A stretch of 64,000 nt of DNA, from the NCBI GenBank assembly GCA_944391625.1, contig CALXUG010000001.1, positions 1 through 64,000 of the forward strand. The letters are read 5' to 3'. Below, piece after piece: positions 1-64,000 of the stretch. Positions within the stretch are counted from its first letter, which is position 1. The number at the start of each line of letters is the position of its first letter. The notes beneath the pieces are model-generated. The model saw only the letters and a list, made by a program, of their open reading frames with translations, did not search any database and was not told the DNA's origin. This DNA comes from an uncultured Clostridia bacterium (GTDB lineage Bacteria; Bacillota; Peptococcia; Peptococcales; Peptococcaceae). The position numbers and the translations under genes are program-made.

Positions 1-43
1 ATTATATTATTACTATATAAGCATTTGTAGAATAAAACCCATA

Positions 44-77
44 CAAAAAGGTGCAGCCCGCAGACTACACCCTTTTT
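44..77. terminator. Bidirectional hairpin terminator, first copy of a 34-bp direct repeat
   Basis: An A-run, a stem and a T-run form a near-perfect hairpin. On the minus strand the arms GGGTGTAG and CTGCACC pair through one G-U wobble and are followed by T5, so it can end the leucine-rich-repeat gene at 180. The same 34 bases recur exactly at 1155-1188. Confidence 0.75.
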
Positions 78-179
78 TATGTGACTGTTATGATAAAATA
101 CCCATAGTATTTTTACTGTGTTAATAAAAATTCTTATAACATACAATCAAAAAATATTTGTTTATGCTCCTTTATTCTC

Positions 180-989
180 CTATAGATTATCTTCGCCCCA
201 AAAATGTTCAAGTTGTTCTAATCTTGAAATATCTACTTCTCCCAGTTTATTGTGCGCACAATCTAAAGTTTGCAGATGTTTTTGATTTAATATATTTAAA
301 CTCTCTAGTTTATTGTTACTACAAACCAAGCTCTCCAAATCTAACGAATTACTTACGTCTAATTGCGTTAATTGATTGTCTTGGCAATGAAAAATTACTA
401 AACCAATTAATGAATCTACATTTAATTCTGTTAACTGGTTATAACCACAATAAAAAAGCTGTAAATTTTTTAAATTATTCACTTCTGCTTCCGTCAAAAG
501 ATTATGTGTACAGCTTAACGAAACCAAACTTTCCGGTAAATCAGATATTTTTTTCAAATTATTATAATCGCAATTTAACGATGAAAGGCTCTCTAAATTA
601 TCGGTGTATATATTTTCTATACTGTTATTATGGCAATACACAGAATGCAATTTATTCATATTGGTTAAATGAATCTCTGTTAATTGATTATATATGCAAT
701 CTAATACAACTAATTCTTCTAAGCCTGTTAATTCCAGCTTACCAGATAATCCGCGTCGCGATAAATCTAATGATATGATTCTCTTTGGATGTTCTTCATT
801 CCAGACTGCAAAATCCCATGATTCCGGATGATTTTTCATAGCAGCTAAACCATTATTTTCTATTATTTTTTGAATTTCATAGACATCTTTATCATAATAT
901 TCATTACGATTACCACTATTACACATAGCTGAACAAATACACAGACTACCAATTACAAATATAATAAAGAGCCATTTATTTCTTTTCAT
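180..989 (-). CDS. Cysteine-ladder leucine-rich-repeat protein, probably exported
   Basis: A 269-residue protein starts at the ATG with AGGAAG seven bases upstream; an in-frame start at 1007 would lack this site. Residues 1-22 form a basic, then hydrophobic leader (KRNKWLFIIFVIGSLCICS) ending near Cys residues, so a signal peptide or atypical lipobox is likely. From about residue 75 there are eight or nine consecutive LRR units of about 21 residues with the core L..L.C..N.L, each carrying a Cys before the Asn, as in the cysteine-ladder LRR of Listeria internalin J. Function is probably protein-protein contact at the cell surface; the ligand is unknown. No LPXTG or C-terminal anchor is seen. 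It lies between two identical 34-bp terminators and is a monocistronic cassette downstream of secDF. Confidence 0.8.
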   Translation of the reverse strand: MKRNKWLFIIFVIGSLCICSAMCNSGNRNEYYDKDVYEIQKIIENNGLAAMKNHPESWDFAVWNEEHPKRIISLDLSRRGLSGKLELTGLEELVVLDCIYNQLTEIHLTNMNKLHSVYCHNNSIENIYTDNLESLSSLNCDYNNLKKISDLPESLVSLSCTHNLLTEAEVNNLKNLQLFYCGYNQLTELNVDSLIGLVIFHCQDNQLTQLDVSNSLDLESLVCSNNKLESLNILNQKHLQTLDCAHNKLGEVDISRLEQLEHFWGEDNL

Positions 990-1154
990 TATCCATCTTC
1001 CTCGCATAATATATTTTGGTATTAGACCTGTTCATGTATCCGGCATTACTGTCGAACTTACTTAACATACGTTCCATTTTTATTCTATCACATGTCTATT
1101 GCGCAATCAACTTAGGTTTTTCCTACAATGAACGTTTTTAAACTAAACGGCACA

Positions 1155-1188
1155 CAAAAAGGTGCAGCCCGCAGACTACACCCTTTTT
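1155..1188. terminator. Second copy of the 34-bp terminator repeat
   Basis: This is identical to 44-77 over 34 bases and 1111 bp from it. It sits downstream of secF on the minus strand and upstream of the LRR gene. With the hairpin at 1193-1221 it makes a double stop after secF. The 333-base gap between the LRR gene and secF holds these two hairpins and otherwise AT-rich sequence. Confidence 0.7.
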
Positions 1189-1192
1189 GAGC

Positions 1193-1221
1193 AGAAAAAC
1201 AGAACCATTTAAAAGGATTCT
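1193..1221 (-). terminator. Probable secF terminator
   Basis: On the minus strand AGAATCC pairs with GGTTCT (one bulge) and is followed by GTTTTTC. It is about 100 bases past the secF stop codon. Confidence 0.5.
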
Positions 1222-1321
1222 ATGTTCTGCCATTTATATTTTTTTATTTTTCTTCACACTTGCCAGTCCGAACAGCAGGGCCTAGCCACTGTGATTGCAG
1301 ACAAGAGCAGTGCAAAAATCA

Positions 1322-2191
1322 TCAGGCATCGACTCTGTTGCCTTTTACCCGCATTTTAAATTCATACCAGATTGGGCTTGCAATGCACAGAGAAGAATAG
1401 GTCCCTGCTACAACCCCGATGATCATAGCCAGTACAAACATTCTTGTAGTCTGTCCGCCAAAGAAGAACAGCGCCAACAACAAAATCAATGTACTGATAG
1501 AAGTATTCATGGAACGGGTAAAGCTCTGCGCGATACTGTCGTTGACCAGACCGGACAGCTGATCTTTTTTCACTCTGCCCATGTTTTCCCGAATACGGTC
1601 AAATACTACAATCTTGTCATTGATGGAGTAACCAAAAATGGTCAACAGTGCTGCAATAAAGGTACTGTCGATTTCCAGCTGAAAAATACTGAAAAAGGCA
1701 ATTACCACAAAAATATCATGGAACAGCGCCAATACACCGGCCAGAGCAAAATGCATTTCAAACCGATAGGTAATATAGGCAATCATCAATAATACAGCCA
1801 ATCCCAAAGAAATCAACGCATTTTTCTTCAGTTCGGAACCAACGCTGGGGCCTACCAAACCACTCTGAACGATGGTAACTTCGCCATATTTTTCGGTCAG
1901 AGAAGCAATCAGACTATCCTGAGCGGCCTGATCCAGTTCTTTTGTTTTCAGCAGATAAGAACCATCGTCCATCAACTGAATTTTGCTGTCACCCAGCTGA
2001 TTTTCTGTCATAGTTGCACGCAGATCAGCAATGTCAACCTGCTGCGCAAACTGCAGGTTCAAACGGTTGCCGCCTACAAAGTCGATTCCCAGATTCATGC
2101 CCTGCACCAGCAAAGAAACCATACCTGCCAGCAAAATAACAGCAGATAAAATATACCAAATTTTTCTTTTTCCAATTACGTCAAATTTCAT
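1322..2191 (-). CDS. secF: Protein translocase subunit SecF
   Basis: SecF is the smaller RND-type partner of SecD; together they use the proton motive force to aid late steps of Sec-dependent export. The 289-residue protein has the first transmembrane helix at about residues 12-30, the GIDFVGGNRL motif (family DFxGG) just after it, a periplasmic-type loop, then five more hydrophobic helices with the conserved GYSINDKIVVFDRIRE segment. The ATG at 2191 is preferred to the GTG one codon upstream because GGGGAGG then sits seven bases away. It follows secD by 15 bases and the pair is co-transcribed. Confidence 0.97.
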   Translation of the reverse strand: MKFDVIGKRKIWYILSAVILLAGMVSLLVQGMNLGIDFVGGNRLNLQFAQQVDIADLRATMTENQLGDSKIQLMDDGSYLLKTKELDQAAQDSLIASLTEKYGEVTIVQSGLVGPSVGSELKKNALISLGLAVLLMIAYITYRFEMHFALAGVLALFHDIFVVIAFFSIFQLEIDSTFIAALLTIFGYSINDKIVVFDRIRENMGRVKKDQLSGLVNDSIAQSFTRSMNTSISTLILLLALFFFGGQTTRMFVLAMIIGVVAGTYSSLCIASPIWYEFKMRVKGNRVDA

Positions 2192-2206
2192 CACGGCACC
2201 TCCCCA

Positions 2207-3454
2207 CTACATTCCATAAAATTTCGTATTGCGGATCAAATTGGAAGATACCAGATTGGTCAGCATGAAACGAGTGAAGGTGATAGCGGTAAACATACTG
2301 GCCAGAATACCAATGGTCAGTGTAATGGCAAAGCCGCGGACAGAACCGCTGCCAAACCCAATCAAAATTACCGCAGCCAGTAATGTGGTAATATTAGAGT
2401 CAAAAATAGTTGCAAATGCCTTTTTGAAACCGGATTCAATGGCCACACGCAGTGTTTTACCGGCGCGCAGTTCTTCTTTTAACCGTTCAAAAATAATAAC
2501 ATTGGCATCTACCGCCATCCCCACCGACAGCAGGAACGCCGCAATAACAGGAAGGGTGATAGTCGCTTTGATGGCCACATTCACACCAATTACGATGATG
2601 GCATACATCAGCAGCGCAAAGGCTGCAATCAAACCCGGTATCCGGTAAAGAACTACCATAAAGATCACCAATGCCACAACACCGACAATGGCAGCGGTAA
2701 TACTTTTCTGGATAGAGTCAGCACCCAGCTGCGGACCGGTTGTCTGTTTTTCTACAACAGTCAGATCAACAGGCAACGCCCCGCCCTGCAGCATCATAGC
2801 CAGACTGTTGGCCTCTTCATAAGAGGTGAAGCTGCCGGAAATCTGCGCTTTTCCGTTGGTAATGGCGCTCTGTACGCTAGGTGCAGAGATAATCTGGTCA
2901 TCGAGAATAATGGCAATAATTTTGCTTTCCCGATTACTGTCACCGCTGCCGTACTGATTGATCAAATCGCTGGTAGCATTTGCGAACGCCTTGCTGCCTT
3001 CGCTGTTAAATTCTAAGGAAACGCCGTACATTTCAGAAGCGGATGTGGCCTCCTGATTCATATATGCAGTTGCTTTCTGCAGATCAGAACCTTCTAAAAT
3101 GACTTCTCCTGTGTCATACCGCACAAATTGTAATTTTGCAGTGGTACCGATGACACGCACCGCTTCCTCTGCATCATCTACCCCCGGAAGCTCTACCGAA
3201 ATTCGGTTTGTTCCTTCCAGACGTACTTCCGGTTCCGCAACACCCAGCGCATTGATACGGTTTTCAATGACTGATTGAGCGGCTTCCATTTCCGTTTTTT
3301 CGGTTCCTTCCGGTGCTTCCAGACGAACCATTACACCACCCTGCAAATCCAGCCCTAATACGGCATGATCCGCATAGACAGGAAACAGGATTCCGGCAGC
3401 AATTACCACTACCAGAATGGTTGCAACTAAAGTTGCTACTTTTTGCCAACGCAT
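2207..3454 (-). CDS. secD: Protein translocase subunit SecD
   Basis: SecD forms the SecDF complex that pulls exported chains across the membrane. The 415-residue protein has an N-terminal helix (about 7-28), the family motif GLDLQGG, an extracytoplasmic P1-type region, and a C-terminal bundle of helices including the conserved SVGMAVDANVIIFERLKEE segment. The length is normal for Firmicutes with separate SecD and SecF. TAGGAGG lies nine bases before the ATG. In many Firmicutes the gene directly follows yajC, but here nrdG-nrdD intervene. Confidence 0.97.
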   Translation of the reverse strand: MRWQKVATLVATILVVVIAAGILFPVYADHAVLGLDLQGGVMVRLEAPEGTEKTEMEAAQSVIENRINALGVAEPEVRLEGTNRISVELPGVDDAEEAVRVIGTTAKLQFVRYDTGEVILEGSDLQKATAYMNQEATSASEMYGVSLEFNSEGSKAFANATSDLINQYGSGDSNRESKIIAIILDDQIISAPSVQSAITNGKAQISGSFTSYEEANSLAMMLQGGALPVDLTVVEKQTTGPQLGADSIQKSITAAIVGVVALVIFMVVLYRIPGLIAAFALLMYAIIVIGVNVAIKATITLPVIAAFLLSVGMAVDANVIIFERLKEELRAGKTLRVAIESGFKKAFATIFDSNITTLLAAVILIGFGSGSVRGFAITLTIGILASMFTAITFTRFMLTNLVSSNLIRNTKFYGM

Positions 3455-3566
3455 AATAAGTCGATCCTCCTAAATTCAAATACTCATCTATTATATAGCG
3501 GTTTTTCCAATAGTGCAAATATTTCTTCCCAAAAACAGAATGGAAACCTGCTTTTTTCCGAAAAAT

Positions 3567-5945
3567 TTACACACAACTCCCGTTATGCTCCAAATATCGT
3601 CTGATTTCGGAAACAGAAACAAATTTCTGCATATTGCCCGCCTGGCTGACAATCAGTGTAGGCGCCTGCTGCACACCATATTGGGCCGCCAGTTCGGCAT
3701 GTTCTTCTGCCTGCACCAACTGGAACGGCATTTTTGCCTGCTGCAGATACCGCTCTGCAATTTTGCAGTTGGGACAGGTCTGTGTGGTAAACAGCAGTGT
3801 CTGAGAGAATCCGCCATTGTCTGCTGCCGGTGTTTCTGCAGCAGCCGGACTGCATGCTTTTTTATGCAGTACAGAATTGGCAATATCGTAAACTTTTCTG
3901 TCTTTAAATTCCTGACTCTTACCATCATTCCAGTTCTGCACCGGCCGATAATATCCGGTAATGCGGCTGTACACCTCTGTGCGTTCTCCGCAGACCGGAC
4001 ACTGGTACTGCTCGCCGGACAAATATCCATGCTGCCGACAGATGGAATAGGTGGGCGACAATGTATAGTAAGGCAGTGTATAATGCTGGGCGATTTTACG
4101 CACCAGCGCAGCAGCAGCCTGCCAATCCGGCAGTTTTTCCCCTAAAAAGGCATGGAATACAGTTCCTGATGTATACAATGTCTGTAATTCATCCTGAATG
4201 TCCAGCGCTGAAAAAATATCTTCGGTATAGCCCACCGGCAAATGGGAGCTGTTGGTGTAATACGGTGTATGGTTGGCTTCGGAAGCGGTGATAATATCCG
4301 GATACTGCTCCACATCATGCTTTGCCAGCCGATAGGTGGTGGATTCTGCCGGTGTGGCTTCCAGATTGTACAAATCACCATAAGCTTCCTGATAGTCGGA
4401 CAGACGCTGCCGCATATGATTCAGCACATCTTTGGCAAACTGCTGCGTTTCGGCATGGGTTAAATCAGCCCGCAGCCATTTGGCATTTAATCCGGCTTCG
4501 TTCATACCAATCAGGCCGATGGTAGAAAAATGATTGGCAAAAGTGCCCAGATACCGTTTGGTATAAGGATATAATCCTTCTTCCAGCATTTTGGTGATTA
4601 CAGTCCGTTTTATTTTTAAAGAACGGGCGGCAATATCCATCAGTTTATTCAGACGGCGGTAAAAATCGGCTTTATCTTCAGCCAGGTAAGCAATCCGCGG
4701 CAGATTGATGGTAACCACGCCCACCGAACCGGTGCTTTCACCACTGCCGAAAAATCCCCCTGACTTTTTGCGCAATTCCCGCAAATCAAGACGCAGCCGG
4801 CAGCACATGCTGCGCACATCGCTGGGTTCCATATCGCTGTTGATATAGTTAGAAAAATAAGGAGTGCCGTATTTGGCTGTCATTTCAAACAGCAGCCGAT
4901 TGTTTTCTGTATCGGACCAGTCAAAATCTTTGGTAATGGAATAGGTGGGAATGGGATATTGGAAGCCCCGTCCGTTGGCATCGCCTTCAATCATAATTTC
5001 AATAAAGGCCCGGTTAATCATATCCATTTCTTTTTTGCAGTCTTTATATTTGAAATCCATTTCCTGATTGCCTACAATGGCGTTCAGTTCAGCCAGATCC
5101 GCAGGCACAACCCAGTCCAGCGTAATATTGGAGAACGGCGCCTGGGTGCCCCATCGGCTTGGCGTATTAACCCCGTATACAAATGACTCAATACATTTTT
5201 TTACCTGCTCGTAGGATAGCTGGTCCACTTTCACAAAAGGCGCCAGATACGTGTCAAAGGAAGAAAACGCCTGGGCGCCTGCCCACTCATTCTGCATGAT
5301 GCCTAAAAAATTGACCATCTGGTTGCACAGGGTAGATAAATGCTTGGCCGGCGCTGAAGTAATTTTACCGGGAATACCGCCCAGGCCTTCCTGAATCAGC
5401 TGTTTTAACGACCAGCCGGCACAGTATCCGGTCAGCATGGATAAATCATGGATATGCAGATCGGCATTGCGATGGGCGTTGGCTATCTCCTCATCATAAA
5501 TTTCCGACAGCCAGTAATTGGCGGTAATGGCGCCGCTGTTGCTGAGAATCAAACCGCCTACCGAATAGGTAACCGTGGAATTTTCTTTGACGCGCCAATC
5601 AGTCACTTTGAGATAGCTGTCCACCAAATCTTTATAATCCAGAATGGTGGATTTCATATTGCGGATTTTTTCCCGCTGCTTCCGGTATAAAATATAAGCT
5701 TTGGCCACATCAGCATAGCCGGACTGAATCAACACCGATTCCACACTGTCCTGAATGTCTTCCACCTGAACGGCTCCGTCTTTTATTTTGGGCTCAAAGT
5801 CCGCTGTAACCTTTAGAGCCAGCAAATCTATAATGCTGGGATGATATTGTTTATCCTGCGCCTCAAAGGCTCTGGTAACTGCCTTGCTGATTTTGGCAAT
5901 ATCAAATTCCGCAACTGTTCCATCTCGTTTTACCACGTTATACAT
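3567..5945 (-). CDS. nrdD: Anaerobic (class III) ribonucleotide reductase fused to a C-terminal redoxin domain
   Basis: This enzyme reduces ribonucleoside triphosphates to deoxy forms without oxygen, using a glycyl radical installed by NrdG. The ATG at 5945 has AGGAGG seven bases upstream; longer in-frame forms are not supported. The 792 residues run: ATP-cone (1-95), the catalytic barrel with GYCAGW and MCCRLRLD around the expected active-site cysteines, a Zn-type segment with CPVC, and the glycyl-radical loop RITGYYRPVQNW (Gly about 664). After a Pro/Ala linker (about 700-710) comes an 80-residue glutaredoxin/thioredoxin-like domain with CPNC at about 724-727 and a cis-Pro motif (QQAPTL). 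The fusion suggests that electrons come from a dithiol redoxin rather than formate, as in the NrdD2/NrdD3 subclasses. It overlaps nothing and follows nrdG by 17 bases. Confidence 0.95.
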   Translation of the reverse strand: MYNVVKRDGTVAEFDIAKISKAVTRAFEAQDKQYHPSIIDLLALKVTADFEPKIKDGAVQVEDIQDSVESVLIQSGYADVAKAYILYRKQREKIRNMKSTILDYKDLVDSYLKVTDWRVKENSTVTYSVGGLILSNSGAITANYWLSEIYDEEIANAHRNADLHIHDLSMLTGYCAGWSLKQLIQEGLGGIPGKITSAPAKHLSTLCNQMVNFLGIMQNEWAGAQAFSSFDTYLAPFVKVDQLSYEQVKKCIESFVYGVNTPSRWGTQAPFSNITLDWVVPADLAELNAIVGNQEMDFKYKDCKKEMDMINRAFIEIMIEGDANGRGFQYPIPTYSITKDFDWSDTENNRLLFEMTAKYGTPYFSNYINSDMEPSDVRSMCCRLRLDLRELRKKSGGFFGSGESTGSVGVVTINLPRIAYLAEDKADFYRRLNKLMDIAARSLKIKRTVITKMLEEGLYPYTKRYLGTFANHFSTIGLIGMNEAGLNAKWLRADLTHAETQQFAKDVLNHMRQRLSDYQEAYGDLYNLEATPAESTTYRLAKHDVEQYPDIITASEANHTPYYTNSSHLPVGYTEDIFSALDIQDELQTLYTSGTVFHAFLGEKLPDWQAAAALVRKIAQHYTLPYYTLSPTYSICRQHGYLSGEQYQCPVCGERTEVYSRITGYYRPVQNWNDGKSQEFKDRKVYDIANSVLHKKACSPAAAETPAADNGGFSQTLLFTTQTCPNCKIAERYLQQAKMPFQLVQAEEHAELAAQYGVQQAPTLIVSQAGNMQKFVSVSEIRRYLEHNGSCV

Positions 5946-5962
5946 ACTATCCCTCCTGTGTT

Positions 5963-6661
5963 CTATGCAATCCCGCGCAGCTTGGCTGTAGGCAGCAACG
6001 GCAGCATACATTGCCGCAGCTGCTCCAGTTCTGCCGCTGTATAACCATGCAGACCTTTCCGAACTACATGCTCCGAATCTGCAAACCCTTGCAGAAAATA
6101 ACGCTGCGCCCCCGAAATCCACTGGCTGATGGCCAGCATAGACTGCCCGTCGTGCAGTTCCCACACCACTGTAGTGCGAAATTCGTAGGGCACTTTCCCT
6201 TGCAGCAGGAAATCCACGCTGCGTTTTACTGGCCCCAGCACAGATACCATACAGCCGGTTGTTTCCGGATATCGCTCCAAACTGTTTTTGATATCCATGG
6301 CCACATAATCCACCAGCCCTTCCGCCACCAGCTGCTCCAGCCTGTCGGGAAAACTGCCGTTGGTGTCCAGCTTAATCTGATAACCCAAGGTTTTTATCTG
6401 CCGCAATAGTACAGGCAGCTCTTTTTGCAGCAACGGCTCACCGCCGGTGATGCAGACACCGTCCAAAATAGAACGGCGTTTATGCAAAAACTCTAAAAGC
6501 TGTGCCTCAGACCATTGCCCAACCGTATCTTTTATCGGCAGCAGATCCCCATTGTGACAAAAAGGGCAGCAAAAATTACAGCCTCCGGTAAAAACCGTAC
6601 AGGCCACCCGTTCAGGATAATCCAACAGGGTCAGTTTTTGCAGGCCTTCTATTCGCACCAT
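5963..6661 (-). CDS. nrdG: Anaerobic ribonucleotide reductase activase, radical SAM
   Basis: NrdG cleaves S-adenosylmethionine with a 4Fe-4S cluster to make the glycyl radical in NrdD. The start at 6661 has GGAGGG upstream; the longer in-frame extension to 6850 runs across the predicted promoter and is rejected. The 232-residue protein has the radical-SAM motif CNFCCPFC (CxxxCxxC) near residue 28, the GGEPLLQ motif and the downstream barrel. The protein resembles the NrdG2/pyruvate-formate-lyase-activase-like branch. It is the first gene of nrdG-nrdD, with a promoter at 6774-6802 and two NrdR-like boxes further upstream. Confidence 0.95.
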   Translation of the reverse strand: MVRIEGLQKLTLLDYPERVACTVFTGGCNFCCPFCHNGDLLPIKDTVGQWSEAQLLEFLHKRRSILDGVCITGGEPLLQKELPVLLRQIKTLGYQIKLDTNGSFPDRLEQLVAEGLVDYVAMDIKNSLERYPETTGCMVSVLGPVKRSVDFLLQGKVPYEFRTTVVWELHDGQSMLAISQWISGAQRYFLQGFADSEHVVRKGLHGYTAAELEQLRQCMLPLLPTAKLRGIA

Positions 6662-6773
6662 CCCCTTTTGCCCTCCTTGTGTAATAAAATAGCTGACGGA
6701 ATGAATCCGACAGCCTGTTGCTTTATATTTTTTACTTGCAGCCACTTTACAGCAGACTGCTAAGCTGTTATTT

Positions 6774-6802
6774 ATTATAGCATTTTTTACCGCCGGATTC
6801 AA
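6774..6802 (-). promoter_or_regulatory. Predicted sigma-A promoter for nrdG-nrdD
   Basis: On the minus strand TTGAAT and TATAAT are separated by 17 bases, about 110 bases before the nrdG start codon. Confidence 0.6.
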
Positions 6803-6917
6803 ATTGCACAAAAAATCAAAAAATGAATCCCAGTCCCTGCCAGTTCCCATTGTGAGCCTGTTTTCGCATGTAAAAATATTTTTGTCTTATTCTATGAATT
6901 ACTTTTATAGGACAAGT

Positions 6918-6933
6918 TTACTAGATACAGTGG
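6918..6933 (-). promoter_or_regulatory. NrdR-like box 2
   Basis: The minus-strand 16-mer CCACTGTATCTAGTAA resembles the AT-rich NrdR palindrome (core ACTATATATAGT) that represses ribonucleotide reductase operons. Its centre is 42 bp, four helical turns, from box 1. Confidence 0.4.
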
Positions 6934-6959
6934 TGATGATAAAGCAAACTCCATTTTAA

Positions 6960-6975
6960 AACCTATATATAGTAT
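6960..6975 (-). promoter_or_regulatory. NrdR-like box 1
   Basis: The minus-strand 16-mer ATACTATATATAGGTT contains the palindrome CTATATATAG and matches the core of NrdR boxes. NrdR normally binds a pair of boxes spaced by whole helical turns, and the pair here is 42 bp centre to centre. Confidence 0.45.
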
Positions 6976-7020
6976 TTCAACTATGAAAATTCATCCCATT
7001 GCACCAACAGACATGACAAA

Positions 7021-7050
7021 AGCCGGAGCTGCCATATCCGCTCCGGCTCT
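7021..7050 (-). terminator. Terminator of tgt-yajC
   Basis: The arms GCCGGAGC and GCTCCGGC are followed on the minus strand by TTTTGT. It lies directly after the yajC stop codon. The remaining gap to nrdG holds the nrd control region. Confidence 0.85.
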
Positions 7051-7056
7051 TTTATT

Positions 7057-7428
7057 CTATTTCTTTTTTTCTTCGTCAAGATCGATGATGTCTTCGTCAT
7101 CTTCATCATAGTAAATGTCATCATCTTCATCGTCTTCCTCTTCTTCAGCAAAAGGATCTTTTAAATCCTCTTCTGTTTCCACTGAAGAAATTGAATTGCG
7201 CAGCATTTCAATTACAATGCCATCTGCAATTTCAATAAAAATCTTATTGTCGGTAATCTGCTGAATCACACCGCAAATACCGCCAATGGTTACAATTTTA
7301 TCTCCAGCTTTTAAAGCAGTCAGCATTTCCGCCCGTTTTTTCGCCTGTTTTTGCTGTGGTCGAATCAATAAAAACCACATAACTGCAAAAATCATTAACA
7401 AATACAGTAAGCTACTGGTACCACCCAT
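7057..7428 (-). CDS. yajC: Preprotein translocase subunit YajC
   Basis: YajC is a small single-pass membrane protein associated with SecDF. The 123-residue protein starts at the ATG with GGAGGTGG upstream. It has one transmembrane helix (about 6-24), the family motif LIRPQQKQAKKRAEM and the KAGDKIVTIGGICG segment. The C-terminal third is an acidic tail, mostly Asp and Glu, longer than in most homologues. It lies 60 bases after tgt in the same operon. Confidence 0.93.
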   Translation of the reverse strand: MGGTSSLLYLLMIFAVMWFLLIRPQQKQAKKRAEMLTALKAGDKIVTIGGICGVIQQITDNKIFIEIADGIVIEMLRNSISSVETEEDLKDPFAEEEEDDEDDDIYYDEDDEDIIDLDEEKKK

Positions 7429-7488
7429 TTCTCCACCTCCTTCATATTCCTTCTGCACGTTATTTCTGTCTGGTTTTACCAAACTCCT

Positions 7489-8613
<1,125 letters not shown>

Positions 8614-8657
8614 TCATCACAAATAGTTTTCTGTAATCCTGATTGATTTCCTGTATT

Positions 8658-8686
8658 ATTGTCCTGTAAAAGCCAACGCTTGTCAA
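8658..8686 (-). promoter_or_regulatory. Predicted promoter of tgt-yajC
   Basis: TTGACA, 17 bases, then GACAAT on the minus strand, about 60 bases before the tgt start. Confidence 0.55.
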
Positions 8687-8698
8687 GATGCAAATAAC

Positions 8699-8736
8699 AG
8701 AAAAAATCCTTCTGCAGATGCTGCCGCAGAAGGATT
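8699..8736 (-). terminator. Terminator of modABC
   Basis: An 11-bp perfect stem (AATCCTTCTGC with GCAGAAGGATT) is followed on the minus strand by TTTTTT. It ends the molybdate operon about 70 bases after modC. Confidence 0.85.
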
Positions 8737-8806
8737 ATAAATTGCCAAAGAACTAAAAAACTATTTATTTCTTAGTCTGATAGAGACTTTGACAAAGGGG
8801 AGCAAG

Positions 8807-9469
8807 TTATATCGCTGTGCTAATGTGACCATCGGCTAAATATAACCGGTAATCGGCAAATAAATCGCCTTCCCGCGGGTCATGGCTGATTAAAATAATG
8901 GGAATCTGCACAGCATGTTTTAATTCTAAAAACTCCTGATATACAATTTCTTTTGTTTTAATATCTAAAGCTGAAAACGGCTCATCCAGCAGCAGCAAAT
9001 CCGGTTTGGTCACAATGGCCCGCGCTAAAGCGGTACGCTGTTTTTCACCGCCGGAAATCTGACGGGGATATTTTTTGCGCAGATGCTGAATCCGAAAGGT
9101 ATCCATAATATAAGCTACATAATCCAGCATTTCCTGCCGTTGCTTTCCATCGCGGGCGCGATTGTTTACGCCGTACAGAATATTTTTTTCTACAGTCATA
9201 TTGGGAAACAGCGCATAATTCTGAAACACATAGCCGATATTTCTCTGCTGAACCGGCACATCAATCTGCTTCTGCTTTTGATATAACAGTCGATGGCCAA
9301 TCTGCACATAGCCGTCGTCAGGCTGCAGCAAACCGGAAATACAGTTGAGCAGCGTGCTTTTTCCTGAGCCCGATTCTCCCTGCACCACCAGCACGCCCTG
9401 CGGAAACTGATACTCCACATCCAGTACAAAACGATCCAGTTGTTTTTTCAGATGAAAAGAAACGGACAT
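8807..9469 (-). CDS. modC: Molybdate ABC transporter ATP-binding protein
   Basis: This is the ATPase of the ModABC importer. The 220-residue protein has Walker A GESGSGKST (about 31-39), Q-loop VFQNYALFPNM, signature ISGGEKQR, Walker B LLLLDEP and the H-loop ISHDPREG. It lacks the C-terminal molybdate-binding (TOBE/Mop) domain of long ModC forms. A TOBE domain is instead found in the divergent regulator at 11265. It follows modB by nine bases. Confidence 0.9.
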   Translation of the reverse strand: MSVSFHLKKQLDRFVLDVEYQFPQGVLVVQGESGSGKSTLLNCISGLLQPDDGYVQIGHRLLYQKQKQIDVPVQQRNIGYVFQNYALFPNMTVEKNILYGVNNRARDGKQRQEMLDYVAYIMDTFRIQHLRKKYPRQISGGEKQRTALARAIVTKPDLLLLDEPFSALDIKTKEIVYQEFLELKHAVQIPIILISHDPREGDLFADYRLYLADGHISTAI

Positions 9470-9478
9470 CTGTATTCC

Positions 9479-10144
9479 CTACTTTCCCATATAATTTCGT
9501 TTTTCCAACCAGCGGTTCAGCGTTAAAATCAATACAAAACTGAATACGGTCATAATCAGTACCAATACATTGGCCTCGGTATTATCGCCATTTTCTACCG
9601 CATAATAGATTGCCGTAGGCACCGTCTGCGTTTTGCCGGGAATATTGCCGGCCACCATTAAGGTTGCGCCAAACTCGCCTACCGCCCGGCAGAAGGACAG
9701 CACAATACCGCTGATAACGCCCGGCCAGGCCAGTGGAAAGGTGATTGTCCAAAACACCTTCCATTCGCTGCTGCCCAAAGTACGGGCCGCTTTTTCATAA
9801 ACCGGATCTACACTGATAAAAGCTGCTTTGGCATTTTGATACATCAACGGCAGTGATACCACGCAGGCTGCAATTACAGCAGCATACCAGGTAAAAATGA
9901 TCTTTATATCGAATAATTCCAACAACGTACTGCCGATAGGCCCCCGTTTGCCCAACAAAATCAGCAAAAAATAACCGGTTACCGATGGCGGCAAAATCAT
10001 AGGCAGCGTGAGCAAGGTTTCCCAGAAATTTTTGCCCGGTATATTTTTTTTATTTAACAGATAAGCCAGGGATACCCCAAACAAAAAAGAAAATATGGTG
10101 GCGATAGAGGCAATTTTTAAAGATAATATGATCGGTTCCAGCAT
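9479..10144 (-). CDS. modB: Molybdate ABC transporter permease
   Basis: The 221-residue membrane protein has five or so hydrophobic helices and the permease EAA-type motif EKAARTLGSSEWKVFWTIT, followed by FPLAWPG, typical of ModB/CysT permeases. The start at 10144 has AAGGA six bases upstream; an in-frame extension to 10207 has no such site. It stands between modA and modC in one operon. Confidence 0.92.
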   Translation of the reverse strand: MLEPIILSLKIASIATIFSFLFGVSLAYLLNKKNIPGKNFWETLLTLPMILPPSVTGYFLLILLGKRGPIGSTLLELFDIKIIFTWYAAVIAACVVSLPLMYQNAKAAFISVDPVYEKAARTLGSSEWKVFWTITFPLAWPGVISGIVLSFCRAVGEFGATLMVAGNIPGKTQTVPTAIYYAVENGDNTEANVLVLIMTVFSFVLILTLNRWLEKRNYMGK

Positions 10145-10259
10145 ATGGTTCCTTCTTTCTTTCCTGTATTCCGGCCCGGATATATAGACAAGCTGCGCAA
10201 TACGCACAGCTTGCTATATCCTTTTATTTTTCAAAATTACAAACGATTACTAATATGAA

Positions 10260-11066
10260 TTACAGTACGGTAAAGCCATAAGATTCAAAAATCGCTTTTG
10301 CATCGTCACCAGCTAAATATTCATAAAAATCTGCTGCAGCTTCCGGCTGTGGTGCAGCTTCCATAATAGCGGAAGGATAGTTTACTGCTGTGTAGCTGTC
10401 GCTTGGTGCATCGCCGATAATTTTACCGCTTTCCAACAGCAGCGCATCGGTATGATAAACCAGACCGGCATCAGCATCCCCGCCGTCTACATAGTTCAGT
10501 ACAGAACGCACATTTTTAGCATATACCAGTTTTGGCTGAATATCTTCCCACATGCCCAGGTTTTCAAACATTTCCTGCGCATACTGACCAGCTGGTACTT
10601 CACTTGGTTCGCCAATGGCAATCATTTCTACTCCGTCTCCCAGTAAATCTTCTACACTGGTGATCTGATCTGCTTTTTCGGCAGAAGCAATCAAGGTCAG
10701 GTTATTTCCCAACAAATCTTTTCTGGTGTCAGCAGCTAATGCCCCTTCCTCTTCCAGCGTATTCATATATTTCTGATTGGCAGAAATGAAAATGTCGCAG
10801 TCAGCGCCTTCGCTGATTTGTTTCTGCAATGTACCGGATGCTTCATAAACAGCAACCACTGTATTGCCGCTTTCTTCCTGATATTGGGCAATCATTTCAT
10901 CCAGTGCATCGGTTAAGCTGGCTGCCGCAAATACATGTATGGTGGCTCCCGCCGCCTGGTCATCCGCTGCGCCGTCTGTACCGCTGTTGCCGCAACCGGT
11001 CAGCCCTAAGCCGCATAACAAAGTCAAAATCAGTCCTGCACACATAGTTTTCTTCATACGTTTCAT
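10260..11066 (-). CDS. modA: Molybdate-binding lipoprotein
   Basis: ModA captures molybdate (or tungstate) outside the membrane for ModBC. The 268-residue protein has a lipoprotein signal peptide ending in the lipobox LTGC (about residues 22-25). The anion-binding start is FAAASLTDALDEM, and the later segment YAKNVRSVLNYVDGGDADAGLVY is characteristic of the family. GGGGG lies seven bases before the ATG. Transcription starts from a strong promoter at 11139-11167, directly before a 10-bp tandem repeat. Confidence 0.93.
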   Translation of the reverse strand: MKRMKKTMCAGLILTLLCGLGLTGCGNSGTDGAADDQAAGATIHVFAAASLTDALDEMIAQYQEESGNTVVAVYEASGTLQKQISEGADCDIFISANQKYMNTLEEEGALAADTRKDLLGNNLTLIASAEKADQITSVEDLLGDGVEMIAIGEPSEVPAGQYAQEMFENLGMWEDIQPKLVYAKNVRSVLNYVDGGDADAGLVYHTDALLLESGKIIGDAPSDSYTAVNYPSAIMEAAPQPEAAADFYEYLAGDDAKAIFESYGFTVL

Positions 11067-11089
11067 CTTAAATCCCCCTAAATTTTTTA

Positions 11090-11130
11090 AAACTAAACTA
11101 AAACTAACTAAAACTAACTAAAACTAACTA
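11090..11130 (-). repeat. 10-bp tandem repeat in the modA leader
   Basis: Three exact copies of AAACTAACTA (11101-11130) are preceded by a degenerate copy. The unit length equals one helical turn, and the array covers the first transcribed bases of modA, just after the -10 hexamer. It could be a multi-site operator or a slippage-prone repeat. Confidence 0.85.
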
Positions 11131-11138
11131 TATTACAC

Positions 11139-11167
11139 AGTATACGAATGTTTCCTATTCTTGTCAA
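11139..11167 (-). promoter_or_regulatory. modABC promoter
   Basis: Minus strand TTGACA, 17 bases, TATACT. The start point falls near 11132, at the edge of the tandem repeat. Confidence 0.75.
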
Positions 11168-11184
11168 GTACTTTGAAATACGAC

Positions 11185-11219
11185 TTGTCATTCCCCTTCC
11201 TTTTCGTTTATAATAAACG
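11185..11219 (+). promoter_or_regulatory. Promoter of the ModE-like gene with overlapping palindrome
   Basis: TTGTCA and TATAAT are 18 bases apart. The -10 lies inside the inverted repeat CGTTTA-taa-TAAACG (11205-11219), a plausible autoregulatory operator. It is back to back with the modA promoter. Confidence 0.6.
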
Positions 11220-11264
11220 CACAGTAACTATTTGCTTTCCAATCAGATTGAGGTGATTTTATCT

Positions 11265-11801
11265 ATGGCTGAAGAATTTTTTACGCCGGAAGAAGTGGCA
11301 GCAAAGCTAAAGCTGTCCAAATATACCATTTACGAAATGATTAAACGGGGGGATTTAGAAGCCCATCGAATCGGCCGCGGCCTGCGTATCAGTTCCGAAC
11401 AGCTGGAAGGATACCTGCATCAGCATAAAACTGACGAAGATAACGTCTTTGATGCCCAACTGGTGCAAAGCGAGCAGGGAACCTACGCACGGCTGCTTCA
11501 CTGTGAACCGGAGGTGCTGTTTCATGTATCTACACCATTGACTGGCGCTGTCCGAGTCAGTATTGAGCCGGAAAATATTATTATCAGTCACACCCAGTTG
11601 GTCTGCAGCGCCCGCAATGTACACAAAGGCATGGTAACAGCCATACAGGAAGAGAACGGACACTGTATGCTTACCTTATATATCGGCGTACCGCTGAAGG
11701 TAGCCCTTACATCCTATTCGGTACAGGAAATGGATCTGAAGCCGGGCGATATGTTATATGCTATCTTCAAATCCATGTCCGTAAAAGTAACTGCACGGTA
11801 A
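11265..11801 (+). CDS. HTH-TOBE molybdate-responsive regulator, ModE-like
   Basis: The 178-residue protein has an excisionase/MerR-type helix-turn-helix at the N terminus (FTPEEVAAKLKLSKYTIYEM) and a C-terminal TOBE/Mop-like fold (about 105-178), a domain that binds oxyanions. The architecture is that of the one-component molybdate sensors found beside mod genes in Firmicutes, not of E. coli ModE. The ATG at 11265 has TGAGGTGA upstream; the TTG at 11232 lacks a site. It is divergent from modA, so it probably controls modABC through the repeat at 11090-11130 and its own gene through the palindrome at 11205-11219. Confidence 0.82.
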   Translation: MAEEFFTPEEVAAKLKLSKYTIYEMIKRGDLEAHRIGRGLRISSEQLEGYLHQHKTDEDNVFDAQLVQSEQGTYARLLHCEPEVLFHVSTPLTGAVRVSIEPENIIISHTQLVCSARNVHKGMVTAIQEENGHCMLTLYIGVPLKVALTSYSVQEMDLKPGDMLYAIFKSMSVKVTAR

Positions 11802-11819
11802 CTTTTTTCACCTGTATAT

Positions 11820-11868
11820 AAAAACAGAACTGCGGTATCCATGTATCGGATTGCCCAGTTCTGTTTTT
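11820..11868. terminator. Bidirectional terminator
   Basis: AAAAACAGAACT and AGTTCTGTTTTT are perfect arms around a structured loop. It separates the convergent ModE-like and GNAT genes. Confidence 0.85.
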
Positions 11869-11909
11869 GTATATTCGCTTAACTCTCTGTGTATGATTCA
11901 ACTCCGTCA

Positions 11910-12380
11910 TCAAAGTATCTTTTGATATTGATGCACACACATTTGCTGCCCGCCATGCTGCAGCGTGGTTTCTCCAATCAATTCAAAATCTAACTTGCAC
12001 AGTATTCGTTCACTGGCCTTATTGGCATTGAACACATCTGCCAGTAAAACTGCCGTCTGATATTGTTCCTGCATATATTGCACCAACCAGGCAGCAGCTA
12101 ACGAACCATAACCTTGATTCCAGCTGTCCTTCCGCAAATGATAGAAAAAACCGTACTGCTTTTTCGTTTTGTCTACACAGGGACAACCTAATATCCCTAT
12201 GACATTCCCGTCCTGCCTGATTACAAACACATCCTGCCCTTCCAGCAAGGCAATCCGCTGCTGAACCTGCTTTAAGGTGCAGGGGGCTTCAATCCCTGTA
12301 TAGCGTATCACATCCATATCGGACCAAATCGGCAGCAATTCCTGGCTGTGTTTTTGTTGAAGCGGTTCATAGTATAGCAT
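11910..12380 (-). CDS. GNAT-family N-acetyltransferase
   Basis: This 156-residue protein has the RimJ/RimL-type acetyltransferase layout: a central strand with IGILGC and the acetyl-CoA loop region (SWNQGYGSLAAAWLV), then ANKASERILCKLDFELIG. The start at 12380 has AAGGAGAGGAAG upstream; a longer frame to 12488 lacks one. The substrate cannot be told from sequence. It stands alone between a terminator and the Cys-rich gene. Confidence 0.8.
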   Translation of the reverse strand: MLYYEPLQQKHSQELLPIWSDMDVIRYTGIEAPCTLKQVQQRIALLEGQDVFVIRQDGNVIGILGCPCVDKTKKQYGFFYHLRKDSWNQGYGSLAAAWLVQYMQEQYQTAVLLADVFNANKASERILCKLDFELIGETTLQHGGQQMCVHQYQKIL

Positions 12381-12546
12381 GAATCTTCCTCTCCTTAATT
12401 CATCATTGTTCGGTCTCATTATTTCTGCTGACTGCCCGGTAACCCTCCGGCGGCTTTCCGGCAACTGATGACAATGGCTCTCAATCACTGCTGTTTTATC
12501 CGCTTTATCGTTATATTGATTCCATTTATTATATTACAAAATGTGC

Positions 12547-12804
12547 TTATACTTCTTGACCAGGCACACCATACTCTTTACGGTATACCCGCGCAGCCAA
12601 AGATTTATCAGTGTACCACTTACCAACCTGGGTAGATTCAAACGCTTCTAACTGGGATGGATCTTCCATCAGTTCTTTTAAATAATAACCAGCCAAACCG
12701 GAATTAAACCGCCCCAGCCAATCACGACAAGTACCACAGCTGCATCCGCAGGTACATTCGCTGCCCGTTTTCTTGGAACAAAACACATTGGTTACTACTT
12801 TCAT
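12547..12804 (-). CDS. Small cysteine-rich protein of unknown function
   Basis: The 85-residue product begins at the ATG with GAGGGGGCC upstream. Six cysteines lie within the first 35 residues (FCSKKTGSECTCGCSCGTC), a spacing that suggests bound metal. The remainder is helical with aromatic residues (YYLKELMEDPSQLEAF). I do not recognise the family. It is a single gene between GNAT and rplS. Confidence 0.65.
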   Translation of the reverse strand: MKVVTNVFCSKKTGSECTCGCSCGTCRDWLGRFNSGLAGYYLKELMEDPSQLEAFESTQVGKWYTDKSLAARVYRKEYGVPGQEV

Positions 12805-12920
12805 ATCGTTGGCCCCCTCATATTTATAATTCTTATCGGTTCTCTTATCATATTTTATCAAAATAAGGGACGATATGCTATCTTTTCTTTATAAAATTTA
12901 TCAACCTATCGCAGCGCACA

Positions 12921-12949
12921 AAAAAAAGACTGAGGAACATATCCTCAGC
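12921..12949 (-). terminator. rplS terminator
   Basis: CTGAGGA pairs with TCCTCAG, followed on the minus strand by T8. It is directly after the rplS stop codon. Confidence 0.85.
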
Positions 12950-12959
12950 CCAATTTGTT

Positions 12960-13310
12960 TTACCGACGTACTTCTTTGATTCTGGCTGCTTTCCCAAACA
13001 GATTTCTCATGTAGTAAATCTTTGCACGTCTTACTTTACCCTGACGTACAACTGTAATTTTATCTACACGTGGGGAATGTAATGGGAAACATCTTTCAAC
13101 TGCAACGCCATATGCAACACGACGAACTGTGAAAGTTTCGCTTAAGCCACCACCACGACGTTTGATTACAACGCCTTCAAATGCCTGAATACGTTCTCTG
13201 TTACCTTCAACTACCTTAACGTCAACACGTACAGTGTCACCAGGTCTGAAGTCAGGAATATCAGATTTTAACTGTTCTTGTTCAATGCTTCTAATAATAT
13301 CCATACTCAT
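12960..13310 (-). CDS. rplS: 50S ribosomal protein L19
   Basis: L19 sits at the 30S-50S interface. The protein has the family core [32 protein letters not shown] and the basic C terminus [15 protein letters not shown]. The exact start is uncertain. GGAGGAGG abuts an ATG at 13322, and two further ATGs lie at 13310 and 13304; homologues begin close to the latter two, and 13310 is used here. The gene is alone, not in the usual rpsP-rimM-trmD-rplS run. Confidence 0.95.
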
Positions 13311-13390
13311 AATAACGGTCATCCTCCTCCCTGCTAGACGTTCTTATCTTACCCTTTGTAAAACAGCGGACCGTCCTTCTCAAAACATGG
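13311..13390 (-). promoter_or_regulatory. rplS 5' leader, possible L19 autoregulatory leader
   Basis: The roughly 75-base leader carries segments GACGGTCCGCTG and CTAGCAGGGAGG that could pair partly (GCTG with AGC). This arrangement recalls the L19 leader of Firmicutes, in which the ribosome binding site is masked. I cannot confirm it without a covariance search. Confidence 0.4.
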
Positions 13391-13393
13391 ATT

Positions 13394-13422
13394 AGTATAC
13401 CAGACTTTTTTCATAGTGGCAA
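13394..13422 (-). promoter_or_regulatory. rplS promoter
   Basis: Minus strand TTGCCA, 17 bases, TATACT. Confidence 0.7.
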
Positions 13423-13517
13423 CCTGTTTTTTATAAAAAAATACCGTCTTTTCATTAATTAATTTTATTATTTCGATTGCATTTATGTATTTGCAGCCCT
13501 GACAGGCCGCAAGTTGG

Positions 13518-14114
13518 TTAACAGGTCCAAGGTGCCATGTCCAATTTGATAAAAAAACCTTGGTTGTGACTGCAAACCGGACACATAGCCGGCACTTGCT
13601 TGCCCCTGTACAAATGACCGCAATTTAAACACATCCAAACTTCTTCGCCCGGCGCCGCAAACAACTGATTTTGTTCCATCAGCTGGGCCATATGAGCAAA
13701 CCGCTTTCCATGGGACTGCTCAATTTGGGCAATCATTTCAAAAGAAGCTGCCACTTTCGGATACCCTTCCTCTTGGGCAATCTGTGCAAAGGCAGGATAA
13801 ACCGATTCAAATTCTTCCTGCTCATTATGATGGGCCATATGCAGCAATTCCAGCAGATTATCAGCAATATCTATCGGATAGGTACCGTCCACAGCAACAG
13901 TCTGCCCTGCCAGTTGGGTCAGATGGTCATAAAATACCTTAGCATGGGCCCGTTCCTGATCCGCAGTAAATTTAAAAATTTCCGCCAAAATACGTAAATT
14001 GGCTTCCTGCGCCTGCTCCGCAGCAAAGGTATAGCGATTGCGCGCCTGACTCTCACCGGCAAATGCCCGCATCAAATTTTCTTTGGTTCTGCTGTTTTGA
14101 AAATCCATTGTCAT
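13518..14114 (-). CDS. rbr: Rubrerythrin
   Basis: Rubrerythrin reduces hydrogen peroxide in anaerobes with a diiron centre and a rubredoxin-type iron. The 198-residue protein has the ferritin-like ligands in ESQARNRY, DQERAHAK, EEFESVYP and IEQSHGKR, and the C-terminal CLNCGHLY and CPVC pairs. GGAGG lies eight bases before the ATG at 14114. It is divergent from the DUF1836-degV pair, and no PerR box could be assigned with confidence. Confidence 0.95.
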   Translation of the reverse strand: MTMDFQNSRTKENLMRAFAGESQARNRYTFAAEQAQEANLRILAEIFKFTADQERAHAKVFYDHLTQLAGQTVAVDGTYPIDIADNLLELLHMAHHNEQEEFESVYPAFAQIAQEEGYPKVAASFEMIAQIEQSHGKRFAHMAQLMEQNQLFAAPGEEVWMCLNCGHLYRGKQVPAMCPVCSHNQGFFIKLDMAPWTC

Positions 14115-14232
14115 AATAATGACCTCCTCTGTCATTTCGGAATAATCCATTCCGTTCTCTTTAGTATGAAAAAAATGGTTTCCTTTTATACAAAAAATTT
14201 CCCTTAATTTCCATCTAGTTTTATTTACTAGA

Positions 14233-14261
14233 TTGACTAATTCTGATATTTGGGATAATAT
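14233..14261 (+). promoter_or_regulatory. Promoter of DUF1836-degV
   Basis: TTGACT, 17 bases, TAATAT, with the start codon about 24 bases downstream. Confidence 0.65.
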
Positions 14262-14284
14262 GTATATAGAAAAGGAGCGATACT

Positions 14285-14845
14285 ATGTCAGAAACAGAAG
14301 AAAAACTCATTGTCTGGACCGATGAATTGCAGCAGTATCGTCTGCCCCGCTGGGAGGAGCTTCCTGATATTGAGTTATATATGGATCAGGTAATTACCCT
14401 GATTGAGCGATATCTGTCTCCCTTGGTAGGACAATCCGATAATAAAGTAATCACACCAGCTATGATCAACAACTATGTCAAATTGGGTATTATGCCAAAA
14501 CCAAACAAAAAACGCTACGAACGAATCCATATGGCCCATCTGATCGTCATTACGATTTTGAAACAAATCTTATTAATTCCGGATATCAAACAGGGTATCC
14601 TTCTGCAATCCAATATCAATGGAATGTCTCAGGCCTATGATTTATTTTGTCAGGAACAGGAAACTGCTATCGCCACCATGGTGAAAAAATATCGCTGTCT
14701 GCCGGAAGATCCGGCATCGCAAACGGTACAGCTGGACAGGCTTGGCTTGCACATGGCCTGCCTCTCTTTTGCAGGTAAGATTTTTACAGAAAAAATTATT
14801 TTTCTGCGTATGCAGGAGCATACAATCATAGAGAAGAAGGTGTAA
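14285..14845 (+). CDS. DUF1836 protein, MerR-like
   Basis: The 186-residue protein matches the DUF1836 family, whose N-terminal part resembles a MerR-type DNA-binding domain (ITPAMINNYVKLGIMPKPN, RYERIHMAHLI). The role is unknown, but the gene commonly precedes degV in Firmicutes, as it does here with three bases between. AAGGAG is eight bases before the ATG. Confidence 0.85.
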   Translation: MSETEEKLIVWTDELQQYRLPRWEELPDIELYMDQVITLIERYLSPLVGQSDNKVITPAMINNYVKLGIMPKPNKKRYERIHMAHLIVITILKQILLIPDIKQGILLQSNINGMSQAYDLFCQEQETAIATMVKKYRCLPEDPASQTVQLDRLGLHMACLSFAGKIFTEKIIFLRMQEHTIIEKKV

Positions 14846-14848
14846 ATA

Positions 14849-15715
14849 ATGTCTAATACAGACAAAATTGCAATTTTAATTGATTCCGGTACCGATGTGC
14901 CGCCTGAATTGGTTCAAAAATACCATATGTTTGTGGCGCCGTTAAAAATTATCTTTCGTGACGGCGAATATGCTGACGGCATTGATTTAACTGCAGCAGA
15001 GCTTTATCAGCGTTTGCCACTGGAGATTCCAAAAACCTCTTTGCCCAGCGCAGAAACAGTATTGCAGATATTGGATCAGATCCGCTCAGAAGGCTACAAT
15101 AAAGTGCTGGTTATCACCATATCCAGTGGGCTAAGCGGCACCAACAATATGCTCAAGCTGTTGGCTGCCAACATCAAAGATTTGGACATGTATGTATATG
15201 ATACCAAAAATATTGCCATCGGCAGCGGTTTTTCTGCTATTCAGGCAGCCGAATATATCGCAGGCGGTATGGACTGGCAGACATTAAAACTGATTTTAGA
15301 TGCACGAACGGGCAAATCCAAGGTGTTCTTCTGTCTGGATACGTTGGAATATCTGCAAAAAGGCGGACGGATTGGTACGGTTACAGCTATGTTGGGAGCA
15401 GCATTAAATTTGAAGCCGGTCATTTCCTGTAACCCGGAAGGTGTTTATTATACCATGGCCAAAGTGCGCGGCCGTCAGCAATCGCTCAAAAAAATTATTG
15501 ATCTGGCGGTAAAATTTGCCGGAAAATCCACCAAGTATAATCTGGCGCTGATTGGCAGCGGTCAGCTGGGATTACAGGATGCTGCCTCCATTCGGGATGA
15601 GGTACTGCAAAAACTGCCTTATCACAATTTATTGATAGAAGGAGAACTGGGCTGTTGTCTGGGTGTTCATGTAGGACCCGGCTTAGTGGGTGTCGGCGTG
15701 CAGATTTTAGATTAA
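14849..15715 (+). CDS. DegV-family fatty-acid-binding protein
   Basis: DegV/FakB proteins bind a fatty acid and present it to the kinase FakA for phospholipid synthesis; some paralogues have other or unknown ligands. The 288-residue protein has the N-terminal DSGTDVPPEL motif, the SLPSAETVLQIL segment and the ISSGLSGT loop, then the C-terminal domain with FFCLDTLEYLQKGGRIG. It is translationally linked to the DUF1836 gene. Confidence 0.92.
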   Translation: MSNTDKIAILIDSGTDVPPELVQKYHMFVAPLKIIFRDGEYADGIDLTAAELYQRLPLEIPKTSLPSAETVLQILDQIRSEGYNKVLVITISSGLSGTNNMLKLLAANIKDLDMYVYDTKNIAIGSGFSAIQAAEYIAGGMDWQTLKLILDARTGKSKVFFCLDTLEYLQKGGRIGTVTAMLGAALNLKPVISCNPEGVYYTMAKVRGRQQSLKKIIDLAVKFAGKSTKYNLALIGSGQLGLQDAASIRDEVLQKLPYHNLLIEGELGCCLGVHVGPGLVGVGVQILD

Positions 15716-15718
15716 AAT

Positions 15719-15811
15719 AAAAAGCGTTACCTGAGTTTAAAATGGATACTCTTTCAGTAAAAGCCAAATTACTTATAGAGATATACCAAACGTCAGATAA
15801 CGCTTTATTTT
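15719..15811. terminator. Bidirectional terminator with a long loop
   Basis: AAAGCGTTACCTGAGTTT and AAACGTCAGATAACGCTTT pair imperfectly around a 50-base loop, with A and T runs outside. It separates the convergent degV and ppk genes. Confidence 0.65.
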
Positions 15812-15844
15812 TTTACGAAAAAACAGTTGCCAGGAAACCCATCT

Positions 15845-18250
15845 TTATTTTTTTGCTTTTTTTCCTTTCTTTTTCAGAAAGCCATACTGGGTTTTCATAT
15901 GCTTTTTCTTCTGCACTTTTTCTTTCTTTTTACTTTTCAGTTTGCTCTTTTCTTTCTTTTGCGTCGCTAATTTTTCTTGCAGCAGATCTTTTTTCTGCTG
16001 CTTTTTACGAGCTTTTTTGGCTTTGTTGGCAAAATAGTCGAACAACTCTACCTGACTGTCCAAAACAGCTTCTCCTGCCTGTCGCTGCGGTTTCCGATAG
16101 AAACCTGTTTCGTCCATTGTGCGCAGTTTTCGATTGTCGGACAGATACAACTCCAGCATCTGGTTCAGCGTTTTCTTTACCGAATCATCCAGTATTTCTA
16201 CCGCTACTTCCACACGATAATCCATATTCCTGGTCATCCAGTCCGCAGAACCGATATAAATCCGCTGCCGTTTTCCAATCCCAAAGGAGAAAATACGGGA
16301 ATGTTCCAGATAACGGCCCACAATACTTTTAATGACAATATTTTCGCTGATACCGGGCAAACCGGCTTGCAGGCAGCAAATGCCGCGCACCAGCAGCACA
16401 ATCTTTACACCGGCCTGAGAGGCTTCAATCAATTTATCAATCATTTCTTTACTGCTCAATGAATTGGTTTTCACAATTACCTGAGCCGGTTCCCCATTTT
16501 GGGCATACGCAATTTCCCGGTCGATCAAATCCATCAATGGCTTTTTCATCTGTTTCGGCGCCACCAATAAATACTGTGATTTTTCCACAAATTGTCCCAA
16601 GGACAATGCCTTAAATACCTCTATGGCTTCACGGCCGATATCTTCATTGGCAGTAATCAACGATAAGTCGGTATATAAGCGGGCTGTTTTTTCATTGTAG
16701 TTACCAGTACCAATCTGGGTGATGTAGCGAATTTTATCTTTACTGCGATAGGTCATCACCATTAATTTAGAATGCACTTTATAGTGCTCTACGCCGTAAA
16801 TAACAGTACAGCCTGCCTCTTCCAGCTTCTTGGAGCAATCAATATTATGCTGTTCGTCAAACCGCGCCCGCAGCTCTACCAGCACCAATACTTCTTTTCC
16901 ATTTTCTGCAGCCCGTACCAACGCATTGATAATACGGCTGTTGGAAGCCAGCCGATACAAGGTAATTTTAATAGAAATCACATTGGGATCGGTAGCAGCC
17001 TGTTCCAATAAATCAATAAAGGGCAGCATGCTGTGATAAGGATAGGCCAGCAATAAATCACCGTTTTCTTCAATCTGCCGGATTACAGGCCGACGACGGT
17101 CAAACCCCGGTACTTCCACCGAATGCTTTGGCTCATAGAACAGTTCCTGCTGTTCTTCCAATCCGTCAAACCCGCTAAAACAGAAAGATAAATCCAGCGG
17201 CACCTGTTCAATGAGAACCTCCCGTTCTGTCAGCTGCAATTTATTGCATAAATACTGCCATACTTCCGCCCGCACCGGTTTTGAAAACTGCAGACGCACC
17301 GCAGCCTGTTTGTTTCTTCGCTTCAATAATTTTTCCATTATTAAACGCCAGTCAATGTCTTCATCATACAGCGCTTCATCCATATCCATATCGCCGTTTC
17401 TGGTTACACGGAACACAAAGCTTTCTTCTACCACATCATTAAAAATCTGCGGCATGTAATGAGCAATCAAATTTTCAATTAAAATAAAGAAATGGTTCTG
17501 TCCATCCGGGCTGTGGAAGGTTAATTTTCTTGGAAACTGTGGAGATACTGCCACAATCCCCATATGCTCCTCTGCATTCTTCAGCTGTACGCCAATATAC
17601 ATTTCTTCGTTATTAAAAAACGGGAAGGGATGACGACTGTTGATGATTTGCGGAGACAACAACGGAAGCAATTCTGCCTTAAAATACAAATCCATCTGTT
17701 CCAACAACCACGGCTCTGCCGTTTTAAAATCTATCTGATAGTACCGATACTGCTCTAATTCCTGCAAAATCTCCGAGTATGCATCGCCAAGCCGCTGCGA
17801 CAGATGACATACTTCATTAAAAATCATACTCAACTGTTGCTGCGCATTCATACCGGATTTGGCATCAACAATTTCCTCTTCCAGCGAAATTTCATCAAAC
17901 AGAGAGCCAACCCGCACCATAAAAAATTCATCTAAATTGGATGCGAAAATGGCGACAAATTTCAGGCGCTCCAACAATGGATTATAGGGGTCCTCGGCTT
18001 CTTCCAACACCCGTTCATTAAACTTCAGCCAGCTTCTCTCTCTGTTAATATACCTTCTGCGCTCATTGGAACCGGCGGTTTCTGCACCGCAGTTTGACTG
18101 AGACAGAAACGAATTTTCTTGCTCTGCTACAGAGCCGGTTTCCTGCAATGAAGCAGCAACTGTTTTCTTTTGGGAGATATCTTCTGCGGTCTCTGTGACG
18201 GATTGAAGAAGTTCTCCTGATTCTGCCGTTGCTTGGTTATTTTGCTGCAT
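15845..18250 (-). CDS. ppk: Polyphosphate kinase 1 with lysine-rich C-terminal tail
   Basis: PPK1 makes polyphosphate from ATP reversibly through a phospho-histidine. The 801-residue protein has about 65 extra N-terminal residues rich in Gln, Ser and Glu, then the core from RRRYINRERSWLKFNERVL. The first catalytic His is in HSKLMVMTYR, followed by IGTGNYNEKTARLYTD, and the second in EHSRIFSFG. The last 57 residues contain 27 lysines, a feature not usual for PPK1. GGGAGG lies before the ATG, which overlaps the end of ppx by 14 bases, indicating translational coupling. Confidence 0.96.
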   Translation of the reverse strand: MQQNNQATAESGELLQSVTETAEDISQKKTVAASLQETGSVAEQENSFLSQSNCGAETAGSNERRRYINRERSWLKFNERVLEEAEDPYNPLLERLKFVAIFASNLDEFFMVRVGSLFDEISLEEEIVDAKSGMNAQQQLSMIFNEVCHLSQRLGDAYSEILQELEQYRYYQIDFKTAEPWLLEQMDLYFKAELLPLLSPQIINSRHPFPFFNNEEMYIGVQLKNAEEHMGIVAVSPQFPRKLTFHSPDGQNHFFILIENLIAHYMPQIFNDVVEESFVFRVTRNGDMDMDEALYDEDIDWRLIMEKLLKRRNKQAAVRLQFSKPVRAEVWQYLCNKLQLTEREVLIEQVPLDLSFCFSGFDGLEEQQELFYEPKHSVEVPGFDRRRPVIRQIEENGDLLLAYPYHSMLPFIDLLEQAATDPNVISIKITLYRLASNSRIINALVRAAENGKEVLVLVELRARFDEQHNIDCSKKLEEAGCTVIYGVEHYKVHSKLMVMTYRSKDKIRYITQIGTGNYNEKTARLYTDLSLITANEDIGREAIEVFKALSLGQFVEKSQYLLVAPKQMKKPLMDLIDREIAYAQNGEPAQVIVKTNSLSSKEMIDKLIEASQAGVKIVLLVRGICCLQAGLPGISENIVIKSIVGRYLEHSRIFSFGIGKRQRIYIGSADWMTRNMDYRVEVAVEILDDSVKKTLNQMLELYLSDNRKLRTMDETGFYRKPQRQAGEAVLDSQVELFDYFANKAKKARKKQQKKDLLQEKLATQKKEKSKLKSKKKEKVQKKKHMKTQYGFLKKKGKKAKK

Positions 18251-19169
18251 TCTGTTTTCCTCCCTCCAGAATGTTGGTAATCAAGAACCCTTCTCGAATA
18301 CCTTCTTTGATTACACATATCTTTTTTACACCGGTATATTCCGCTACCGTAGTAATAGCCAATAACCCCGGCATCAAAGAACACAACCGTTCCGGAAACA
18401 GCCGATTTATGATTCTGACACCATTTAACCCCAGTTCCTGTACGGTTCTTAACAATTCCTTCAACTGCGCTACTGTAATTGTAGTACCTTCTTCCATTTT
18501 ACTCAGCCCCTGCAAACTCTGAAACAGTTTTGCACAGGCTCTTCCAGTACCACCCATAATATACAGCGTATCCATATTGGTTTTTGAAAAATCCGGCCCT
18601 TCCTGCAGCAAGGTACGCACCTGTTTGCAGATGGCGTTGCGTTCTTTACCGGAAGGCAGTACACCGGAAACATATTGATTATACAGACGCAGACAGCCGA
18701 TTTCATAGCTGGCGCTGTCAATCAGTTTATCCCCCTGATAAGAGAATAACTGACCGCTGCCGCCGCCCAAATCGAGGCCCAATGCTTTAGGCTGTTTCAG
18801 ATAATGTTTCAGGCTGACATAATCATAATATGCTTCTTCCTGCCCGGATATCACAACAATCTCCACACCGGTTTGCTGTTTTACTTGCTCTAAAACCGCA
18901 TCCCCGTTTTTCAGTGCACGCAGCGCAGAAGTAGCAAAATAAAAAGTTTTCTCACAAGGCAATGCTGTAAAAAGACGCTGCAGACTTTCCACTGCCTGAC
19001 CCAATCGTTCTATCCCGTCAGCGCTCAGCCGTTGGTCTTCCACATAACTGATAATCTCTGCATATTCTTTTTCTGATAAAACTTTCTTCCATTTTGCACC
19101 ATCTAGTTCATAAATCACTGCATGGATGGTATTTGAACCAATATCCATCAGACCATATCGCATACCCAT
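18237..19169 (-). CDS. ppx: Exopolyphosphatase / Ppx-GppA phosphatase
   Basis: This enzyme removes terminal phosphates from polyphosphate (or hydrolyses pppGpp). The 310-residue protein is the short, two-domain form of the sugar-kinase/actin-fold family. It has phosphate-binding loops DIGSNTIHAVIYELDG and LGLDLGGGSGQLFS, and the later IMGGTGRACAKLF segment. The start at 19169 has AAGG eight bases upstream. It is first in a ppx-ppk operon, so the degrading and making enzymes are expressed together. Confidence 0.92.
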   Translation of the reverse strand: MGMRYGLMDIGSNTIHAVIYELDGAKWKKVLSEKEYAEIISYVEDQRLSADGIERLGQAVESLQRLFTALPCEKTFYFATSALRALKNGDAVLEQVKQQTGVEIVVISGQEEAYYDYVSLKHYLKQPKALGLDLGGGSGQLFSYQGDKLIDSASYEIGCLRLYNQYVSGVLPSGKERNAICKQVRTLLQEGPDFSKTNMDTLYIMGGTGRACAKLFQSLQGLSKMEEGTTITVAQLKELLRTVQELGLNGVRIINRLFPERLCSLMPGLLAITTVAEYTGVKKICVIKEGIREGFLITNILEGGKQNAAK

Positions 19170-19236
19170 GTAACGACCTTCCTTATTATCAAAATTTCTC
19201 AAATTCTCATTTCTTATGATACCCTGTTCTTGCTAT

Positions 19237-19265
19237 ATTATATCGCTATTATTTACGGTTTTCAA
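19237..19265 (-). promoter_or_regulatory. ppx-ppk promoter
   Basis: Minus strand TTGAAA, 17 bases, TATAAT, in the gap after the symporter gene. Confidence 0.65.
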
Positions 19266-19327
19266 TGACAGAAACAGCAATGTTGCTGCTATTGGGAAGA
19301 AAACAGACCTGCAACTACTCTTCGGCT

Positions 19328-21028
19328 TTATTTTGTTTCCGCAGCCGCTATTTTTTTCTTATTTTCTATTACAAATACAGCAATGTGGGAACAATAATCA
19401 CCGATACGTTCCAGATTATGCAAAATTTCCGTATAAACAACGGTCATTTCCGGTGTGCAAACACCTTCGTTCAAACGGTTTAAATGTTTTTTGCGCAGCC
19501 GATGCTCCAGCTGATTGATATTGTTTTCCAGTTCTAAGACCTCTGTTGCAGCAGCAACATCGTTGGTTTTCAGCACATCTGTAACTTTTTCCACCATATT
19601 TTCCACCATATTTTCCACCAATTCAAACGTACCGCTCATTTCTTCCAATGCGGATTCAGAAAAGGCCGAATCTTTCCCCATTTTCTGTTTCATCTTGTGT
19701 ACAATGCTGGTGCAGCTGTCGCTGATTCGTTCAACATTGCTGGAAACTTCCATAATACCAGCCAGACGAATACTTTGTTCCTCGTTCAGGTAGCCGGTTG
19801 TAAACAATGTTGACATATACCGCACAATTTTATCCTGCAAGACATCAATATGATCTTCCGTTTCAATAACAAACTCCATGGCTTCTTTATCATCATGCAG
19901 TACACTTTTTCTGGTATTCCGTACCATGTCAGAAACAATTTCGTTCACATTGCTGATTTCCTGTAATACCAGGTGCATGGCAAATTCAGGCTGATCCAAC
20001 AACCGTTCATCAATATACTGCAATCTTCCTTTTTCCAGATCTTTTACATCTTCACCAGGAATAATGGTTGTCACAATTTTCACCATCAAAGGCAGCAGCG
20101 GTACCCAGATAAGCGTATTGGTCACATTAAATAATGTGTGCGCATTGGCAATCTGGCGGGAGATTACGTCCACTTCCGCTCCGCTGGGTGAAATACTCTG
20201 TACCACCCAGGCAAACTGCGGAATAAACCAAATAAACAGAAAAGTCCCTGTAATATTAAAAATACTGTGAGAAAGCGCAGTTCTTCTGGCATTTTTAGAT
20301 TGGCCGATGGAAGCCAGCAATGCTGTGATGGTAGTACCGATATTGTCCCCAAACAAAATAGGAATGGCACCCTGCAATCCCAAAATACTGCTGACACCGT
20401 CAGGACCGGCCTGAGATGCAAAATTCTGCAAAACAGCAATGGTAGCACTACTGCTCTGCACCACAACGGTCATCAAAGTCCCCACCAATACGCCCAGAAC
20501 AGGCACATCTGCAACCTGATCAATCAGGCTTACAAAAACCGGACTGGAAGCCAGTGGTTTCATCACAGAGCCCATAGTTTCGATCCCTAAAAACAAAAGA
20601 CCGAAGGCAAAGACGGTTTCCCCGATATATTTAATATTTTCTTTTTTGGCAAAAAAGTAAATCAGAAAACCAACCACAATAATTGGCCAAATATAATCAC
20701 TAATTTTAAAGGCAATCAATTGGGCTGTCATGGTCGTCCCAATGTTGGCGCCAAAAATAATTGAAATCGCCTGCGGCAGTTTCAGCAAACCGGCACTGAC
20801 AAAACCGATGGCCATTACTGTTGTAGCACTACTGCTCTGCAATACCGCAGTCGTTACTGCACCGGCCAGCACACCCATGACAGCATTCTTTGTCAACAGG
20901 CCAAGAATATAACGCATCTTTTCCCCTGCAACTTTCTGCAGTCCTTCGCTCATCATGTTCATACCGAACAGGAAAATAGCCAGACCTCCAAATAATCCAA
21001 ACAGGGTTTTTACAACTTCATTTTCCAT
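19328..21028 (-). CDS. Na+/phosphate symporter with PhoU-like domain
   Basis: This 566-residue protein belongs to the NptA/YjbB family of Na+/Pi cotransporters. Two inverted halves each contain a QSSSAT motif (VLQSSSATTVMAIGFVSAG near residue 63 and VVQSSSATIAVLQNF near 188). The C-terminal 200 residues form a PhoU-like helical bundle. GGAGG is seven bases before the ATG. Four Pho-box hexamers lie upstream, so expression is probably raised in phosphate starvation. Together with ppx-ppk it forms a phosphate storage cluster. Confidence 0.93.
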   Translation of the reverse strand: MENEVVKTLFGLFGGLAIFLFGMNMMSEGLQKVAGEKMRYILGLLTKNAVMGVLAGAVTTAVLQSSSATTVMAIGFVSAGLLKLPQAISIIFGANIGTTMTAQLIAFKISDYIWPIIVVGFLIYFFAKKENIKYIGETVFAFGLLFLGIETMGSVMKPLASSPVFVSLIDQVADVPVLGVLVGTLMTVVVQSSSATIAVLQNFASQAGPDGVSSILGLQGAIPILFGDNIGTTITALLASIGQSKNARRTALSHSIFNITGTFLFIWFIPQFAWVVQSISPSGAEVDVISRQIANAHTLFNVTNTLIWVPLLPLMVKIVTTIIPGEDVKDLEKGRLQYIDERLLDQPEFAMHLVLQEISNVNEIVSDMVRNTRKSVLHDDKEAMEFVIETEDHIDVLQDKIVRYMSTLFTTGYLNEEQSIRLAGIMEVSSNVERISDSCTSIVHKMKQKMGKDSAFSESALEEMSGTFELVENMVENMVEKVTDVLKTNDVAAATEVLELENNINQLEHRLRKKHLNRLNEGVCTPEMTVVYTEILHNLERIGDYCSHIAVFVIENKKKIAAAETK

Positions 21029-21081
21029 CTTTCATCCTCCAAAGTTTGATAAAATCAATCTAACATAATGTCCCAAATTTG

Positions 21082-21136
21082 ATTATAAAGAATTTGTGTA
21101 AAATAACAACAAAAAGTTATGTAAAATTTATGTTAA
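21082..21136 (-). promoter_or_regulatory. Pho-box promoter of the Na+/Pi symporter gene
   Basis: On the minus strand four hexamers TTAACA, TTTACA, TTTTGT and TTTTAC repeat every 11 bp (21131, 21120, 21109, 21098). They end 10 bases before TATAAT (21082-21087). This is the PhoP arrangement of Bacillus (TTAACA-type repeats with five-base gaps replacing a -35). The rest of the 21029-21262 gap is AT-rich with nothing else recognised. Confidence 0.65.
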
Positions 21137-21261
21137 ATTTATATAGAAGTATTATAAAAGCTTTTGCTGATAAACAAAATTTATAGATTGCAACAAAATT
21201 AATAACAGATACATATATTTGGGCAAAAAATTCTCCGCACGTTCGTACTGTACAACATCAA

Positions 21262-21305
21262 AAAACAGCACCCTGTACAAAATTGATAGCCAGGATGCTG
21301 TTTTA
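21262..21305 (-). terminator. Terminator of the small gene at 21303
   Basis: AAAACAGCATCCTG and CAGGGTGCTGTTTT pair with one wobble, followed on the minus strand by T-rich sequence. The first arm overlaps the stop codon. Confidence 0.75.
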
Positions 21306-21611
21306 TTGGGTGTTGTTCTGCTCCAAAATTCCTAATACATCAACATTTTCCACGGTGTTGCTTAAACCGGCTGCCAGAATATCCTGCTCCAGATCAGTGC
21401 CTGTTTCTCCCTGAAAAGGCTCCAGCAATGTTTCTAACGCACTGGCTGCACGCAGGTCAATCAGCTCGCCCAATAAGGTTGACAGTCCCAGCAAAAACAC
21501 GTTGCCGATATACTGCATTGCTGCCGGACAGGATTTTTGACAATACGGCCGTGTACACTGCTGTCTTTGCCGAACTGCTTTTCTTCCATCATAGCCCATA
21601 TTCCGTCGCAA
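21303..21611 (-). CDS. Small protein of unknown function
   Basis: The 102-residue product would start at a TTG with GGGAGGG seven bases upstream (an ATG four codons later is an alternative). It has a basic Cys-containing N-terminal part (RPYCQKSCPAAMQYIGNVF), a short hydrophobic stretch and an acidic C-terminal part. No family is recognised. The ribosome binding site and the terminator immediately downstream support a real gene. Confidence 0.5.
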   Translation of the reverse strand: MRRNMGYDGRKAVRQRQQCTRPYCQKSCPAAMQYIGNVFLLGLSTLLGELIDLRAASALETLLEPFQGETGTDLEQDILAAGLSNTVENVDVLGILEQNNTQ

Positions 21612-21798
21612 GAGAATCCCTCCCTGTTATTTAGTATATGAAAATTTCTCATGATGGCCCAGAAAATTTTACTTTCTTACATATAAATCATACTGCTAAG
21701 CCATTTGGCAATGATGCATCGTCTTACAAAAAAATTTTTCCAGCTTGTATATCCCCATCTGTTCTTGCCCATACTACAGAAAGCAGGAGGTGATCAGC

Positions 21799-22065
21799 AT
21801 GTTTGGAAAAACAACCGCAAATGAACCGGCGCAGTTTCCACAGGAACTGGCACGGGTCATCCAAGATGGAGAACAGCATGGCGTTACAGAAGAAATGATG
21901 GTAAAAGGCATGGTGAGTGTCGGCAACCTGATGGGGCAATTTGTAAAGCCCGACTCTCCAGAAGAAGCATTAATGAAAGAAATGTGGGAATCTGCCAATG
22001 ACCAGGAAAAGAATGCAGTTGCCCAGATGGTCTTAAAAGTAGGTCGTAAAAAATTAGGCCGCTAA
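21799..22065 (+). CDS. DUF3243 family protein
   Basis: The 88-residue protein resembles the YmfJ/DUF3243 family: a helical body ending in EEALMKEMWESANDQEKN and AVAQMVLKVG. Its function is unknown. The ATG at 21799 has a very strong site (AGGAGGTGATC). It is monocistronic with a terminator at 22103. Confidence 0.72.
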   Translation: MFGKTTANEPAQFPQELARVIQDGEQHGVTEEMMVKGMVSVGNLMGQFVKPDSPEEALMKEMWESANDQEKNAVAQMVLKVGRKKLGR

Positions 22066-22102
22066 TGATTTTTTGTTTTTCATTTTCTCCCCTCATTATG
22101 AT

Positions 22103-22142
22103 AAAAAAAGTGTTGTTCCGTCTCTGGAGCAACACTTTTTTA
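22103..22142. terminator. Bidirectional terminator
   Basis: AAGTGTTGTTCC and GGAGCAACACTT pair with one wobble and are flanked by A7 and T6. It separates the convergent DUF3243 and AEC transporter genes. Confidence 0.85.
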
Positions 22143-22156
22143 TATAGCTATATTTA

Positions 22157-23065
22157 TTAAAAAATCATCATAATAATATTAATAGCAATCAGGCTGATTG
22201 GCACTGTGATAGAGCTGAGCGCACCATATACCGATGGCTTACAGCCGCACTGGCTGCAAAAATTAGGCGTTAAACTGGTAATGGGTGCCAATAAAATCAA
22301 ATACAGCACCATTTTCTCTGTCTGAGATAAGGGCAGAAAATACCAGGCAAAGGTAGCAATGGCCAGCGCACCCAACAAGCGAATCAGCAAAATGGTCACA
22401 ATATTGCCCAAATCATGACGGTCAATATCAATGTCAAAGGTAATCCCTAACATAATCATAGTTAAAATAATGGTAGGGGCTCCTATCATCCCTGCAATCT
22501 CATACACAGGTTCGGGCAGCCGAATACCCAGCAGAGAGAGCGCCAGCATAATCAAATAGGTATCAAAGGGCACAGAAGAAAACAACCGGCGGAAAAAAAC
22601 TGCCCAACGCATGCTGCGTTCTTTGTCAGTATAACGGGCGGCTAAAGCATAGGTGCCGCCTGCTGCCATAATAGAATTGCCAATATCATACATACTGGTG
22701 GCAATCACAGCGGCTGGCGGAAAAATAGAAGCGATAATGGGCGTGGCATAAGCGCCGATATTATTGCCGGAACAATTCAGCATATATAAGGCTTTTTCTG
22801 TACTGCTTTTGTTGCGGGCAAAAAACAACCCTGTATAACATAACACCAGATTCGCCCCAATCCCCAATACAAACATTAAAATTAATGTCGGCACTGGCGT
22901 AAAATCTTTAAAAAAACTGATAAACAGGCAAGGCATCGTAATATACAGCATAACTTTACTCAATACAAATCGGTCTTCCAACCGAAACAGACCAACTTTT
23001 TTGCCCGCAAACCCCAAGACAATCAACAATAAAAAACCTGCCGACTTTATCAATAATTGTTCCAT
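22157..23065 (-). CDS. AEC-family (auxin efflux carrier/malate permease type) transporter
   Basis: This 302-residue membrane protein has ten hydrophobic helices in two five-helix halves, with the mid-protein NCSGNNIGAYATPII segment seen in bacterial AEC carriers such as malate permeases. The substrate cannot be deduced, but organic acids are usual. GAGGT is upstream of the ATG. It is a single gene. Confidence 0.85.
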   Translation of the reverse strand: MEQLLIKSAGFLLLIVLGFAGKKVGLFRLEDRFVLSKVMLYITMPCLFISFFKDFTPVPTLILMFVLGIGANLVLCYTGLFFARNKSSTEKALYMLNCSGNNIGAYATPIIASIFPPAAVIATSMYDIGNSIMAAGGTYALAARYTDKERSMRWAVFFRRLFSSVPFDTYLIMLALSLLGIRLPEPVYEIAGMIGAPTIILTMIMLGITFDIDIDRHDLGNIVTILLIRLLGALAIATFAWYFLPLSQTEKMVLYLILLAPITSLTPNFCSQCGCKPSVYGALSSITVPISLIAINIIMMIF

Positions 23066-23199
23066 GTTAAAACCTCATTTTAATCAAAATATATTGTATG
23101 TTATTCTAAATTGTAAAAAAATTATGATTGCTTTTTATACGTCTATTTTGACATAACCATATCAGTTTTTCTATCTTCTTTCTTATTCAGAGCATACAA

Positions 23200-23224
23200 A
23201 AAGCGGACCGCGCAGGTCCGCTTT
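23200..23224 (-). terminator. trxA terminator
   Basis: A 10-bp perfect stem (AAAGCGGACC with GGTCCGCTTT) has a five-base loop, followed on the minus strand by TTG. It follows the trxA stop. Confidence 0.8.
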
Positions 23225-23240
23225 GATTGTATAGATACTT

Positions 23241-23564
23241 TTAGTTTTCCAACAATTTGGCAATTTCAGCTTTTGGACGGAAACCAACAATTCTGTTTGC
23301 TTCCTGGCCGCCTTTGAATACAATCAGAGTAGGAATACTCATAACACCGTAGGACTGAGCAATTCTGCCGCAGTCATCCACATTCAGTTTGCAGACTTTT
23401 GCTTTTCCTGCATAGTCATCTGCCAGTTCATCAATCAGCGGAGCGATCATTTTGCAAGGACCGCACCATGCTGCCCAGAAATCCACCAGAACAGGAGTTT
23501 CGCACTGCAGTACTTCTGCACGGAAATTGTCCTCGGTTAACATTACAATATTAGCATTTGCCAT
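23241..23564 (-). CDS. trxA: Thioredoxin
   Basis: Thioredoxin is the general dithiol reductant. The 107-residue protein has FWAAWCGPCKM with the WCGPC active site (about residues 30-34) and the cis-Pro motif MSIPTLIVF. The ATG at 23564 has GGGAGG ten bases upstream; longer starts are not supported. Its own promoter lies at 23610-23638. Confidence 0.97.
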   Translation of the reverse strand: MANANIVMLTEDNFRAEVLQCETPVLVDFWAAWCGPCKMIAPLIDELADDYAGKAKVCKLNVDDCGRIAQSYGVMSIPTLIVFKGGQEANRIVGFRPKAEIAKLLEN

Positions 23565-23609
23565 AATAAAAAAACCTCCCATATAGATACATAAAATCAA
23601 TATGCATAT

Positions 23610-23638
23610 AGTTTACAAAATACTGACGCAAAAGTCAA
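23610..23638 (-). promoter_or_regulatory. trxA promoter
   Basis: Minus strand TTGACT, 17 bases, TAAACT, in the gap between tcdA and trxA. Confidence 0.7.
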
Positions 23639-23645
23639 TGTCCAA

Positions 23646-24362
23646 TTAAGATTCTCTCCGCAACAATTGCTGGATCACATGTCCTGCCAACAGCAATCCT
23701 GCTACAGAAGGCACATAAGAAATGCTGCCCGGCGTCCGCTTTCCTTCTGCCGAAGTTACCAAAGGCGTATCAACCGGTTTGGCGGTGGAATACAGCACTT
23801 CTACGCCAGAAACAATTCCCCGATCCCGCAGCTCTTTCCGCATCACCCGCGCCAACGGACAGGTGTGGGTTTTACTGATATCTGTAATTTCAAATTTTGT
23901 TGCGTCCAGCTTATTGGCAGTACCCATACTGCTGATGACCGGAATGTTTCGGCTGCGTCCGTATTGAATCAGCGCCAGCTTTGCGGTAACGGTATCCACT
24001 GCATCAATGATATAATCATAGGTTTGTCCGTCTAACACTGCATCTGTATTGTCTGCCAACAAAAAAGCCTGCCGCAAATGTACTTGTATGTCCGGATTGA
24101 TAGCGGCAATCCGCGCTGCCATCACCTGCACCTTAGGCTGCCCAATGGTTGCCTGTGTAGCATGAATCTGCCGATTCAGATTGGTGGGATCTACCACATC
24201 ACTGTCAATAAAAGTCAACGTGCCCACACCGGCTCGCGCCAGCGCTTCCGCTGCAAAAGAACCAACACCGCCAATACCGGCAAGCAGTACATGGGACTGC
24301 TGTAACTGATCAAGCCCTTGCTGCCCGATCAGCATTCTGGTTCGGTCATAGATATCTGCCAT
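23646..24362 (-). CDS. tcdA: tRNA threonylcarbamoyladenosine dehydratase (ThiF/E1-like)
   Basis: TcdA activates t6A37 of tRNA with ATP and cyclises it to ct6A. The 238-residue protein has the nucleotide-binding loop LLAGIGGVGSFAAEALARAG, the FIDSDVVDPTNLNRQ motif and IIDAVDTVTAKLAL, all typical of the E1-like superfamily and of the CsdL/TcdA branch. AGGAG is nine bases before the ATG. It follows pyk closely. Confidence 0.88.
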   Translation of the reverse strand: MADIYDRTRMLIGQQGLDQLQQSHVLLAGIGGVGSFAAEALARAGVGTLTFIDSDVVDPTNLNRQIHATQATIGQPKVQVMAARIAAINPDIQVHLRQAFLLADNTDAVLDGQTYDYIIDAVDTVTAKLALIQYGRSRNIPVISSMGTANKLDATKFEITDISKTHTCPLARVMRKELRDRGIVSGVEVLYSTAKPVDTPLVTSAEGKRTPGSISYVPSVAGLLLAGHVIQQLLRRES

Positions 24363-24389
24363 GTAGATCTTCTCCTGTTTTCATTATCA

Positions 24390-26135
24390 TTATTGAATCC
24401 CTGTCTGTCCTTTATAAATAATGCCCGAATCTAATTCCAGAGTAATGAGTTCCCCACTTTCCACCAACTCTGTAATATGGCCGGCACCGATAATAATCGG
24501 TTTATTGCTGCTTAAAGCGGCAATGGCGCCATGAGAAGACATGCCCTCGGCCTCTGTCACAAAAGCTTTTGCCTTGGCCATAGCCTGCAAATAGGTGCTG
24601 TCTGTTTCCCGCGTCACTAAAATTTCATTATCCTGCACCTGCTGCAAATCTTCAGGCGTATGAATTACCCGGGCAAAACCGGCAATAGAACCGGAGCCAA
24701 ACCCTACACCTTTGGCCAGCATTTTTCCTACCACTTCCACTTTTATCAGGTTTGTAGTACCGGAAATACCCACCGGAACACCGGCGGTCAGCACTACCAC
24801 ATCGCCATCATGCACAAGCCCCTGTTCATGGCTACGCAGCACTGCCTCCTGAATCATATCATCGGTATTAGAAACCGAATGTCCCAGCACCGGAGTTACG
24901 CCCCAAATCAATAATAATTTCTGCTGGGTACGCACTCTGCTGGTCACTGCAATAATCTCTGCATCGGGCCGATATTTAGAAACCTTACGGGCAGTAGAAC
25001 CAGATTCTGTGGCAGTAATAATGGCTTTGGCGCCCAAATGTCCGGCAATGGTACAGGTGGCATAACCAATGGCGTCGGTGATATGCCCTTTGCCAGGATT
25101 TTGCTGCGCTATGGCGCGTCCGGTCAGAGCCGTTTCCGTTGTGACTAAGATTTTTCCCATTGTCTGAATGGCTTCTATAGGATAACTGCCTGCTGCCGTT
25201 TCACCGGAAAGCATAACAGCGTCAGTACCATCAAAAATGGCATTGGCTACATCATTGGCCTCTGCTCTGGTTGGACGCGGATTGCGAATCATAGAATCCA
25301 GCATCTGTGTTGCTGTAATCACCGGCTTACCCGCCTGATTGCATTTTTGAATCATCATCTTTTGCAGCAGAGGAACCTGTTCAGTAGGAATTTCTACACC
25401 CAAATCTCCTCTGGCTACCATCAAACCGTCAGATACCGCCAGAATTTCGTCCAGATGCTCCACACCCTGACCATTTTCAATTTTGGCGATGATGTGCAAA
25501 TCAGCATTGTGCGCTTCTAAAATATGGCGAATCTGCATCACATCATCAGCGCTGCGCACAAAAGAAGCTGCAATAAAATCCACCTGCTGCGCAATGCCAA
25601 ACAAAATATCTGCGCAGTCCTGCTCACTCACTGCCGGCAGATTAAGGGCAACACCGGGAATGTTCACGCCTTTTCGATTTGACAAACGGCCCGAATTCAA
25701 AACACGGCAGCGGATATCCGGCGCCGACAGCTCTAAAACCTCCAGACGAATCAGCCCGTCATCCAATAAAATAGAATCCCCAATATGCAAATCGTCTATG
25801 ATATTTTGATAGCTGATGCTGAACCGCTGTGCGGTCCCTGTGATTGTTTCTGTGGTCAGCACCACTTGCTGCCCCGCTTCTAACTGAACAGAACCGCCTT
25901 CTAAATTGCCGGTGCGAATTTCCGGCCCTTTTGTATCCAGCATAATTGCCACCGGAATTCCTGTCAGCTGAGAAGCCTTGCGAATGGTATCAATCCGTCG
26001 GCCATGTTCCTCATGGGTTCCATGGGAAAAATTCAGCCGCGCTACATTCATCCCGTTTTGCAGCAGTTGCACCAGCGTTTCCAACGATTCACTGGCCGGA
26101 CCAATGGTGCATACAATTTTTGTTTTTTTATGCAT
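24390..26135 (-). CDS. pyk: Pyruvate kinase with C-terminal PEP-utiliser domain
   Basis: The enzyme converts phosphoenolpyruvate and ADP to pyruvate and ATP. The 581-residue protein starts TKIVCTIGPASESLETL, has LNFSHGTHEEH, the MVARGDLGVEIP loop and the TATQMLDSMIRNPRPTRAE signature. From about residue 480 an extra swivelling phosphohistidine-type domain follows, with the TEAEGMSSHGA core, as in Bacillus-type enzymes. It starts four bases after coaD. Confidence 0.97.
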   Translation of the reverse strand: MHKKTKIVCTIGPASESLETLVQLLQNGMNVARLNFSHGTHEEHGRRIDTIRKASQLTGIPVAIMLDTKGPEIRTGNLEGGSVQLEAGQQVVLTTETITGTAQRFSISYQNIIDDLHIGDSILLDDGLIRLEVLELSAPDIRCRVLNSGRLSNRKGVNIPGVALNLPAVSEQDCADILFGIAQQVDFIAASFVRSADDVMQIRHILEAHNADLHIIAKIENGQGVEHLDEILAVSDGLMVARGDLGVEIPTEQVPLLQKMMIQKCNQAGKPVITATQMLDSMIRNPRPTRAEANDVANAIFDGTDAVMLSGETAAGSYPIEAIQTMGKILVTTETALTGRAIAQQNPGKGHITDAIGYATCTIAGHLGAKAIITATESGSTARKVSKYRPDAEIIAVTSRVRTQQKLLLIWGVTPVLGHSVSNTDDMIQEAVLRSHEQGLVHDGDVVVLTAGVPVGISGTTNLIKVEVVGKMLAKGVGFGSGSIAGFARVIHTPEDLQQVQDNEILVTRETDSTYLQAMAKAKAFVTEAEGMSSHGAIAALSSNKPIIIGAGHITELVESGELITLELDSGIIYKGQTGIQ

Positions 26136-26139
26136 ATCG

Positions 26140-26637
26140 CTACCTTCTTTCTGGGCTTAAAGTATTATATTTTTCCTTTAACGCCATTGCCACCGAAGCC
26201 GGCACATATTTTTCCACCATTCCGCCCAAGCTGGCAATGTTCCGCACCTGACTGGAACTGATAAACGAATGTTCCGCGTCGGCAATAAAAAATACCGTCT
26301 CCAATTCCTGACATAAATCTTTGTTAAACAGTGCCATCTGCATCTCATATTCAAAGTCAGATACCATCCGCAATCCCCGCACCAAAGCAGTTGCACCCTG
26401 TTCCCGGGCAAAACCGACCAAAAGACCGGAAAACACCTTAGCCTGTACATTTTCTAAATGGGCCACACTTTCTTTTACCAATGCAGTCCGTTCTTCCAGA
26501 GTAAACAGTGTCTGTTTATTATGGTCGGCCGCTACAGCAATGATAACCTGATCAAACACTTTGGCGGCTCTGGCCAGCACATTCAGATGTCCATTGGTAA
26601 TGGGGTCAAAGGTTCCTGCATATACTGCTGTTTTCAT
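26140..26637 (-). CDS. coaD: Phosphopantetheine adenylyltransferase
   Basis: CoaD makes dephospho-CoA from 4'-phosphopantetheine and ATP. The 165-residue protein has AGTFDPITNGHLNVLARA with the nucleotidyl-transfer TxGH motif (TNGH) and the later VRGLRMVSDFEYE and ISSSQVRNIA segments. AGGAGG inside the end of dnaE serves its ATG, and the genes overlap by four bases (ATGA). Confidence 0.97.
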   Translation of the reverse strand: MKTAVYAGTFDPITNGHLNVLARAAKVFDQVIIAVAADHNKQTLFTLEERTALVKESVAHLENVQAKVFSGLLVGFAREQGATALVRGLRMVSDFEYEMQMALFNKDLCQELETVFFIADAEHSFISSSQVRNIASLGGMVEKYVPASVAMALKEKYNTLSPERR

Positions 26638-29600
26638 TCTGTTGCCTCCTGCTTTTGTTCTTTCACCGAAATATTTTCGGCACCCAGCAGCTTACTCAAC
26701 GCCATAATCAAATCAATATCTGTATTGACCCAGAATTGATATTCTGCTAAGACCATTCGTTTTTCTTCACTAAAATAAAAATATACAGGCATCGGACCGG
26801 CATGCTGCCGCAGAATCAGCTTCAGCTTCTGTTGCGTTTGCGCAGAGCTGTTGGCGCCAGCCAGCCGCAAATACAATTTTTTATTCTGTTTGGCAGCCAC
26901 CTCTTGCAGCGAGATTACCTGCGGTGCAGTTTCTTCCGGTTCGGGCATAGCCGAATAAGGTATCGTTGACTCTGATACTGTCATCGTCCCATTGGCACTT
27001 CCATGCGTCGGCTGTTGCTTTTTCTGCGCACGCCACTGTGCATCACTGGGCAATGGCAGAATCTCATCGGCAGACAACTTGGGATTATCTTCCTGGGCCA
27101 GATAGCGGCCTTTAATCAGCACAATGGCATCCTTCTGAATCATCTCCCGATATCGCACAAAGGTTTTTGGAAATACCAGCATATCAATGGTGCCGGTCAA
27201 ATCTTCAAACTGGCAGGTGGCCATAGTGTCGCCCCGCTTTGTGGTGTTAATTTTAAAGGTATTAATCATGCCGCCTAAAATTACCCGCTGCTGATCCTGT
27301 TCCTCGGTCAGTTCCGCCAGCGTGGCAGAAGTTTTTTCTGCCAGCACCTGTGTGTAATCATCCAAAGGATGGCCACTGACATACAAACCCAAAATCTGTT
27401 TTTCCATAGCCAACAACTCCTGGCTGCTGAAATCAGGCATATCCGGCAGCGGAATAGGCGCATAGCGCGAAGTCAGTCCGGTTTCCTCTGCAAAATCAAA
27501 GAGTGACATCTGCGCACTGTTTTTACTGCGGCGAATCTCATTACCCTGTTCCAGACACTGATCCAAAATCTCCAACAGCTGCCGCTTATTGCCCTCCACA
27601 GAGTCAAAAGCGCCGCCTTTAATCAGATTTTCTATCATACGCTTGTTGACCTGCCCCAAATCCACTCGGGCGCAAAAGTCCTGCAATGAGGTGAACGGGC
27701 CTTCCTCATTGCGCACTTGAATGATAGACTGCATAGCGCCTTTTCCTACATTTTTCATGGCAGCCAAACCAAAACGGATGCGCCCATTGGCTACGGTAAA
27801 ACTTTCCTGACTTTCGTTGACATCCGGCGTCAACACCGCAATGCCCATTCGCTTACATTCCGCAATATAAAAAGATACTCGGTCTGCCGAATCCATAATG
27901 CTGGTCAGCAAAGCCGCCATAAATTCCACCGGATACTGCGCTTTCAGATAAGCGGTCTGATAAGCTACAATGGCATAAGCAGCGCTGTGACTTTTATTAA
28001 AGCCATATCCGGCAAAATATTCAATCAATTCAAATACCTTGGCAGCGACAGAGCGTTCCACATTATTTTTTTCTGCACCGTCCATAAAGTCCTGCTTCAT
28101 AGCAGCAATAATTTCCGGTTTTTTCTTACCCATAGCCCGGCGCAGCATATCTGCCTGTCCCAGAGAGAAACCAGCCAAATCGCTGGCAATTCGCATAACC
28201 TGCTCCTGATATAAAATGACGCCGTAGGTAGGCTGCAAAATAGGCTCCAACAACGGATGCAGATATTCAATCTCTTTGCGCCCATGCTTGCGCTCTATAA
28301 AATCCTCTGCCATGCCGCTGTTCAGCGGACCGGGCCGATACAAGGCCACCAGCGCAATAATATCCTCCAGATCATTGGGCTGCAGTTCGCGCATAATGGC
28401 CCGTAGGCCGTTGCTTTCTAACTGGAATACCCCGATACTTTCCCCATCGCATAACAGCTGATAGGTGGCAGCATCGTCCATCGGCATTTGATTAAAATCA
28501 ATTACAACGCCATGATTTTGCTGTATCATATCTACCGCTTTATTGATCACGGTCAATGTCCGCAGCCCCAAAAAATCCATTTTCAACAAACCGATTTCTT
28601 CCACGTTTTCCTTGGCAAATTGGGTGATGACACCGCATTCTGCCGATTTTTGCAGCGGCAGATAATGATCCAGCGGCTCCTTGGAAATTACCACACCGGC
28701 AGCGTGGGTGCCCGCATGGCGGGGCAATCCTTCCAGCTTTTGCGCTGTAGCAATCAATTCGGCAATCTGCGGATCCTCCTCGCAATAATTGCGCAGCTCC
28801 TGCGAAGCGTTCAATGCCTTCTCAATGGTCATGCCCAATTCGTTGGGAATGGCTTTGGCTACCTTGTTCACCGTTGTAATAGGCACGCTCATAACCCGTC
28901 CTACATCACGGATAGCGCCGCGGGCAGCCATCGTACCAAAAGTAATAATCTGGCAAACATGGTCCTGACCATATTTTTCAATGACATAATCGATAACCTC
29001 GCCCCGCCGCTCGTAGCAAAAATCAATATCAATATCGGGCATACTAACCCGCTCCGGGTTCAAAAACCGTTCAAACAGTAAATCATATTTTAACGGGTCG
29101 ATATCGGTAATATGCAGCGCATAGGATACAATACTGCCCGCCGCAGACCCGCGCCCCGGGCCCACATAGATGCCCCGCTCTCTGGCAAAACGGATAAAGT
29201 CCCACACGATTAAAAAATAACCGGAATAGCCCATTTGCTTAATCACCGAAAGCTCATATTCCAGCCGCTGCATCACAGCTTCGGTAACGGGCTGATAACG
29301 GGTTGCAATTTCTTTGCGGCACAATTCTTCAAAATAACTGTCCAGTGTATATCCTTCTGGTACGTCAAAAATCGGCATGTGATTCTCGCCAAAAACAAAA
29401 TCAAAATTACACTGCTCAGCAATTTTCAAAGTATTGGTCAACGCTTGGGGATAATCACCCAAAACCTGCTGCATTTCATCATAACTTTTCAAATAAAAGT
29501 TGTTGCTGTCAAAGCGCATCCGATTGACATCATCCAAAGTTTTCCCCATCTGAATGCACATCATCACATCCTGCGTTTTGGCATCTTCTGCATAGACATA

Positions 29601-30224
29601 ATGGTTATCGTTGGTAGCCACCAGCGGAATGCCCAATTCCTGGCCAAGCAAGTCCAGATGATAATTAATCTGCATCTGCTCATGAATCCCATGATTCTGC
29701 ACTTCAAAATAATAGTTTTCCGCCCCGAAGGTGTCCCGATACCACAAAGCCGCTTCTCTCGCTCCATCCAAATCCTCCTGCAAGATCTTCTGCGCCACCT
29801 CACCGGCCATACAACCAGACAACGCAATTAATCCTTCATGATACTGGGCCAAAAGTTCCCTGTCCACTCTGGGTTTATAATAAAAGCCTTCCAGAGAAGC
29901 CAGCGACTCCAATCGAGATAAATTGCGGTAGCCAACTTCATTTTTTACCAACAAAATCAAATGATAAGCGCTGTCATCCAGACCCGCCTGCCGGTCAAAC
30001 CGAGTTCGCGGTGCCACGTATACTTCACAGCCGATAATAGGTTTTATCCCTTCTTTTTTGCAGGCTTTATAAAAATCTACCACACCATACATCACACCAT
30101 GGTCAGTAATGGCCAGCGCCGGCATATTCAATTCTTTGGCTCGTTTTAACAATTCCTGAATTTTACTGGCGCCATCCAAAAGACTATAGGCGGTGTGGTT
30201 ATGTAAATGAACAAAAGGGTTCAC
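26634..30224 (-). CDS. dnaE: DNA polymerase III alpha subunit, DnaE type
   Basis: The 1196-residue replicative polymerase starts at a GTG with AAGGAG seven bases upstream. Domains in order are: PHP (FVHLHNHTAYSLLDG), palm with the catalytic aspartates near PDIDIDFCYERR, fingers including GPGRGSAAGSIVSYAL, a helix-hairpin-helix region, the OB-fold (about 980-1060) and a C-terminal tail. Firmicutes use DnaE together with PolC. It is followed by the overlapping coaD. Confidence 0.97.
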   Translation of the reverse strand: MNPFVHLHNHTAYSLLDGASKIQELLKRAKELNMPALAITDHGVMYGVVDFYKACKKEGIKPIIGCEVYVAPRTRFDRQAGLDDSAYHLILLVKNEVGYRNLSRLESLASLEGFYYKPRVDRELLAQYHEGLIALSGCMAGEVAQKILQEDLDGAREAALWYRDTFGAENYYFEVQNHGIHEQMQINYHLDLLGQELGIPLVATNDNHYVYAEDAKTQDVMMCIQMGKTLDDVNRMRFDSNNFYLKSYDEMQQVLGDYPQALTNTLKIAEQCNFDFVFGENHMPIFDVPEGYTLDSYFEELCRKEIATRYQPVTEAVMQRLEYELSVIKQMGYSGYFLIVWDFIRFARERGIYVGPGRGSAAGSIVSYALHITDIDPLKYDLLFERFLNPERVSMPDIDIDFCYERRGEVIDYVIEKYGQDHVCQIITFGTMAARGAIRDVGRVMSVPITTVNKVAKAIPNELGMTIEKALNASQELRNYCEEDPQIAELIATAQKLEGLPRHAGTHAAGVVISKEPLDHYLPLQKSAECGVITQFAKENVEEIGLLKMDFLGLRTLTVINKAVDMIQQNHGVVIDFNQMPMDDAATYQLLCDGESIGVFQLESNGLRAIMRELQPNDLEDIIALVALYRPGPLNSGMAEDFIERKHGRKEIEYLHPLLEPILQPTYGVILYQEQVMRIASDLAGFSLGQADMLRRAMGKKKPEIIAAMKQDFMDGAEKNNVERSVAAKVFELIEYFAGYGFNKSHSAAYAIVAYQTAYLKAQYPVEFMAALLTSIMDSADRVSFYIAECKRMGIAVLTPDVNESQESFTVANGRIRFGLAAMKNVGKGAMQSIIQVRNEEGPFTSLQDFCARVDLGQVNKRMIENLIKGGAFDSVEGNKRQLLEILDQCLEQGNEIRRSKNSAQMSLFDFAEETGLTSRYAPIPLPDMPDFSSQELLAMEKQILGLYVSGHPLDDYTQVLAEKTSATLAELTEEQDQQRVILGGMINTFKINTTKRGDTMATCQFEDLTGTIDMLVFPKTFVRYREMIQKDAIVLIKGRYLAQEDNPKLSADEILPLPSDAQWRAQKKQQPTHGSANGTMTVSESTIPYSAMPEPEETAPQVISLQEVAAKQNKKLYLRLAGANSSAQTQQKLKLILRQHAGPMPVYFYFSEEKRMVLAEYQFWVNTDIDLIMALSKLLGAENISVKEQKQEATE

Positions 30225-30261
30225 AATCCCACTCCTTTCTTGCGTTTTTACGACAGAGAAA

Positions 30262-30287
30262 ACAGCAGATTACAAAAAATCTGCTGC
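30262..30287 (-). terminator. Hairpin between the ytoI-like gene and dnaE
   Basis: CAGCAGATT and AATCTGCTG pair around a six-base loop, followed on the minus strand by TTTTCTC. It may partly end transcription before dnaE. Confidence 0.6.
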
Positions 30288-30292
30288 ACTGT

Positions 30293-31606
30293 TTATTTTT
30301 TCAATACTTTCAGAATTATATGCGCTTTATATTTTATCTGCTCTGCAGTTTTTATGATCACTTCCGCTTTGCAATATTTCTTGTCCGACTGCAACAGCTC
30401 TACGGTTACTGTAAGTTCTTCCTCCTGCTGCACCGGCTGCAAGCAGATCAGATGCATATCATCAACCACCGTTTGCAGACGGTACAGCTTGCGGGCTGCA
30501 ATGGTGGCTGCGTTGCTGATAATCATGCTCAGCGCCCCGGCGCTGGCAATATTAACTTCATTCATCATAAACTGGGTAATGTTGCCCACTATCGAAATTT
30601 TGTTTTCTTCCGTTGTATCCCCCAGTTTAAATCCGCTTAAAGTCAGATTATCCACCGTTTCTCCAAATTGAGGCTGCTTTTGGGTCTGCTGCAGAGCCTG
30701 AATGATATCCTGCCGATTCACAACGCCAACCAATCGATTATCATCCTCTATGACCGGAATCATGTCGCAATCTTCCCACACCAGCAACCGGGAGATATGG
30801 CTGACCAGACTGTCCGGTTTGGCTGTCAGCATCTCTGTATCCATCACCTCACTGATGGGCATATTGCTGCTCATACCGGTGATAGACAGCGGCGTTACAA
30901 CCCCCAGCAGCTTATTTTCACCATTGATAACCGGAAAATTGCTGTGCCCTGATTTCAAAGTCAGCTCATGCCAGTCCAAAATGGTATCATGGGTAAAGAG
31001 TGTTGCCACATCCTGCTTCATAATATCGCCAATGCGAACCAGATCCTGCTGCACCAGCCGCTCATAAATAGCTTTGTTAATCATAGAAATGGTTTCAAAG
31101 GCATCATAAGGCGACACCATAACCGGCGTACCTGTTTCTTCTGCCTGCCGCAGCAGATCAGAAGATGGCATAGCCCCACCCACAATCAGCAGCGCCGCGC
31201 CTTTTTTTATAGCAAAGCTTTGCAGCGCAGCTACATTGCTGACAATCACCAATGTGTTTGTATTAATATTCTTTTTTCCCAGCTCTTCTGTACTAAAACA
31301 CGCTGCAAAGGACTTGGGAATCCGTCCGCTATAATTTTGCCCGGTTAAAAAGGTGCCCTCCACAATCAAATTAATTTCATGCAGCGTCATATCCTCCAGC
31401 TGTTTCTTGACCGGCTTTTCAATTCGTATGGTAGCCACTTTGGGAATAGAGCTGACCAAACCCACATTTTCAGCTTGTTTGATGGCTCGATAAGCAGTCC
31501 CTTCACTGACTTCCAAATCTTTTGCAATCTGCCGCACCGAAACTTTGGTGCCGACAGGTAAGGCTTCAATGTATTTCAAAATCTGTTCATGTTTTGTCGA
31601 CGTCAT
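30293..31606 (-). CDS. CBS-DRTGG domain regulator, YtoI-like
   Basis: The 437-residue protein resembles Bacillus YtoI. An N-terminal helix-turn-helix (VSVRQIAKDLEVSEGTAYRAI) is followed by a DRTGG domain (about 75-180), two CBS domains (about 195-310), and a hotdog/MaoC-like domain at the C terminus. CBS pairs bind adenine nucleotides, so it may be a nucleotide-sensing regulator; targets are unknown. The start at 31606 has GAGGTG upstream. A strong promoter precedes it. Confidence 0.85.
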   Translation of the reverse strand: MTSTKHEQILKYIEALPVGTKVSVRQIAKDLEVSEGTAYRAIKQAENVGLVSSIPKVATIRIEKPVKKQLEDMTLHEINLIVEGTFLTGQNYSGRIPKSFAACFSTEELGKKNINTNTLVIVSNVAALQSFAIKKGAALLIVGGAMPSSDLLRQAEETGTPVMVSPYDAFETISMINKAIYERLVQQDLVRIGDIMKQDVATLFTHDTILDWHELTLKSGHSNFPVINGENKLLGVVTPLSITGMSSNMPISEVMDTEMLTAKPDSLVSHISRLLVWEDCDMIPVIEDDNRLVGVVNRQDIIQALQQTQKQPQFGETVDNLTLSGFKLGDTTEENKISIVGNITQFMMNEVNIASAGALSMIISNAATIAARKLYRLQTVVDDMHLICLQPVQQEEELTVTVELLQSDKKYCKAEVIIKTAEQIKYKAHIILKVLKK

Positions 31607-31625
31607 TTTTTTCACCTCACCTGCT

Positions 31626-31654
31626 ATTATACTATAACACGTTCCATATCTCAA
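31626..31654 (-). promoter_or_regulatory. Promoter of the ytoI-like gene
   Basis: Minus strand TTGAGA, 17 bases, TATAAT. Confidence 0.7.
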
Positions 31655-31692
31655 CATAAAACCATAATTGTTTTATAACAGTTTTATATCAA

Positions 31693-31866
31693 TCAACTCC
31701 ACTGATGCTTTCGCATATAACCATGCACCATACCGCCCAATCTGCCGCTTTCTGCCGATGTCAGCTCACCCCATCCAGCCCGCATAATTTTTTCACCATA
31801 CCCCAATTGCTGAGCCAGTTCCAATTTCAAAATATCTTTTGTATAGTACGTTTTTGTTCTTCCCAT
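31693..31866 (-). CDS. SspF-like small acid-soluble spore protein
   Basis: The 57-residue product aligns along its length with Bacillus SspF: an N-terminal MGR, then the alpha/beta-SASP core KLELAQQLGY and GWGELTSAESGRLGGMVHG. Such proteins coat and protect DNA in the dormant spore. The ATG at 31866 is chosen because homologues start there (MGR). AAGGA is 11 bases upstream, and a TTG seven codons earlier has no good site. This is the main hint of sporulation in the window. Confidence 0.75.
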   Translation of the reverse strand: MGRTKTYYTKDILKLELAQQLGYGEKIMRAGWGELTSAESGRLGGMVHGYMRKHQWS

Positions 31867-32034
31867 ACCAAAGTCATTCCTTTCCAATTTAGAATCTCGA
31901 TCCTCTTTAGTATGTCCATCTCACAACCAAAACCATACCAATGATCCACTGTCATCTTGATTTCCCAGCTTAATTTTTCTGATAAACTTTGAGCGTTTAC
32001 CCGTTTTTCGCATATTTTTATATCAATTTTATAC

Positions 32035-32385
32035 TTAAAGCCGCTGTTCCAATTGCTCCAGCCGTATCCGCAGCGCAGCAATCTCCTCCAAAATCTGCTG
32101 CTCCGACATGCTATTCTGACAGCGCGCTGTATGATCCACTGTAGTTACCGTATTATCTATATTTTTATTGCAGCGGCTATAACAATGTCCTGGACCCGAC
32201 TGCCAAAATTGCTGCTGCGCATTAAACACCAAAATAATCTGACCGATCAGTTGCAGCCAGTTGCCAACCAAATTCTGTACATTAAACGGCATATGGTACG
32301 ATGAAATATTGCCCAACAGTTCTGCCAGCAGCAACACCCCTTCCGGATGGGCATCCTGTATTGTTTCCTCTACGCTGTCATCCAT
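32035..32385 (-). CDS. Hypothetical protein with C-terminal coiled coil
   Basis: The 116-residue product has a good ribosome binding site (GGGGAGAG). The N-terminal half is amphipathic and partly hydrophobic (NWLQLIGQIILVFNAQQQF); the last 25 residues form a Leu-zipper-like helix (LEEIAALRIRLEQLEQRL). No family is recognised. It precedes the sspF-like gene in the same direction. Confidence 0.55.
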   Translation of the reverse strand: MDDSVEETIQDAHPEGVLLLAELLGNISSYHMPFNVQNLVGNWLQLIGQIILVFNAQQQFWQSGPGHCYSRCNKNIDNTVTTVDHTARCQNSMSEQQILEEIAALRIRLEQLEQRL

Positions 32386-32429
32386 AGTTCTCTCCCCCCT
32401 TGCATTTTGTTTTCTCTTACAGCATATAC

Positions 32430-32464
32430 AAAAAGCTACCCTCTGGTGTCAGAGAGTAGCTTTT
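32430..32464. terminator. Bidirectional terminator
   Basis: AAAAGCTACTCTCT and AGAGGGTAGCTTTT pair with one wobble around a short loop. It marks the start of a roughly 570-base non-coding stretch. Confidence 0.8.
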
Positions 32465-33032
32465 CAACCACATTTTTTATTGATTTTATAGACGAAAATC
32501 GTCTTATAACTTCTTGCAAGTGTTTATTGAAGTGAGGAAAAAACCTGTACTTTCAATGGTTTTCCCGTTTCCGCTTGTATCTTCTCATATCGCCGTATAA
32601 GTTGGTTTTGTAGAGTTGGGCACCATTTTAGCACCACAAACAAGGCAATACACACAAGTACAGGACAGTGTTATTACGCCCACAAAGGTAGTTTAGAACA
32701 ACATTGCTTATGCCCACTATGTTACGCATTAGATGTTCATTAAGCATTGCAAACAAAGACTTTACAGGCACTGAAACTGATATGGCAAGGTGTTTATACC
32801 TTTTCCCTCAAAATACTCTTTAACTGCGTAACATTTCAAAGTAAGCTGTTATCTGTTCTGATTATACTTTTCCTTTCCATTCCTTTATGAAAAGTTCCGT
32901 AGCAAGCATAGGAAGGAGGTACCCTTTCCGTAAAAATCACCCGTTTCCGTCTGCGACAGAAAGAGAGATTTTTGCTTGTTGGGAATATCCCAAACCCTTG
33001 TTGCATATAAACAGATTTTGTTTGAAAAGCAC
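32465..33032. other. Non-coding, remnant-like stretch
   Basis: No convincing gene is found. The stretch holds one copy of the att-like repeat (32537-32564) and fragmentary frames on both strands without start sites. It may be debris of a lost mobile element. Confidence 0.4.
32537..32564. repeat. Att-like repeat, copy 1
   Basis: A 28-base segment with inverted AAAACC/GGTTTT ends is matched at 34077-34104 with three differences. Such segments often occur at integration sites of tyrosine-recombinase elements. Confidence 0.5.
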
Positions 33033-33731
33033 TTACTTTTCCACAAGAAACACCGTTGCATGTTCCCACTCATAAAGCTTCTTCATACTGTATTCTTCGC
33101 ACGATTTATCATCCATATAAATCGGCAGTCCTGTTTCTTCTTCAAATATAGCTGCCATCGTTTCCCCATCATCTGCTGCAAGAACTTTTTTCATCCCTTC
33201 CAAATAAAATGGTGCGTCAATTATATCGCAAATATCTTCAGCTTCTACTGGTGTAATATCCTCATAGTCAAACAGATACTCTCCTCTGCAACCTCTTGCA
33301 TCTGGTTTTCCAGTATTGCAGACAGCATAAATAGAGAAATTAGTATCGTCAAACAACCCCACACCTAATGCCTGTACGCCACAAAGATATGCATATTCCT
33401 TCATCTCTTCGCGCAAGTTCTCAATACGAATATGATCATACCAATAGATACTCACAAAATGTTCCCGCACAACAATTATAGCGGGATCGCCCTCTCCCAT
33501 ATCTTTTTGAGCTTCTTTCATCATTTGAGCAAGAGTGGATTCTTTTTCCGCTTTCTCATTTGGGTCAGTAATTTCACTAATATTTTTATTCGCAAAGGCC
33601 TTAATGATTTCCATAGCCAAAAGGTCCTTCGTACTTGGTCCTTTCTTCTTGCGAAACGCCCCTTTTAATTTAGTAAGTACCTCTGTGCTGTCATCACATC
33701 TTAAATGAACACTGGCGTGTTTTGCTCCCAT
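33033..33731 (-). CDS. Hypothetical protein of unknown function
   Basis: The 232-residue soluble protein starts at the ATG with GGGGAGGT upstream. Landmarks are MGAKHASVHLRCDDSTEVL, a basic KKKGPSTKDLL segment, an acidic middle, and IYWYDHIRIENLREEMKEYA. I do not recognise its family. It lies alone between the two att-like repeats and has no nearby partner, consistent with acquired DNA. Confidence 0.65.
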   Translation of the reverse strand: MGAKHASVHLRCDDSTEVLTKLKGAFRKKKGPSTKDLLAMEIIKAFANKNISEITDPNEKAEKESTLAQMMKEAQKDMGEGDPAIIVVREHFVSIYWYDHIRIENLREEMKEYAYLCGVQALGVGLFDDTNFSIYAVCNTGKPDARGCRGEYLFDYEDITPVEAEDICDIIDAPFYLEGMKKVLAADDGETMAAIFEEETGLPIYMDDKSCEEYSMKKLYEWEHATVFLVEK

Positions 33732-33839
33732 CTTCGCTCTACCTCCCCGCTTATAATTTTTGCATTTTAAATGTAGCAAAAGAAAAAACAAATTTATCTA
33801 TATATTATAGCAGGCAAATATGAAATTTTCTACCACATT

Positions 33840-34100
33840 CCACAAATAGCAGAGCCAGCCGCCCTCGTCAACGGTCGAGATAAACGGGCTTCGCCCGCCG
33901 TTGCCAAGTGCGTCTGCCCCTGCTTATGTGGCAACCAAGAGAGCGAAAGCAACGAGTGCTTTCGCCCTCGCATAGTATGGTTTTTCTTATATCTGCCCGT
34001 ATCGTTTTATATCTCCATAGGAAATCTGGGCACCAAAGCGTCAAAAAGCATTGATTTTATAAGTGTCCTAATGGGCGAAAAAACCTGTATTTGCAATGGT
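33840..34100. other. GC-rich non-coding stretch
   Basis: This gap upstream of the orphan gene contains the hairpin GCGAAAGC-aacgagt-GCTTTCGC (33953-33975) and a GGGCTTCGCCC palindrome near 33888. Both stand out from the AT-rich flanks, and no gene is seen. Confidence 0.4.
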
Positions 34101-34104
34101 TTTC
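34077..34104. repeat. Att-like repeat, copy 2
   Basis: This is the partner of 32537-32564, in direct orientation, 1540 bp away. Confidence 0.5.
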
Positions 34105-34161
34105 GCAGTCAAAGACTTTCTGTTGCCTAAAAAACAAATATTATTTTTTATTATTCATTAC

Positions 34162-34977
34162 TCACAGCTCATTTTGATTCTGTTTGACCAGCTTCCAAAA
34201 GCGTTTATGCTTTTGCAGCGCTTCCAATTCTGGATCCTGCATGGCATAATTACGGTTTTCGTCATCCAGCTGTATCGCCTTCTCCAAGGCCAACAAACCG
34301 CGCATCGCTTCTCCCATCAGCGCATAAGTGCAGGCAGCATTGTACCACAAATCTGCATTATCTTCCGTCATGCCCAACGCTTTTTCGTGGCAGAACACTG
34401 CATCCGAATAATCTCCCTGTTCAGCCAGTTCAATACCAAGATTGGAATACAGATAATAATTATCCGGTTCCTGCAGCAACGCCAGAAAATAAATGTGTAT
34501 CGCCTGATCTGCCATATCCATGGCAGATAATTCTACTGCAATAGAAATCATCTCCTGCACACTATCTGCCAGCTGTAATGCCTTGCAAAAACAATCGGCA
34601 GCCTCGGCAGTCCGTTCCAAGCCGGCCAGCACCTGTCCCAGACAATATAACGCATCAATATAATTGGGGCGCAGCGCCAGGCAATGCTTATAATACCGTT
34701 CCGCGCCTTCCTCGCTGCCCATCTCCCGCATGGTGTTGGCCAGCTCATAATACAGATCACTGCTGTCCGGCTTTAACAGCAATCCTTGCACAAAAGCATC
34801 CGCTGCTTTGCCATACTGTTGCATCTGCCGATACCAAAGTCCCATCACAAAACAGATTTCTACATTTAATTGCTGTGTATCTTTCATTTTCTCATAAAAT
34901 TTATCCGCCTGATAAAAATCATTGCTCTGCACCAAAGATTCCCAATGCAGATACGCCAACGTTTTTTCCTCTGCCAC
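34162..34977 (-). CDS. Tetratricopeptide-repeat protein
   Basis: The 271-residue soluble protein is built of about seven TPR helices pairs (for example LYYELANTMREMGSEEGAER, ALYCLGQVLAGLERTAEAAD, LYSNLGIELAEQGDYSDAVF). TPRs are protein-binding scaffolds. The start is a GTG eight bases past the stop of the HEAT gene, so the two are co-translated and may act together. Confidence 0.82.
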   Translation of the reverse strand: MAEEKTLAYLHWESLVQSNDFYQADKFYEKMKDTQQLNVEICFVMGLWYRQMQQYGKAADAFVQGLLLKPDSSDLYYELANTMREMGSEEGAERYYKHCLALRPNYIDALYCLGQVLAGLERTAEAADCFCKALQLADSVQEMISIAVELSAMDMADQAIHIYFLALLQEPDNYYLYSNLGIELAEQGDYSDAVFCHEKALGMTEDNADLWYNAACTYALMGEAMRGLLALEKAIQLDDENRNYAMQDPELEALQKHKRFWKLVKQNQNEL

Positions 34978-34984
34978 AATCGCA

Positions 34985-35623
34985 TCAACCTTTTTTCACA
35001 ATTTGACCGATTGTTGTACACTGCAGACCATCGTTATCATAGATCCATACCGCCGCAGCATCATCAGCCATACTGTTGATTTTATCAAAAGCCGGCTCAT
35101 ATTGCAATTGTTTTAATGCCCAAACCGCCGTCCCGCGCAATTCACCATCTTTGTGCTCCAAAAATCGTTCAATCCGCTTCATGTACGGCTCTATATCCGA
35201 TACATATTCCTTCCCCAAATGGCCCACAGACCACAGCACACCCAAATGGCACATAGGGCTGTCCAATCCATTGGTAATCATAATTTTTACAAATTCACGA
35301 TACTGCTGCGGACAGGCTTTGATCACCGCCGTCATCATCTCCGGCGCAGCCCAGGGCACATTGCCGCTTTCGTCGGCCATCGCCCAAACCGCCCGCCGGA
35401 TAACATTGCGGTAGATTTCATCATTTTGGGCTGCATAGGCCTGCGCCAGCGCTTCCAACGCCGAAACCGCATACCAACGCTGCGCATTGCGGTAATCGCC
35501 CCAGATATTCATTTGCACATAACGCAGCGCCCGAGCGTTATTTTCCTTCCCTAAAGCCACAATGGCCTCATAATTTTGTTCCGCAATATAGTTTGTAATC
35601 ATTTTTTTATAGTCAACACCCAT
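34985..35623 (-). CDS. HEAT-repeat protein, DVU0298-like
   Basis: The 212-residue protein has helical HEAT-like repeats with many Trp residues (NAQRWYAVSALEALAQAYA, IRRAVWAMADESGNVPWAAP, GELRGTAVWALKQLQY), as in DVU0298-type proteins of unknown role in anaerobes. The ATG at 35623 has GAGGTG six bases upstream. It is the first gene of a HEAT-TPR pair. Confidence 0.75.
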   Translation of the reverse strand: MGVDYKKMITNYIAEQNYEAIVALGKENNARALRYVQMNIWGDYRNAQRWYAVSALEALAQAYAAQNDEIYRNVIRRAVWAMADESGNVPWAAPEMMTAVIKACPQQYREFVKIMITNGLDSPMCHLGVLWSVGHLGKEYVSDIEPYMKRIERFLEHKDGELRGTAVWALKQLQYEPAFDKINSMADDAAAVWIYDNDGLQCTTIGQIVKKG

Positions 35624-35855
35624 TGGAATCACCTCTCAAAATTACTGTTGCTATAAACATACCCTTTCTGTCCCAAGAAAAAACCGGAAACGATAAAAAA
35701 TTTGGTTTTGTATAAGAAAATTGCGCAAGGTAGAATCGGTTTTCTATGGGTGTATCACCATCGGACAATATCTGAGTTTATCATAATAGCCCTGCCTTTC
35801 AAACACTTTCACTACGTCATCTACAACACCCATCTAATAATGCCATATCTTAAAA

Positions 35856-36962
35856 TTAAATTTCATACTTAGCTGCCTGCTCTTTTTCTTTCTGTTGCAA
35901 ATAAAACATTGCCTTCTGGGTTTCAATCTCTGCTTTCAGTTCTTCTTCCGTTGGCAGATATAGTTTATACTTAGAGGCAAACAGTTGCTCATTTCCATGC
36001 AGCACAGAATAGCGTGCGATATCCTCATCAGTATCAGAACAAAGCACAATACCAATGGTTGGATTATCTCCCTCGCTGCGTTTCAGTTCATCATACATAC
36101 GGATGTACATGTCCATCTGCCCCACATCTTGATGAGTAATCTTGCTGGTTTTCAAATCTACTAACACAAAACATTTCAAGATATAATTATAGAACACCAA
36201 ATCAATGTAGTAATCTTCTTTTTCTGTATGAATCCGCTGCTGTCGTGCCACAAAGGCATAGCCTTTACCAAGTTCCATCAGGAATTTTTGAATATTGGTG
36301 ATGATACTTTTTTCAAGGTCAGTTTCTGTAAAATCTGTATTCTGCGCCAAGCCTAAAAACTCTGCCACAACCGGATTTTTAATAAATTCTAACTTGTCAT
36401 TCTGGTAACCGGAAGTCAGCTCTTTCATTTCCGTTTCTACCAATTCCTTTTTCTGTGTTTGTAACAAGCGATAATAATACTGGGATGAAACATTTCTCTG
36501 TAATGTACGCACACTCCAAGTCTGTTTAGCAGCTTCAGCCGCATACCAATCTCTGGCTGCTTGATCTTCCACCTGAATTAAAATGCGATAATGGGACCAA
36601 GAAAGCACAGGTTCAGATTTTCCACACGCTGTGTGGAAAATGTTTGGGAATTTTTTGTAAAAGCCGTAAAAATGATATAAATTTGTTTTTGTAAATCCTT
36701 TTCCATATCGTTCCGTCAAATCTTTAGAAAGTTTTTTGATGATACTTGCGCCATAATCTGCGCGATCTGCTTCACCCAATTCTTCTATAGCAATTCTGTA
36801 ACCAATCAGCCAATTTCTCTGCACAATCAATATATTGACAGCATGATAGGCTTTTTTTTGTGCTGTTTCGATAATTTCCTGCATGTCCGCAAGAATATCG
36901 TCCGTTTTATTAAAATTCATCATACCAGTATTGTTGACAATTTCATTTAATTTATAATCCAT
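35856..36962 (-). CDS. YhcG-family PDDEXK nuclease
   Basis: This 368-residue protein belongs to the DUF1016/YhcG family. The N-terminal part is a winged-helix-like domain (MQEIIETAQKKAYHAVNILI to YGKGFTKTNLYHFYGFYKKF). The C-terminal part is a PD-(D/E)XK fold with YYIDLVFYN and CFVLVDLKT followed by HQDVGQMDMYIRMY. These proteins are usually accessory and often found near restriction or mobile genes. AAGGAAGG is upstream of the ATG. Chromosomal function is unsettled. Confidence 0.85.
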   Translation of the reverse strand: MDYKLNEIVNNTGMMNFNKTDDILADMQEIIETAQKKAYHAVNILIVQRNWLIGYRIAIEELGEADRADYGASIIKKLSKDLTERYGKGFTKTNLYHFYGFYKKFPNIFHTACGKSEPVLSWSHYRILIQVEDQAARDWYAAEAAKQTWSVRTLQRNVSSQYYYRLLQTQKKELVETEMKELTSGYQNDKLEFIKNPVVAEFLGLAQNTDFTETDLEKSIITNIQKFLMELGKGYAFVARQQRIHTEKEDYYIDLVFYNYILKCFVLVDLKTSKITHQDVGQMDMYIRMYDELKRSEGDNPTIGIVLCSDTDEDIARYSVLHGNEQLFASKYKLYLPTEEELKAEIETQKAMFYLQQKEKEQAAKYEI

Positions 36963-37146
36963 TACAACACCTTCCTTACTGTTTCTGGGCTATATACAGC
37001 AATTTACTTATAGTATATGTGTAATATGTATGTAACGCAACAAAATCACAGTAATAAAACATCATTTTCTTTTGATTTCCCTGAATAAATTCCTATTTTT
37101 GCTTAAATATTTATTGATACACTATTTTCTCATTTTCCATCTCTGT

Positions 37147-37170
37147 TTTTATTCGATATATCGAATAAAA
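37147..37170. promoter_or_regulatory. 24-bp perfect palindrome
   Basis: The half site TTTTATTCGATA is followed directly by its reverse complement. It lies about 185 bases upstream of the YhcG-family gene and could be an operator. Confidence 0.7.
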
Positions 37171-37300
37171 TGTATTAAACTTCATTGATTATCTATCATA
37201 ACTGCATAAATCTTTGTGTATCAATCGCCTATCAGGATACCATCAACCGGGAATTTGGTGTTTACGACAGCATCCGTGACAACTTCCCCCAAATATGCTG

Positions 37301-37415
37301 CATCATCGGGAGACTGTTTGTTGCCTGCCCTCGTACCCGACCAGAAAAGCGTCGGGTAAACTGAGGAAAAGGCAAAGGTAGGACAAGCCGATCACTCAAT
37401 CTTTCACACGAAACA
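37301..37415. repeat. Dispersed repeat module with degenerate parS
   Basis: The first 31 bases are identical to 47085-47115. Next come a hairpin (TACCCGAC/GTCGGGTA at 37334-37358) and an end segment (37360-37393) similar to 47361-47393. Last, 37400-37415 matches 13 of 16 parS positions. The two ends can pair (TTGCCT with AGGCAA, CCTC with GAGG). Confidence 0.75.
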
Positions 37416-37442
37416 ATGCTCATCACAGTTAAAAACAAATAC

Positions 37443-37478
37443 AAAAAGACGGTCGCCAAAAAGGCTAACCGTCTAAAA
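37443..37478 (-). terminator. Terminator of the XRE-zinc-ribbon gene
   Basis: AGACGGTTAGCC and GGCGACCGTCT pair around a T-rich loop, then TTTTTG on the minus strand. Confidence 0.8.
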
Positions 37479-37498
37479 ATTTTCTGTAACAGACAAAA

Positions 37499-37948
37499 TC
37501 AGGGCTGCTTGCCGCTCCAATAGTCCAATTTTGCTAATTGCTCTTTAAAATAGGCACGCACTTCTTGGGCGGACCACTGCTCATTGGACATGTGCTGTTC
37601 CAGATAGTCCAGCAAATCATCCATGTTGTGATATACAAACTGTCCGTCTGCATAACACCATTTACAATAATTCTCGTTGAAAGTTCCATCGGGCTCTTTG
37701 CTGATTATGGTGTCCTCCAATGGCATGCCGCAGCATTGGCAGATTAATGCCCGGGGAGAACCCAGCAATGTATTGATGGACACATCGAACAGACTTGACA
37801 GTAGTTTCAATGTTTCCGTATTGGGAACGGTCTCGCCGGCTTCCCAGCGGGACACGGCTTGTCGGGTTACAAATAGCTTTTCTGCCAGCTCGTCCTGGGT
37901 CAACTGATGTTGTTTGCGCAGTGCAAGTAAAATTTCTTTGGTTTCCAT
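37499..37948 (-). CDS. XRE-family regulator with zinc-ribbon domain
   Basis: The 149-residue protein has a Cro/C1-type helix-turn-helix (LTQDELAEKLFVTRQAVSRW, residues 16-35). The second part is a putative zinc ribbon with CQCCGMPL and YCKWCYADGQFVY, then MDDLLDYLEQHM. The same pairing is common in Clostridia. GAGGTGAT precedes the ATG. It lies downstream of addA with about 110 bases between. Targets are unknown. Confidence 0.85.
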   Translation of the reverse strand: METKEILLALRKQHQLTQDELAEKLFVTRQAVSRWEAGETVPNTETLKLLSSLFDVSINTLLGSPRALICQCCGMPLEDTIISKEPDGTFNENYCKWCYADGQFVYHNMDDLLDYLEQHMSNEQWSAQEVRAYFKEQLAKLDYWSGKQP

Positions 37949-38057
37949 ACCATCACCTCACAGTTAGTATAACACATCCCATCCCGGTATATAAGCAACG
38001 GGCTGTTGCTTCGGCAAACATGAACAAGAGTAACGACTCTGCTATCCTGTCCTTCTT

Positions 38058-41000
38058 TTACGCCGGAATGACCATACCGTTGGATACCATATAAAAATAG
38101 GCTTCTTTGACAGGCTGCCCCAGAATCCGCTCCACTGCGTAGCGATACAGCCGCATCTGCCCGCCGTACCGCTCTAAAATCAACTGATTCTGTCCACTGC
38201 TGATGCGGTCGCTTTTGTAATCTACCAAAACCCATTGGCCGTCTGCCTCCTGCCAAAGGCAGTCAATGATACCCTGTACCAAAATATTTTTTTCGCCTTC
38301 CGGTAACGCATCATCCAAGACATGGCTATCCAGCGTCACCATAAAGGGCATCTCCCGATAGCGCTTAGACGGGTCTGCTGCCAATAATCGTTTACCCAGC
38401 GGACACTGAAAAAATTCCAAGATGCCCTGCAAAGAAATGCCATCAGCCTCTCCTGCGGCTATAAACTTTTTGGCCTCCAGCTGAGCGACCAGCTGCTGCA
38501 AGTACCCATCATCAATCTGGGCCGATAAATCCACACGGCTTAACAATAAATGGAGTAAAGTACCCCGCTCTGCCGAGGTGAGTCCTTCTTTTTCCACCAC
38601 GGTTTGTGGTCTGCTGTCAAAGTTGAATTGCAGCATATCTACCTGATTTTGCGGATTCAATTTTTGTTTTAACTCTGTAACTGAAAATTGTGCCTTCACA
38701 TTGATAAACTGGGGCTGGGGATATTGCCAGCCAAGCTGGGCATCCAACTGCTGCTGCCATTGGCCTTCAGACGGCAAGGGCTGCCCCTGCCCAATCAGCT
38801 GGGCCAAAGGCACTGCCATGGTTTCTTCCGCAGTAGACAACGCAGTGCTTCCTGCCGCAATCAACTGTACCTGCCACAATGGCGCCTGTAAAGATAATGG
38901 CAACAGCCAATCCAAATAGCATTGGGCTTTATCCACTGCCACGTCCTGCTTTTTGGCAGGATCGGCGCAGCTGCCCACCAAATACAGCCGTTCTCTGGCT
39001 CTGGTCATGGCCACATAGAGAATCCGTTTTTCCTCCTGCAGGGCCTCTATCCGTTTTCTCTGCCCAATCACCCGCTGGGCAATGGTCTGATATTTAATCT
39101 CCAGTTCGCCATCTACCATAGGAAAGGCCAAACCATATTTTTTGTCCAGCAAAAAGTCCTGCTGGCCGTCCCGCAGGTTAAACCGCCGTCCCATGCCGCC
39201 GATAAATACCACCGGAAACTCCAGACCTTTGCTTTTATGAATGCTCATAATGCGCACGACATCTTCGTTATCGCTTAAAATGCGGGCAGGTTCCAAATCA
39301 GCCTGATTTTCCTGCATCTGCTCCAAAAAGCGCAGAAACATAAACACACCGTGAAAACTGGTTTTCTCATAGCTGCGAGCCCGTTCCTGCAAGGCCCGCA
39401 AATTGGCCTGCCGCTGCACACCGTCCCGCAGTGCGCCCACATATTCATAAAATCCGGTGTCTTTATACAGCTGCCAGACAAAACTGCTCAAATCCAACTG
39501 CCGCGCCAACTTGCGCCAGGATTGCAGCTGCTGTAAAAAAGCAGCGACTTTCTGCTGCAGCGGCTGATCTGCTCCGCTGTCGGGCTGCGCTGCCTGTTCC
39601 AGACAGCTGTAAAAATAACTCTTAGGCGCCAACAGCCGCAGCTGGCCCAGTTCATCTTCTGCAAAGGCAAAAAAGGGTGCCCGTAGCACAGCCAGCAAGG
39701 GAATATCCTGCAGCGGATTATCTATAATATGCAGCAGCGCCAGCATGATTTGGATTTCCCACGCTGAAAAATATCCATCGCCGGTATCCACCGCCGCAGG
39801 AATACCCGCTTCTTTCATAATGCGGGCATAGACCGAACCGGCTGCCTTGGGCGCCCGCAGCAAAACCACCATATCCCGCCAGGTCACAGCGCGATACTGC
39901 TGCAGCCGTTTGTCATAAACCAAAGCCTGCTCTGCCATCAACTGCTGCATCTGCCGACACAAAAGCAGACCTTCCTCCTCCATGGCGGACAGGGGCTGCT
40001 CCTGATTGCCGCTTTCCTCCTGTTCCTCCGGCGTTGTCAGCACCAACAGCTGAATCTGCTCGGGAATCTCTGCCTGCTGCGCCAAAGTGGCCGGATAATC
40101 GGCGCCATAAACCAGTGCCGCCTGTTCATCGTAGCGCAAATCGTCGTTTTCTCCCTTCATCAGCTGGGAAAACACTTCATTGACGCCGTCCACCACACTG
40201 CGCCGACAGCGGAAGTTGCGGTTCAGATCCAGCCGTTGGCAGCAGCCGTCACCATCGGCGGGAAACTGCTGATATTTTTCCGCAAACAGTTGGGGATTGG
40301 CCATGCGGAAGCCATAAATGCTCTGCTTGATATCACCCACCATGAACAGATTATTTTCCCGGCTTACAGCCTGCAAGATGCTCTCCTGCAAATCGTTGAT
40401 ATCCTGATATTCATCTACCATCACTTCCTGATATTGCTGCTGCAAGATCTGCGCCAGCTCGGTCAGCTGCAGCGTCCCCTGTTCTGTTTCTTCATACAGC
40501 AGCCGGAAACAAAAATGCTCCATATCAGAAAAATCCATCAGATTTTTTTCTGCCTTTTTTTGCTGAAACAAATCCAGCAGTGCCAGCGACAACTCCACCA
40601 ATAGTTGCCGTGTAGGCTGCTGCGTTTCCAGTTCCTGCAGCTGCTCCGCCCGAGAACGGCTAAAATAATCCTTGCGCAGCTTCTCCATCTGCTTTTTGGC
40701 CTGATCCCGATAACCGGTTACCTGCTCCTTCACGTCTTCATCAAAGGTTCCTTTTTTGGCAGCAGGCAATCGCTCAAACCGATTCTGAGCAAACTGCTGC
40801 TCTAAGGCTTCCCAGCTCTGCCGCGCTGCCAGCAGCAATTCACAGCTCCAGTTATATTCCCGTTCCAGATTACCCAAATAGCCGCTCAGCCCTGCATCTG
40901 CCGCCGCCAGATTGGAGGCCCGCATCAGCAATTTTTGCACAGTGCGCAGCTGCTGCTCCACATCCTGTCTGGCCTGGGCAAACCAGTCTGTGTCCCAGGA

Positions 41001-41591
41001 CCAAACCAGCTGCTGCAACCAGACCTGCGGCCGGGCCATGCTCTGCGCCATATGATACAGCCGCAGCAATATACTGCGCAGCTGCAAATCCTCCCGCCCG
41101 CCATAAGCATCCACCAGCGCAATAAACGCCTCCTGCTTTTCTGGATGACTATAATATTGCTCCAGCACTTCATCCAACGCTTCGGATAAAATCAGCTGAT
41201 TTTCCGTTTCATCGGCAATTTTTAATTGGGGATCCAACCCCAGCCGAAAGAAATTCTGCCGCACCAGTTCCAAACAAAAGGAATGCAGCGTGGTGATCTG
41301 TGCTTTATGCAGCAATAAACTCTGCCGATATAAATGTTCCGACAGGGGCTGTTCCAGTAGTTTTTTCTGAATGGCAGCACCAATTCGCTCCTTCATTTCG
41401 GCAGCGGCAGCATTGGTAAAGGTAACGACCAGCAACTGGTCAATATCCACCGGATTACTTTCATCACTGATCATCTGAATGATGCGTTCTACCAGCACAG
41501 CGGTTTTGCCTGAACCAGCGGCAGCTGCCACCAGCAAACTGCGTCCGCGGATATCAATGGCCTGCTGCTGCTCTGTTGTCCATGTGGTCAT
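38058..41591 (-). CDS. addA: ATP-dependent helicase/nuclease subunit A
   Basis: AddA is the UvrD-type 3'-5' helicase and nuclease of AddAB, which resects double-strand breaks. The 1177-residue protein has Walker A LLVAAAAGSGKTAVLVER, the helicase motif MVDEYQDIND, SIHKSKGLEFPVVFI, VAMTRARERLYLVG, and the C-terminal RecB-type nuclease motif (GIIDCLW to LVDYKSDR). GGAGG is eight bases before the ATG. It follows addB by one base. Confidence 0.97.
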   Translation of the reverse strand: MTTWTTEQQQAIDIRGRSLLVAAAAGSGKTAVLVERIIQMISDESNPVDIDQLLVVTFTNAAAAEMKERIGAAIQKKLLEQPLSEHLYRQSLLLHKAQITTLHSFCLELVRQNFFRLGLDPQLKIADETENQLILSEALDEVLEQYYSHPEKQEAFIALVDAYGGREDLQLRSILLRLYHMAQSMARPQVWLQQLVWSWDTDWFAQARQDVEQQLRTVQKLLMRASNLAAADAGLSGYLGNLEREYNWSCELLLAARQSWEALEQQFAQNRFERLPAAKKGTFDEDVKEQVTGYRDQAKKQMEKLRKDYFSRSRAEQLQELETQQPTRQLLVELSLALLDLFQQKKAEKNLMDFSDMEHFCFRLLYEETEQGTLQLTELAQILQQQYQEVMVDEYQDINDLQESILQAVSRENNLFMVGDIKQSIYGFRMANPQLFAEKYQQFPADGDGCCQRLDLNRNFRCRRSVVDGVNEVFSQLMKGENDDLRYDEQAALVYGADYPATLAQQAEIPEQIQLLVLTTPEEQEESGNQEQPLSAMEEEGLLLCRQMQQLMAEQALVYDKRLQQYRAVTWRDMVVLLRAPKAAGSVYARIMKEAGIPAAVDTGDGYFSAWEIQIMLALLHIIDNPLQDIPLLAVLRAPFFAFAEDELGQLRLLAPKSYFYSCLEQAAQPDSGADQPLQQKVAAFLQQLQSWRKLARQLDLSSFVWQLYKDTGFYEYVGALRDGVQRQANLRALQERARSYEKTSFHGVFMFLRFLEQMQENQADLEPARILSDNEDVVRIMSIHKSKGLEFPVVFIGGMGRRFNLRDGQQDFLLDKKYGLAFPMVDGELEIKYQTIAQRVIGQRKRIEALQEEKRILYVAMTRARERLYLVGSCADPAKKQDVAVDKAQCYLDWLLPLSLQAPLWQVQLIAAGSTALSTAEETMAVPLAQLIGQGQPLPSEGQWQQQLDAQLGWQYPQPQFINVKAQFSVTELKQKLNPQNQVDMLQFNFDSRPQTVVEKEGLTSAERGTLLHLLLSRVDLSAQIDDGYLQQLVAQLEAKKFIAAGEADGISLQGILEFFQCPLGKRLLAADPSKRYREMPFMVTLDSHVLDDALPEGEKNILVQGIIDCLWQEADGQWVLVDYKSDRISSGQNQLILERYGGQMRLYRYAVERILGQPVKEAYFYMVSNGMVIPA

Positions 41592-41592
41592 C

Positions 41593-44500
41593 TTATCGTC
41601 CTCCTTGTTCTTGGTTTAATCGCTGCCAGATTTCTTCCCGCTCTAACGGCATCAATTCTTCGCTGTGTTTCAAAAAATCTACTGTCTGAATCTGGCACAC
41701 AGCCTGATAACTGCAATACTGACAACTCACAAACTGCCCCGCGCGGCAGGGCCGGATGGCAATATCGCCGCCGTGAATTTCTTCGCCCAGCGCAGTGATC
41801 AGCTGCTGTACATGATGCAACAGCAATTCCAGCTGCTCTCTGGTGACAACGGTGGCAGCATTGCGCTTGCTGAAAATGCTTAATGGGTCGTCCAGAGCAG
41901 CAAAGCTTTCCACATCGTCCAGATACGGCGCAGCCTTGGTCAGCAGCGACACCGGCAACAAACTGCTGCTACCGGTATGTAAATCCCGTTCTGCCAGCTT
42001 GAGCGCCTGCAAATCAGCCACCAGCAATCCGTCAGCCCGCATCTGATGAAAATGGAGCGATTCTGCTTCCGAAGCGCTGACCGGTCCATCGGTAGCAATT
42101 ACACCGCTGCGGAAAAAATAATACAATACACCGGCAGGCAACAGCTGCTGTCCTGACGGCAGCAACTGCTGATAATATTCCAGCGCCACCTGCAGATAGG
42201 TGAGCAGCTGAATCTTCAAGCCATAGTAAACATCGGTCAGCCGCAATCCCTGGGTACCGGTTTTAAAGTCAATGATGCGCAGATAGCTGGTGCTGCCCTG
42301 GGCAGCCTGTTCAATGCGGTCGATCCGCCCCTGCAAGCTTAATTGAGTGCCATCCTGCAAGGTGATATTCCAACGGGGCAGCTTGCTGCCAGTGATGCCG
42401 AAATCCGCTTCCAATGCCACCGGCACAAAATCGCCCTTCTGCCCATGCTCTAACAGCAATAAAGCGGAACGCTCCAATGTTTTTTGCAAACGATGCCGCA
42501 AATAGCGATAACGGCCTGTACTCAGCAAAATTTCATTTTGCATGGCTGGTGCCAGGCGGTCCACCACCTGTTTCATAATCTCCTTGACCTGCACAGCATC
42601 CAACTGCTGCCAGGAAATCTGCTGCTCCAGCAGATAGGTGCTGAACTGCTCAATGGCGGCATGATAAAACTGCCCCACATCCACCGCCTCCATTTTATAC
42701 AGCATCCGCTCTTTCAGCCGCAGCCCATAAGACAGAAAATAACTGTACGGACATTGGCGATACCGTTCCAGCGCCGACACGCTTAACCGCAGTGGATTGC
42801 CGTAAAGCGCTGTATTTTGCAGCCGTCGGGCAGAAAACTGCGCCTCATGCTCTAAGCTTTGGCAAACATGCTGAAACAGCGGTGTGTGCTGCTGGGCAAA
42901 CCACTGATAAAGCTCTGCCCACAGCAGCTGGTTTTCTGGTGTTTCCGGCTTGGTTAAATGGCTGCCCAAAAGCCCCATGGCCTTGGCGGGATGGCTCAAA
43001 TAGGCAAGCAGATCCTGCTGTTCGTTGGGCGGCCACTGTACAGACTGCTCCTGCAGCGCCGGATACAAACGATGAAGGCCCTCTACAATGGTCGAAGGCC
43101 GCAGGGCTTTTCCGTCACCGTCGCTGAGTGAATAGCTCAGGCAAAGATAATGGGATGCCCGGGTCAAAGCCAGATAAATCAAAAACTGTTCTTCATACAG
43201 CTGTTCATTGCTGCCCGGTGAAAGCTCCAGTCCCATTTCCCGCAGGATTTCTTTTTCCCGGTCATTAAAGAATCCGTTCTGCTCTACCTTGGCAGGAAAC
43301 ACCCCTTCATTGAGCCCTAAAACAAACACCGCTTTCAGATTGCGGCTGCGGGAATGAGCCAGCACACCGATAAATACCTGATCCAGACTGCTGGGCAGCA
43401 AGCCCAAATCCAGATTATCAAAGGCGGCCTGCAAAATTACCGCAAATTCCTCAGCAGTCAGCAGCGCATCGGGCAATAACTCTACCAGCTGATCAAAAAT
43501 CTGTATCACCTTATCCCAAATCTGCTGATGCACCTGCACCGTTTCCAGCAAATTGGCCTCCACAGCTTCCTGACACAGCTGCTCCAATTGTTTGGGCACA
43601 GCAAAGGCTTCCAGCAATTGATAGAGCACCAGCACCACATCCCTGGTCCGGCTGGGTTGGGCCAAAGCCAGCTGAGCCTGCCGCAGCGGAGCAGCAATAC
43701 TGCGGCGCAACTTATTGATGCACTGCAACGCTTCCGATACCTCTCCATAGCTCCAGTCTTTTTGCTGATACCAGGCGCTGCCGCGTATACCATACTGCAA
43801 CACGTAGTTTTCCAGCAAATCCAGTTCTGTCTGTGCAAAAGGCAGCAGCGCCGTTTTTAAAAAACGAAACACACTTTGATAAGACCAGTTGCTGCGGAAG
43901 ATATCAAACACCGACAGCAGCAGCTCTGTAAAAGGATGCTGCCGTATGGCGGCTTTATGGTCGGCAAAATAAGGGATATCGTAATCGGTCAGTACCGTTT
44001 CCAACAATAATTCATATTGATCGCCTCTGGTAAAAATACCAATCTCGCCATAGCGGTAGCCTTCCTCCCTGCAAAGCTGTCTGATTTTTCTGGCCGCAGC
44101 ATCTACCTCCGATAATCGGTTCTGCCCCTGCAGCAGTTCTAAATGAAGCGGCTGCTTTGTCTGGCAGGGAGCACCCACTGTAAAATACTGCTGCGCCAAA
44201 AAAGCCAGATCGTCCCTTTGCTGCCAGCGCAGGGGCTTGGTCATATGGTGTTCCTCCAGCAAAGGCACACCCTGTTCCGCAGCCAGCTGACGCAGGCGCT
44301 GCAAGGTTTTCTCCGTACCGTGAAACACACTGCGCCAGCCCATATTGGCATGCTGTCCGGCGGCAGGCAGCACAATGTGCACATCCTTGGCCTGTTTCAT
44401 CAGCAAGGCCAGAATGGTATACTCCTGCGGCGTAAAATCATAAAACTCATCCACCCAGATTTCCGTATCCCGCAAAAGCTCTGTCTGCTGCAGCCGATCG

Positions 44501-45057
44501 ATAAGGATATCCAAAACATCCTCGCTGTCCAGATAATCCTGCTGCAAAAATGCATCATACTGCAAATAAAGCTGTGAAATTTCCTGCAGCTTGCAGGTAA
44601 ACAGCGTTTGAGGCAATTCCTGCCGGGCAATGGTCTGCTGCAGCTGTTGGCTGGTAATCTGATATCGTTTTAATTCCTGAAAGGTTTGTCCCAATTTCAG
44701 CAGATAGCCGGAACGGTTTACCGACTGGCTCAAAAAAGGAAACTGCTCCAGCTGCTCCTGCAGCAGACGGCGCATGATCAATAATTTGCCCAAATCGTCC
44801 AGCATATGGCTGGCCAGTCCTCCTGTCTGCTGCATCATGGTGCGGGCCAGCCGCTGAAAACTAAGCACCTCCAGAGTCAGCACACCGGATATGCCATGCT
44901 GGTTGACCAATTCATATTGATAACAAAAAGTAGCCTGTTCCGGCACCATAATGATGATTTTCTTTCGGCAATCCTGCTGCAGCGATGCCACAATGGTATC
45001 CATCACATAGGCGCTTTTGCCGCTGCCGGCCGGACCGGTTATAAATTGTACTGCCAA
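41593..45057 (-). CDS. addB: ATP-dependent helicase/nuclease subunit B
   Basis: AddB is the partner of AddA with its own nuclease and an iron-sulfur cluster. The 1154-residue protein has an N-terminal Walker A (GPAGSGKSAYV), an inactivated helicase body, the nuclease segment RIDRIEQ to RIIDFKTG, and the cluster cysteines: one in RYRQCPYSYFLS and three in VSCQYCSYQAVC. The start codon is TTG with GGAGGG upstream. It is first in the addB-addA operon. Confidence 0.97.
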   Translation of the reverse strand: MAVQFITGPAGSGKSAYVMDTIVASLQQDCRKKIIIMVPEQATFCYQYELVNQHGISGVLTLEVLSFQRLARTMMQQTGGLASHMLDDLGKLLIMRRLLQEQLEQFPFLSQSVNRSGYLLKLGQTFQELKRYQITSQQLQQTIARQELPQTLFTCKLQEISQLYLQYDAFLQQDYLDSEDVLDILIDRLQQTELLRDTEIWVDEFYDFTPQEYTILALLMKQAKDVHIVLPAAGQHANMGWRSVFHGTEKTLQRLRQLAAEQGVPLLEEHHMTKPLRWQQRDDLAFLAQQYFTVGAPCQTKQPLHLELLQGQNRLSEVDAAARKIRQLCREEGYRYGEIGIFTRGDQYELLLETVLTDYDIPYFADHKAAIRQHPFTELLLSVFDIFRSNWSYQSVFRFLKTALLPFAQTELDLLENYVLQYGIRGSAWYQQKDWSYGEVSEALQCINKLRRSIAAPLRQAQLALAQPSRTRDVVLVLYQLLEAFAVPKQLEQLCQEAVEANLLETVQVHQQIWDKVIQIFDQLVELLPDALLTAEEFAVILQAAFDNLDLGLLPSSLDQVFIGVLAHSRSRNLKAVFVLGLNEGVFPAKVEQNGFFNDREKEILREMGLELSPGSNEQLYEEQFLIYLALTRASHYLCLSYSLSDGDGKALRPSTIVEGLHRLYPALQEQSVQWPPNEQQDLLAYLSHPAKAMGLLGSHLTKPETPENQLLWAELYQWFAQQHTPLFQHVCQSLEHEAQFSARRLQNTALYGNPLRLSVSALERYRQCPYSYFLSYGLRLKERMLYKMEAVDVGQFYHAAIEQFSTYLLEQQISWQQLDAVQVKEIMKQVVDRLAPAMQNEILLSTGRYRYLRHRLQKTLERSALLLLEHGQKGDFVPVALEADFGITGSKLPRWNITLQDGTQLSLQGRIDRIEQAAQGSTSYLRIIDFKTGTQGLRLTDVYYGLKIQLLTYLQVALEYYQQLLPSGQQLLPAGVLYYFFRSGVIATDGPVSASEAESLHFHQMRADGLLVADLQALKLAERDLHTGSSSLLPVSLLTKAAPYLDDVESFAALDDPLSIFSKRNAATVVTREQLELLLHHVQQLITALGEEIHGGDIAIRPCRAGQFVSCQYCSYQAVCQIQTVDFLKHSEELMPLEREEIWQRLNQEQGGR

Positions 45058-45219
45058 AAAAGTCCCTCCTTTACTGCCTTCATTGGACAGTATTCTGACT
45101 GAATTTTGTAATTTTGCTTTGTGGTTTGATTTGCATTGTGTTTTTCATTCATATTGTCATTTATTATAGCATTTTCCCTGCTGCTTTGATAGAAATTGCA
45201 AAAATATTTTTTCTATTAG

Positions 45220-45248
45220 TTGATATTGTTGCCAATATATGTTATTCT
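45220..45248 (+). promoter_or_regulatory. yifB promoter
   Basis: TTGATA, 17 bases, TATTCT. The predicted start point is inside the longest open frame, so translation must begin further on, at 45280. Confidence 0.6.
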
Positions 45249-45279
45249 GAATAAAATGGAAATAATTGGAGATGATACT

Positions 45280-46815
45280 ATGCTGGCGCAGTTGAAAAGT
45301 GCAACATTATTGGGATTATCGGTTCATTTGGTAGAAATTGAGGTGGATGCCGCCGGAGGGCTGCCATCCTGGGATATTGTAGGATTGCCGGATACTGCGG
45401 TAAAGGAGAGCAAAGAACGGGTTCGCACTGCTATCAAAAATGCCGGTTACGACGTTCCGCCCCGGCGGATTGTGGTAAATCTGGCGCCGGCCTATCTGCG
45501 CAAAGAAGGCCCCAGCTTTGACCTGGCTATCGCCATCGCCATTCTGGCTGTCACCGAACAGCTTCAATGCAGCCAGCTGGATGATTATCTGCTGCTGGGA
45601 GAATTGAGTTTGGACGGTTCTCTCCGTCCTGTAAAGGGCATTTTGCCAATCTCTTTAGAATATTGCAGCACCGGCTACACCATGCTGGTGCCTGCTGCCA
45701 ATCAGGAGGAAAGTGCCATTGGCGGTACTGTTACTTATGGATTTAGACACTTGCGGGATGTGGTGCACTTTTTAGAAAACCCGCAGCAGTATACGCCGGT
45801 GCAGGTAGCGCCGCCGGTATTTTCCCCGTCGGCCCAACTGTACAGCCAGCACGACTTTGCCCAAATCCGCGGTCAGGCTGAAGCCAAACGGGCCTTGGAA
45901 ATCGCTGCTGCCGGTAATCACAATATTTTAATGGTAGGCTCGCCCGGCTCAGGCAAAACCATGCTGTCTCAGGCTTTGCCCAGTATTTTACCGCCGCTGA
46001 CATTGACCGAAAGCCTTTCTCTCAGCAAAATATACAGTATCGCAGGTCTGCTGCCGCCCAACCAGCCGCTGGTGCAGGAACGGCCATTCCGCGCGCCCCA
46101 TCACAGCGCTTCCACCGCCAGCATCATCGGCGGCGGCAGGATTCCCCATCCCGGTGAGGTATCCTTATCCCACCATGGCGTGCTATTTTTAGATGAATTT
46201 CCCGAATATCGGCGGGAGGTTCTGGAAGCGCTGCGCCAGCCCATAGAAGATGGCGAAGTGACTGTATCCCGGGTGCAGGCTCAAATCACCTTTCCCTGTC
46301 ATTTTTTGCTGGCGGCATCCATGAATCCCTGCCCCTGCGGTTACTATAACGATCCCCATCGGGAATGCACCTGCACACCGGGACAGATGCAAAAATACCG
46401 CAATCGGGTATCCGGCCCGTTGCTGGACCGATTTGATTTACAACTGGAAGTGGTGCCGGTCACCTTTCAGGATTTGCATCAGACCAATCTGGAAGAACCG
46501 TCCAGCCAAATCCGGCAGCGGGTCATCCAGGCGCGGCAGATACAGCAGCAGCGGTTTGCCGACAGCGCCACCATCCACAATGGCGCCATGACAGTGGAGC
46601 AGATTCAGCTCCATTGCCAGTTGGATAATCCAAGCCGCACTTTTTTAGAACAGGCCTTTCAACGGCTGGGGCTCAGCGCCCGCGCCCACAACCGCATCTT
46701 AAAAGTAGCCCGCACCATCGCTGATCTGGCCCAATCAGAACAAATCCAGCTGCCCCATTTGGCAGAAGCCATTCAGTATCGTACTCTGGACAAAAAATTA
46801 TGGATGGAATTTTAA
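45280..46815 (+). CDS. YifB/ComM-family Mg-chelatase-like AAA+ ATPase
   Basis: The 511-residue protein has the N-terminal ChlI-type domain (DIVGLPDTAVKESKERVR), Walker A MLVGSPGSGKTMLSQAL, the HHSAS segment, Walker B VLFLDEFPEY, arginine-containing ILDRFDLQLEV and the C-terminal SARAHNRILKVARTIADL. ComM aids branch migration in transformation in other bacteria; in Firmicutes the role is less defined. TTGGAG precedes the ATG. It is divergent from addB. Confidence 0.9.
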   Translation: MLAQLKSATLLGLSVHLVEIEVDAAGGLPSWDIVGLPDTAVKESKERVRTAIKNAGYDVPPRRIVVNLAPAYLRKEGPSFDLAIAIAILAVTEQLQCSQLDDYLLLGELSLDGSLRPVKGILPISLEYCSTGYTMLVPAANQEESAIGGTVTYGFRHLRDVVHFLENPQQYTPVQVAPPVFSPSAQLYSQHDFAQIRGQAEAKRALEIAAAGNHNILMVGSPGSGKTMLSQALPSILPPLTLTESLSLSKIYSIAGLLPPNQPLVQERPFRAPHHSASTASIIGGGRIPHPGEVSLSHHGVLFLDEFPEYRREVLEALRQPIEDGEVTVSRVQAQITFPCHFLLAASMNPCPCGYYNDPHRECTCTPGQMQKYRNRVSGPLLDRFDLQLEVVPVTFQDLHQTNLEEPSSQIRQRVIQARQIQQQRFADSATIHNGAMTVEQIQLHCQLDNPSRTFLEQAFQRLGLSARAHNRILKVARTIADLAQSEQIQLPHLAEAIQYRTLDKKLWMEF

Positions 46816-46933
46816 ATATGTACAAGCCAGATTTCTATTGTTTGTAATGTTCCATCGTTGGGAGATTGCTTGTTGCCTGTCCTTCTGTCATGGACAAAAT
46901 CTTGCTGTTTGCGATTTATTTGGTTAATAACGA

Positions 46934-46949
46934 TGTTTCACGTGAAACA
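46934..46949. promoter_or_regulatory. parS site 1
   Basis: TGTTTCACGTGAAACA matches the Bacillus parS consensus at all 16 positions. ParB/Spo0J loads here to recruit SMC and position the origin region. Confidence 0.93.
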
Positions 46950-47049
46950 ATTTTATTTTGTAATGTTCCATCATCGGGAGATTATTTGTTGACTATCCTT
47001 CTGTTATGGACAAAATCTTGTTGTTTGTAATTTATTTGGTTAATAACGA

Positions 47050-47065
47050 TGTTTCACGTGAAACA
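47050..47065. promoter_or_regulatory. parS site 2
   Basis: The same perfect 16-mer lies exactly 116 bp from site 1 in the next repeat unit. Confidence 0.93.
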
Positions 47066-47084
47066 ATTTTGTTTTGTAATGTTC

Positions 47085-47395
47085 CATCATCGGGAGACTG
47101 TTTGTTGCCTGCCCTCCTTCACCGGACAGTTGCTTGTCAGTCTGCTTCACTATGGACTGTGTCCAGTTCAGCAAGACAGACTGCGCATCTGTCCGTTTCA
47201 ATGTCGACAACGGCAACAAAACATCTCCCTGACTTGTGTGCATAAGGCTGGCCTAGCCTTTGCCAAAATTCCGAATTGGGATGGATTATCGCGCCAAATG
47301 TCTGAACCGAAGTGGACGAAGTCCAAACTGAGGCAGACATTTTAGCGATTGTCCAGCGCCACTGAGGGATGAGCAAAGATAGGACAGCCGACCGT
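47085..47395. repeat. Hairpin-rich repeat module
   Basis: It begins with the 31 bases shared with 37301-37331. It contains two large imperfect hairpins (47123-47195 and 47283-47354), each with a TGGAC-nnn-GTCCA heart, and ends with the segment similar to 37360-37393. It has no parS of its own. Confidence 0.75.
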
Positions 47396-47413
47396 ACTCC
47401 TTACTGGGCACAC

Positions 47414-47447
47414 TAAAAAACCAGACCCCCTAAGAGGGCCTGGTTTG
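47414..47447 (-). terminator. Terminator of the stalk-domain gene
   Basis: AAACCAGGCCC and GGGTCTGGTTT pair on the minus strand, followed by TTTAG. Confidence 0.75.
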
Positions 47448-47483
47448 CGGACTGTTCAGGCAAATAATGAAATTTTATGTCCG

Positions 47484-48860
47484 TTATGCTGCTGCTTTTG
47501 CCAGTTCTTCATTGGCCATCTGCAGCAAATCAATCACAGTTTCACCGGATGCCGGTGCGCCCTGTGGTTTTTCTGTTGTCGCAGAATAAGTCATATCACC
47601 GGACAAATTCATGGTCATCATACCTTCCATGTTCATGGACATATCCATGGTCACATCATTGCCCTTCTGAGCTGCTTTCATTGTCATCAGCGGCGCAGTA
47701 CCCATGTATACGCTCATTTCCTGTGCATAACCGATTACTTTGTCGCCATCCATATTCAAAGTCATGCGCATGGTGCTGACAACACCTTCCGTTTCATCTT
47801 TTATAGTAGAAACGTAATTATTGCCGGATTTCTGGAAGTTTTTATCCTGATACTGTTCGATGGTCTGCATCAACACAGCGCAGCCTGCTGCATCATTAAC
47901 CGGCATGGTATCCAGCAGCGCCATCATGTAATCTTCATAGCTACCGCTGTTAACACCTTCCAGCAGGGCCTGCAGATCCATACCGGTTCCGGCCAGTAAT
48001 GCATTCAGATCCATCATATACCAAGCGTTGCCATCCATATCGGCCATGCCGAACAATTCAGATTTCATATACATTTTACCAGTTTTGATATTCATGATCA
48101 CATCCATATCAAACTCTTTCATCTGCGCCATCATGGTTTCGTCTTCCTCTGTCCATTCACCCGCTTTTTCCAAAGCAGCTTTCAATTCGTCCAGATTCAA
48201 TGTCATTGCCATATTCATGCTGGCTACTTCTGCAGAATTAATGCCATCAATCACCATATCGCCAGAAACAGGAATCATTACAGCATCTTCCCCGCTGCCG
48301 TCAGCCATTTTCATGTCAAATTTCATGGTGCCTTTTACAGCCATAGGCGCTTTGCTGTAAGCTTCACTGTAAGTCATGAATTTATCCATTAAAGTAAACT
48401 GACCTTTTAAGCTTTCCTGCAATGCAGCTTTATCCAACATTACAACAGTTTTGCTGTTGCTGTCCCAGCCAACAGTTGCACCCAAAGACTGGGCAGCAAA
48501 ACGAACCGGCACATAAGTGCGGCCATCCCGCACAAAGGATGCGGCATCAGTGCTGACAGCTTTGTCATTGACAGTAATTTCTGTGTTGCCAATTACAAAA
48601 GATACCTTGGTATCTCCTTTTTCTGCTGTAATGGTGTTGCTGGCCTGGTCATAGGCAACATCAGCATTTAAAGCTTCAAATACAGCACGAAACGGAACAT
48701 ACACACGATTATCTTCCATTACAGGAGCTGCATCTGTAAATTGCAGCGCATCGCCATTCAGCTGAACCCCGATACCGGCTTCATCAGCAAAAGCTGCCGC
48801 CGGCAAAAATGCAAACGCCAACAAAACCATCAGTAAACATAGTTGTTTCATCTTTCTCAT
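47484..48860 (-). CDS. Exported copper-amine-oxidase-N (stalk) domain protein
   Basis: The 458-residue protein has a signal peptide (MKQLCLLMVLLAFAFLPAAA, cleaved near FADE). Two copper-amine-oxidase N-terminal units follow (VYVPFRAVFEALNADVAYD and TYVPVRFAAQSLGATVGWD). These are surface 'stalk' domains without enzyme activity. The remaining 300 residues are unusually rich in Met and Asp (DMKMADGSGED, FGMADMDGNAWYMMDL) and resemble DUF6612-like lipoprotein domains; function is unknown. GGAGG precedes the ATG. Confidence 0.8.
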   Translation of the reverse strand: MRKMKQLCLLMVLLAFAFLPAAAFADEAGIGVQLNGDALQFTDAAPVMEDNRVYVPFRAVFEALNADVAYDQASNTITAEKGDTKVSFVIGNTEITVNDKAVSTDAASFVRDGRTYVPVRFAAQSLGATVGWDSNSKTVVMLDKAALQESLKGQFTLMDKFMTYSEAYSKAPMAVKGTMKFDMKMADGSGEDAVMIPVSGDMVIDGINSAEVASMNMAMTLNLDELKAALEKAGEWTEEDETMMAQMKEFDMDVIMNIKTGKMYMKSELFGMADMDGNAWYMMDLNALLAGTGMDLQALLEGVNSGSYEDYMMALLDTMPVNDAAGCAVLMQTIEQYQDKNFQKSGNNYVSTIKDETEGVVSTMRMTLNMDGDKVIGYAQEMSVYMGTAPLMTMKAAQKGNDVTMDMSMNMEGMMTMNLSGDMTYSATTEKPQGAPASGETVIDLLQMANEELAKAAA

Positions 48861-49134
48861 TCCAAACGCCTCCTAAATAAAAATATATAGAGCCTTTTGC
48901 CCTACTCATTGCAAACAAAGAGTATATTTTCTCCGCTTCCCTCAACCCTGCTGCCAGTTCAGAATATACGGTATTGCCTGACGATACGTTATTCTCTCGC
49001 ACAACAGTAGCAGAAAAGATAATTTCCCTTGTTGACTCTTTTATCATAACAAAATGAACGCCGTTCGTCTATAGTTTTTGTACCAAAGGCAGCCGAAATG
49101 CTATAAGTGGCAGCATTGGTGTTTTTTACAAAAA

Positions 49135-49163
49135 TAAAAGAGATGACACCGCGGCATCATCCC
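49135..49163 (-). terminator. Terminator of lpd
   Basis: GATGATGCC pairs with GGTGTCATC (two wobbles), followed on the minus strand by TCTTTTATTTTT. Confidence 0.65.
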
Positions 49164-49226
49164 TGCAAAAATAAAATTTTTATCGTACACGATTTCCGGC
49201 GCTATTCCACTATGCACCTTCCCGAT

Positions 49227-50621
49227 TTACCGCCGTCTGCCTGGCATACTGTGAATGGACTGTCCAACGGCTGCCTCAGCCGCTTCTGTAATCCCCTCGC
49301 TAAAAGTCGGGTGCGGACGCATGGCGCCAGCCAGCTGCTCTCTGGTCAATCCGGCAGCAATTGCAGTGGTCAATTCGCTGATCAAGTCGGTGGCTCTGGC
49401 GCACATCAGCTGCGCGCCCAACAGTACCTCCGATTCTTGATCAAACACCAGCTTTACAAAACCTCTGTCCTGCTGTTCAATGACTGTTTTGGCATTGCCG
49501 CTCATCACATATTTGCCGGTTATCACCGCGCGGCCTTCTTTCTTAGCCCCATCAGCGGTGATACCCACCATAGCAATCTCCGGCGTTGTGTAAACACAGG
49601 ACGGCACCAAATCATGCCGGACACTGACAGGCTGCCCCTGCATATGCTCTACAGCAGCAATACCCTGTGATTCTGCTGCATGAGCCAGCTGAATGCGGCC
49701 AATCACATCGCCCACTGCATAAATGGACGGCACTGATGTGCGGAAGTTTTCATCCACCATAACAAATCCCCGCTCTGTACAATCCACTGCAAAGGAATCG
49801 ACAAACAGCCGACTGATGCATGGACGGCGTCCCACGCTCAGCAAAATGGTATCGGCCTCTGCAGTTTTTTCTTCTTTTTTGGCTGTAAAATGGCAGCACA
49901 GGCCGTCTTCTTGCTGACTGATTTCCGATACCAACGCAGATGTATAAATTTCCACACCCCGCTTTTTCAAAATCATAGACATATTTTGAGAAATTTCCCG
50001 ATCCATCGTGGGTAAAATCCGCTCTGCTGCTTCCACTATAGTCACCTGTTTGCCTAACGCCGCATACACAGAAGCCATCTCGGTGCCAATAACACCGCCG
50101 CCGATAATCAATAAGCGCTGACAGTCTACACCATTCTGCTCCAGCAGTGCGTCGCTGGTCACCACACCGGGCAAATCAGCCCCTTTGATGGGCGGTATCG
50201 CCGGTACGGAGCCTGCAGCAATCAAAATATGGTCGGCAGTCAGCATATCGTCCCCGGTTTGTACTGTATGTCCGTCCAAAATGCTTCCCATGCCGTTATA
50301 CACTGCAACTCCATTGGCCTGCAGCAGCTGAGCAATGCCTGCGCGCAGCTGTTCCACTACCTGATTTTTTCGCTGATGCAGACCATCCCAGCGATACCCC
50401 GTTTCTTTGATATCCAGCCCCAGCTGAGCAGCTCCTTGCAGCTCGCCAAACAAATTTGCCGTATGCATCAATGTTTTTGTCGGCACACAGCCGCGATTCA
50501 AACAAGTACCACCCAACTGCTCTTTTTCAATCAGCGCCGTTTTCATCCCCAACTGGCTGGCGCGGATGGCTGCTACATAGCCGCCAGGTCCGCCGCCAAT
50601 AATAATCAAATCATACTGCAT
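49227..50621 (-). CDS. lpdA: Dihydrolipoyl dehydrogenase
   Basis: This flavoenzyme (L-protein) reoxidises the lipoyl arm of GcvH with NAD+. The 464-residue protein has the FAD loop IIIGGGPGGYVAAIRA, the redox disulfide GGTCLNRGCVPTK, an NAD loop LLIIGGGVIGTEMASVYAAL, and the C-terminal HPTFSEGI with the catalytic His-Glu. GAGGGGG precedes the ATG. It is the last gene of the glycine cleavage locus, behind a terminator at 50643, so it may have its own start. Confidence 0.95.
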   Translation of the reverse strand: MQYDLIIIGGGPGGYVAAIRASQLGMKTALIEKEQLGGTCLNRGCVPTKTLMHTANLFGELQGAAQLGLDIKETGYRWDGLHQRKNQVVEQLRAGIAQLLQANGVAVYNGMGSILDGHTVQTGDDMLTADHILIAAGSVPAIPPIKGADLPGVVTSDALLEQNGVDCQRLLIIGGGVIGTEMASVYAALGKQVTIVEAAERILPTMDREISQNMSMILKKRGVEIYTSALVSEISQQEDGLCCHFTAKKEEKTAEADTILLSVGRRPCISRLFVDSFAVDCTERGFVMVDENFRTSVPSIYAVGDVIGRIQLAHAAESQGIAAVEHMQGQPVSVRHDLVPSCVYTTPEIAMVGITADGAKKEGRAVITGKYVMSGNAKTVIEQQDRGFVKLVFDQESEVLLGAQLMCARATDLISELTTAIAAGLTREQLAGAMRPHPTFSEGITEAAEAAVGQSIHSMPGRRR

Positions 50622-50642
50622 AGCTGTTCCCCCTCTGATTCA

Positions 50643-50682
50643 AAAAGCCGCCGAATATACTGCTTAGCGTTTTCGACGGCCT
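50643..50682 (-). terminator. Terminator between the small stalk gene and lpd
   Basis: GCCGTCGAA and TTCGGCGGC pair with one wobble, followed by TTTTTG on the minus strand. Confidence 0.75.
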
Positions 50683-50715
50683 TTCTTTTAATTGACAATA
50701 GTATTTATAAAAATT

Positions 50716-51261
50716 TCACATTAGCAAAAAATTTGTTGATTCTATATCAGACTTTGGTGGTTCCGTTTTAATAGCGCAGAGTTCACTGGTACTTGGCGTA
50801 ATGGTGACAATCCGATCTTCCCGCTTAATATCATTAAAAAATTCCTCAAAAAATTCCAGCGGCACATACATAGTGCCATCATGAATCACTGTCGGCAGCG
50901 CATTTTCAATCTCACGGCTCATATCAATTATTTGCAGCTTTCCCTGAAACACCACAACAGCACTGCCATCCAACAAAGTAGCTTTCTGAATATACTGATC
51001 CTCTATGGTGGCTGCCTTGGTTTCCAAATCCCAATCAACCTGATATCCTAATGCTTCACCAATCCTGCGCAAAGGAACCATCATGGTATCCCCTTCTTTA
51101 TAAGGCGCAGTGGGCAAATCAGTAAAATCTAACATCTGCTCATTTACAATGATCGTATAGCTTTCTGCCATCTCTTGCATTGCTATTTCTGCTGCAAAAG
51201 CAGAAGTACAAGGCGCGAAAACTACCAGCCAGATAACAATTGCGACAAAATACCGTTTCAT
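50716..51261 (-). CDS. Small exported stalk-domain (copper amine oxidase N) protein
   Basis: The 181-residue protein has a signal peptide (about 1-24, ending FAAE) and one to two stalk units with MMVPLRRIGEALGYQVDWD and MYVPLEFFEEFFND. It has no enzyme domain. AAGGGGG precedes the ATG. It sits between lplA and lpd in the glycine cleavage locus, with no obvious link to that pathway. Confidence 0.8.
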   Translation of the reverse strand: MKRYFVAIVIWLVVFAPCTSAFAAEIAMQEMAESYTIIVNEQMLDFTDLPTAPYKEGDTMMVPLRRIGEALGYQVDWDLETKAATIEDQYIQKATLLDGSAVVVFQGKLQIIDMSREIENALPTVIHDGTMYVPLEFFEEFFNDIKREDRIVTITPSTSELCAIKTEPPKSDIESTNFLLM

Positions 51262-51402
51262 TTCAGCATCCCCCTTTTATCAATGAAGTCATATAAGTTT
51301 GTCTCTTGATAGACGTTGAAAATGTAAAAAATGTTCTATGCTCATTCCAACCAAACTATATGAATTTCACTTCTTTTTGATGCTGTTTGATATCGAACCC
51401 GA

Positions 51403-52386
51403 TCAAAAATTTTGCGCTTCCACATACTGACCAAATTCCAGCAGCTCCGGCTTGGTGCCAAGCTGTGCCAACCGCTGCGCCATAGCACTGCTGTCAAAGG
51501 GACAATCTTGCAGACACACAGCCATTTGTTCAATCAACTGCCCGTCCATGGCATCCGAATAGATGACTGCCTGCGCAATTTTTCCGTAGGCAACACGGCA
51601 TTGCAGCTGCACACCGCCCCAGGAAAACCGATGCTCCAGCTCCCAGGTAAAAGGAATCCGCTGACCAAACCGCCAGTCATCGGACCTAAACTGGGCCTCA
51701 TAGGCTTCAATCTGCTCCATATCCATCCATTGCGCCGGATATGGCCGGGCAGCAAGGCCATATATGTCTTCCAAAGCGGCAATCAGTCCCTGCTGCAGCT
51801 GCGGTATGGTCAAATCGGGCTGCAGTTCAGTCAGGTTGACCACCCGGGATTGCACCGAAGCCACTCCTTTTGAAGCCAGTTTGCTGGCAGACACCTGCAA
51901 ATATTTTCCCAGCTTTTCTTTGTCAACCTGCACCATCAAAGTTCCGTGATGATAACAACGGCTGCCCCTTTCGTAAAAAGCATTGCCGGAAAATTTGCGT
52001 CCATGGGCAAGAATATCATTGCGTCCGCTTTTTTCCGCTTCAATCCCCACATGCCGCAAGCCTTGCAAAATCACATCCAGCTGCCGCGGCACATTATAAT
52101 CGGCTTTGTCCAACAAAAAAGTAAAATTCAGATTGCCCAAATCGTGATAGACCGCACCACCGCCAGACGGACGACGCACCATCACGCCGCCGTCCTGTTC
52201 CAGCTGCTTTTGCCGACATTCCTGCCAGCAATTTTGATTTTTGCCGATTACAACCGTATTGGCATTTTGCCACAAATACAGCACACAGCTGCGGGCAGGC
52301 CCATGCTCCAGCAAATACCGCTCTACCGCCAGATTATGAAACGGATCGGTACTGGTTTCTATATGATAATACAGCTGCTCAATCAT
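51403..52386 (-). CDS. lplA: Lipoate-protein ligase
   Basis: LplA attaches lipoate to GcvH. The 327-residue protein has the conserved VMVRRPSGGGAVYHDLGNLN (ligase RRxxGGGxVxHD motif), KFSGNAFY and HHGTLMVQVD, plus a C-terminal accessory domain. The start at 52386 has GAGGTGAT upstream. It follows gcvPB closely, so the carrier protein and its lipoylating enzyme are made together. Confidence 0.93.
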   Translation of the reverse strand: MIEQLYYHIETSTDPFHNLAVERYLLEHGPARSCVLYLWQNANTVVIGKNQNCWQECRQKQLEQDGGVMVRRPSGGGAVYHDLGNLNFTFLLDKADYNVPRQLDVILQGLRHVGIEAEKSGRNDILAHGRKFSGNAFYERGSRCYHHGTLMVQVDKEKLGKYLQVSASKLASKGVASVQSRVVNLTELQPDLTIPQLQQGLIAALEDIYGLAARPYPAQWMDMEQIEAYEAQFRSDDWRFGQRIPFTWELEHRFSWGGVQLQCRVAYGKIAQAVIYSDAMDGQLIEQMAVCLQDCPFDSSAMAQRLAQLGTKPELLEFGQYVEAQNF

Positions 52387-52419
52387 GTTATCACCTCTGC
52401 TCTGCGCGTTGACAACCAT

Positions 52420-53823
52420 CTAGCGCTGATAACGCAATACCGGATGACGAGCCGCCTGCACTTCATCGGGCCGTTTAATCTGAGCATGATGGGGTGCCTG
52501 GTGCATTTGCTCTGCATCGCTGTAAGCCAGCTCATACAGCGCACGCAAAACAGCAATGGCTTCATCCAATGTTTCTTTGGACTCGGTTTCCGTTGGCTCA
52601 AACATCAGCGCTTCATGAACAATCAGTGGGAAATACATGGTTGGCGGATGCATGCCATAATCAATCAAGGATTTGGCCACATCCAGAGCCGATACACCCG
52701 TTTCCTTTTTCAGCTGTTCCAGACTTAGCACAAATTCATGCATACAGCGCTGACCATATGCTACCGGATATAAATCCCGCAGACCGGACATCATGTAGTT
52801 GGCATTGAGCACCGCCCCTTCGCAGGCTTCACGGATACCCTCGGCACCCAGCGTCATCATATAGGTTAATGCCTTCAGTACCACCAGAAAGTTACCGTAA
52901 AAACCTTTCACCTGCAGCTTAGGCGCACTGTCGCCAGCTACTGCACAGCCAGGCAGATAAGGACGCAAAATTTCCTTACAGGCAACAGGGCCGCTGCCCG
53001 GACCGCCGCCGCCATGGGGTGTAGCAAAGGTTTTATGAAGATTGAGATGCACCACGTCAAACCCCATATCCCCCGGCCGCACAACGCCCATAATAGCATT
53101 GAAGTTGGCGCCGTCATAATAGTTCAGACCACCGGCCCGATGAATGATATCTGTAATTTCTAAAATGTTGCTGTCAAAAATCCCCACTGTGTTAGGATTG
53201 GTCAGCATTAACCCGGCGGTATCTTCCCCCACGCTGGCCCGCAGCGCGTCGAGATCCACACAGCCGTCAGCATTGGATGGGATGGTCACCACAGTAAATC
53301 CTGCCATCACAGCGCTGGCCGGATTGGTGCCGTGAGCCGCATCGGGAATGATAATTTTATTGCGGTGCAAATCGCCGCGGGCTTCATGATAAGCCTTGAT
53401 CAGCAACAAGCCGGTAAATTCCCCGTGGGCGCCAGCCGCCGGCTGAAAGGTAATGTCATCCATACCGGTGGCTTCGCACAAATATGCTTTGGCAGTGTCC
53501 AACACTTTCTGACAGCCCTGTACGGTAGCCGCAGGCTGCAACGGATGCACACCGGTAAAACCCGGCAGCGCCGCCATTTCTTCATCAATGCGGGGATTGT
53601 ATTTCATGGTGCAGGAACCCAGCGGATAAAATCCGTCGTTGACCCCATGGGCCCGCTTCGCCAGCGCCGTATAATGACGGCTGATATCCGTCTCCGACAG
53701 TTCCGGCAGCGGCAATGGCTGCTCCCGTTTTAACTGCTCCGGCAGCTGCACTTCCGGCACATCGCAGACAGGTAATATGGTGCAGCCCCGTCCTGGTCTG
53801 CTTTTTTCAAAAATCAGCTGCAT
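52420..53823 (-). CDS. gcvPB: Glycine dehydrogenase (decarboxylating) subunit 2
   Basis: The PLP-binding half of the two-part P-protein. The 467-residue protein has the PLP lysine in HLNLHKTFATPHGGGGPGSG, preceded by GANFNAIMGVVRPGDMGFDV, and HGTNPASAVMAGF. The start at 53823 has GGGGAGG upstream and overlaps the gcvPA end by ten bases, so the two halves are coupled. Confidence 0.96.
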   Translation of the reverse strand: MQLIFEKSRPGRGCTILPVCDVPEVQLPEQLKREQPLPLPELSETDISRHYTALAKRAHGVNDGFYPLGSCTMKYNPRIDEEMAALPGFTGVHPLQPAATVQGCQKVLDTAKAYLCEATGMDDITFQPAAGAHGEFTGLLLIKAYHEARGDLHRNKIIIPDAAHGTNPASAVMAGFTVVTIPSNADGCVDLDALRASVGEDTAGLMLTNPNTVGIFDSNILEITDIIHRAGGLNYYDGANFNAIMGVVRPGDMGFDVVHLNLHKTFATPHGGGGPGSGPVACKEILRPYLPGCAVAGDSAPKLQVKGFYGNFLVVLKALTYMMTLGAEGIREACEGAVLNANYMMSGLRDLYPVAYGQRCMHEFVLSLEQLKKETGVSALDVAKSLIDYGMHPPTMYFPLIVHEALMFEPTETESKETLDEAIAVLRALYELAYSDAEQMHQAPHHAQIKRPDEVQAARHPVLRYQR

Positions 53824-55139
53824 GATGCACACACCTCCCCAATAATGGCAGCCGCTTGATCCAACTGCGCCTTGCTGACAACTTCTGTAACACACCACAA
53901 AATGCCCTGCTCAACGGGATAACCGCCCAAAATATCAGCAGCATCCAATGCATGCAGTACAGCTTCTGCCGATACCGGCAGCGTGGTGACAAATTCATGG
54001 AACCACTGGTCGCCAAACTGCACCTGCACACCGGGAATCTCAGCCAGACGCCGGGCAAAGTAATGGGCCTTGGACATGGACTGCACAGCGGCCTGTTTTA
54101 ATCCCTCCGGCCCCATGGTACTCATGTAAACAGCCGCGGTCAATGCGCACAATGCCTGATTAGAACACACATTGCTGGACGCTTTTTCCCGACGGATGTG
54201 CTGCTCTCTGGCCTGCAGGGTGAGCACATAAGCCCGCTGACCGTCGGCATCCACTGTTTCCCCTACAATCCGTCCCGGCAGCTTGCGCACCATAGCTGCA
54301 CTGGCAGCCATAAAGCCCAGATAAGGGCCGCCATAAGCCAACGGCATACCCAAGGGCTGACCTTCGCCAACAGCAACATCAGCGCCGCAGGCTGCAGGCG
54401 TTTTCATAATTGCCAGCGCAATGGGATTGCATCCCATAATATATTTAGCACCGGCCTGATGCACCACTTCGCCCAACGCCTGGCAGTCCTCAAACTGACC
54501 ATAGAAGTTGGGCTGCTGAACATAAAAACAACACACATCATCCGTCAGTGCTTCCTGCAGCGCTGCCAAATCGGTTTGACCATTCTGCTGAGGTACAATG
54601 CGCAATTCATGGCCTGCCCCATAGCAATAGGTGCGAATGGTATTGATCACATCAGGATGGGTAGTGGCCGATACCAGCGCCACGGTCCGTTTCCGGTCAC
54701 GGCACATGGCCACCGCTTCCGCAGCAGCCGTTGCGCCGTCATACAAACTGGCGTTGGATTCATCCATACCAGTTAAATCGCAAATCATGGTCTGATATTC
54801 AAAAATAGACTGCAAAATCCCCTGGCTTAGTTCGGCCTGATACGGGGTATAGGATGTCACAAATTCCTCTTTGGCAGTGATATATGTTACAATAGACGGA
54901 ATGTAATGCTGGTAAGCGCCGGCTCCCCGCAAAATAGTGCCATACACTTTATTTTCTCCCGCCATTTCTGTAATAGCCTGCCGCACTTCCAGTTCCGATT
55001 TTCCCGCCGGCAAATCCAGCGGCTCTGTCCGCAGCACCGAGGCCGGAACATCAGCAAAAAGCGCTGCCACCGATTGGGCGCCGATGCTGTCCAGCATTTG
55101 CTGCTGCTCCTCTCTGGTGGATGGTATATAATGTCCCAT
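53814..55139 (-). CDS. gcvPA: Glycine dehydrogenase (decarboxylating) subunit 1
   Basis: The other half of the split P-protein. The 441-residue protein starts MGHYIPSTREEQQQMLDSIG and has GAGAYQHYIPSIVTYI, SLYDGATAAAEAVAMC and the QPNFYGQFED segment typical of GcvPA. It begins two bases after gcvH and overlaps gcvPB. Confidence 0.96.
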   Translation of the reverse strand: MGHYIPSTREEQQQMLDSIGAQSVAALFADVPASVLRTEPLDLPAGKSELEVRQAITEMAGENKVYGTILRGAGAYQHYIPSIVTYITAKEEFVTSYTPYQAELSQGILQSIFEYQTMICDLTGMDESNASLYDGATAAAEAVAMCRDRKRTVALVSATTHPDVINTIRTYCYGAGHELRIVPQQNGQTDLAALQEALTDDVCCFYVQQPNFYGQFEDCQALGEVVHQAGAKYIMGCNPIALAIMKTPAACGADVAVGEGQPLGMPLAYGGPYLGFMAASAAMVRKLPGRIVGETVDADGQRAYVLTLQAREQHIRREKASSNVCSNQALCALTAAVYMSTMGPEGLKQAAVQSMSKAHYFARRLAEIPGVQVQFGDQWFHEFVTTLPVSAEAVLHALDAADILGGYPVEQGILWCVTEVVSKAQLDQAAAIIGEVCASCS

Positions 55140-55141
55140 AG

Positions 55142-55522
55142 TTATTCTCCCTGTGCAATGAAAGCGTCATATTCAGCAACAGTCAGCAACTCTTCGGTAT
55201 CCCCTACGTTTTCTACCCGAATCATCCAGGCGCTGTAAGGCGCTTCGTTAATTAGCTGCGGCGCATCCAGCAATTCTTCATTGACTTCTGCTACCACACC
55301 GCTGACCGGACTGAATACATCGGACACTGCTTTTACAGATTCCACATCGCCAAACACTTCACCGGCTGTCACGTCATCGCCAACTGCAGGCAGATTAACA
55401 AATACCAAATCGCCCAATTCTTTCTGCGCATAATCGGTCAAACCGATGCTGAATGTTCCGTCACCGTTGTCTGCCACCCATTCATGAGATTTTGCAAATT
55501 TTAATTGTTCTAAGTTTGCCAT
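55142..55522 (-). CDS. gcvH: Glycine cleavage system H protein
   Basis: GcvH carries the lipoyl arm between P, T and L proteins. The 126-residue protein has [20 protein letters not shown] and the lipoylation site [13 protein letters not shown] (Lys about 64). GGGAGG precedes the ATG. It lies 145 bases after gcvT. Confidence 0.97.
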
Positions 55523-55667
55523 TGTAAATTCCTCCCGATTTTTATTTTGGTTTATTGTATCTTGCTCTTTCTAACTGATATATCTTGATTCGTAATTATC
55601 TGTACAACCTGTTTTTATAATTTGATCCATTGTTATCAAAAGAACTGTTATCAGAGCATGTTCTTGA

Positions 55668-56759
55668 TTATTTCTTGGGCCGTTTGTAGAAAGGCAGTGG
55701 TACAATTTCTGCTGCAATTTTGCGTCCCCGCACTTCTACTTCCAGCTGCTGCCCCACAGCGCTGTACGCTTTATCCAGCAGCGCCATTGCTATCGGCATA
55801 CCGATAAACGGACAGTGGGTGCCGGATGTGGTCATACCGATCTGCTTGCCGTCGGCATAAACGGGGCACTGCTCTCTGACAATGCCTCTGCCGGTTACCT
55901 TTAATCCCACCCGGCAGCGTGTCGGTTCCCCGGCAGAAACCAACGCCTCTTTGCCGATAAAGGCTTCCTTTTCCAGCTTAACAAAAAAGCCCAAATCTGT
56001 TTCCAGCGGGGAAACGGTGTCATCCATTTCATGGCCGTATAACGGCATTGCCGCTTCCAGACGCAATGTATCCCTGGCGCCCAGACCGCAGGGAATCAGC
56101 CCTTCCTCTTTGCCCGCTTCCAGTAGCATATTCCACAGTTTAGGACCATCTGCCGCTGCGCAATACAGCTCATAGCCCATCTCTCCCGTATAACCGGTGC
56201 GGGAAATCAGGCAGCGGATGCCCTGCACATCTGCTTCTTTGACAAAGCTGTAATATTTTTTTGGAATCTGCTCCTCCGCTGTCAGTTTGGCCAGAATCTC
56301 CGGTGAAGCAGGGCCCTGTAAGGCCAGTTGGGCAATGGAATCAGACAAATCTTCAAATTGCACATCGCCGGACAAACGGCCAGAAATCCATTCTGCGTCC
56401 TTATCCTTATTGGATGCGTTAACCACCAACAAATAAGCAGTTTCATGGACACGATAAACCAGAATATCGTCCACCACGCCCCCTTGCTCATTGCACATCG
56501 GACTGTACCGCACCTGCCCGTCATACATTCCGCTGCAATCATTGGTCGTGAACATCTGCACATTTTGCAGCGCATCCGGCCCGGTCAGCATCAGTTCTCC
56601 CATATGGGATACATCAAACAGCCCGCAGGCTGTGCGAACTGCCATATGCTCCTTGATCACGCCGGTTTCATACTGCACCGGCAGCAAATACCCGCCAAAC
56701 GGCACAATCTTGCCGCCTGCCGCCACATGACAATCGTAAAGCGGTGTTGTTTTTTCCAT
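55668..56759 (-). CDS. gcvT: Aminomethyltransferase (T protein)
   Basis: GcvT transfers the methylene group to tetrahydrofolate and frees ammonia. The 363-residue protein begins with EKTTPLYDCHVAAGGKIVPF and has GLFDVSHMGEL, SRTGYTGEMGYELY and CGLGARDTLRLEAAMPLYGH. The ATG at 56759 has AGGGGGA at a suitable distance; the ATG three codons upstream is too close to it. It is first in the operon, right after the riboswitch terminator. Confidence 0.96.
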   Translation of the reverse strand: MEKTTPLYDCHVAAGGKIVPFGGYLLPVQYETGVIKEHMAVRTACGLFDVSHMGELMLTGPDALQNVQMFTTNDCSGMYDGQVRYSPMCNEQGGVVDDILVYRVHETAYLLVVNASNKDKDAEWISGRLSGDVQFEDLSDSIAQLALQGPASPEILAKLTAEEQIPKKYYSFVKEADVQGIRCLISRTGYTGEMGYELYCAAADGPKLWNMLLEAGKEEGLIPCGLGARDTLRLEAAMPLYGHEMDDTVSPLETDLGFFVKLEKEAFIGKEALVSAGEPTRCRVGLKVTGRGIVREQCPVYADGKQIGMTTSGTHCPFIGMPIAMALLDKAYSAVGQQLEVEVRGRKIAAEIVPLPFYKRPKK

Positions 56760-56812
56760 GAAATTCATTCCCCCTGTATCAGCAAATTTGTTTGTGAAAA
56801 AATGAATAAATA

Positions 56813-56878
56813 TAAAAAACAGAGACATAAAAACAATAGTGTAATGTTTGATTACGTTATTGTCTTTATGCCTCTGTT
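56813..56878 (-). terminator. Riboswitch-controlled terminator
   Basis: A long imperfect hairpin (arms from AACAGAGGCATAAA to TTTATGTCTCTGTT, loop CAAAC) ends in T6 on the minus strand. It adjoins aptamer II, so glycine binding can decide read-through into gcvT. Confidence 0.85.
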
Positions 56879-56879
56879 A

Positions 56880-57025
56880 CTTTACCTGAAAGATTCCCTG
56901 CCCCAAACCACAGGTTGCTTCGTCGGTGTCCAATCGCTTTCCAGAGCTTCGTCAGAATCCAGTCCTTTTGCCTGAGAGTTTACGCTCTTGCACCTTCGGC
57001 GATGTATAGCTACATTCTCTCCCAG
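56880..57025 (-). ncRNA. Tandem glycine riboswitch
   Basis: Two glycine aptamers lie in series. Aptamer I (56962-57023) has GGGAGAGAATG, CGCCGAAGGTGCAA and CTCTCAGGCAAAAGGAC. Aptamer II (56880-56950) has GCTCTGGAAAGC, CACCGACGAAGCAACC and CTTTCAGGTAAAG. Both show the GCCGAAG/CCGACGAAG and CAGG core bases of this class. It precedes the gcv operon and a terminator, the usual arrangement in which glycine turns the operon on. Confidence 0.96.
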
Positions 57026-57062
57026 ATTCGTCATCCGAAACAGACTATTCAAATTTAAGCTT

Positions 57063-57091
57063 AGTATAGGCAATTTTTTCTTTCTTGTCAA
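57063..57091 (-). promoter_or_regulatory. gcv operon promoter
   Basis: Minus strand TTGACA, 17 bases, TATACT, directly before the glycine riboswitch. Confidence 0.85.
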
Positions 57092-57324
57092 TCCAAAAAT
57101 TTCTGGGTATTACGATATAATAATATTATACAACTTTTTATATCCCTGTTTCACACAGAAATAAACATACAAAAAAACGAAAAAAGATGCGATGAAAAGT
57201 TTCGATAAAAATAACAAAAAATTATCCCTACCATTCCCTGTAGATGGAAATACATCTTCACAATATCGAAATTGAAAATTTTTATCTAACCTGCCACGAT
57301 ATCCTCCTAAAACGCTCCTTATGG

Positions 57325-57507
57325 TTATACTAATACTTCCCATCTCCCATTTCGTTTCCCGTTCATTCGCCGAATATATCCTTTTGCTTTCAGTGAAGCA
57401 ATTTTGTTCTTTACAGTTCTCTCTGATTTTAAAATCCTTTGCGCAATTTCTTTTTGTGTAATATCAGGATTCTCCGTTATGATTTTCAGAATTGCCAATT
57501 CATCCAT
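57325..57507 (-). CDS. Short winged-helix protein or fragment
   Basis: The 60 residues form a winged helix (ILKIITENPDITQKEIAQRI, then SERTVKNKIASLKAKGYIRR). The same module is common at the C terminus of AlbA_2/ATP-binding regulators in Clostridia. This may be a surviving fragment, since only AT-rich sequence with palindromes lies upstream and no clear ribosome binding site is seen. It could also be a small free-standing regulator. Confidence 0.55.
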   Translation of the reverse strand: MDELAILKIITENPDITQKEIAQRILKSERTVKNKIASLKAKGYIRRMNGKRNGRWEVLV

Positions 57508-57569
57508 TTTGCGAACTTTTTTATTAAAGTGCTGTATTTATGGGGCCTACAGGGTTTTGAATCTATGTG

Positions 57570-57648
57570 TTTACCAACTTTTCAGTTGGTAAAGATTTTT
57601 AGGTCTGCTTTTTTGTACGAAAATTGGGGATTTTCAAAAGTTGGTAAA
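57570..57648. promoter_or_regulatory. Palindrome plus repeat upstream of the winged-helix gene
   Basis: TTTACCAACT-tttc-AGTTGGTAAA (57570-57593) is a perfect 10-bp inverted repeat. A further copy of AGTTGGTAAA lies at 57639-57648. Confidence 0.6.
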
Positions 57649-57704
57649 ATTCGCATTTATGAAGAAAAAAGCGAACTTTCTACTTAATCGCAATTCTTTT
57701 GCTA

Positions 57705-58298
57705 CTACAGTTCTTCTTGCATTCTTTCTAAATATTCATCCAAACCTAGTCTCATACTTATCGGTGAATCATATGGCAAAATAATGGGTTGAACTAAATT
57801 TTTAACAAAACCTACTTTCTCATAAAAAGATACCCTATGTTCATAACAATCTAAAGTTAAAAAAGTAAGTCCACTAATCTCTCTGATTTTCCGTCCCATA
57901 TATGCAGAAAACATAATCAGTGATTTTCCTATACCATTTCCCTGATACTCAGTCGAAACAGCTAATCGGGCGATTTTAACTGCCGGTACTGTTGCATATG
58001 CCAATCCTAATCCATCTCTCTCTTCAAATTCCAATCGGATACTGTCATTACATAGAGAAACATAAGCAACAATTTTATTAGTCTCAGTATCAATAAATAA
58101 ATGCGTAGTATTTAATCCATTCTCTTGCTCGCTCAAGGCTTCTTGCTTTAAAAAGTCTTCCATTTCTTTAGAATGCTTCATAACTCGTCTGCGTTCTTTA
58201 GAATTATACTTTTCTAAAGCCTCTTTCGTATCTAAGCAGGAAAAAGCATCCACCAATGGCAGATGCTCTTCCGATAATTTTCTGATAGTCAAATTCAT
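57705..58298 (-). CDS. GNAT acetyltransferase, possible toxin of a toxin-antitoxin pair
   Basis: The 197-residue protein has a GNAT core with the acetyl-CoA motif VKIARLAVSTEYQGNGIGKS and the later FLTLDCYEHRVSFYEKVGF. It starts one base after the stop of a 47-codon gene, a typical toxin-antitoxin gene arrangement (compare TacT/AtaT GNAT toxins). Its N-terminal 70 residues are an unfamiliar helical extension. It may equally be an ordinary acetyltransferase. Confidence 0.8.
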   Translation of the reverse strand: MNLTIRKLSEEHLPLVDAFSCLDTKEALEKYNSKERRRVMKHSKEMEDFLKQEALSEQENGLNTTHLFIDTETNKIVAYVSLCNDSIRLEFEERDGLGLAYATVPAVKIARLAVSTEYQGNGIGKSLIMFSAYMGRKIREISGLTFLTLDCYEHRVSFYEKVGFVKNLVQPIILPYDSPISMRLGLDEYLERMQEEL

Positions 58299-58299
58299 A

Positions 58300-58443
58300 T
58301 TATCTCATCATCTTTTCAAAGATGTCTGCCAACTTCTTTGCACCTTTCTCAGATTCTCTTGAAGGTTTCCGATTGGCTTCTTTGAAAATCTTCACTGCTT
58401 CCGAACCTTTGACTACCGGAGTTGCTGCAATCTGTGTTGCCAT
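58300..58443 (-). CDS. Small partner protein of the GNAT, possible antitoxin
   Basis: The 47-residue product starts at the ATG with AGGAGGTAA upstream. It has TPVVKGSEAVKIFKEANRKP followed by a basic helical end (KGAKKLADIFEKMM). Short proteins of this layout occur before GNAT genes in Firmicutes. DNA binding cannot be shown from sequence. Confidence 0.65.
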   Translation of the reverse strand: MATQIAATPVVKGSEAVKIFKEANRKPSRESEKGAKKLADIFEKMMR

Positions 58444-58754
58444 ACGATTTACCTCCTTTTCCTCCAAATTCTTATCTTCTATCATTATAGTATCATTCCT
58501 AATCTCTTTTTGCAATTAGTTTATGTTCTTTTAATGATATTTATTACTACTGTAAATCTTCACTTTAATGTTCCACCTTTTTATGTGGGTAGCGAGACAC
58601 CCTCTTTAGCATTATACCTTCAACCATTATATGCGTTTGGCAGCATTTACTCAATAGATTCAAATATTAAATTTTTTACATCTAGCCAAATGGAATTGTC
58701 AATAATGGTTTAGTCAATCCTTGCGAAAAATAATATTCAACAAGCTGCCTCAAA

Positions 58755-59641
58755 CTATTCAAAATACATACGCCGATAAACAGCAGGAGGCCATCCGTCA
58801 TTGGTACTATAAATACGTCTCAAGTTATAGTAGTGAATGTATCTGTAAACAACACTCTTTACTTCAGCCTTGGTCATAGTTCCGGTATCCATCTGATACA
58901 GCTTTTCTTTTTTCAGGGTTGCAAAAAAACTTTCTATCCTGGCATTGTCATAACAACGTCCCACACCGCTCATACTTTGTACTGCACCATATTTAGCCAA
59001 TACAGCTCGAAATTCTCTGCCGGTATTTGGCTGCCTCTATCGCTATGCAAGAGTATTCCGCGGCATCTTTCTTTCCGACATGCCTGTTCAAATGCATCAA
59101 CACATAATGATGCCTTCATGTGATCTGCCATTGAAAACGCTACGATCATTCCGTCATAACAATCTAAGACAGGCGCTAAGTATATTTTCCCATCCTGACA
59201 GGGGATTTCGGTAATATCGGTAAGCCATTTTTCATTTGGTTTGTCTGCCTGAAAGTTTTGTGCAATCAGGTTTTCTGACTTTTCTGCTGTTTTGTCTGCT
59301 TTTGTAATGCTTTTTGGACTTCGTTTTCTATGAATCAATAAGTGATGCTCTTTACAAATACGATAGACTGTTCGGATGCTTCCTGTATAACCATAATAAT
59401 TCTTTAGTGACAGATAAATGCGTTGTACACCGTAGTTGGCGTTCTCCGGTTCTTCCTGTATGATCTGATATATTTTTGCCGGAAGGGATTCTGTTTTCTG
59501 CGGTTTTGTTTTCTGACGCAGATATTTGTAATATCCGGCTTCGGAAATCCGTAATACCTGACACATCTTTTTTACAGGCCATTGACTAGCTGTCTGCTCT
59601 ATGAACTGATATCTTCTTTGTTCTCTCTAACTCACGTATTA
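58755..59641 (-). pseudogene. Broken IS3-family transposase
   Basis: The frame holds the OrfB integrase: ISEAGYYKYLRQKTKPQ, NYGVQRIYLSLKNYYGYTG, catalytic Asp in WLTDITEI and LLHSDRGSQ, and the catalytic Glu in CYDNARIESFFATLKKEK. A single base is missing at about 59025 (SQ-(Y)-TGREFRAVLAKYG), which shifts the frame. Upstream only the tail of OrfA (RELERTKKISVHRADS) remains before 59641, and the rest is lost. No terminal inverted repeats were identified. It is inactive. Confidence 0.9.
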
Positions 59642-59666
59642 CAATTTATAAATTTCAACAATTCCC

Positions 59667-60191
59667 TTATAGTTTGCATTGATATTCGTCACAGAGTTCT
59701 TCAATTGCATCTGCAGTAAGTCCACATTCCTCTCTGTAGTTGATATGAAGACGAGTAGCCTGAATTGCCTTTTTAAGTCCCGCACTTCCATATTCATTAA
59801 AAATCATATCATAATATTTTCTTAGAGCCTTACAGCTGATTGCCCTTTTAAATACCGTCCCTGATAATAAACTGCTTACAGCATAAAGATACATAATTGC
59901 AGAATTACGATTCATTCCAGTTTTATCGACAATCATATCAGCCATATCAGCAGAATTAGACCCATCGTTAAGTTTTTTCCCACACTTATAGCAAATTTCT
60001 ATCATTTCATCTGTCATCTTTGTATAGGAATTCTGTGCTCTACGATTCTCCACTATAATAGGATCATCAACTTCGGATTCTTGGTCATTTACCCTGTCAC
60101 AGCTACCGACTATTTCTTTCAGCATAGTTACTTCTTCTTCTAATTTTTTGATACGTGATAGTAGTTCCAAAATGATTGTTTCATATTGCAT
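59667..60191 (-). CDS. Hypothetical protein with N-terminal coiled coil
   Basis: The 174-residue product starts at the ATG with GGGAGG seven bases upstream. Residues 5-30 form a coiled coil (LSRIKKLEEEVTMLKEIV). The second half is a helical domain (AIMYLYAVSSLLSGTVFKRA, EYGSAGLKKAIQATRLHINY) like the helper module found ahead of some HNH endonucleases, a weak resemblance. It lies beside the truncated IS and has a promoter with palindromes. Confidence 0.65.
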   Translation of the reverse strand: MQYETIILELLSRIKKLEEEVTMLKEIVGSCDRVNDQESEVDDPIIVENRRAQNSYTKMTDEMIEICYKCGKKLNDGSNSADMADMIVDKTGMNRNSAIMYLYAVSSLLSGTVFKRAISCKALRKYYDMIFNEYGSAGLKKAIQATRLHINYREECGLTADAIEELCDEYQCKL

Positions 60192-60229
60192 AGTGTAACC
60201 TCCCACTTTTAAATATTTATACATACAAT

Positions 60230-60315
60230 TTCTAATTAGAATTTATCATTTCTATTAAAATTTGTCAATAGAAATATTTCTTTTTTGTATGGAATATCGC
60301 TTTAGAAATATTTCT
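60230..60315 (-). promoter_or_regulatory. Promoter with three related palindromes
   Basis: Minus strand TTGACA, 17 bases, TAAATT (60240-60268). TTCTAATTAGAA (60230-60241) overlaps the -10 and start region. Two identical AGAAATATTTCT palindromes lie upstream (60270-60281 and 60304-60315). Confidence 0.65.
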
Positions 60316-60389
60316 AAAATTATTAAGCCGGAAAAATTTTATGCTGACTATATGCAAATTTCCACTATTCCAACCAAAAGTAATACATA

Positions 60390-60434
60390 AACCCGCCTCA
60401 ACCATACCGAATTATCGGCTAGTTGAGGCGGGTT
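60390..60434. terminator. Hairpin after bioB
   Basis: A 13-bp perfect stem (AACCCGCCTCAAC/GTTGAGGCGGGTT) has an inner CCGAATTATCGG fold. Neither side has a clear T-run, so its action as a terminator is uncertain. The rest of 60316-60553 holds nothing else recognised. Confidence 0.5.
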
Positions 60435-60553
60435 ATTCATTAACAGGATTACTCTATTTTTTTCATTTTATTGTTGGAATTACAATAAAGTAATATTCTC
60501 TATCATCCTATTACCGCTGTCTACATAAATCCAACTACAAGCAACGTCATCCA

Positions 60554-61531
60554 TTAATCACGCACAACCTGATAGTGCAGCTCCTCCAACAATGCCAAAT
60601 CCTGGGCAATGGTGCTGCCGCTGGTGGTCAGCATATCGCCGGTGATGGCGGCGTTGGATCCAGAGCAGAAACAGCGTCTGCCGCCATCGGGCAATAACCC
60701 GCGCCCGCCTGCCAAACGAATAAAGGCAGTGGGCAGAATGAAACGAAAAATTGCCACAATACGGCATACTTCCTCATTACTTAAAGGCTGGTTGTGGGCG
60801 TAAGGTGTACCGGCAATGGGGTTCAGCACATTAATAGGCACCGAACCAATACCTAACTCTCGCAAGGTAAAAGCAAGATCCAGGCGATCTTCCATGGTTT
60901 CGCCCAACCCCATAATGCCACCGCTGCAAACGGTGAGACCAGCCTGCTGCGCTGCCCGAATGGCGGCTATTTTTTCATCATAACTGTGGGTGGTGCAAAC
61001 TTGCGGAAAATAACGGCGGGAACTTTCCAGATTGTTATGAATGCGGCTCACGCCCGCTTCCTTTAGTTGCTGAAACTGCTCCTGCTGCAGCAAGCCAAAG
61101 GAAACGCAGACCGAAAGATTTGTTTCCTGCCGAATGTGGGCAACACTGGCGCAGGCTTGATCCACTTCCTGTTGGCTAAGGCTGCGCCCGGAAGTTACAA
61201 TGGAATAACGGGGAACGCCTTTGCTGTCATGATAATGGGCCTGCTCCACCAGCTTCTCTTCGGAAAGCAGCGGATACGATTGCGCTGTGGTTGTATACCA
61301 AATCGATTGGGCACAATATTTGCAATCTTCGGTACACTGACCACTTTTCCCATTGATAATGGTGCACAAATCAAATTGATTGCCGCAAAAAAATTCCCGT
61401 ATTTCATTAGCGGCGGCGCAAAGTTCATCCAACGGAGCTTCTATCAGCTCCATAGTCTCCGGCTTGGACAGTAAGCCCCCCTGTAAAACCGCCTGTTTGT
61501 ACTGTGTAATCTTTGAACGATAGTCTGTCAT
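60554..61531 (-). CDS. bioB: Biotin synthase
   Basis: BioB inserts sulfur into dethiobiotin using radical SAM chemistry. The 325-residue protein has the cluster motif CTEDCKYCAQ (about 66-75), CSGGIMGLGE and NVLNPIAGTPY. GGGAGG precedes the ATG. It lies 50 bases after bioY. No bioD, bioA or bioF is present, so dethiobiotin synthesis must be encoded elsewhere or dethiobiotin taken up. Confidence 0.96.
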   Translation of the reverse strand: MTDYRSKITQYKQAVLQGGLLSKPETMELIEAPLDELCAAANEIREFFCGNQFDLCTIINGKSGQCTEDCKYCAQSIWYTTTAQSYPLLSEEKLVEQAHYHDSKGVPRYSIVTSGRSLSQQEVDQACASVAHIRQETNLSVCVSFGLLQQEQFQQLKEAGVSRIHNNLESSRRYFPQVCTTHSYDEKIAAIRAAQQAGLTVCSGGIMGLGETMEDRLDLAFTLRELGIGSVPINVLNPIAGTPYAHNQPLSNEEVCRIVAIFRFILPTAFIRLAGGRGLLPDGGRRCFCSGSNAAITGDMLTTSGSTIAQDLALLEELHYQVVRD

Positions 61532-61581
61532 AACTTCCTCCCTGTATCATCAACATTACCTTAGATATCATAATGTTGTAA

Positions 61582-62142
61582 TTATTGCAAATACTGACGC
61601 ATCACCGGAATCAACCGTTTGCCCAACATGGCGCTGACCACGCAGAAAACCAAATCAGACGGCAGCGGCAGAAACACACAGCTGATTAACAGCGGCCACA
61701 AAACCAATGTAGTGCCCAGCACGTATTTACTAATCAAAAAGCAGTACACCGTTCCGCAGGTATAAACCACAATAGCGCCCACCAAGGTGGCAAACAGTAG
61801 CCATTTAAAATCAGCATCTTTTTTCCGCCAAGCAATAGCCCCAATCACCCAGGCCTCTGCAATAAACCCTAACAGATAACCAAATGTAGGCTGAAACACA
61901 TATCCCAAACCACCGCCCTGGGTAAATACCGGAACGCCAATTAAACCCAGCAGAACATAGACCAATACGCTCAACGCCCCTCGCCACGGGCCCAGCAAAA
62001 GTCCGGCCATGGCTGTAAACCAAAATTGCAGCGTAACAGGTACCAAAGGCGTAGGGATGCGGATAAAGGCTCCAATAGCAACCAAAGCAGTGAATAATGC
62101 GCATAATAACAGAGATGTGGTCTTTTGATAATTTCTTTGCAT
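61582..62142 (-). CDS. bioY: Biotin transporter BioY
   Basis: BioY is the substrate-binding membrane component of the ECF biotin transporter. The 186-residue protein has six hydrophobic helices and the family segments RIPTPLVPVTLQ and QGGGLGYVFQPTFGYLLGFI. GGAGG precedes the ATG and lies inside the BirA-type operator. It is first in the bioY-bioB operon. Confidence 0.95.
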   Translation of the reverse strand: MQRNYQKTTSLLLCALFTALVAIGAFIRIPTPLVPVTLQFWFTAMAGLLLGPWRGALSVLVYVLLGLIGVPVFTQGGGLGYVFQPTFGYLLGFIAEAWVIGAIAWRKKDADFKWLLFATLVGAIVVYTCGTVYCFLISKYVLGTTLVLWPLLISCVFLPLPSDLVFCVVSAMLGKRLIPVMRQYLQ

Positions 62143-62173
62143 AGTTAACCTCCGATGTATTAAAAGTTAACTA
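62142..62173 (-). promoter_or_regulatory. BirA-type biotin operator
   Basis: TAGTTAAC and GTTAACTA are separated by 16 bases, spanning from the transcription start to the bioY start codon. This matches the spaced palindrome bound by biotin-BirA. Confidence 0.85.
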
Positions 62174-62202
62174 ATTTTACCGCGCTTTTTTATAATTGTC
62201 AA
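62174..62202 (-). promoter_or_regulatory. bioY-bioB promoter
   Basis: Minus strand TTGACA, 17 bases, TAAAAT, directly before the operator. Confidence 0.85.
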
Positions 62203-62365
62203 CCAGAAATTACAATAAAGTTTACTAAGTGACTCTCACGCTGTTGTACTATGACACGATTGCCACCGGCTTTAATAATTTGCATCTGCACCACTGGGAT
62301 ATATTACTTGTGCAGACCATTGATGCGAACACCATTGTTCCCCTATGTCCTTTTTTCCGCAACTA

Positions 62366-62410
62366 CAAACAGCAGGCGGCATCCCATGAGGAAACAAACC
62401 GCCTGCTGTT
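62366..62410 (-). terminator. Hairpin after the methyltransferase gene
   Basis: AACAGCAGGCGG pairs perfectly with CCGCCTGCTGTT; the T-tail is weak (TTTGTAGTT). It lies 35 bases after the stop codon. Confidence 0.65.
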
Positions 62411-62444
62411 CTATTCATCAATATCTGCTTTCGTCCATACTGCA

Positions 62445-63596
62445 TCAATCCATTATTTTTCGTACAACCAATCCCTGTTTTTGACAGGTGTCGCACAGCT
62501 GCTTGATCTGCCGCTGAATTTCCGGCAGCAAGGATGCAGCATAAATGCCTACTGTTGTTTTTTCGGTGGAGCCTTGATAATAAACAATGGCATCCCCGCG
62601 ATTTTCAAATTTCCAGACAGCATATTTGCCGCAAATATCACCATCTTTGGTATGAAATTGATAGCCGGACAGCATGGATCCCAGCTGCGGCAGCAGATTC
62701 TGCAGTACCGTTTCTCCTTCCCAGCCTGTAAAAAGCCAGCTATCGGCAGCCATTGGGAATAAACTGCACCAAAAAGCATACACATTATCTGCTTCAGCAT
62801 CTTTTTTTACAGCAGTAATAGCCTGCAATATAGTCTGTTTGCCCACTGCAGTGCAGCAAAGTTCCGCATACCGCTGCCAGTGCAGCGCCAGCCCGTTTTC
62901 ATGGAGATCAAAGAGCCAGCCCAAAAACATGGGATTCTTTTCGCCCCGTTCAATAGATACCAAGGTACCGCCTGCCTTTACCTTACCAGCCAGCAGTTGT
63001 CCATAATCAGCAACGGTGTTCCCATAAAGCTGGGCCTGCTCCAGCAAAGGCGCAAAGGAAGGCTGAATATCCCGATTGGCAATGTTCTCATGCACAGTCC
63101 GCATGGAGAACACCGTATCATAAGTTTGTTCGCCCAAAGCTGCCAAATCAGCGTGCAAAAAAGAAATATTATGCAGCTGTAAGGTTTCTGCCAGCTGCCG
63201 GGCTACCTTGACAGCGTTTTCCGTCCGGTCAATGGCTGTAATGTGGGAATCGGGCAGCAATTTGGCCAAAAAGCAGGACATAATGCCGCAATCGCAGCCT
63301 ACATCTAAAATGGTTTCGCCAAACACATCCTGATTCCGAGCAATCCAGTTACAGGCCTTTCGGTAAATATCGCCGTCATAAGCGCCGGAAAAGGTGATTC
63401 CTTTTTCATAGCTTTCATTTTTTACATCATACAGACGCTGCACATCACTTTCCTGCCAGACCTGCTCCATAAGCCGATCCGCTTCCCGCTGCCCTAATTG
63501 CTTTTTCAGCTGGGTATACATACTTTTTTTATCACGAGCCGGCCGAATACCCAGCTCCATCAAATATCGCAGCCCCATATCCTTTTCTTTTTCCAT
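62445..63596 (-). CDS. Class I SAM-dependent methyltransferase
   Basis: The 383-residue protein has a Rossmann methyltransferase core: ETILDVGCDCGIMSCFLAKL (motif I), ITAIDRTENAVKVARQLAE (motif II) and TYDTVFSMRTVHE (motif IV). About 95 N-terminal residues and a long C-terminal region are unfamiliar. The substrate is unknown. The start at 63596 is chosen over in-frame alternatives but has only a weak ribosome binding site. It is upstream of the biotin operon but separated by a terminator. Confidence 0.8.
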   Translation of the reverse strand: MEKEKDMGLRYLMELGIRPARDKKSMYTQLKKQLGQREADRLMEQVWQESDVQRLYDVKNESYEKGITFSGAYDGDIYRKACNWIARNQDVFGETILDVGCDCGIMSCFLAKLLPDSHITAIDRTENAVKVARQLAETLQLHNISFLHADLAALGEQTYDTVFSMRTVHENIANRDIQPSFAPLLEQAQLYGNTVADYGQLLAGKVKAGGTLVSIERGEKNPMFLGWLFDLHENGLALHWQRYAELCCTAVGKQTILQAITAVKKDAEADNVYAFWCSLFPMAADSWLFTGWEGETVLQNLLPQLGSMLSGYQFHTKDGDICGKYAVWKFENRGDAIVYYQGSTEKTTVGIYAASLLPEIQRQIKQLCDTCQKQGLVVRKIMD

Positions 63597-63696
63597 AAGC
63601 CTACACAACACAACGAACACCCAAAATTATTTTTACAAAAGGTTCTTTATAACCGCTGTGCCGCTAACCTTCACATCCTTTTCTATTCATTGCTGT

Positions 63697-64000
63697 TTAT
63701 TCATCGCTATGCCGTTGCTGCTTTTCCTGCTCAATATATTTTTGCACATTGCCCAATGTCCGCGATACTGCATTGGGATTACGCCGCAGAATATGACTTG
63801 GTTTTTGCAGCAGTGCCGCAAGCTGATCCTCACTTTGATTCATCGTGTGGAATATAGAATTTGCCCGGGCTGTTTGCCCCAGCTTACGTTCCTCATAATC
63901 GGCTTTTGCCTGTCTCAGTTTGTCATACAATTCTTCCCGTTCTTGCTCCATTCGCTCCTGCAAGCCGTTGATATCCTTTTCAATACGGGCAGATAACTGC
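63697..64000 (-). CDS. 3' part of a coiled-coil protein gene, cut by the window edge
   Basis: The frame stays open to the right edge, so the start lies outside. About 100 C-terminal residues are visible: a charged coiled coil (ERMEQEREELYDKLRQAKAD) followed by helices ending in RTLGNVQKYIEQEKQQ. No family is recognised. Confidence 0.65.
   Translation of the reverse strand, partial: QLSARIEKDINGLQERMEQEREELYDKLRQAKADYEERKLGQTARANSIFHTMNQSEDQLAALLQKPSHILRRNPNAVSRTLGNVQKYIEQEKQQRHSDE

Follow-up and report, generated by a model that had tools for sequence, protein, structure and literature searches.

What reads a string of 10-bp repeats laid over the start of a molybdate-uptake operon, and what would such a reader do there? 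We address this question for a locus of an uncultured Clostridia bacterium, in a stretch of DNA of 64,000 nucleotides (the window) in which the modABC operon lies back to back with the gene of a putative regulator.

A direct-repeat array at the start of modA

The operon, on the minus strand, comprises modA for the molybdate-binding protein (10260..11066; TIGR01256, 207.5 bits against a cut-off of 62.5), modB for the permease (9479..10144; TIGR02141, 254.4 bits, cut-off 182.6) and a gene for a ModC-like ATPase of 220 aa (8807..9469; a partial match to the ModC model). An AT-rich spacer of 198 bp lies between modA and the regulator gene. Read on the modA strand, it runs from a predicted modABC promoter (11139..11167), namely TTGACA (11167-11162), 17 bp and TATACT (11144-11139), through eight bases, three copies of TAGTTAGTTT, one of TAGTTTAGTTT and an A/T run, to AGGGGG, the ribosome-binding site predicted from the sequence (11071..11076), and the modA start at 11066. 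The four 10-bp direct repeats of TAGTTAGTTT, the last unit being of 11 bp, make up the candidate operator (11088..11130, minus strand), delineated by repeat finding and conservation. This array begins 8 bp beyond the predicted -10 and, given the position of that promoter, would occupy about +3 to +45 of the transcribed leader; all start codons and transcription starts given here are predicted.

The sequence-only reading had described a 10-bp tandem repeat running from the transcription start of modABC at exactly helical-turn spacing. The repeat itself is real: AAACTAACTA occurs in three exact head-to-tail copies (11101-11110, 11111-11120 and 11121-11130) and a fourth time with one additional A (11090-11100); Tandem Repeats Finder reports 11088-11130 with a period of 10, 4.2 copies, a 96% match and a score of 77, the second-highest of its 26 rows for the window after a 116-bp repeat at 46841; and the lag-10 identity of 20/20 has p=0.0005 in 2000 dinucleotide shuffles of the 198-bp spacer (p=0.002 when any lag from 5 to 15 is allowed). 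Its placement from the transcription start likewise stands, but the spacing of 10, 10, 10 and 11 bp is close to the 10.5-bp turn rather than exactly one turn. The two-unit word TAGTTAGTTTTAGTTAG is found nowhere else in the 2.97-Mb genome, even at one mismatch. In the window, the modA leader has no predicted RNA structure (z +1.5) and no covariance-model match to the Moco riboswitch (RF01055).

The regulator gene has a predicted promoter of its own, TTGTCA-18-TATAAT (11185..11214, plus strand), back to back with that of modA. Over its -10 lies a 15-bp palindrome, CGTTTATAATAAACG (11205..11219, plus strand), which is indeed present as the earlier reading had it, exact and rare within the window, and for which we claim no function. 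Its conservation did not hold up in the spacers of three congeners (G001, G004 and G005): examined by eye and unscored, these retain the -10 and short partial dyads, with no extended palindrome found. The palindrome is therefore probably an AT-rich -10 plus chance, and autorepression of the regulator through it was rejected.

A regulator joining an excisionase-type domain to a ModC-like sensor

The regulator (178 aa; 11265..11801, plus strand; identified from profiles and a structural model) matches the Pfam domains HTH_17 (49.7 bits, cut-off 27) and TOBE (34.2 bits). The TOBE profile is passed by the second half of the sensor domain only. Among the NCBIfam models, the protein matches the excisionase domain (excise, TIGR01764) and parts of the C-terminus of WtpC/ModC, without a full-length family match, and no ModE N-terminal model is among the matches listed; PF12727 (PBP_like) has no match in the protein.

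In an AlphaFold2 model based on six aligned orthologues (mean pLDDT 84), residues 1-54 superpose on BldC in its complex with smeA DNA (6ama; Z 9.1, 1.9 A over 54 residues), and also on the BldC-whiI complex (6amk, Z 8.7), Pukovnik Xis (4j2n, Z 8.2) and RdfS (8dgl, Z 7.9). As modeled, this part is an excisionase/BldC-type wHTH; a Z near 8 is modest by itself, but the profile matches to HTH_17 and excise point the same way. Residues from about 54 to 178 superpose on the ModC regulatory domain in ModBC (3d31, Z 18.3), on ModG (16.4) and on the di-Mop unit of ModE (about 15), the families named being those among the matches listed. By the same model, residues 55-178 are a di-Mop-like oxyanion domain of the ModC/ModG/ModE kind, and since ModE and ModG are superposed through a unit of two Mop folds, the first half of the sensor, invisible to profiles, is predicted to be Mop-like as well. 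The linker between the two parts (residues 54-57) is short and of low confidence in the model. The regulator was not found in the phage records searched.

The ModC-like ATPase of the window aligns to positions 2-212 only of the 353-position ModC model, under its cut-off; the protein thus ends short of the C-terminal regulatory domain. Short modC-like open frames (225 to 233 aa) are also present in G001, G004 and G005, and the modC frames of G018, G058 and G203 are of 354 to 369 aa. All four species of the window's genus that have modA carry the truncated form, without the regulatory domain; here it is the regulator, not the transporter, that bears the sensor fold.

Conservation of the array with the regulator

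Near-full-length relatives of the regulator were found in six of 120 relatives and in five of a phylum-wide sample of 398 genomes (three of these being new), and further carriers in four of 54 genomes from the family of G228 (again three new) and in Acetoanaerobium noterae, for a total of 13 genomes. The regulator gene is divergent from modA in eight of the 13 (G000, G001, G004, G005, G018, G058, G203 and G298; the G298 contig ends within modA, which was recognised by reading). All eight modA-regulator spacers show lag-10 periodicity (p 0.0005 to 0.007), and their arrays have the core TAGTTnGnTT in common, with regulators as little as 36% identical to that of the window. Seven of the arrays align gap-free, and 19 of the 33 columns do not vary. 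In the 21 units that they comprise, the successive positions are T in 21, A in 21, G in 20, T in 21, T in 21, a free base, G in 18, T or G in 20, T in 20 and T in 18. Both the number and the sequence of the units differ from species to species, the number ranging between two good units (G004) and five (G203), by reading. The sequence-only reading had suggested that the array might vary by slippage; the differences seen here are between species. Unit models made from the window's genus alone detect the arrays of the G058 family, and models made from that family alone detect those of the genus; both also find the arrays of G018 and of the A. noterae tupA gene, in every case at p=0.001, the lowest value that 1000 shuffles allow.

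A profile built from seven arrays of two lineages was searched in 28 whole genomes, with 150 first-look candidates scored in many of them, and in the A. noterae record. The modA array ranks first in all seven training genomes (E 2.5e-6 to 1.1e-4), as is expected by construction since the profile was built from those arrays. Outside the profile, the first of six matches in A. noterae (E 3.5e-4) immediately precedes tupAB, and the first of 11 matches in G018 is its 215-bp modA-regulator spacer, at an E of 0.08, which is a background-level score. In all 16 genomes without the regulator, the best profile E among the first-look candidates scored is 0.054 or worse. Further matches in the window's genome, at C13:22211 (E 0.11; within a coding frame), C3:10914 (E 0.40) and C5:90771 (E 1.5), are at background level, and thus modA is its only clear array site. 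The Moco riboswitch family RF01055 has no match at the loci L003, L006, L008, L037 and L123, and a scan of genome contigs found two ModA relatives with no regulator nearby.

In A. noterae (a record of 2.63 Mb, labelled as a plasmid in PLSDB), the regulator and the array are unlinked: the regulator gene lies about 28 kb from the tupAB array, with moeA, fdhD, ferredoxin/hydrogenase-like genes and mobA as neighbors (names from reading the translations). The operon downstream of the array specifies a tungstate-type transporter, with a TupA-like PBP_like_2 protein followed by a permease. No PBP_like match of TaoR size (>200 bits, in a frame of 314-358 aa) is present in A. noterae or in the window's genome; hence, neither has a TaoR-type rival for the array. 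Across regulator-bearing genomes, the array is linked to the promoters of Mo/W transporters.

The arrays also share a geometry with respect to the promoter. In the two main lineages, the first unit of each of the seven arrays follows, at a distance of 5, 7 or 8 bp, the -10 of a promoter that matches 11 or 12 of 12 consensus bases. The arrays of G018 and of A. noterae tupA are reversed and end 0 and 4 bp before the -35 of a weaker promoter, matching 9 and 10 of 12 bases, respectively (another candidate promoter in the G018 spacer scores 10). Consequently, in all nine arrays, from about four independent lineages, the TAG end points toward the promoter, a polarity that would fit a head-to-tail protein array meeting RNA polymerase by one defined end.

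Carriers and controls that do not fit

Four of the 13 regulator genomes do not simply fit this pattern. No array was found in G228, which has Moco riboswitches at its modA/tupA-like genes; two successive Moco riboswitches precede the modA/tupA-like genes of both G104 and G228 (L061 726-1101 and L064 558-926). The modA of G439 has no array, the genome-best site being upstream of an XdhC gene (E 0.57). In G441, GGTTGGTTTATGTTAG is common to two modA-like promoters by eye; the unit models give p 0.05 to 0.3, and it was not counted as support. In G431, which has no modA match, the best array site stands before an HTH_17-Uma2 gene. This gene, for a putative endonuclease, is preceded by a multi-unit 10-bp array (L117 1500-1570), which suggests autoregulation via the same DNA-binding mode, outside metal control.

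The control G141, of the same genus as G058, has no HTH_17-TOBE match, and the unit models match its modA weakly (p 0.013 to 0.025). A Moco riboswitch is present at its modA (L054 2304-2419), in the place where its relatives carry the array, an apparent swap of the control device.

Arrays at other HTH_17 genes

We further surveyed about 330 bp upstream of 34 HTH_17 loci at which the HTH part was matched (500 shuffles, p floor 0.002), leaving out L014 and L019, matched in the TOBE part only, and the ModC-type loci L040-L044. At p<0.02, lag 10 was found at 14 of the 34 loci, lag 9 at none and lag 11 at one. The 14 are the eight modA-linked HTH_17-TOBE loci and six of the 22 other HTH_17 loci; four HTH_17-TOBE genes unlinked to modA have no lag-10 array in the same stretch upstream of themselves. 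Five HTH_17-PBP_like (TaoR-type) loci have 10-bp direct repeats upstream (L010, L012, L013, L015 and L021), with a GTTTGTTT-like core in L010 and L012. By reading, the genes of L012 and L013 are divergent from a ModA-like gene, and L021 (in G003) adjoins genes for an aldehyde ferredoxin oxidoreductase-like and a MoeA-like protein. With TaoR-type loci and even the HTH_17-Uma2 gene of G431 carrying 10-bp repeats, the one-turn array seems to go with the HTH_17 domain irrespective of the sensor attached.

Within the window's genus, G002, G003 and G007 have an HTH_17-PBP_like gene with neither modA nor a full-length HTH_17-TOBE match, and the repeats upstream of the TaoR-type gene at L021 are TTTCG 10-bp repeats (p 0.004).

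Relation to known systems

The TaoR family, which combines HTH_17 with PBP_like, reportedly comprises regulators of tungstoenzymes and of Mo/W transport; TaoR itself is an activator at aor. The window's regulator resembles this family in its HTH_17 domain, in the kind of targets and in the 10-bp direct repeats seen here at five TaoR-type loci, but differs in its sensor, which is TOBE/ModC-like as against periplasmic-binding-protein-like. TOBE regulators listed for gut microbes include ModE, ModE-like and TaoR-like proteins, the last having HTH_17, PBP-like and TOBE domains (PMC11980592), whereas the window's regulator has no PBP-like domain. With ModE, the regulator shares an HTH followed by two Mop-like folds, a superposing C-terminal domain (Z about 15) and its location at modABC; its HTH, however, is an HTH_17 and not of the ModE N-terminal type. 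Likewise, the ModE operator is given as an inverted repeat, ATCGnTATATA-N6-TATATAnCGAT (PMC545781), in contrast to the direct-repeat array with one-turn spacing that is the candidate operator here.

For the DNA-binding part, the closer parallels are with proteins that load on direct repeats. BldC of Streptomyces is described as binding head to tail to varying numbers of direct repeats, with a half-site AATTXXXX(C) over 9 bp (PMC5859096); the likeness lies in the wHTH fold of its DNA complexes (6ama/6amk) and in direct-repeat operators of varying unit number, but BldC, at 68 residues, has no sensor domain, unlike the window's regulator. Recombination directionality factors are likewise described on tandem repeats one turn apart, bound head to tail with high cooperativity (PMC7498355), and HTH_17 proteins have been grouped with such binders (PMC11963761). 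Lambda Xis, Pukovnik Xis, Apl and RdfS share the HTH_17-type fold (4j2n, 8dgl) and the one-turn direct repeats, but these phage excisionases and directionality factors are recombination factors without a metal sensor. The Desulfovibrio integrase-MOP chimeras, also found at mod loci, are comparable in that a domain from phage recombination is joined to ones that bind molybdate (PMC545781); these, however, have a phage integrase domain rather than an excisionase, and the same source attributes the inverted-repeat operator to a separate ModE. No study of an HTH_17-TOBE regulator with its operator was found in the open-access papers searched, most subscription papers being beyond the scope of the search; the combination of a ModE-like sensor, a DNA-binding domain of the excisionase type and an operator array to match, with one-turn spacing, may have been described before.

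Proposed mechanism and alternatives

Taken together, and with good support from the comparison across genomes, we consider it probable that the array is the operator of the divergent HTH_17-TOBE regulator, which would load head to tail, gated by an oxyanion, and repress the uptake genes. Briefly, each 10-bp unit (core GTTnGnTT) would be the site of one excisionase-type wHTH, and since the units are about one turn apart in the same orientation, the protomers would occupy one face of the DNA in head-to-tail order, the arrangement shown for BldC, Xis and Apl. Head-to-tail loading is the best reading of the array because excisionases and BldC have been published on direct repeats of about this spacing. 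The ModC-like C-terminal domain would bind molybdate (or tungstate), pair the chains and alter the affinity of the assembly, such that the uptake genes would be off when the oxyanion is plentiful. At modA, where the array lies over the predicted transcription start and extends to about base 45, its occupation by the regulator would block either open-complex formation or promoter escape. A two-fold ModC-like dimer has no obvious fit with head-to-tail repeats, though the linker at residues 54-57 might reconcile the two. The earlier suggestion of cooperative loading along one face of the DNA gains from the conserved array and the Xis/BldC-type domain, from which we infer the binding of the regulator, its dependence on molybdate or another oxyanion, cooperativity and repression as the sign.

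The sign and ligand logic could be reversed, with the apo-regulator binding the array or the regulator acting as an activator. The arrays of G018 and A. noterae tupA, being just upstream of the -35, occupy a site that activators use too, but seven of the nine arrays lie over +1 to about +45, where an activator is improbable, and ModE represses modABCD according to PMC11980592; accordingly, we regard reversal as unlikely. That the array belongs to some other DNA-binding protein, for example another HTH_17, its adjacency to the regulator reflecting shared locus ancestry, appears more doubtful still: it would account for the similar array at the HTH_17-Uma2 gene of G431 and for the 10-bp arrays of TaoR-type genes, the core being alike in two, but not for the array at the unlinked tupA of A. 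noterae, a genome with the regulator but without a TaoR-type match, nor for the want of a strong array among the candidates scored in the 16 regulator-less genomes.

The sites of the TRAP protein are UAG triplets, and the array, which is transcribed, reads UAG about every 5 nt, with eight such triplets inside. An action as RNA, through TRAP-like sites or as an element of translation or stability, is nonetheless very improbable and largely refuted: the genome (96.2% complete) has no TRAP (PF02081), the second UAG of each unit is unconserved, being TTTGG in several genomes, the leader is unstructured (z +1.5) and matches no riboswitch family, and in G018 and A. noterae the array, reversed and ahead of the -35, cannot be leader RNA. 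Least credible of all is a functionless simple repeat, made by chance or slippage; three perfect units in an AT-rich spacer of the window's genome might evoke it, but diverged units are conserved at the same place across lineages, and these cross-lineage tests refute it.

Beyond the preferred reading of the array as the regulator's operator, we regard as evenly balanced the broader proposal of an unnamed family of oxyanion sensors, in which a phage-excisionase domain joined to the ModC/ModE sensor fold reads a polar one-turn direct-repeat array whose head always abuts RNA polymerase, with the number of units and their match to the consensus setting the response. Were this true, a molybdate/tungstate regulon would be readable from DNA alone, through a searchable operator code for Mo/W uptake (10-bp units with the TAG end toward the promoter) that serves lineages without a ModE-type site or a Moco riboswitch at modA. 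The family would then be a ligand-gated version of the BldC/Xis filaments and a molybdate/tungstate-gated addition to the few bacterial transcription factors that assemble head to tail on direct repeats, and the natural arrays of roughly two to five units would offer a series in which to compare array length with the dose response of a gene.

Other elements in the window

The top-scoring repeat of the window consists of two 116-bp tandem repeats (46841-47115) just downstream of a comM/YifB-like gene, each with an exact TGTTTCACGTGAAACA, which we take to be the ParB/Spo0J parS consensus. A glycine riboswitch is present on the minus strand at 56950-57034 (61.8 bits).

Follow-up and report, generated by a model that had tools for sequence, protein, structure and literature searches.

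Numerous perfect parS sites, most of them borne by a dispersed mosaic repeat, in the genome of an uncultured member of the Peptococcaceae

The stretch of DNA analysed here (the window, 64,000 nucleotides) belongs to a genome of the Peptococcaceae, in a genus near UBA7185 whose relatives include several ruminant-gut MAGs. Between two convergent genes it carries two perfect parS sites within a tandem repeat, and a second copy of the dispersed repeat to which they belong lies some distance upstream:

37295..37417, + strand: second repeat copy in the window, lacking parS and ending in a degenerate parS-like right end
45268..46815, + strand: yifB-like gene (Mg chelatase/ChlI family), convergent left neighbour; start codon provisional
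46841..47115, + strand: tandem array, period 116, 2.4 copies, 89% matches (TRF)
46920..46933, + strand: left box TTGGTTAATAACGA, conserved, a constant distance ahead of parS
46934..46949, no strand assigned: perfect parS site 1, palindrome TGTTTCACGTGAAACA (pattern search, no mismatch)
47036..47049, + strand: left box TTGGTTAATAACGA, copy 2
47050..47065, no strand assigned: perfect parS site 2, TGTTTCACGTGAAACA (pattern search, no mismatch)
47066..47400, + strand: body of the dispersed mosaic repeat (downstream limit about 47400)
47484..48860, - strand: gene with a Cu_amine_oxidN1 ('stalk') domain, convergent right neighbour

The two sites are exactly where the original prediction had placed them, 116 bp apart, one unit of a repeat that TRF confirms as real, and they lie in the gap between the yifB-like and stalk genes, which is a convergent one; their perfect match to the 16-bp palindrome also bears out their identification as canonical parS. 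A perfect 16-mer is expected by chance about 0.0007 times per 3 Mb, and chance can therefore be set aside for one such site; the pair, though, does not amount to two independent events, since the second is the first copied with the repeat unit. In the upstream copy without parS, the degenerate right end (TCTTTCACACGAAACA, 37400-37415) has 3 mismatches to parS. Elsewhere in the window, at 11088-11130, TAAAACTAAC is repeated in a short tandem of 4.2 copies.

A pattern search across the window's own assembly, the check that the prediction had called for, returned 69 perfect copies; with up to 2 mismatches allowed, 76 sites were found, against 1 for a reversed control pattern. This assembly (G000) is a draft of 2.97 Mb in 74 unordered contigs, and the sequence read around sites (1.73 of 2.97 Mb) includes the surroundings of all 69. 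Thirteen perfect sites fall on origin contigs: 11 on C27, packed around a parA-parB operon (C27:26.2-34.0 kb), and 2 on C38, which carries mnmE-mnmG-rsmG-noc (mnmE, mnmG and rsmG named by eye from translations), the usual origin neighbourhood. The prediction was to be given up if the genome held no parB, and parB is present, beside parA on C27. The other 56 sites are not concentrated near the origin and form 52 loci on 39 contigs, which sum to 2.17 of 2.97 Mb and over which even density fits (chi-square simulation, p = 0.83). An apparent deficit on C1, C2 and C5 together (2 loci against 8.7 expected) was picked post hoc and is discounted, the overall test being non-significant. One of the perfect parS, at C21:5096, lies outside the repeat and within an ORF of about 250 aa.

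The sites also reach the terminus region. A dif-like sequence, ACTTCGTATAATCATTGTTATGTAAACT (C9:7455-7482), adjoins hslVU and rpsB-tsf-pyrH-frr (named from translations) and probably marks the terminus, because GC skew and gene strand flip exactly there; a perfect parS (C9:68040) is 60.6 kb away. It could be argued that the dispersal is only apparent, an ordinary origin-proximal cluster broken up by a 74-contig draft, given that the contigs are unorderable and that one sister species, G008, is origin-biased. Against this stand the even density over the 39 contigs and the site 61 kb from dif, and we hold this to be the least probable of the explanations weighed here.

Chromosomal parS normally cluster near the origin (PMC5815017), and the premise that most of them are single and dispersed had therefore reversed the norm. 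Nor do the window's sites form a self-contained local array: they make up a single locus among some 52 dispersed ones, the majority of which are repeat-borne. The amplification extends across the genome. We reject the local reading, in which the pair would be a loading spot of a special kind, as tandem pairs of the same spacing (114-117 bp) occur at four other loci, namely C4:48026/48141, C16:19109/19226 and, with an imperfect second site, C4:81111/81225 (2 mismatches) and C37:12399/12515 (1 mismatch), and single copies are far commoner. Nothing supports a placement of the window near the origin.

A MITE-like mosaic repeat of 250-500 bp, dispersed in more than 40 copies, accounts for most dispersed parS in the window's species: they are its left end. 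This end is laid out as TTTGGTTAATAAC-N2-parS-ATTTTGTTTGCAATGCTCCATCGTCGGGAGACTGTTTGTTGCC, and the right end of the repeat, TCTTTCACAC(G/T/A/C)AAACA, is parS-like in inverse orientation, such that the two are similar as inverted repeats (TGTTTCACGTGAAACA on the left; TGTTTAGTGTGAAAGA on the right, read in reverse). Short, non-coding and bounded by terminal inverted repeats (parS on the left, TCTTTCACACNAAACA on the right, 250-500 bp apart), the element resembles a MITE, albeit with imperfect inverted similarity of its ends; neither a transposase nor a target-site duplication was identified. Internal modules vary between copies; about 30-66 stretches similar to the body were found in roughly half of the genome, and the left box-parS composite occurs 49 times in this genome. 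A second dispersed repeat (GTTAGCCGNAAATCGGCTAAC; TCCATGTTAGCCGNAAATCGGCTAACACAAATAGGTAATGAAA) abuts some parS and is mosaic with the first, for example at C22:44488, C30:8274 and C45:11068. Placement is intergenic, no coding capacity was seen, and orientation has no clear relation to replication direction. Neither the plasmid nor the phage collection searched with the repeat gave a match, and we accordingly reject an origin from either; Rfam held no match of note (one sub-threshold hit).

Such properties raise the question of whether the palindrome is simply an RNA or terminator feature of a structured intergenic repeat of the BOX, RUP or ERIC kind, its identity with parS being secondary. Consistent with this, convergent intergenic regions are enriched (15/41 vs 156/792, p = 0.016), the sequence after parS is T-rich, and the predicted RNA fold of 46900-47440 is far more stable than those of shuffled sequences (z = -7.4). 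A hairpin, however, has no need of the invariant central ACGT, sister species have the identical 16-mer at sites whose surroundings are unrelated and not part of a repeat, and the genus-specific excess of parS coincides with intact parAB, all of which makes this account highly improbable.

The 16 bp of parS are conserved far beyond the rest of the repeat. Copies were located by the core GGGAGACTGTTTGTTGCC alone, to avoid bias towards parS, in large-contig stretches fetched around parS sites and in contigs C28-C64, fetched regardless. Among the 41 core-found copies whose slot has at most 3 mismatches, parS is perfect in 35, and the slot is mismatched at 13/656 positions (2.0%), compared with 214/1956 (10.9%) in the right flank (Fisher p = 3e-15) and 127/652 (19.5%) in the left flank (Fisher p = 2e-27); these p values overstate independence, the copies being related, while the contrast itself is made within the same copies. 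Other copies have lost the slot altogether, and the state of parS is therefore close to all-or-nothing. The right end, located through the flank on its inner side, departs from its consensus at 92/624 positions (about 15%), and transposition rules or a need for intact ends thus fail to explain the invariance of parS. Nor does recent spread explain a slot that is near-invariant beside varying flanks and a varying other end; judged from these sequences, parS itself appears, most simply, to be under selection as parS.

In the genomes sampled, so high a number of sites is confined to the genus. In a phylum survey of 398 genomes, each at least 90% complete, no genome outside the genus had more than 7 perfect parS; class members outside the genus had at most 2, and the family outside it had 0-4 with one mismatch allowed. 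Congeners carry 3-37 sites with at most 1 mismatch (genomes 68-99% complete). The highest count quoted in PMC5815017 is 22 (S. coelicolor, L. innocua), and in the literature searched, with subscription journals outside its scope, perfect parS were nowhere described as carried by a repeat or as spread over a whole chromosome.

Sister species have 17-33 perfect parS (33 in G005, 30 in G008) without the repeat unit, with totals of 37, 31 and 20 in three of them when one mismatch is allowed, and the left-box composite TTGGTTA-N7-parS has 0 occurrences in 7 congeners. Where flanks were read, sister sites are single parS in unique sequence: in the stretches read outside the parAB region, 0/51 flanks in G005 and 0/18 in G008 are repeated elsewhere, vs 91/110 in the window's genome. 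Around the single parS of G005 and G008 there is a trend towards an extended palindrome, TTTGCAAW-parS-WTTGCAAA, the surroundings being unrelated in other respects. The sister sites lean somewhat towards the origin; G008 is strongly origin-biased, with 20/30 sites on the parAB contig and others beside genes resembling purA, dnaX, rsmA and glmU (from translations). Outside the origin region, positions are hardly shared between species (2 candidate shared loci), although the comparison used our own large-contig stretches chosen around parS and was thus biased towards finding shared positions; we therefore discard positional conservation, of which there is almost none there, and conclude that no individual site is essential. 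On this sequence comparison, made between draft genomes with one genome per species, the parS excess is a genus trait that the repeat alone does not explain, since the sisters have it without the repeat; the even, repeat-borne spread is the state of the window's species rather than of the genus, given the origin bias of G008.

The main rival to a role in the host is a selfish, MITE-like repeat with a perfect parS as its (captured) left end, ParB serving the element or binding as a by-product that the host tolerates. ParB might, for example, act in the placement or protection of such an element, or enable it to transpose while loaded with ParB. The inverted-similar ends, the intergenic placement without visible coding capacity, the mosaic joins, the fast positional turnover and the confinement of the repeat unit to the window's species are all in line with it. 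It would account for the vehicle, but not for the sisters, which share the dispersed excess without this repeat; the element's other end, moreover, is not kept, and composite sites stand isolated outside the long repeat (on C54 and C56). We regard this explanation as unlikely, though deserving of serious consideration.

Which protein reads the sites may be judged from specificity residues. The ParB of this genome has the makeup of a parS-type ParB (R173, G201, CTPase motif GERR, HTH and dimerisation domains). ParB and Noc are paralogues, both conserved in the genus; in the genus members read, Noc carries Q173, K179 and R201 and ParB R173/G201. By mutational analysis, the set Q173, K179 and R201 recognises A1 and C6 of the NBS (PMC7383237), and interpreted in this light ParB is inferred to be parS-specific and Noc NBS-specific. 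Because its residues are of the parS type and those of Noc of the NBS type, ParB is the expected reader of the dispersed parS. A third protein with a ParB domain (C7:81811-82110) is encoded directly behind a rho-like gene; it has 512 aa, its N-terminal part is long and repetitive, and it has the look of a ParB from a mobile element and not of the chromosomal one. SMC, ScpA and ScpB were not located in the 1.73 of 2.97 Mb of sequence read.

In Bacillus, Noc sites are typically dispersed, and a Noc of reverted specificity might read the dispersed parS here, its nucleoid-occlusion network having relocated to them. This genome does encode a true Noc (on C38; NCBIfam TIGR04285, 328 bits vs a cut-off of 315), NBS are scarce, and H or Q replaces K at position 184, which would make relaxed specificity possible. 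All genus Noc read nevertheless keep the NBS set of residues (PMC7383237), on which ground we disfavour Noc as the reader, and the dispersed motif is parS (G1/A6) and not the NBS (A1, C6: TATTTCCCGGGAAATA). NBS-like sites with at most 2 mismatches number 11, 4 of them in one cluster. This cluster (C42:1911-2163) packs its four palindromes (TATTTTCCGGGAAATA and variants) into 250 bp of the gap between two genes; it is probably a Noc-binding cluster, almost the sole dense NBS-like group in the genome, and its existence also counts against Noc as reader of parS. We consider such a relocated network very improbable.

ParB nucleates at parS, closes into a CTP-dependent clamp, slides and recruits SMC. 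Placing the window in this framework, we give a modest preference to the view that its two sites are part of a chromosome-wide ParB nucleation set of a ParABS/SMC system, with occupancy and host benefit as inferred elements. ParB-CTP would load at each perfect parS, close into a clamp and slide along neighbouring DNA, and ParB, and thereby SMC and ParA tethering, would be seeded not only at the origin but on both arms too. Selection for chromosome-wide seeding would keep each surviving parS perfect, and in the window's species the repeat would be the vehicle that makes new parS, with positions turning over between species. The host might gain SMC loading along the whole chromosome, tethering of the nucleoid or, in a genome with few Noc sites, occlusion by ParB; nucleoid retention of ParB has been proposed for half-parS (PMC10419367). 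Against chromosome-wide seeding, some repeat copies have lost parS, non-origin positions are hardly conserved between species, and extra mid-arm parS are costly in Caulobacter (PMC5815017). The stronger claim of an effectively polycentric centromere in this genus, in which ParB-CTP clamps and SMC would load at about 50-70 selected perfect parS on both arms and, in one species, the repeat would have been recruited to write new sites, is one we put forward tentatively, with the balance somewhat against it.

How centromere regions come to grow in the course of evolution has been described as an open question (PMC5815017). This genus lies far past the known limit of parS number, and its species form a series in which three genomes, each 93% complete or more, have between 17 and 69 perfect sites; the series also varies in spread, from origin-biased to even, and in vehicle, from single to repeat-borne. 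The genus is thereby a natural test case for the function of a chromosome-wide bacterial centromere, and could show how numerous SMC/ParB loading sites are accommodated in one chromosome and how the binding sites of a cellular machine spread by repeats.

Among known systems, the closest are the origin ParABS clusters of B. subtilis (Spo0J-parS), S. coelicolor and L. innocua, with which this genome shares the identical 16-bp parS, a parA-parB ringed by parS and a parS-type ParB. It differs from them in its total of 69 perfect sites, which is threefold the top figure given in PMC5815017, and in that 56 of these are off the origin contigs, reach the terminus region and are mostly repeat-borne. 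With the Noc-NBS network of Bacillus it has in common many dispersed 16-bp palindromes of the ParB/Noc class and the presence of noc, whereas the dispersed motif here is parS, NBS-like sites are few and the Noc residues are NBS-type. In the half-parS system, ParB is found at hundreds of nucleoid places off the origin (PMC10419367), a likeness that depends here on predicted occupancy; there the sites are 7-bp halves of high natural frequency, while full perfect 16-bp palindromes, which could nucleate clamps, are found here. Finally, repeats of the BOX, RUP, ERIC and Correia type are dispersed intergenic mosaic repeats or MITEs. The element described here resembles them in being 250-500 bp long, modular, intergenic and strongly structured, with terminal inverted similarity and no transposase inside, and departs from them in matching no family (Rfam, plasmids, phages) and in having as one end an invariant, functional-looking centromere site.
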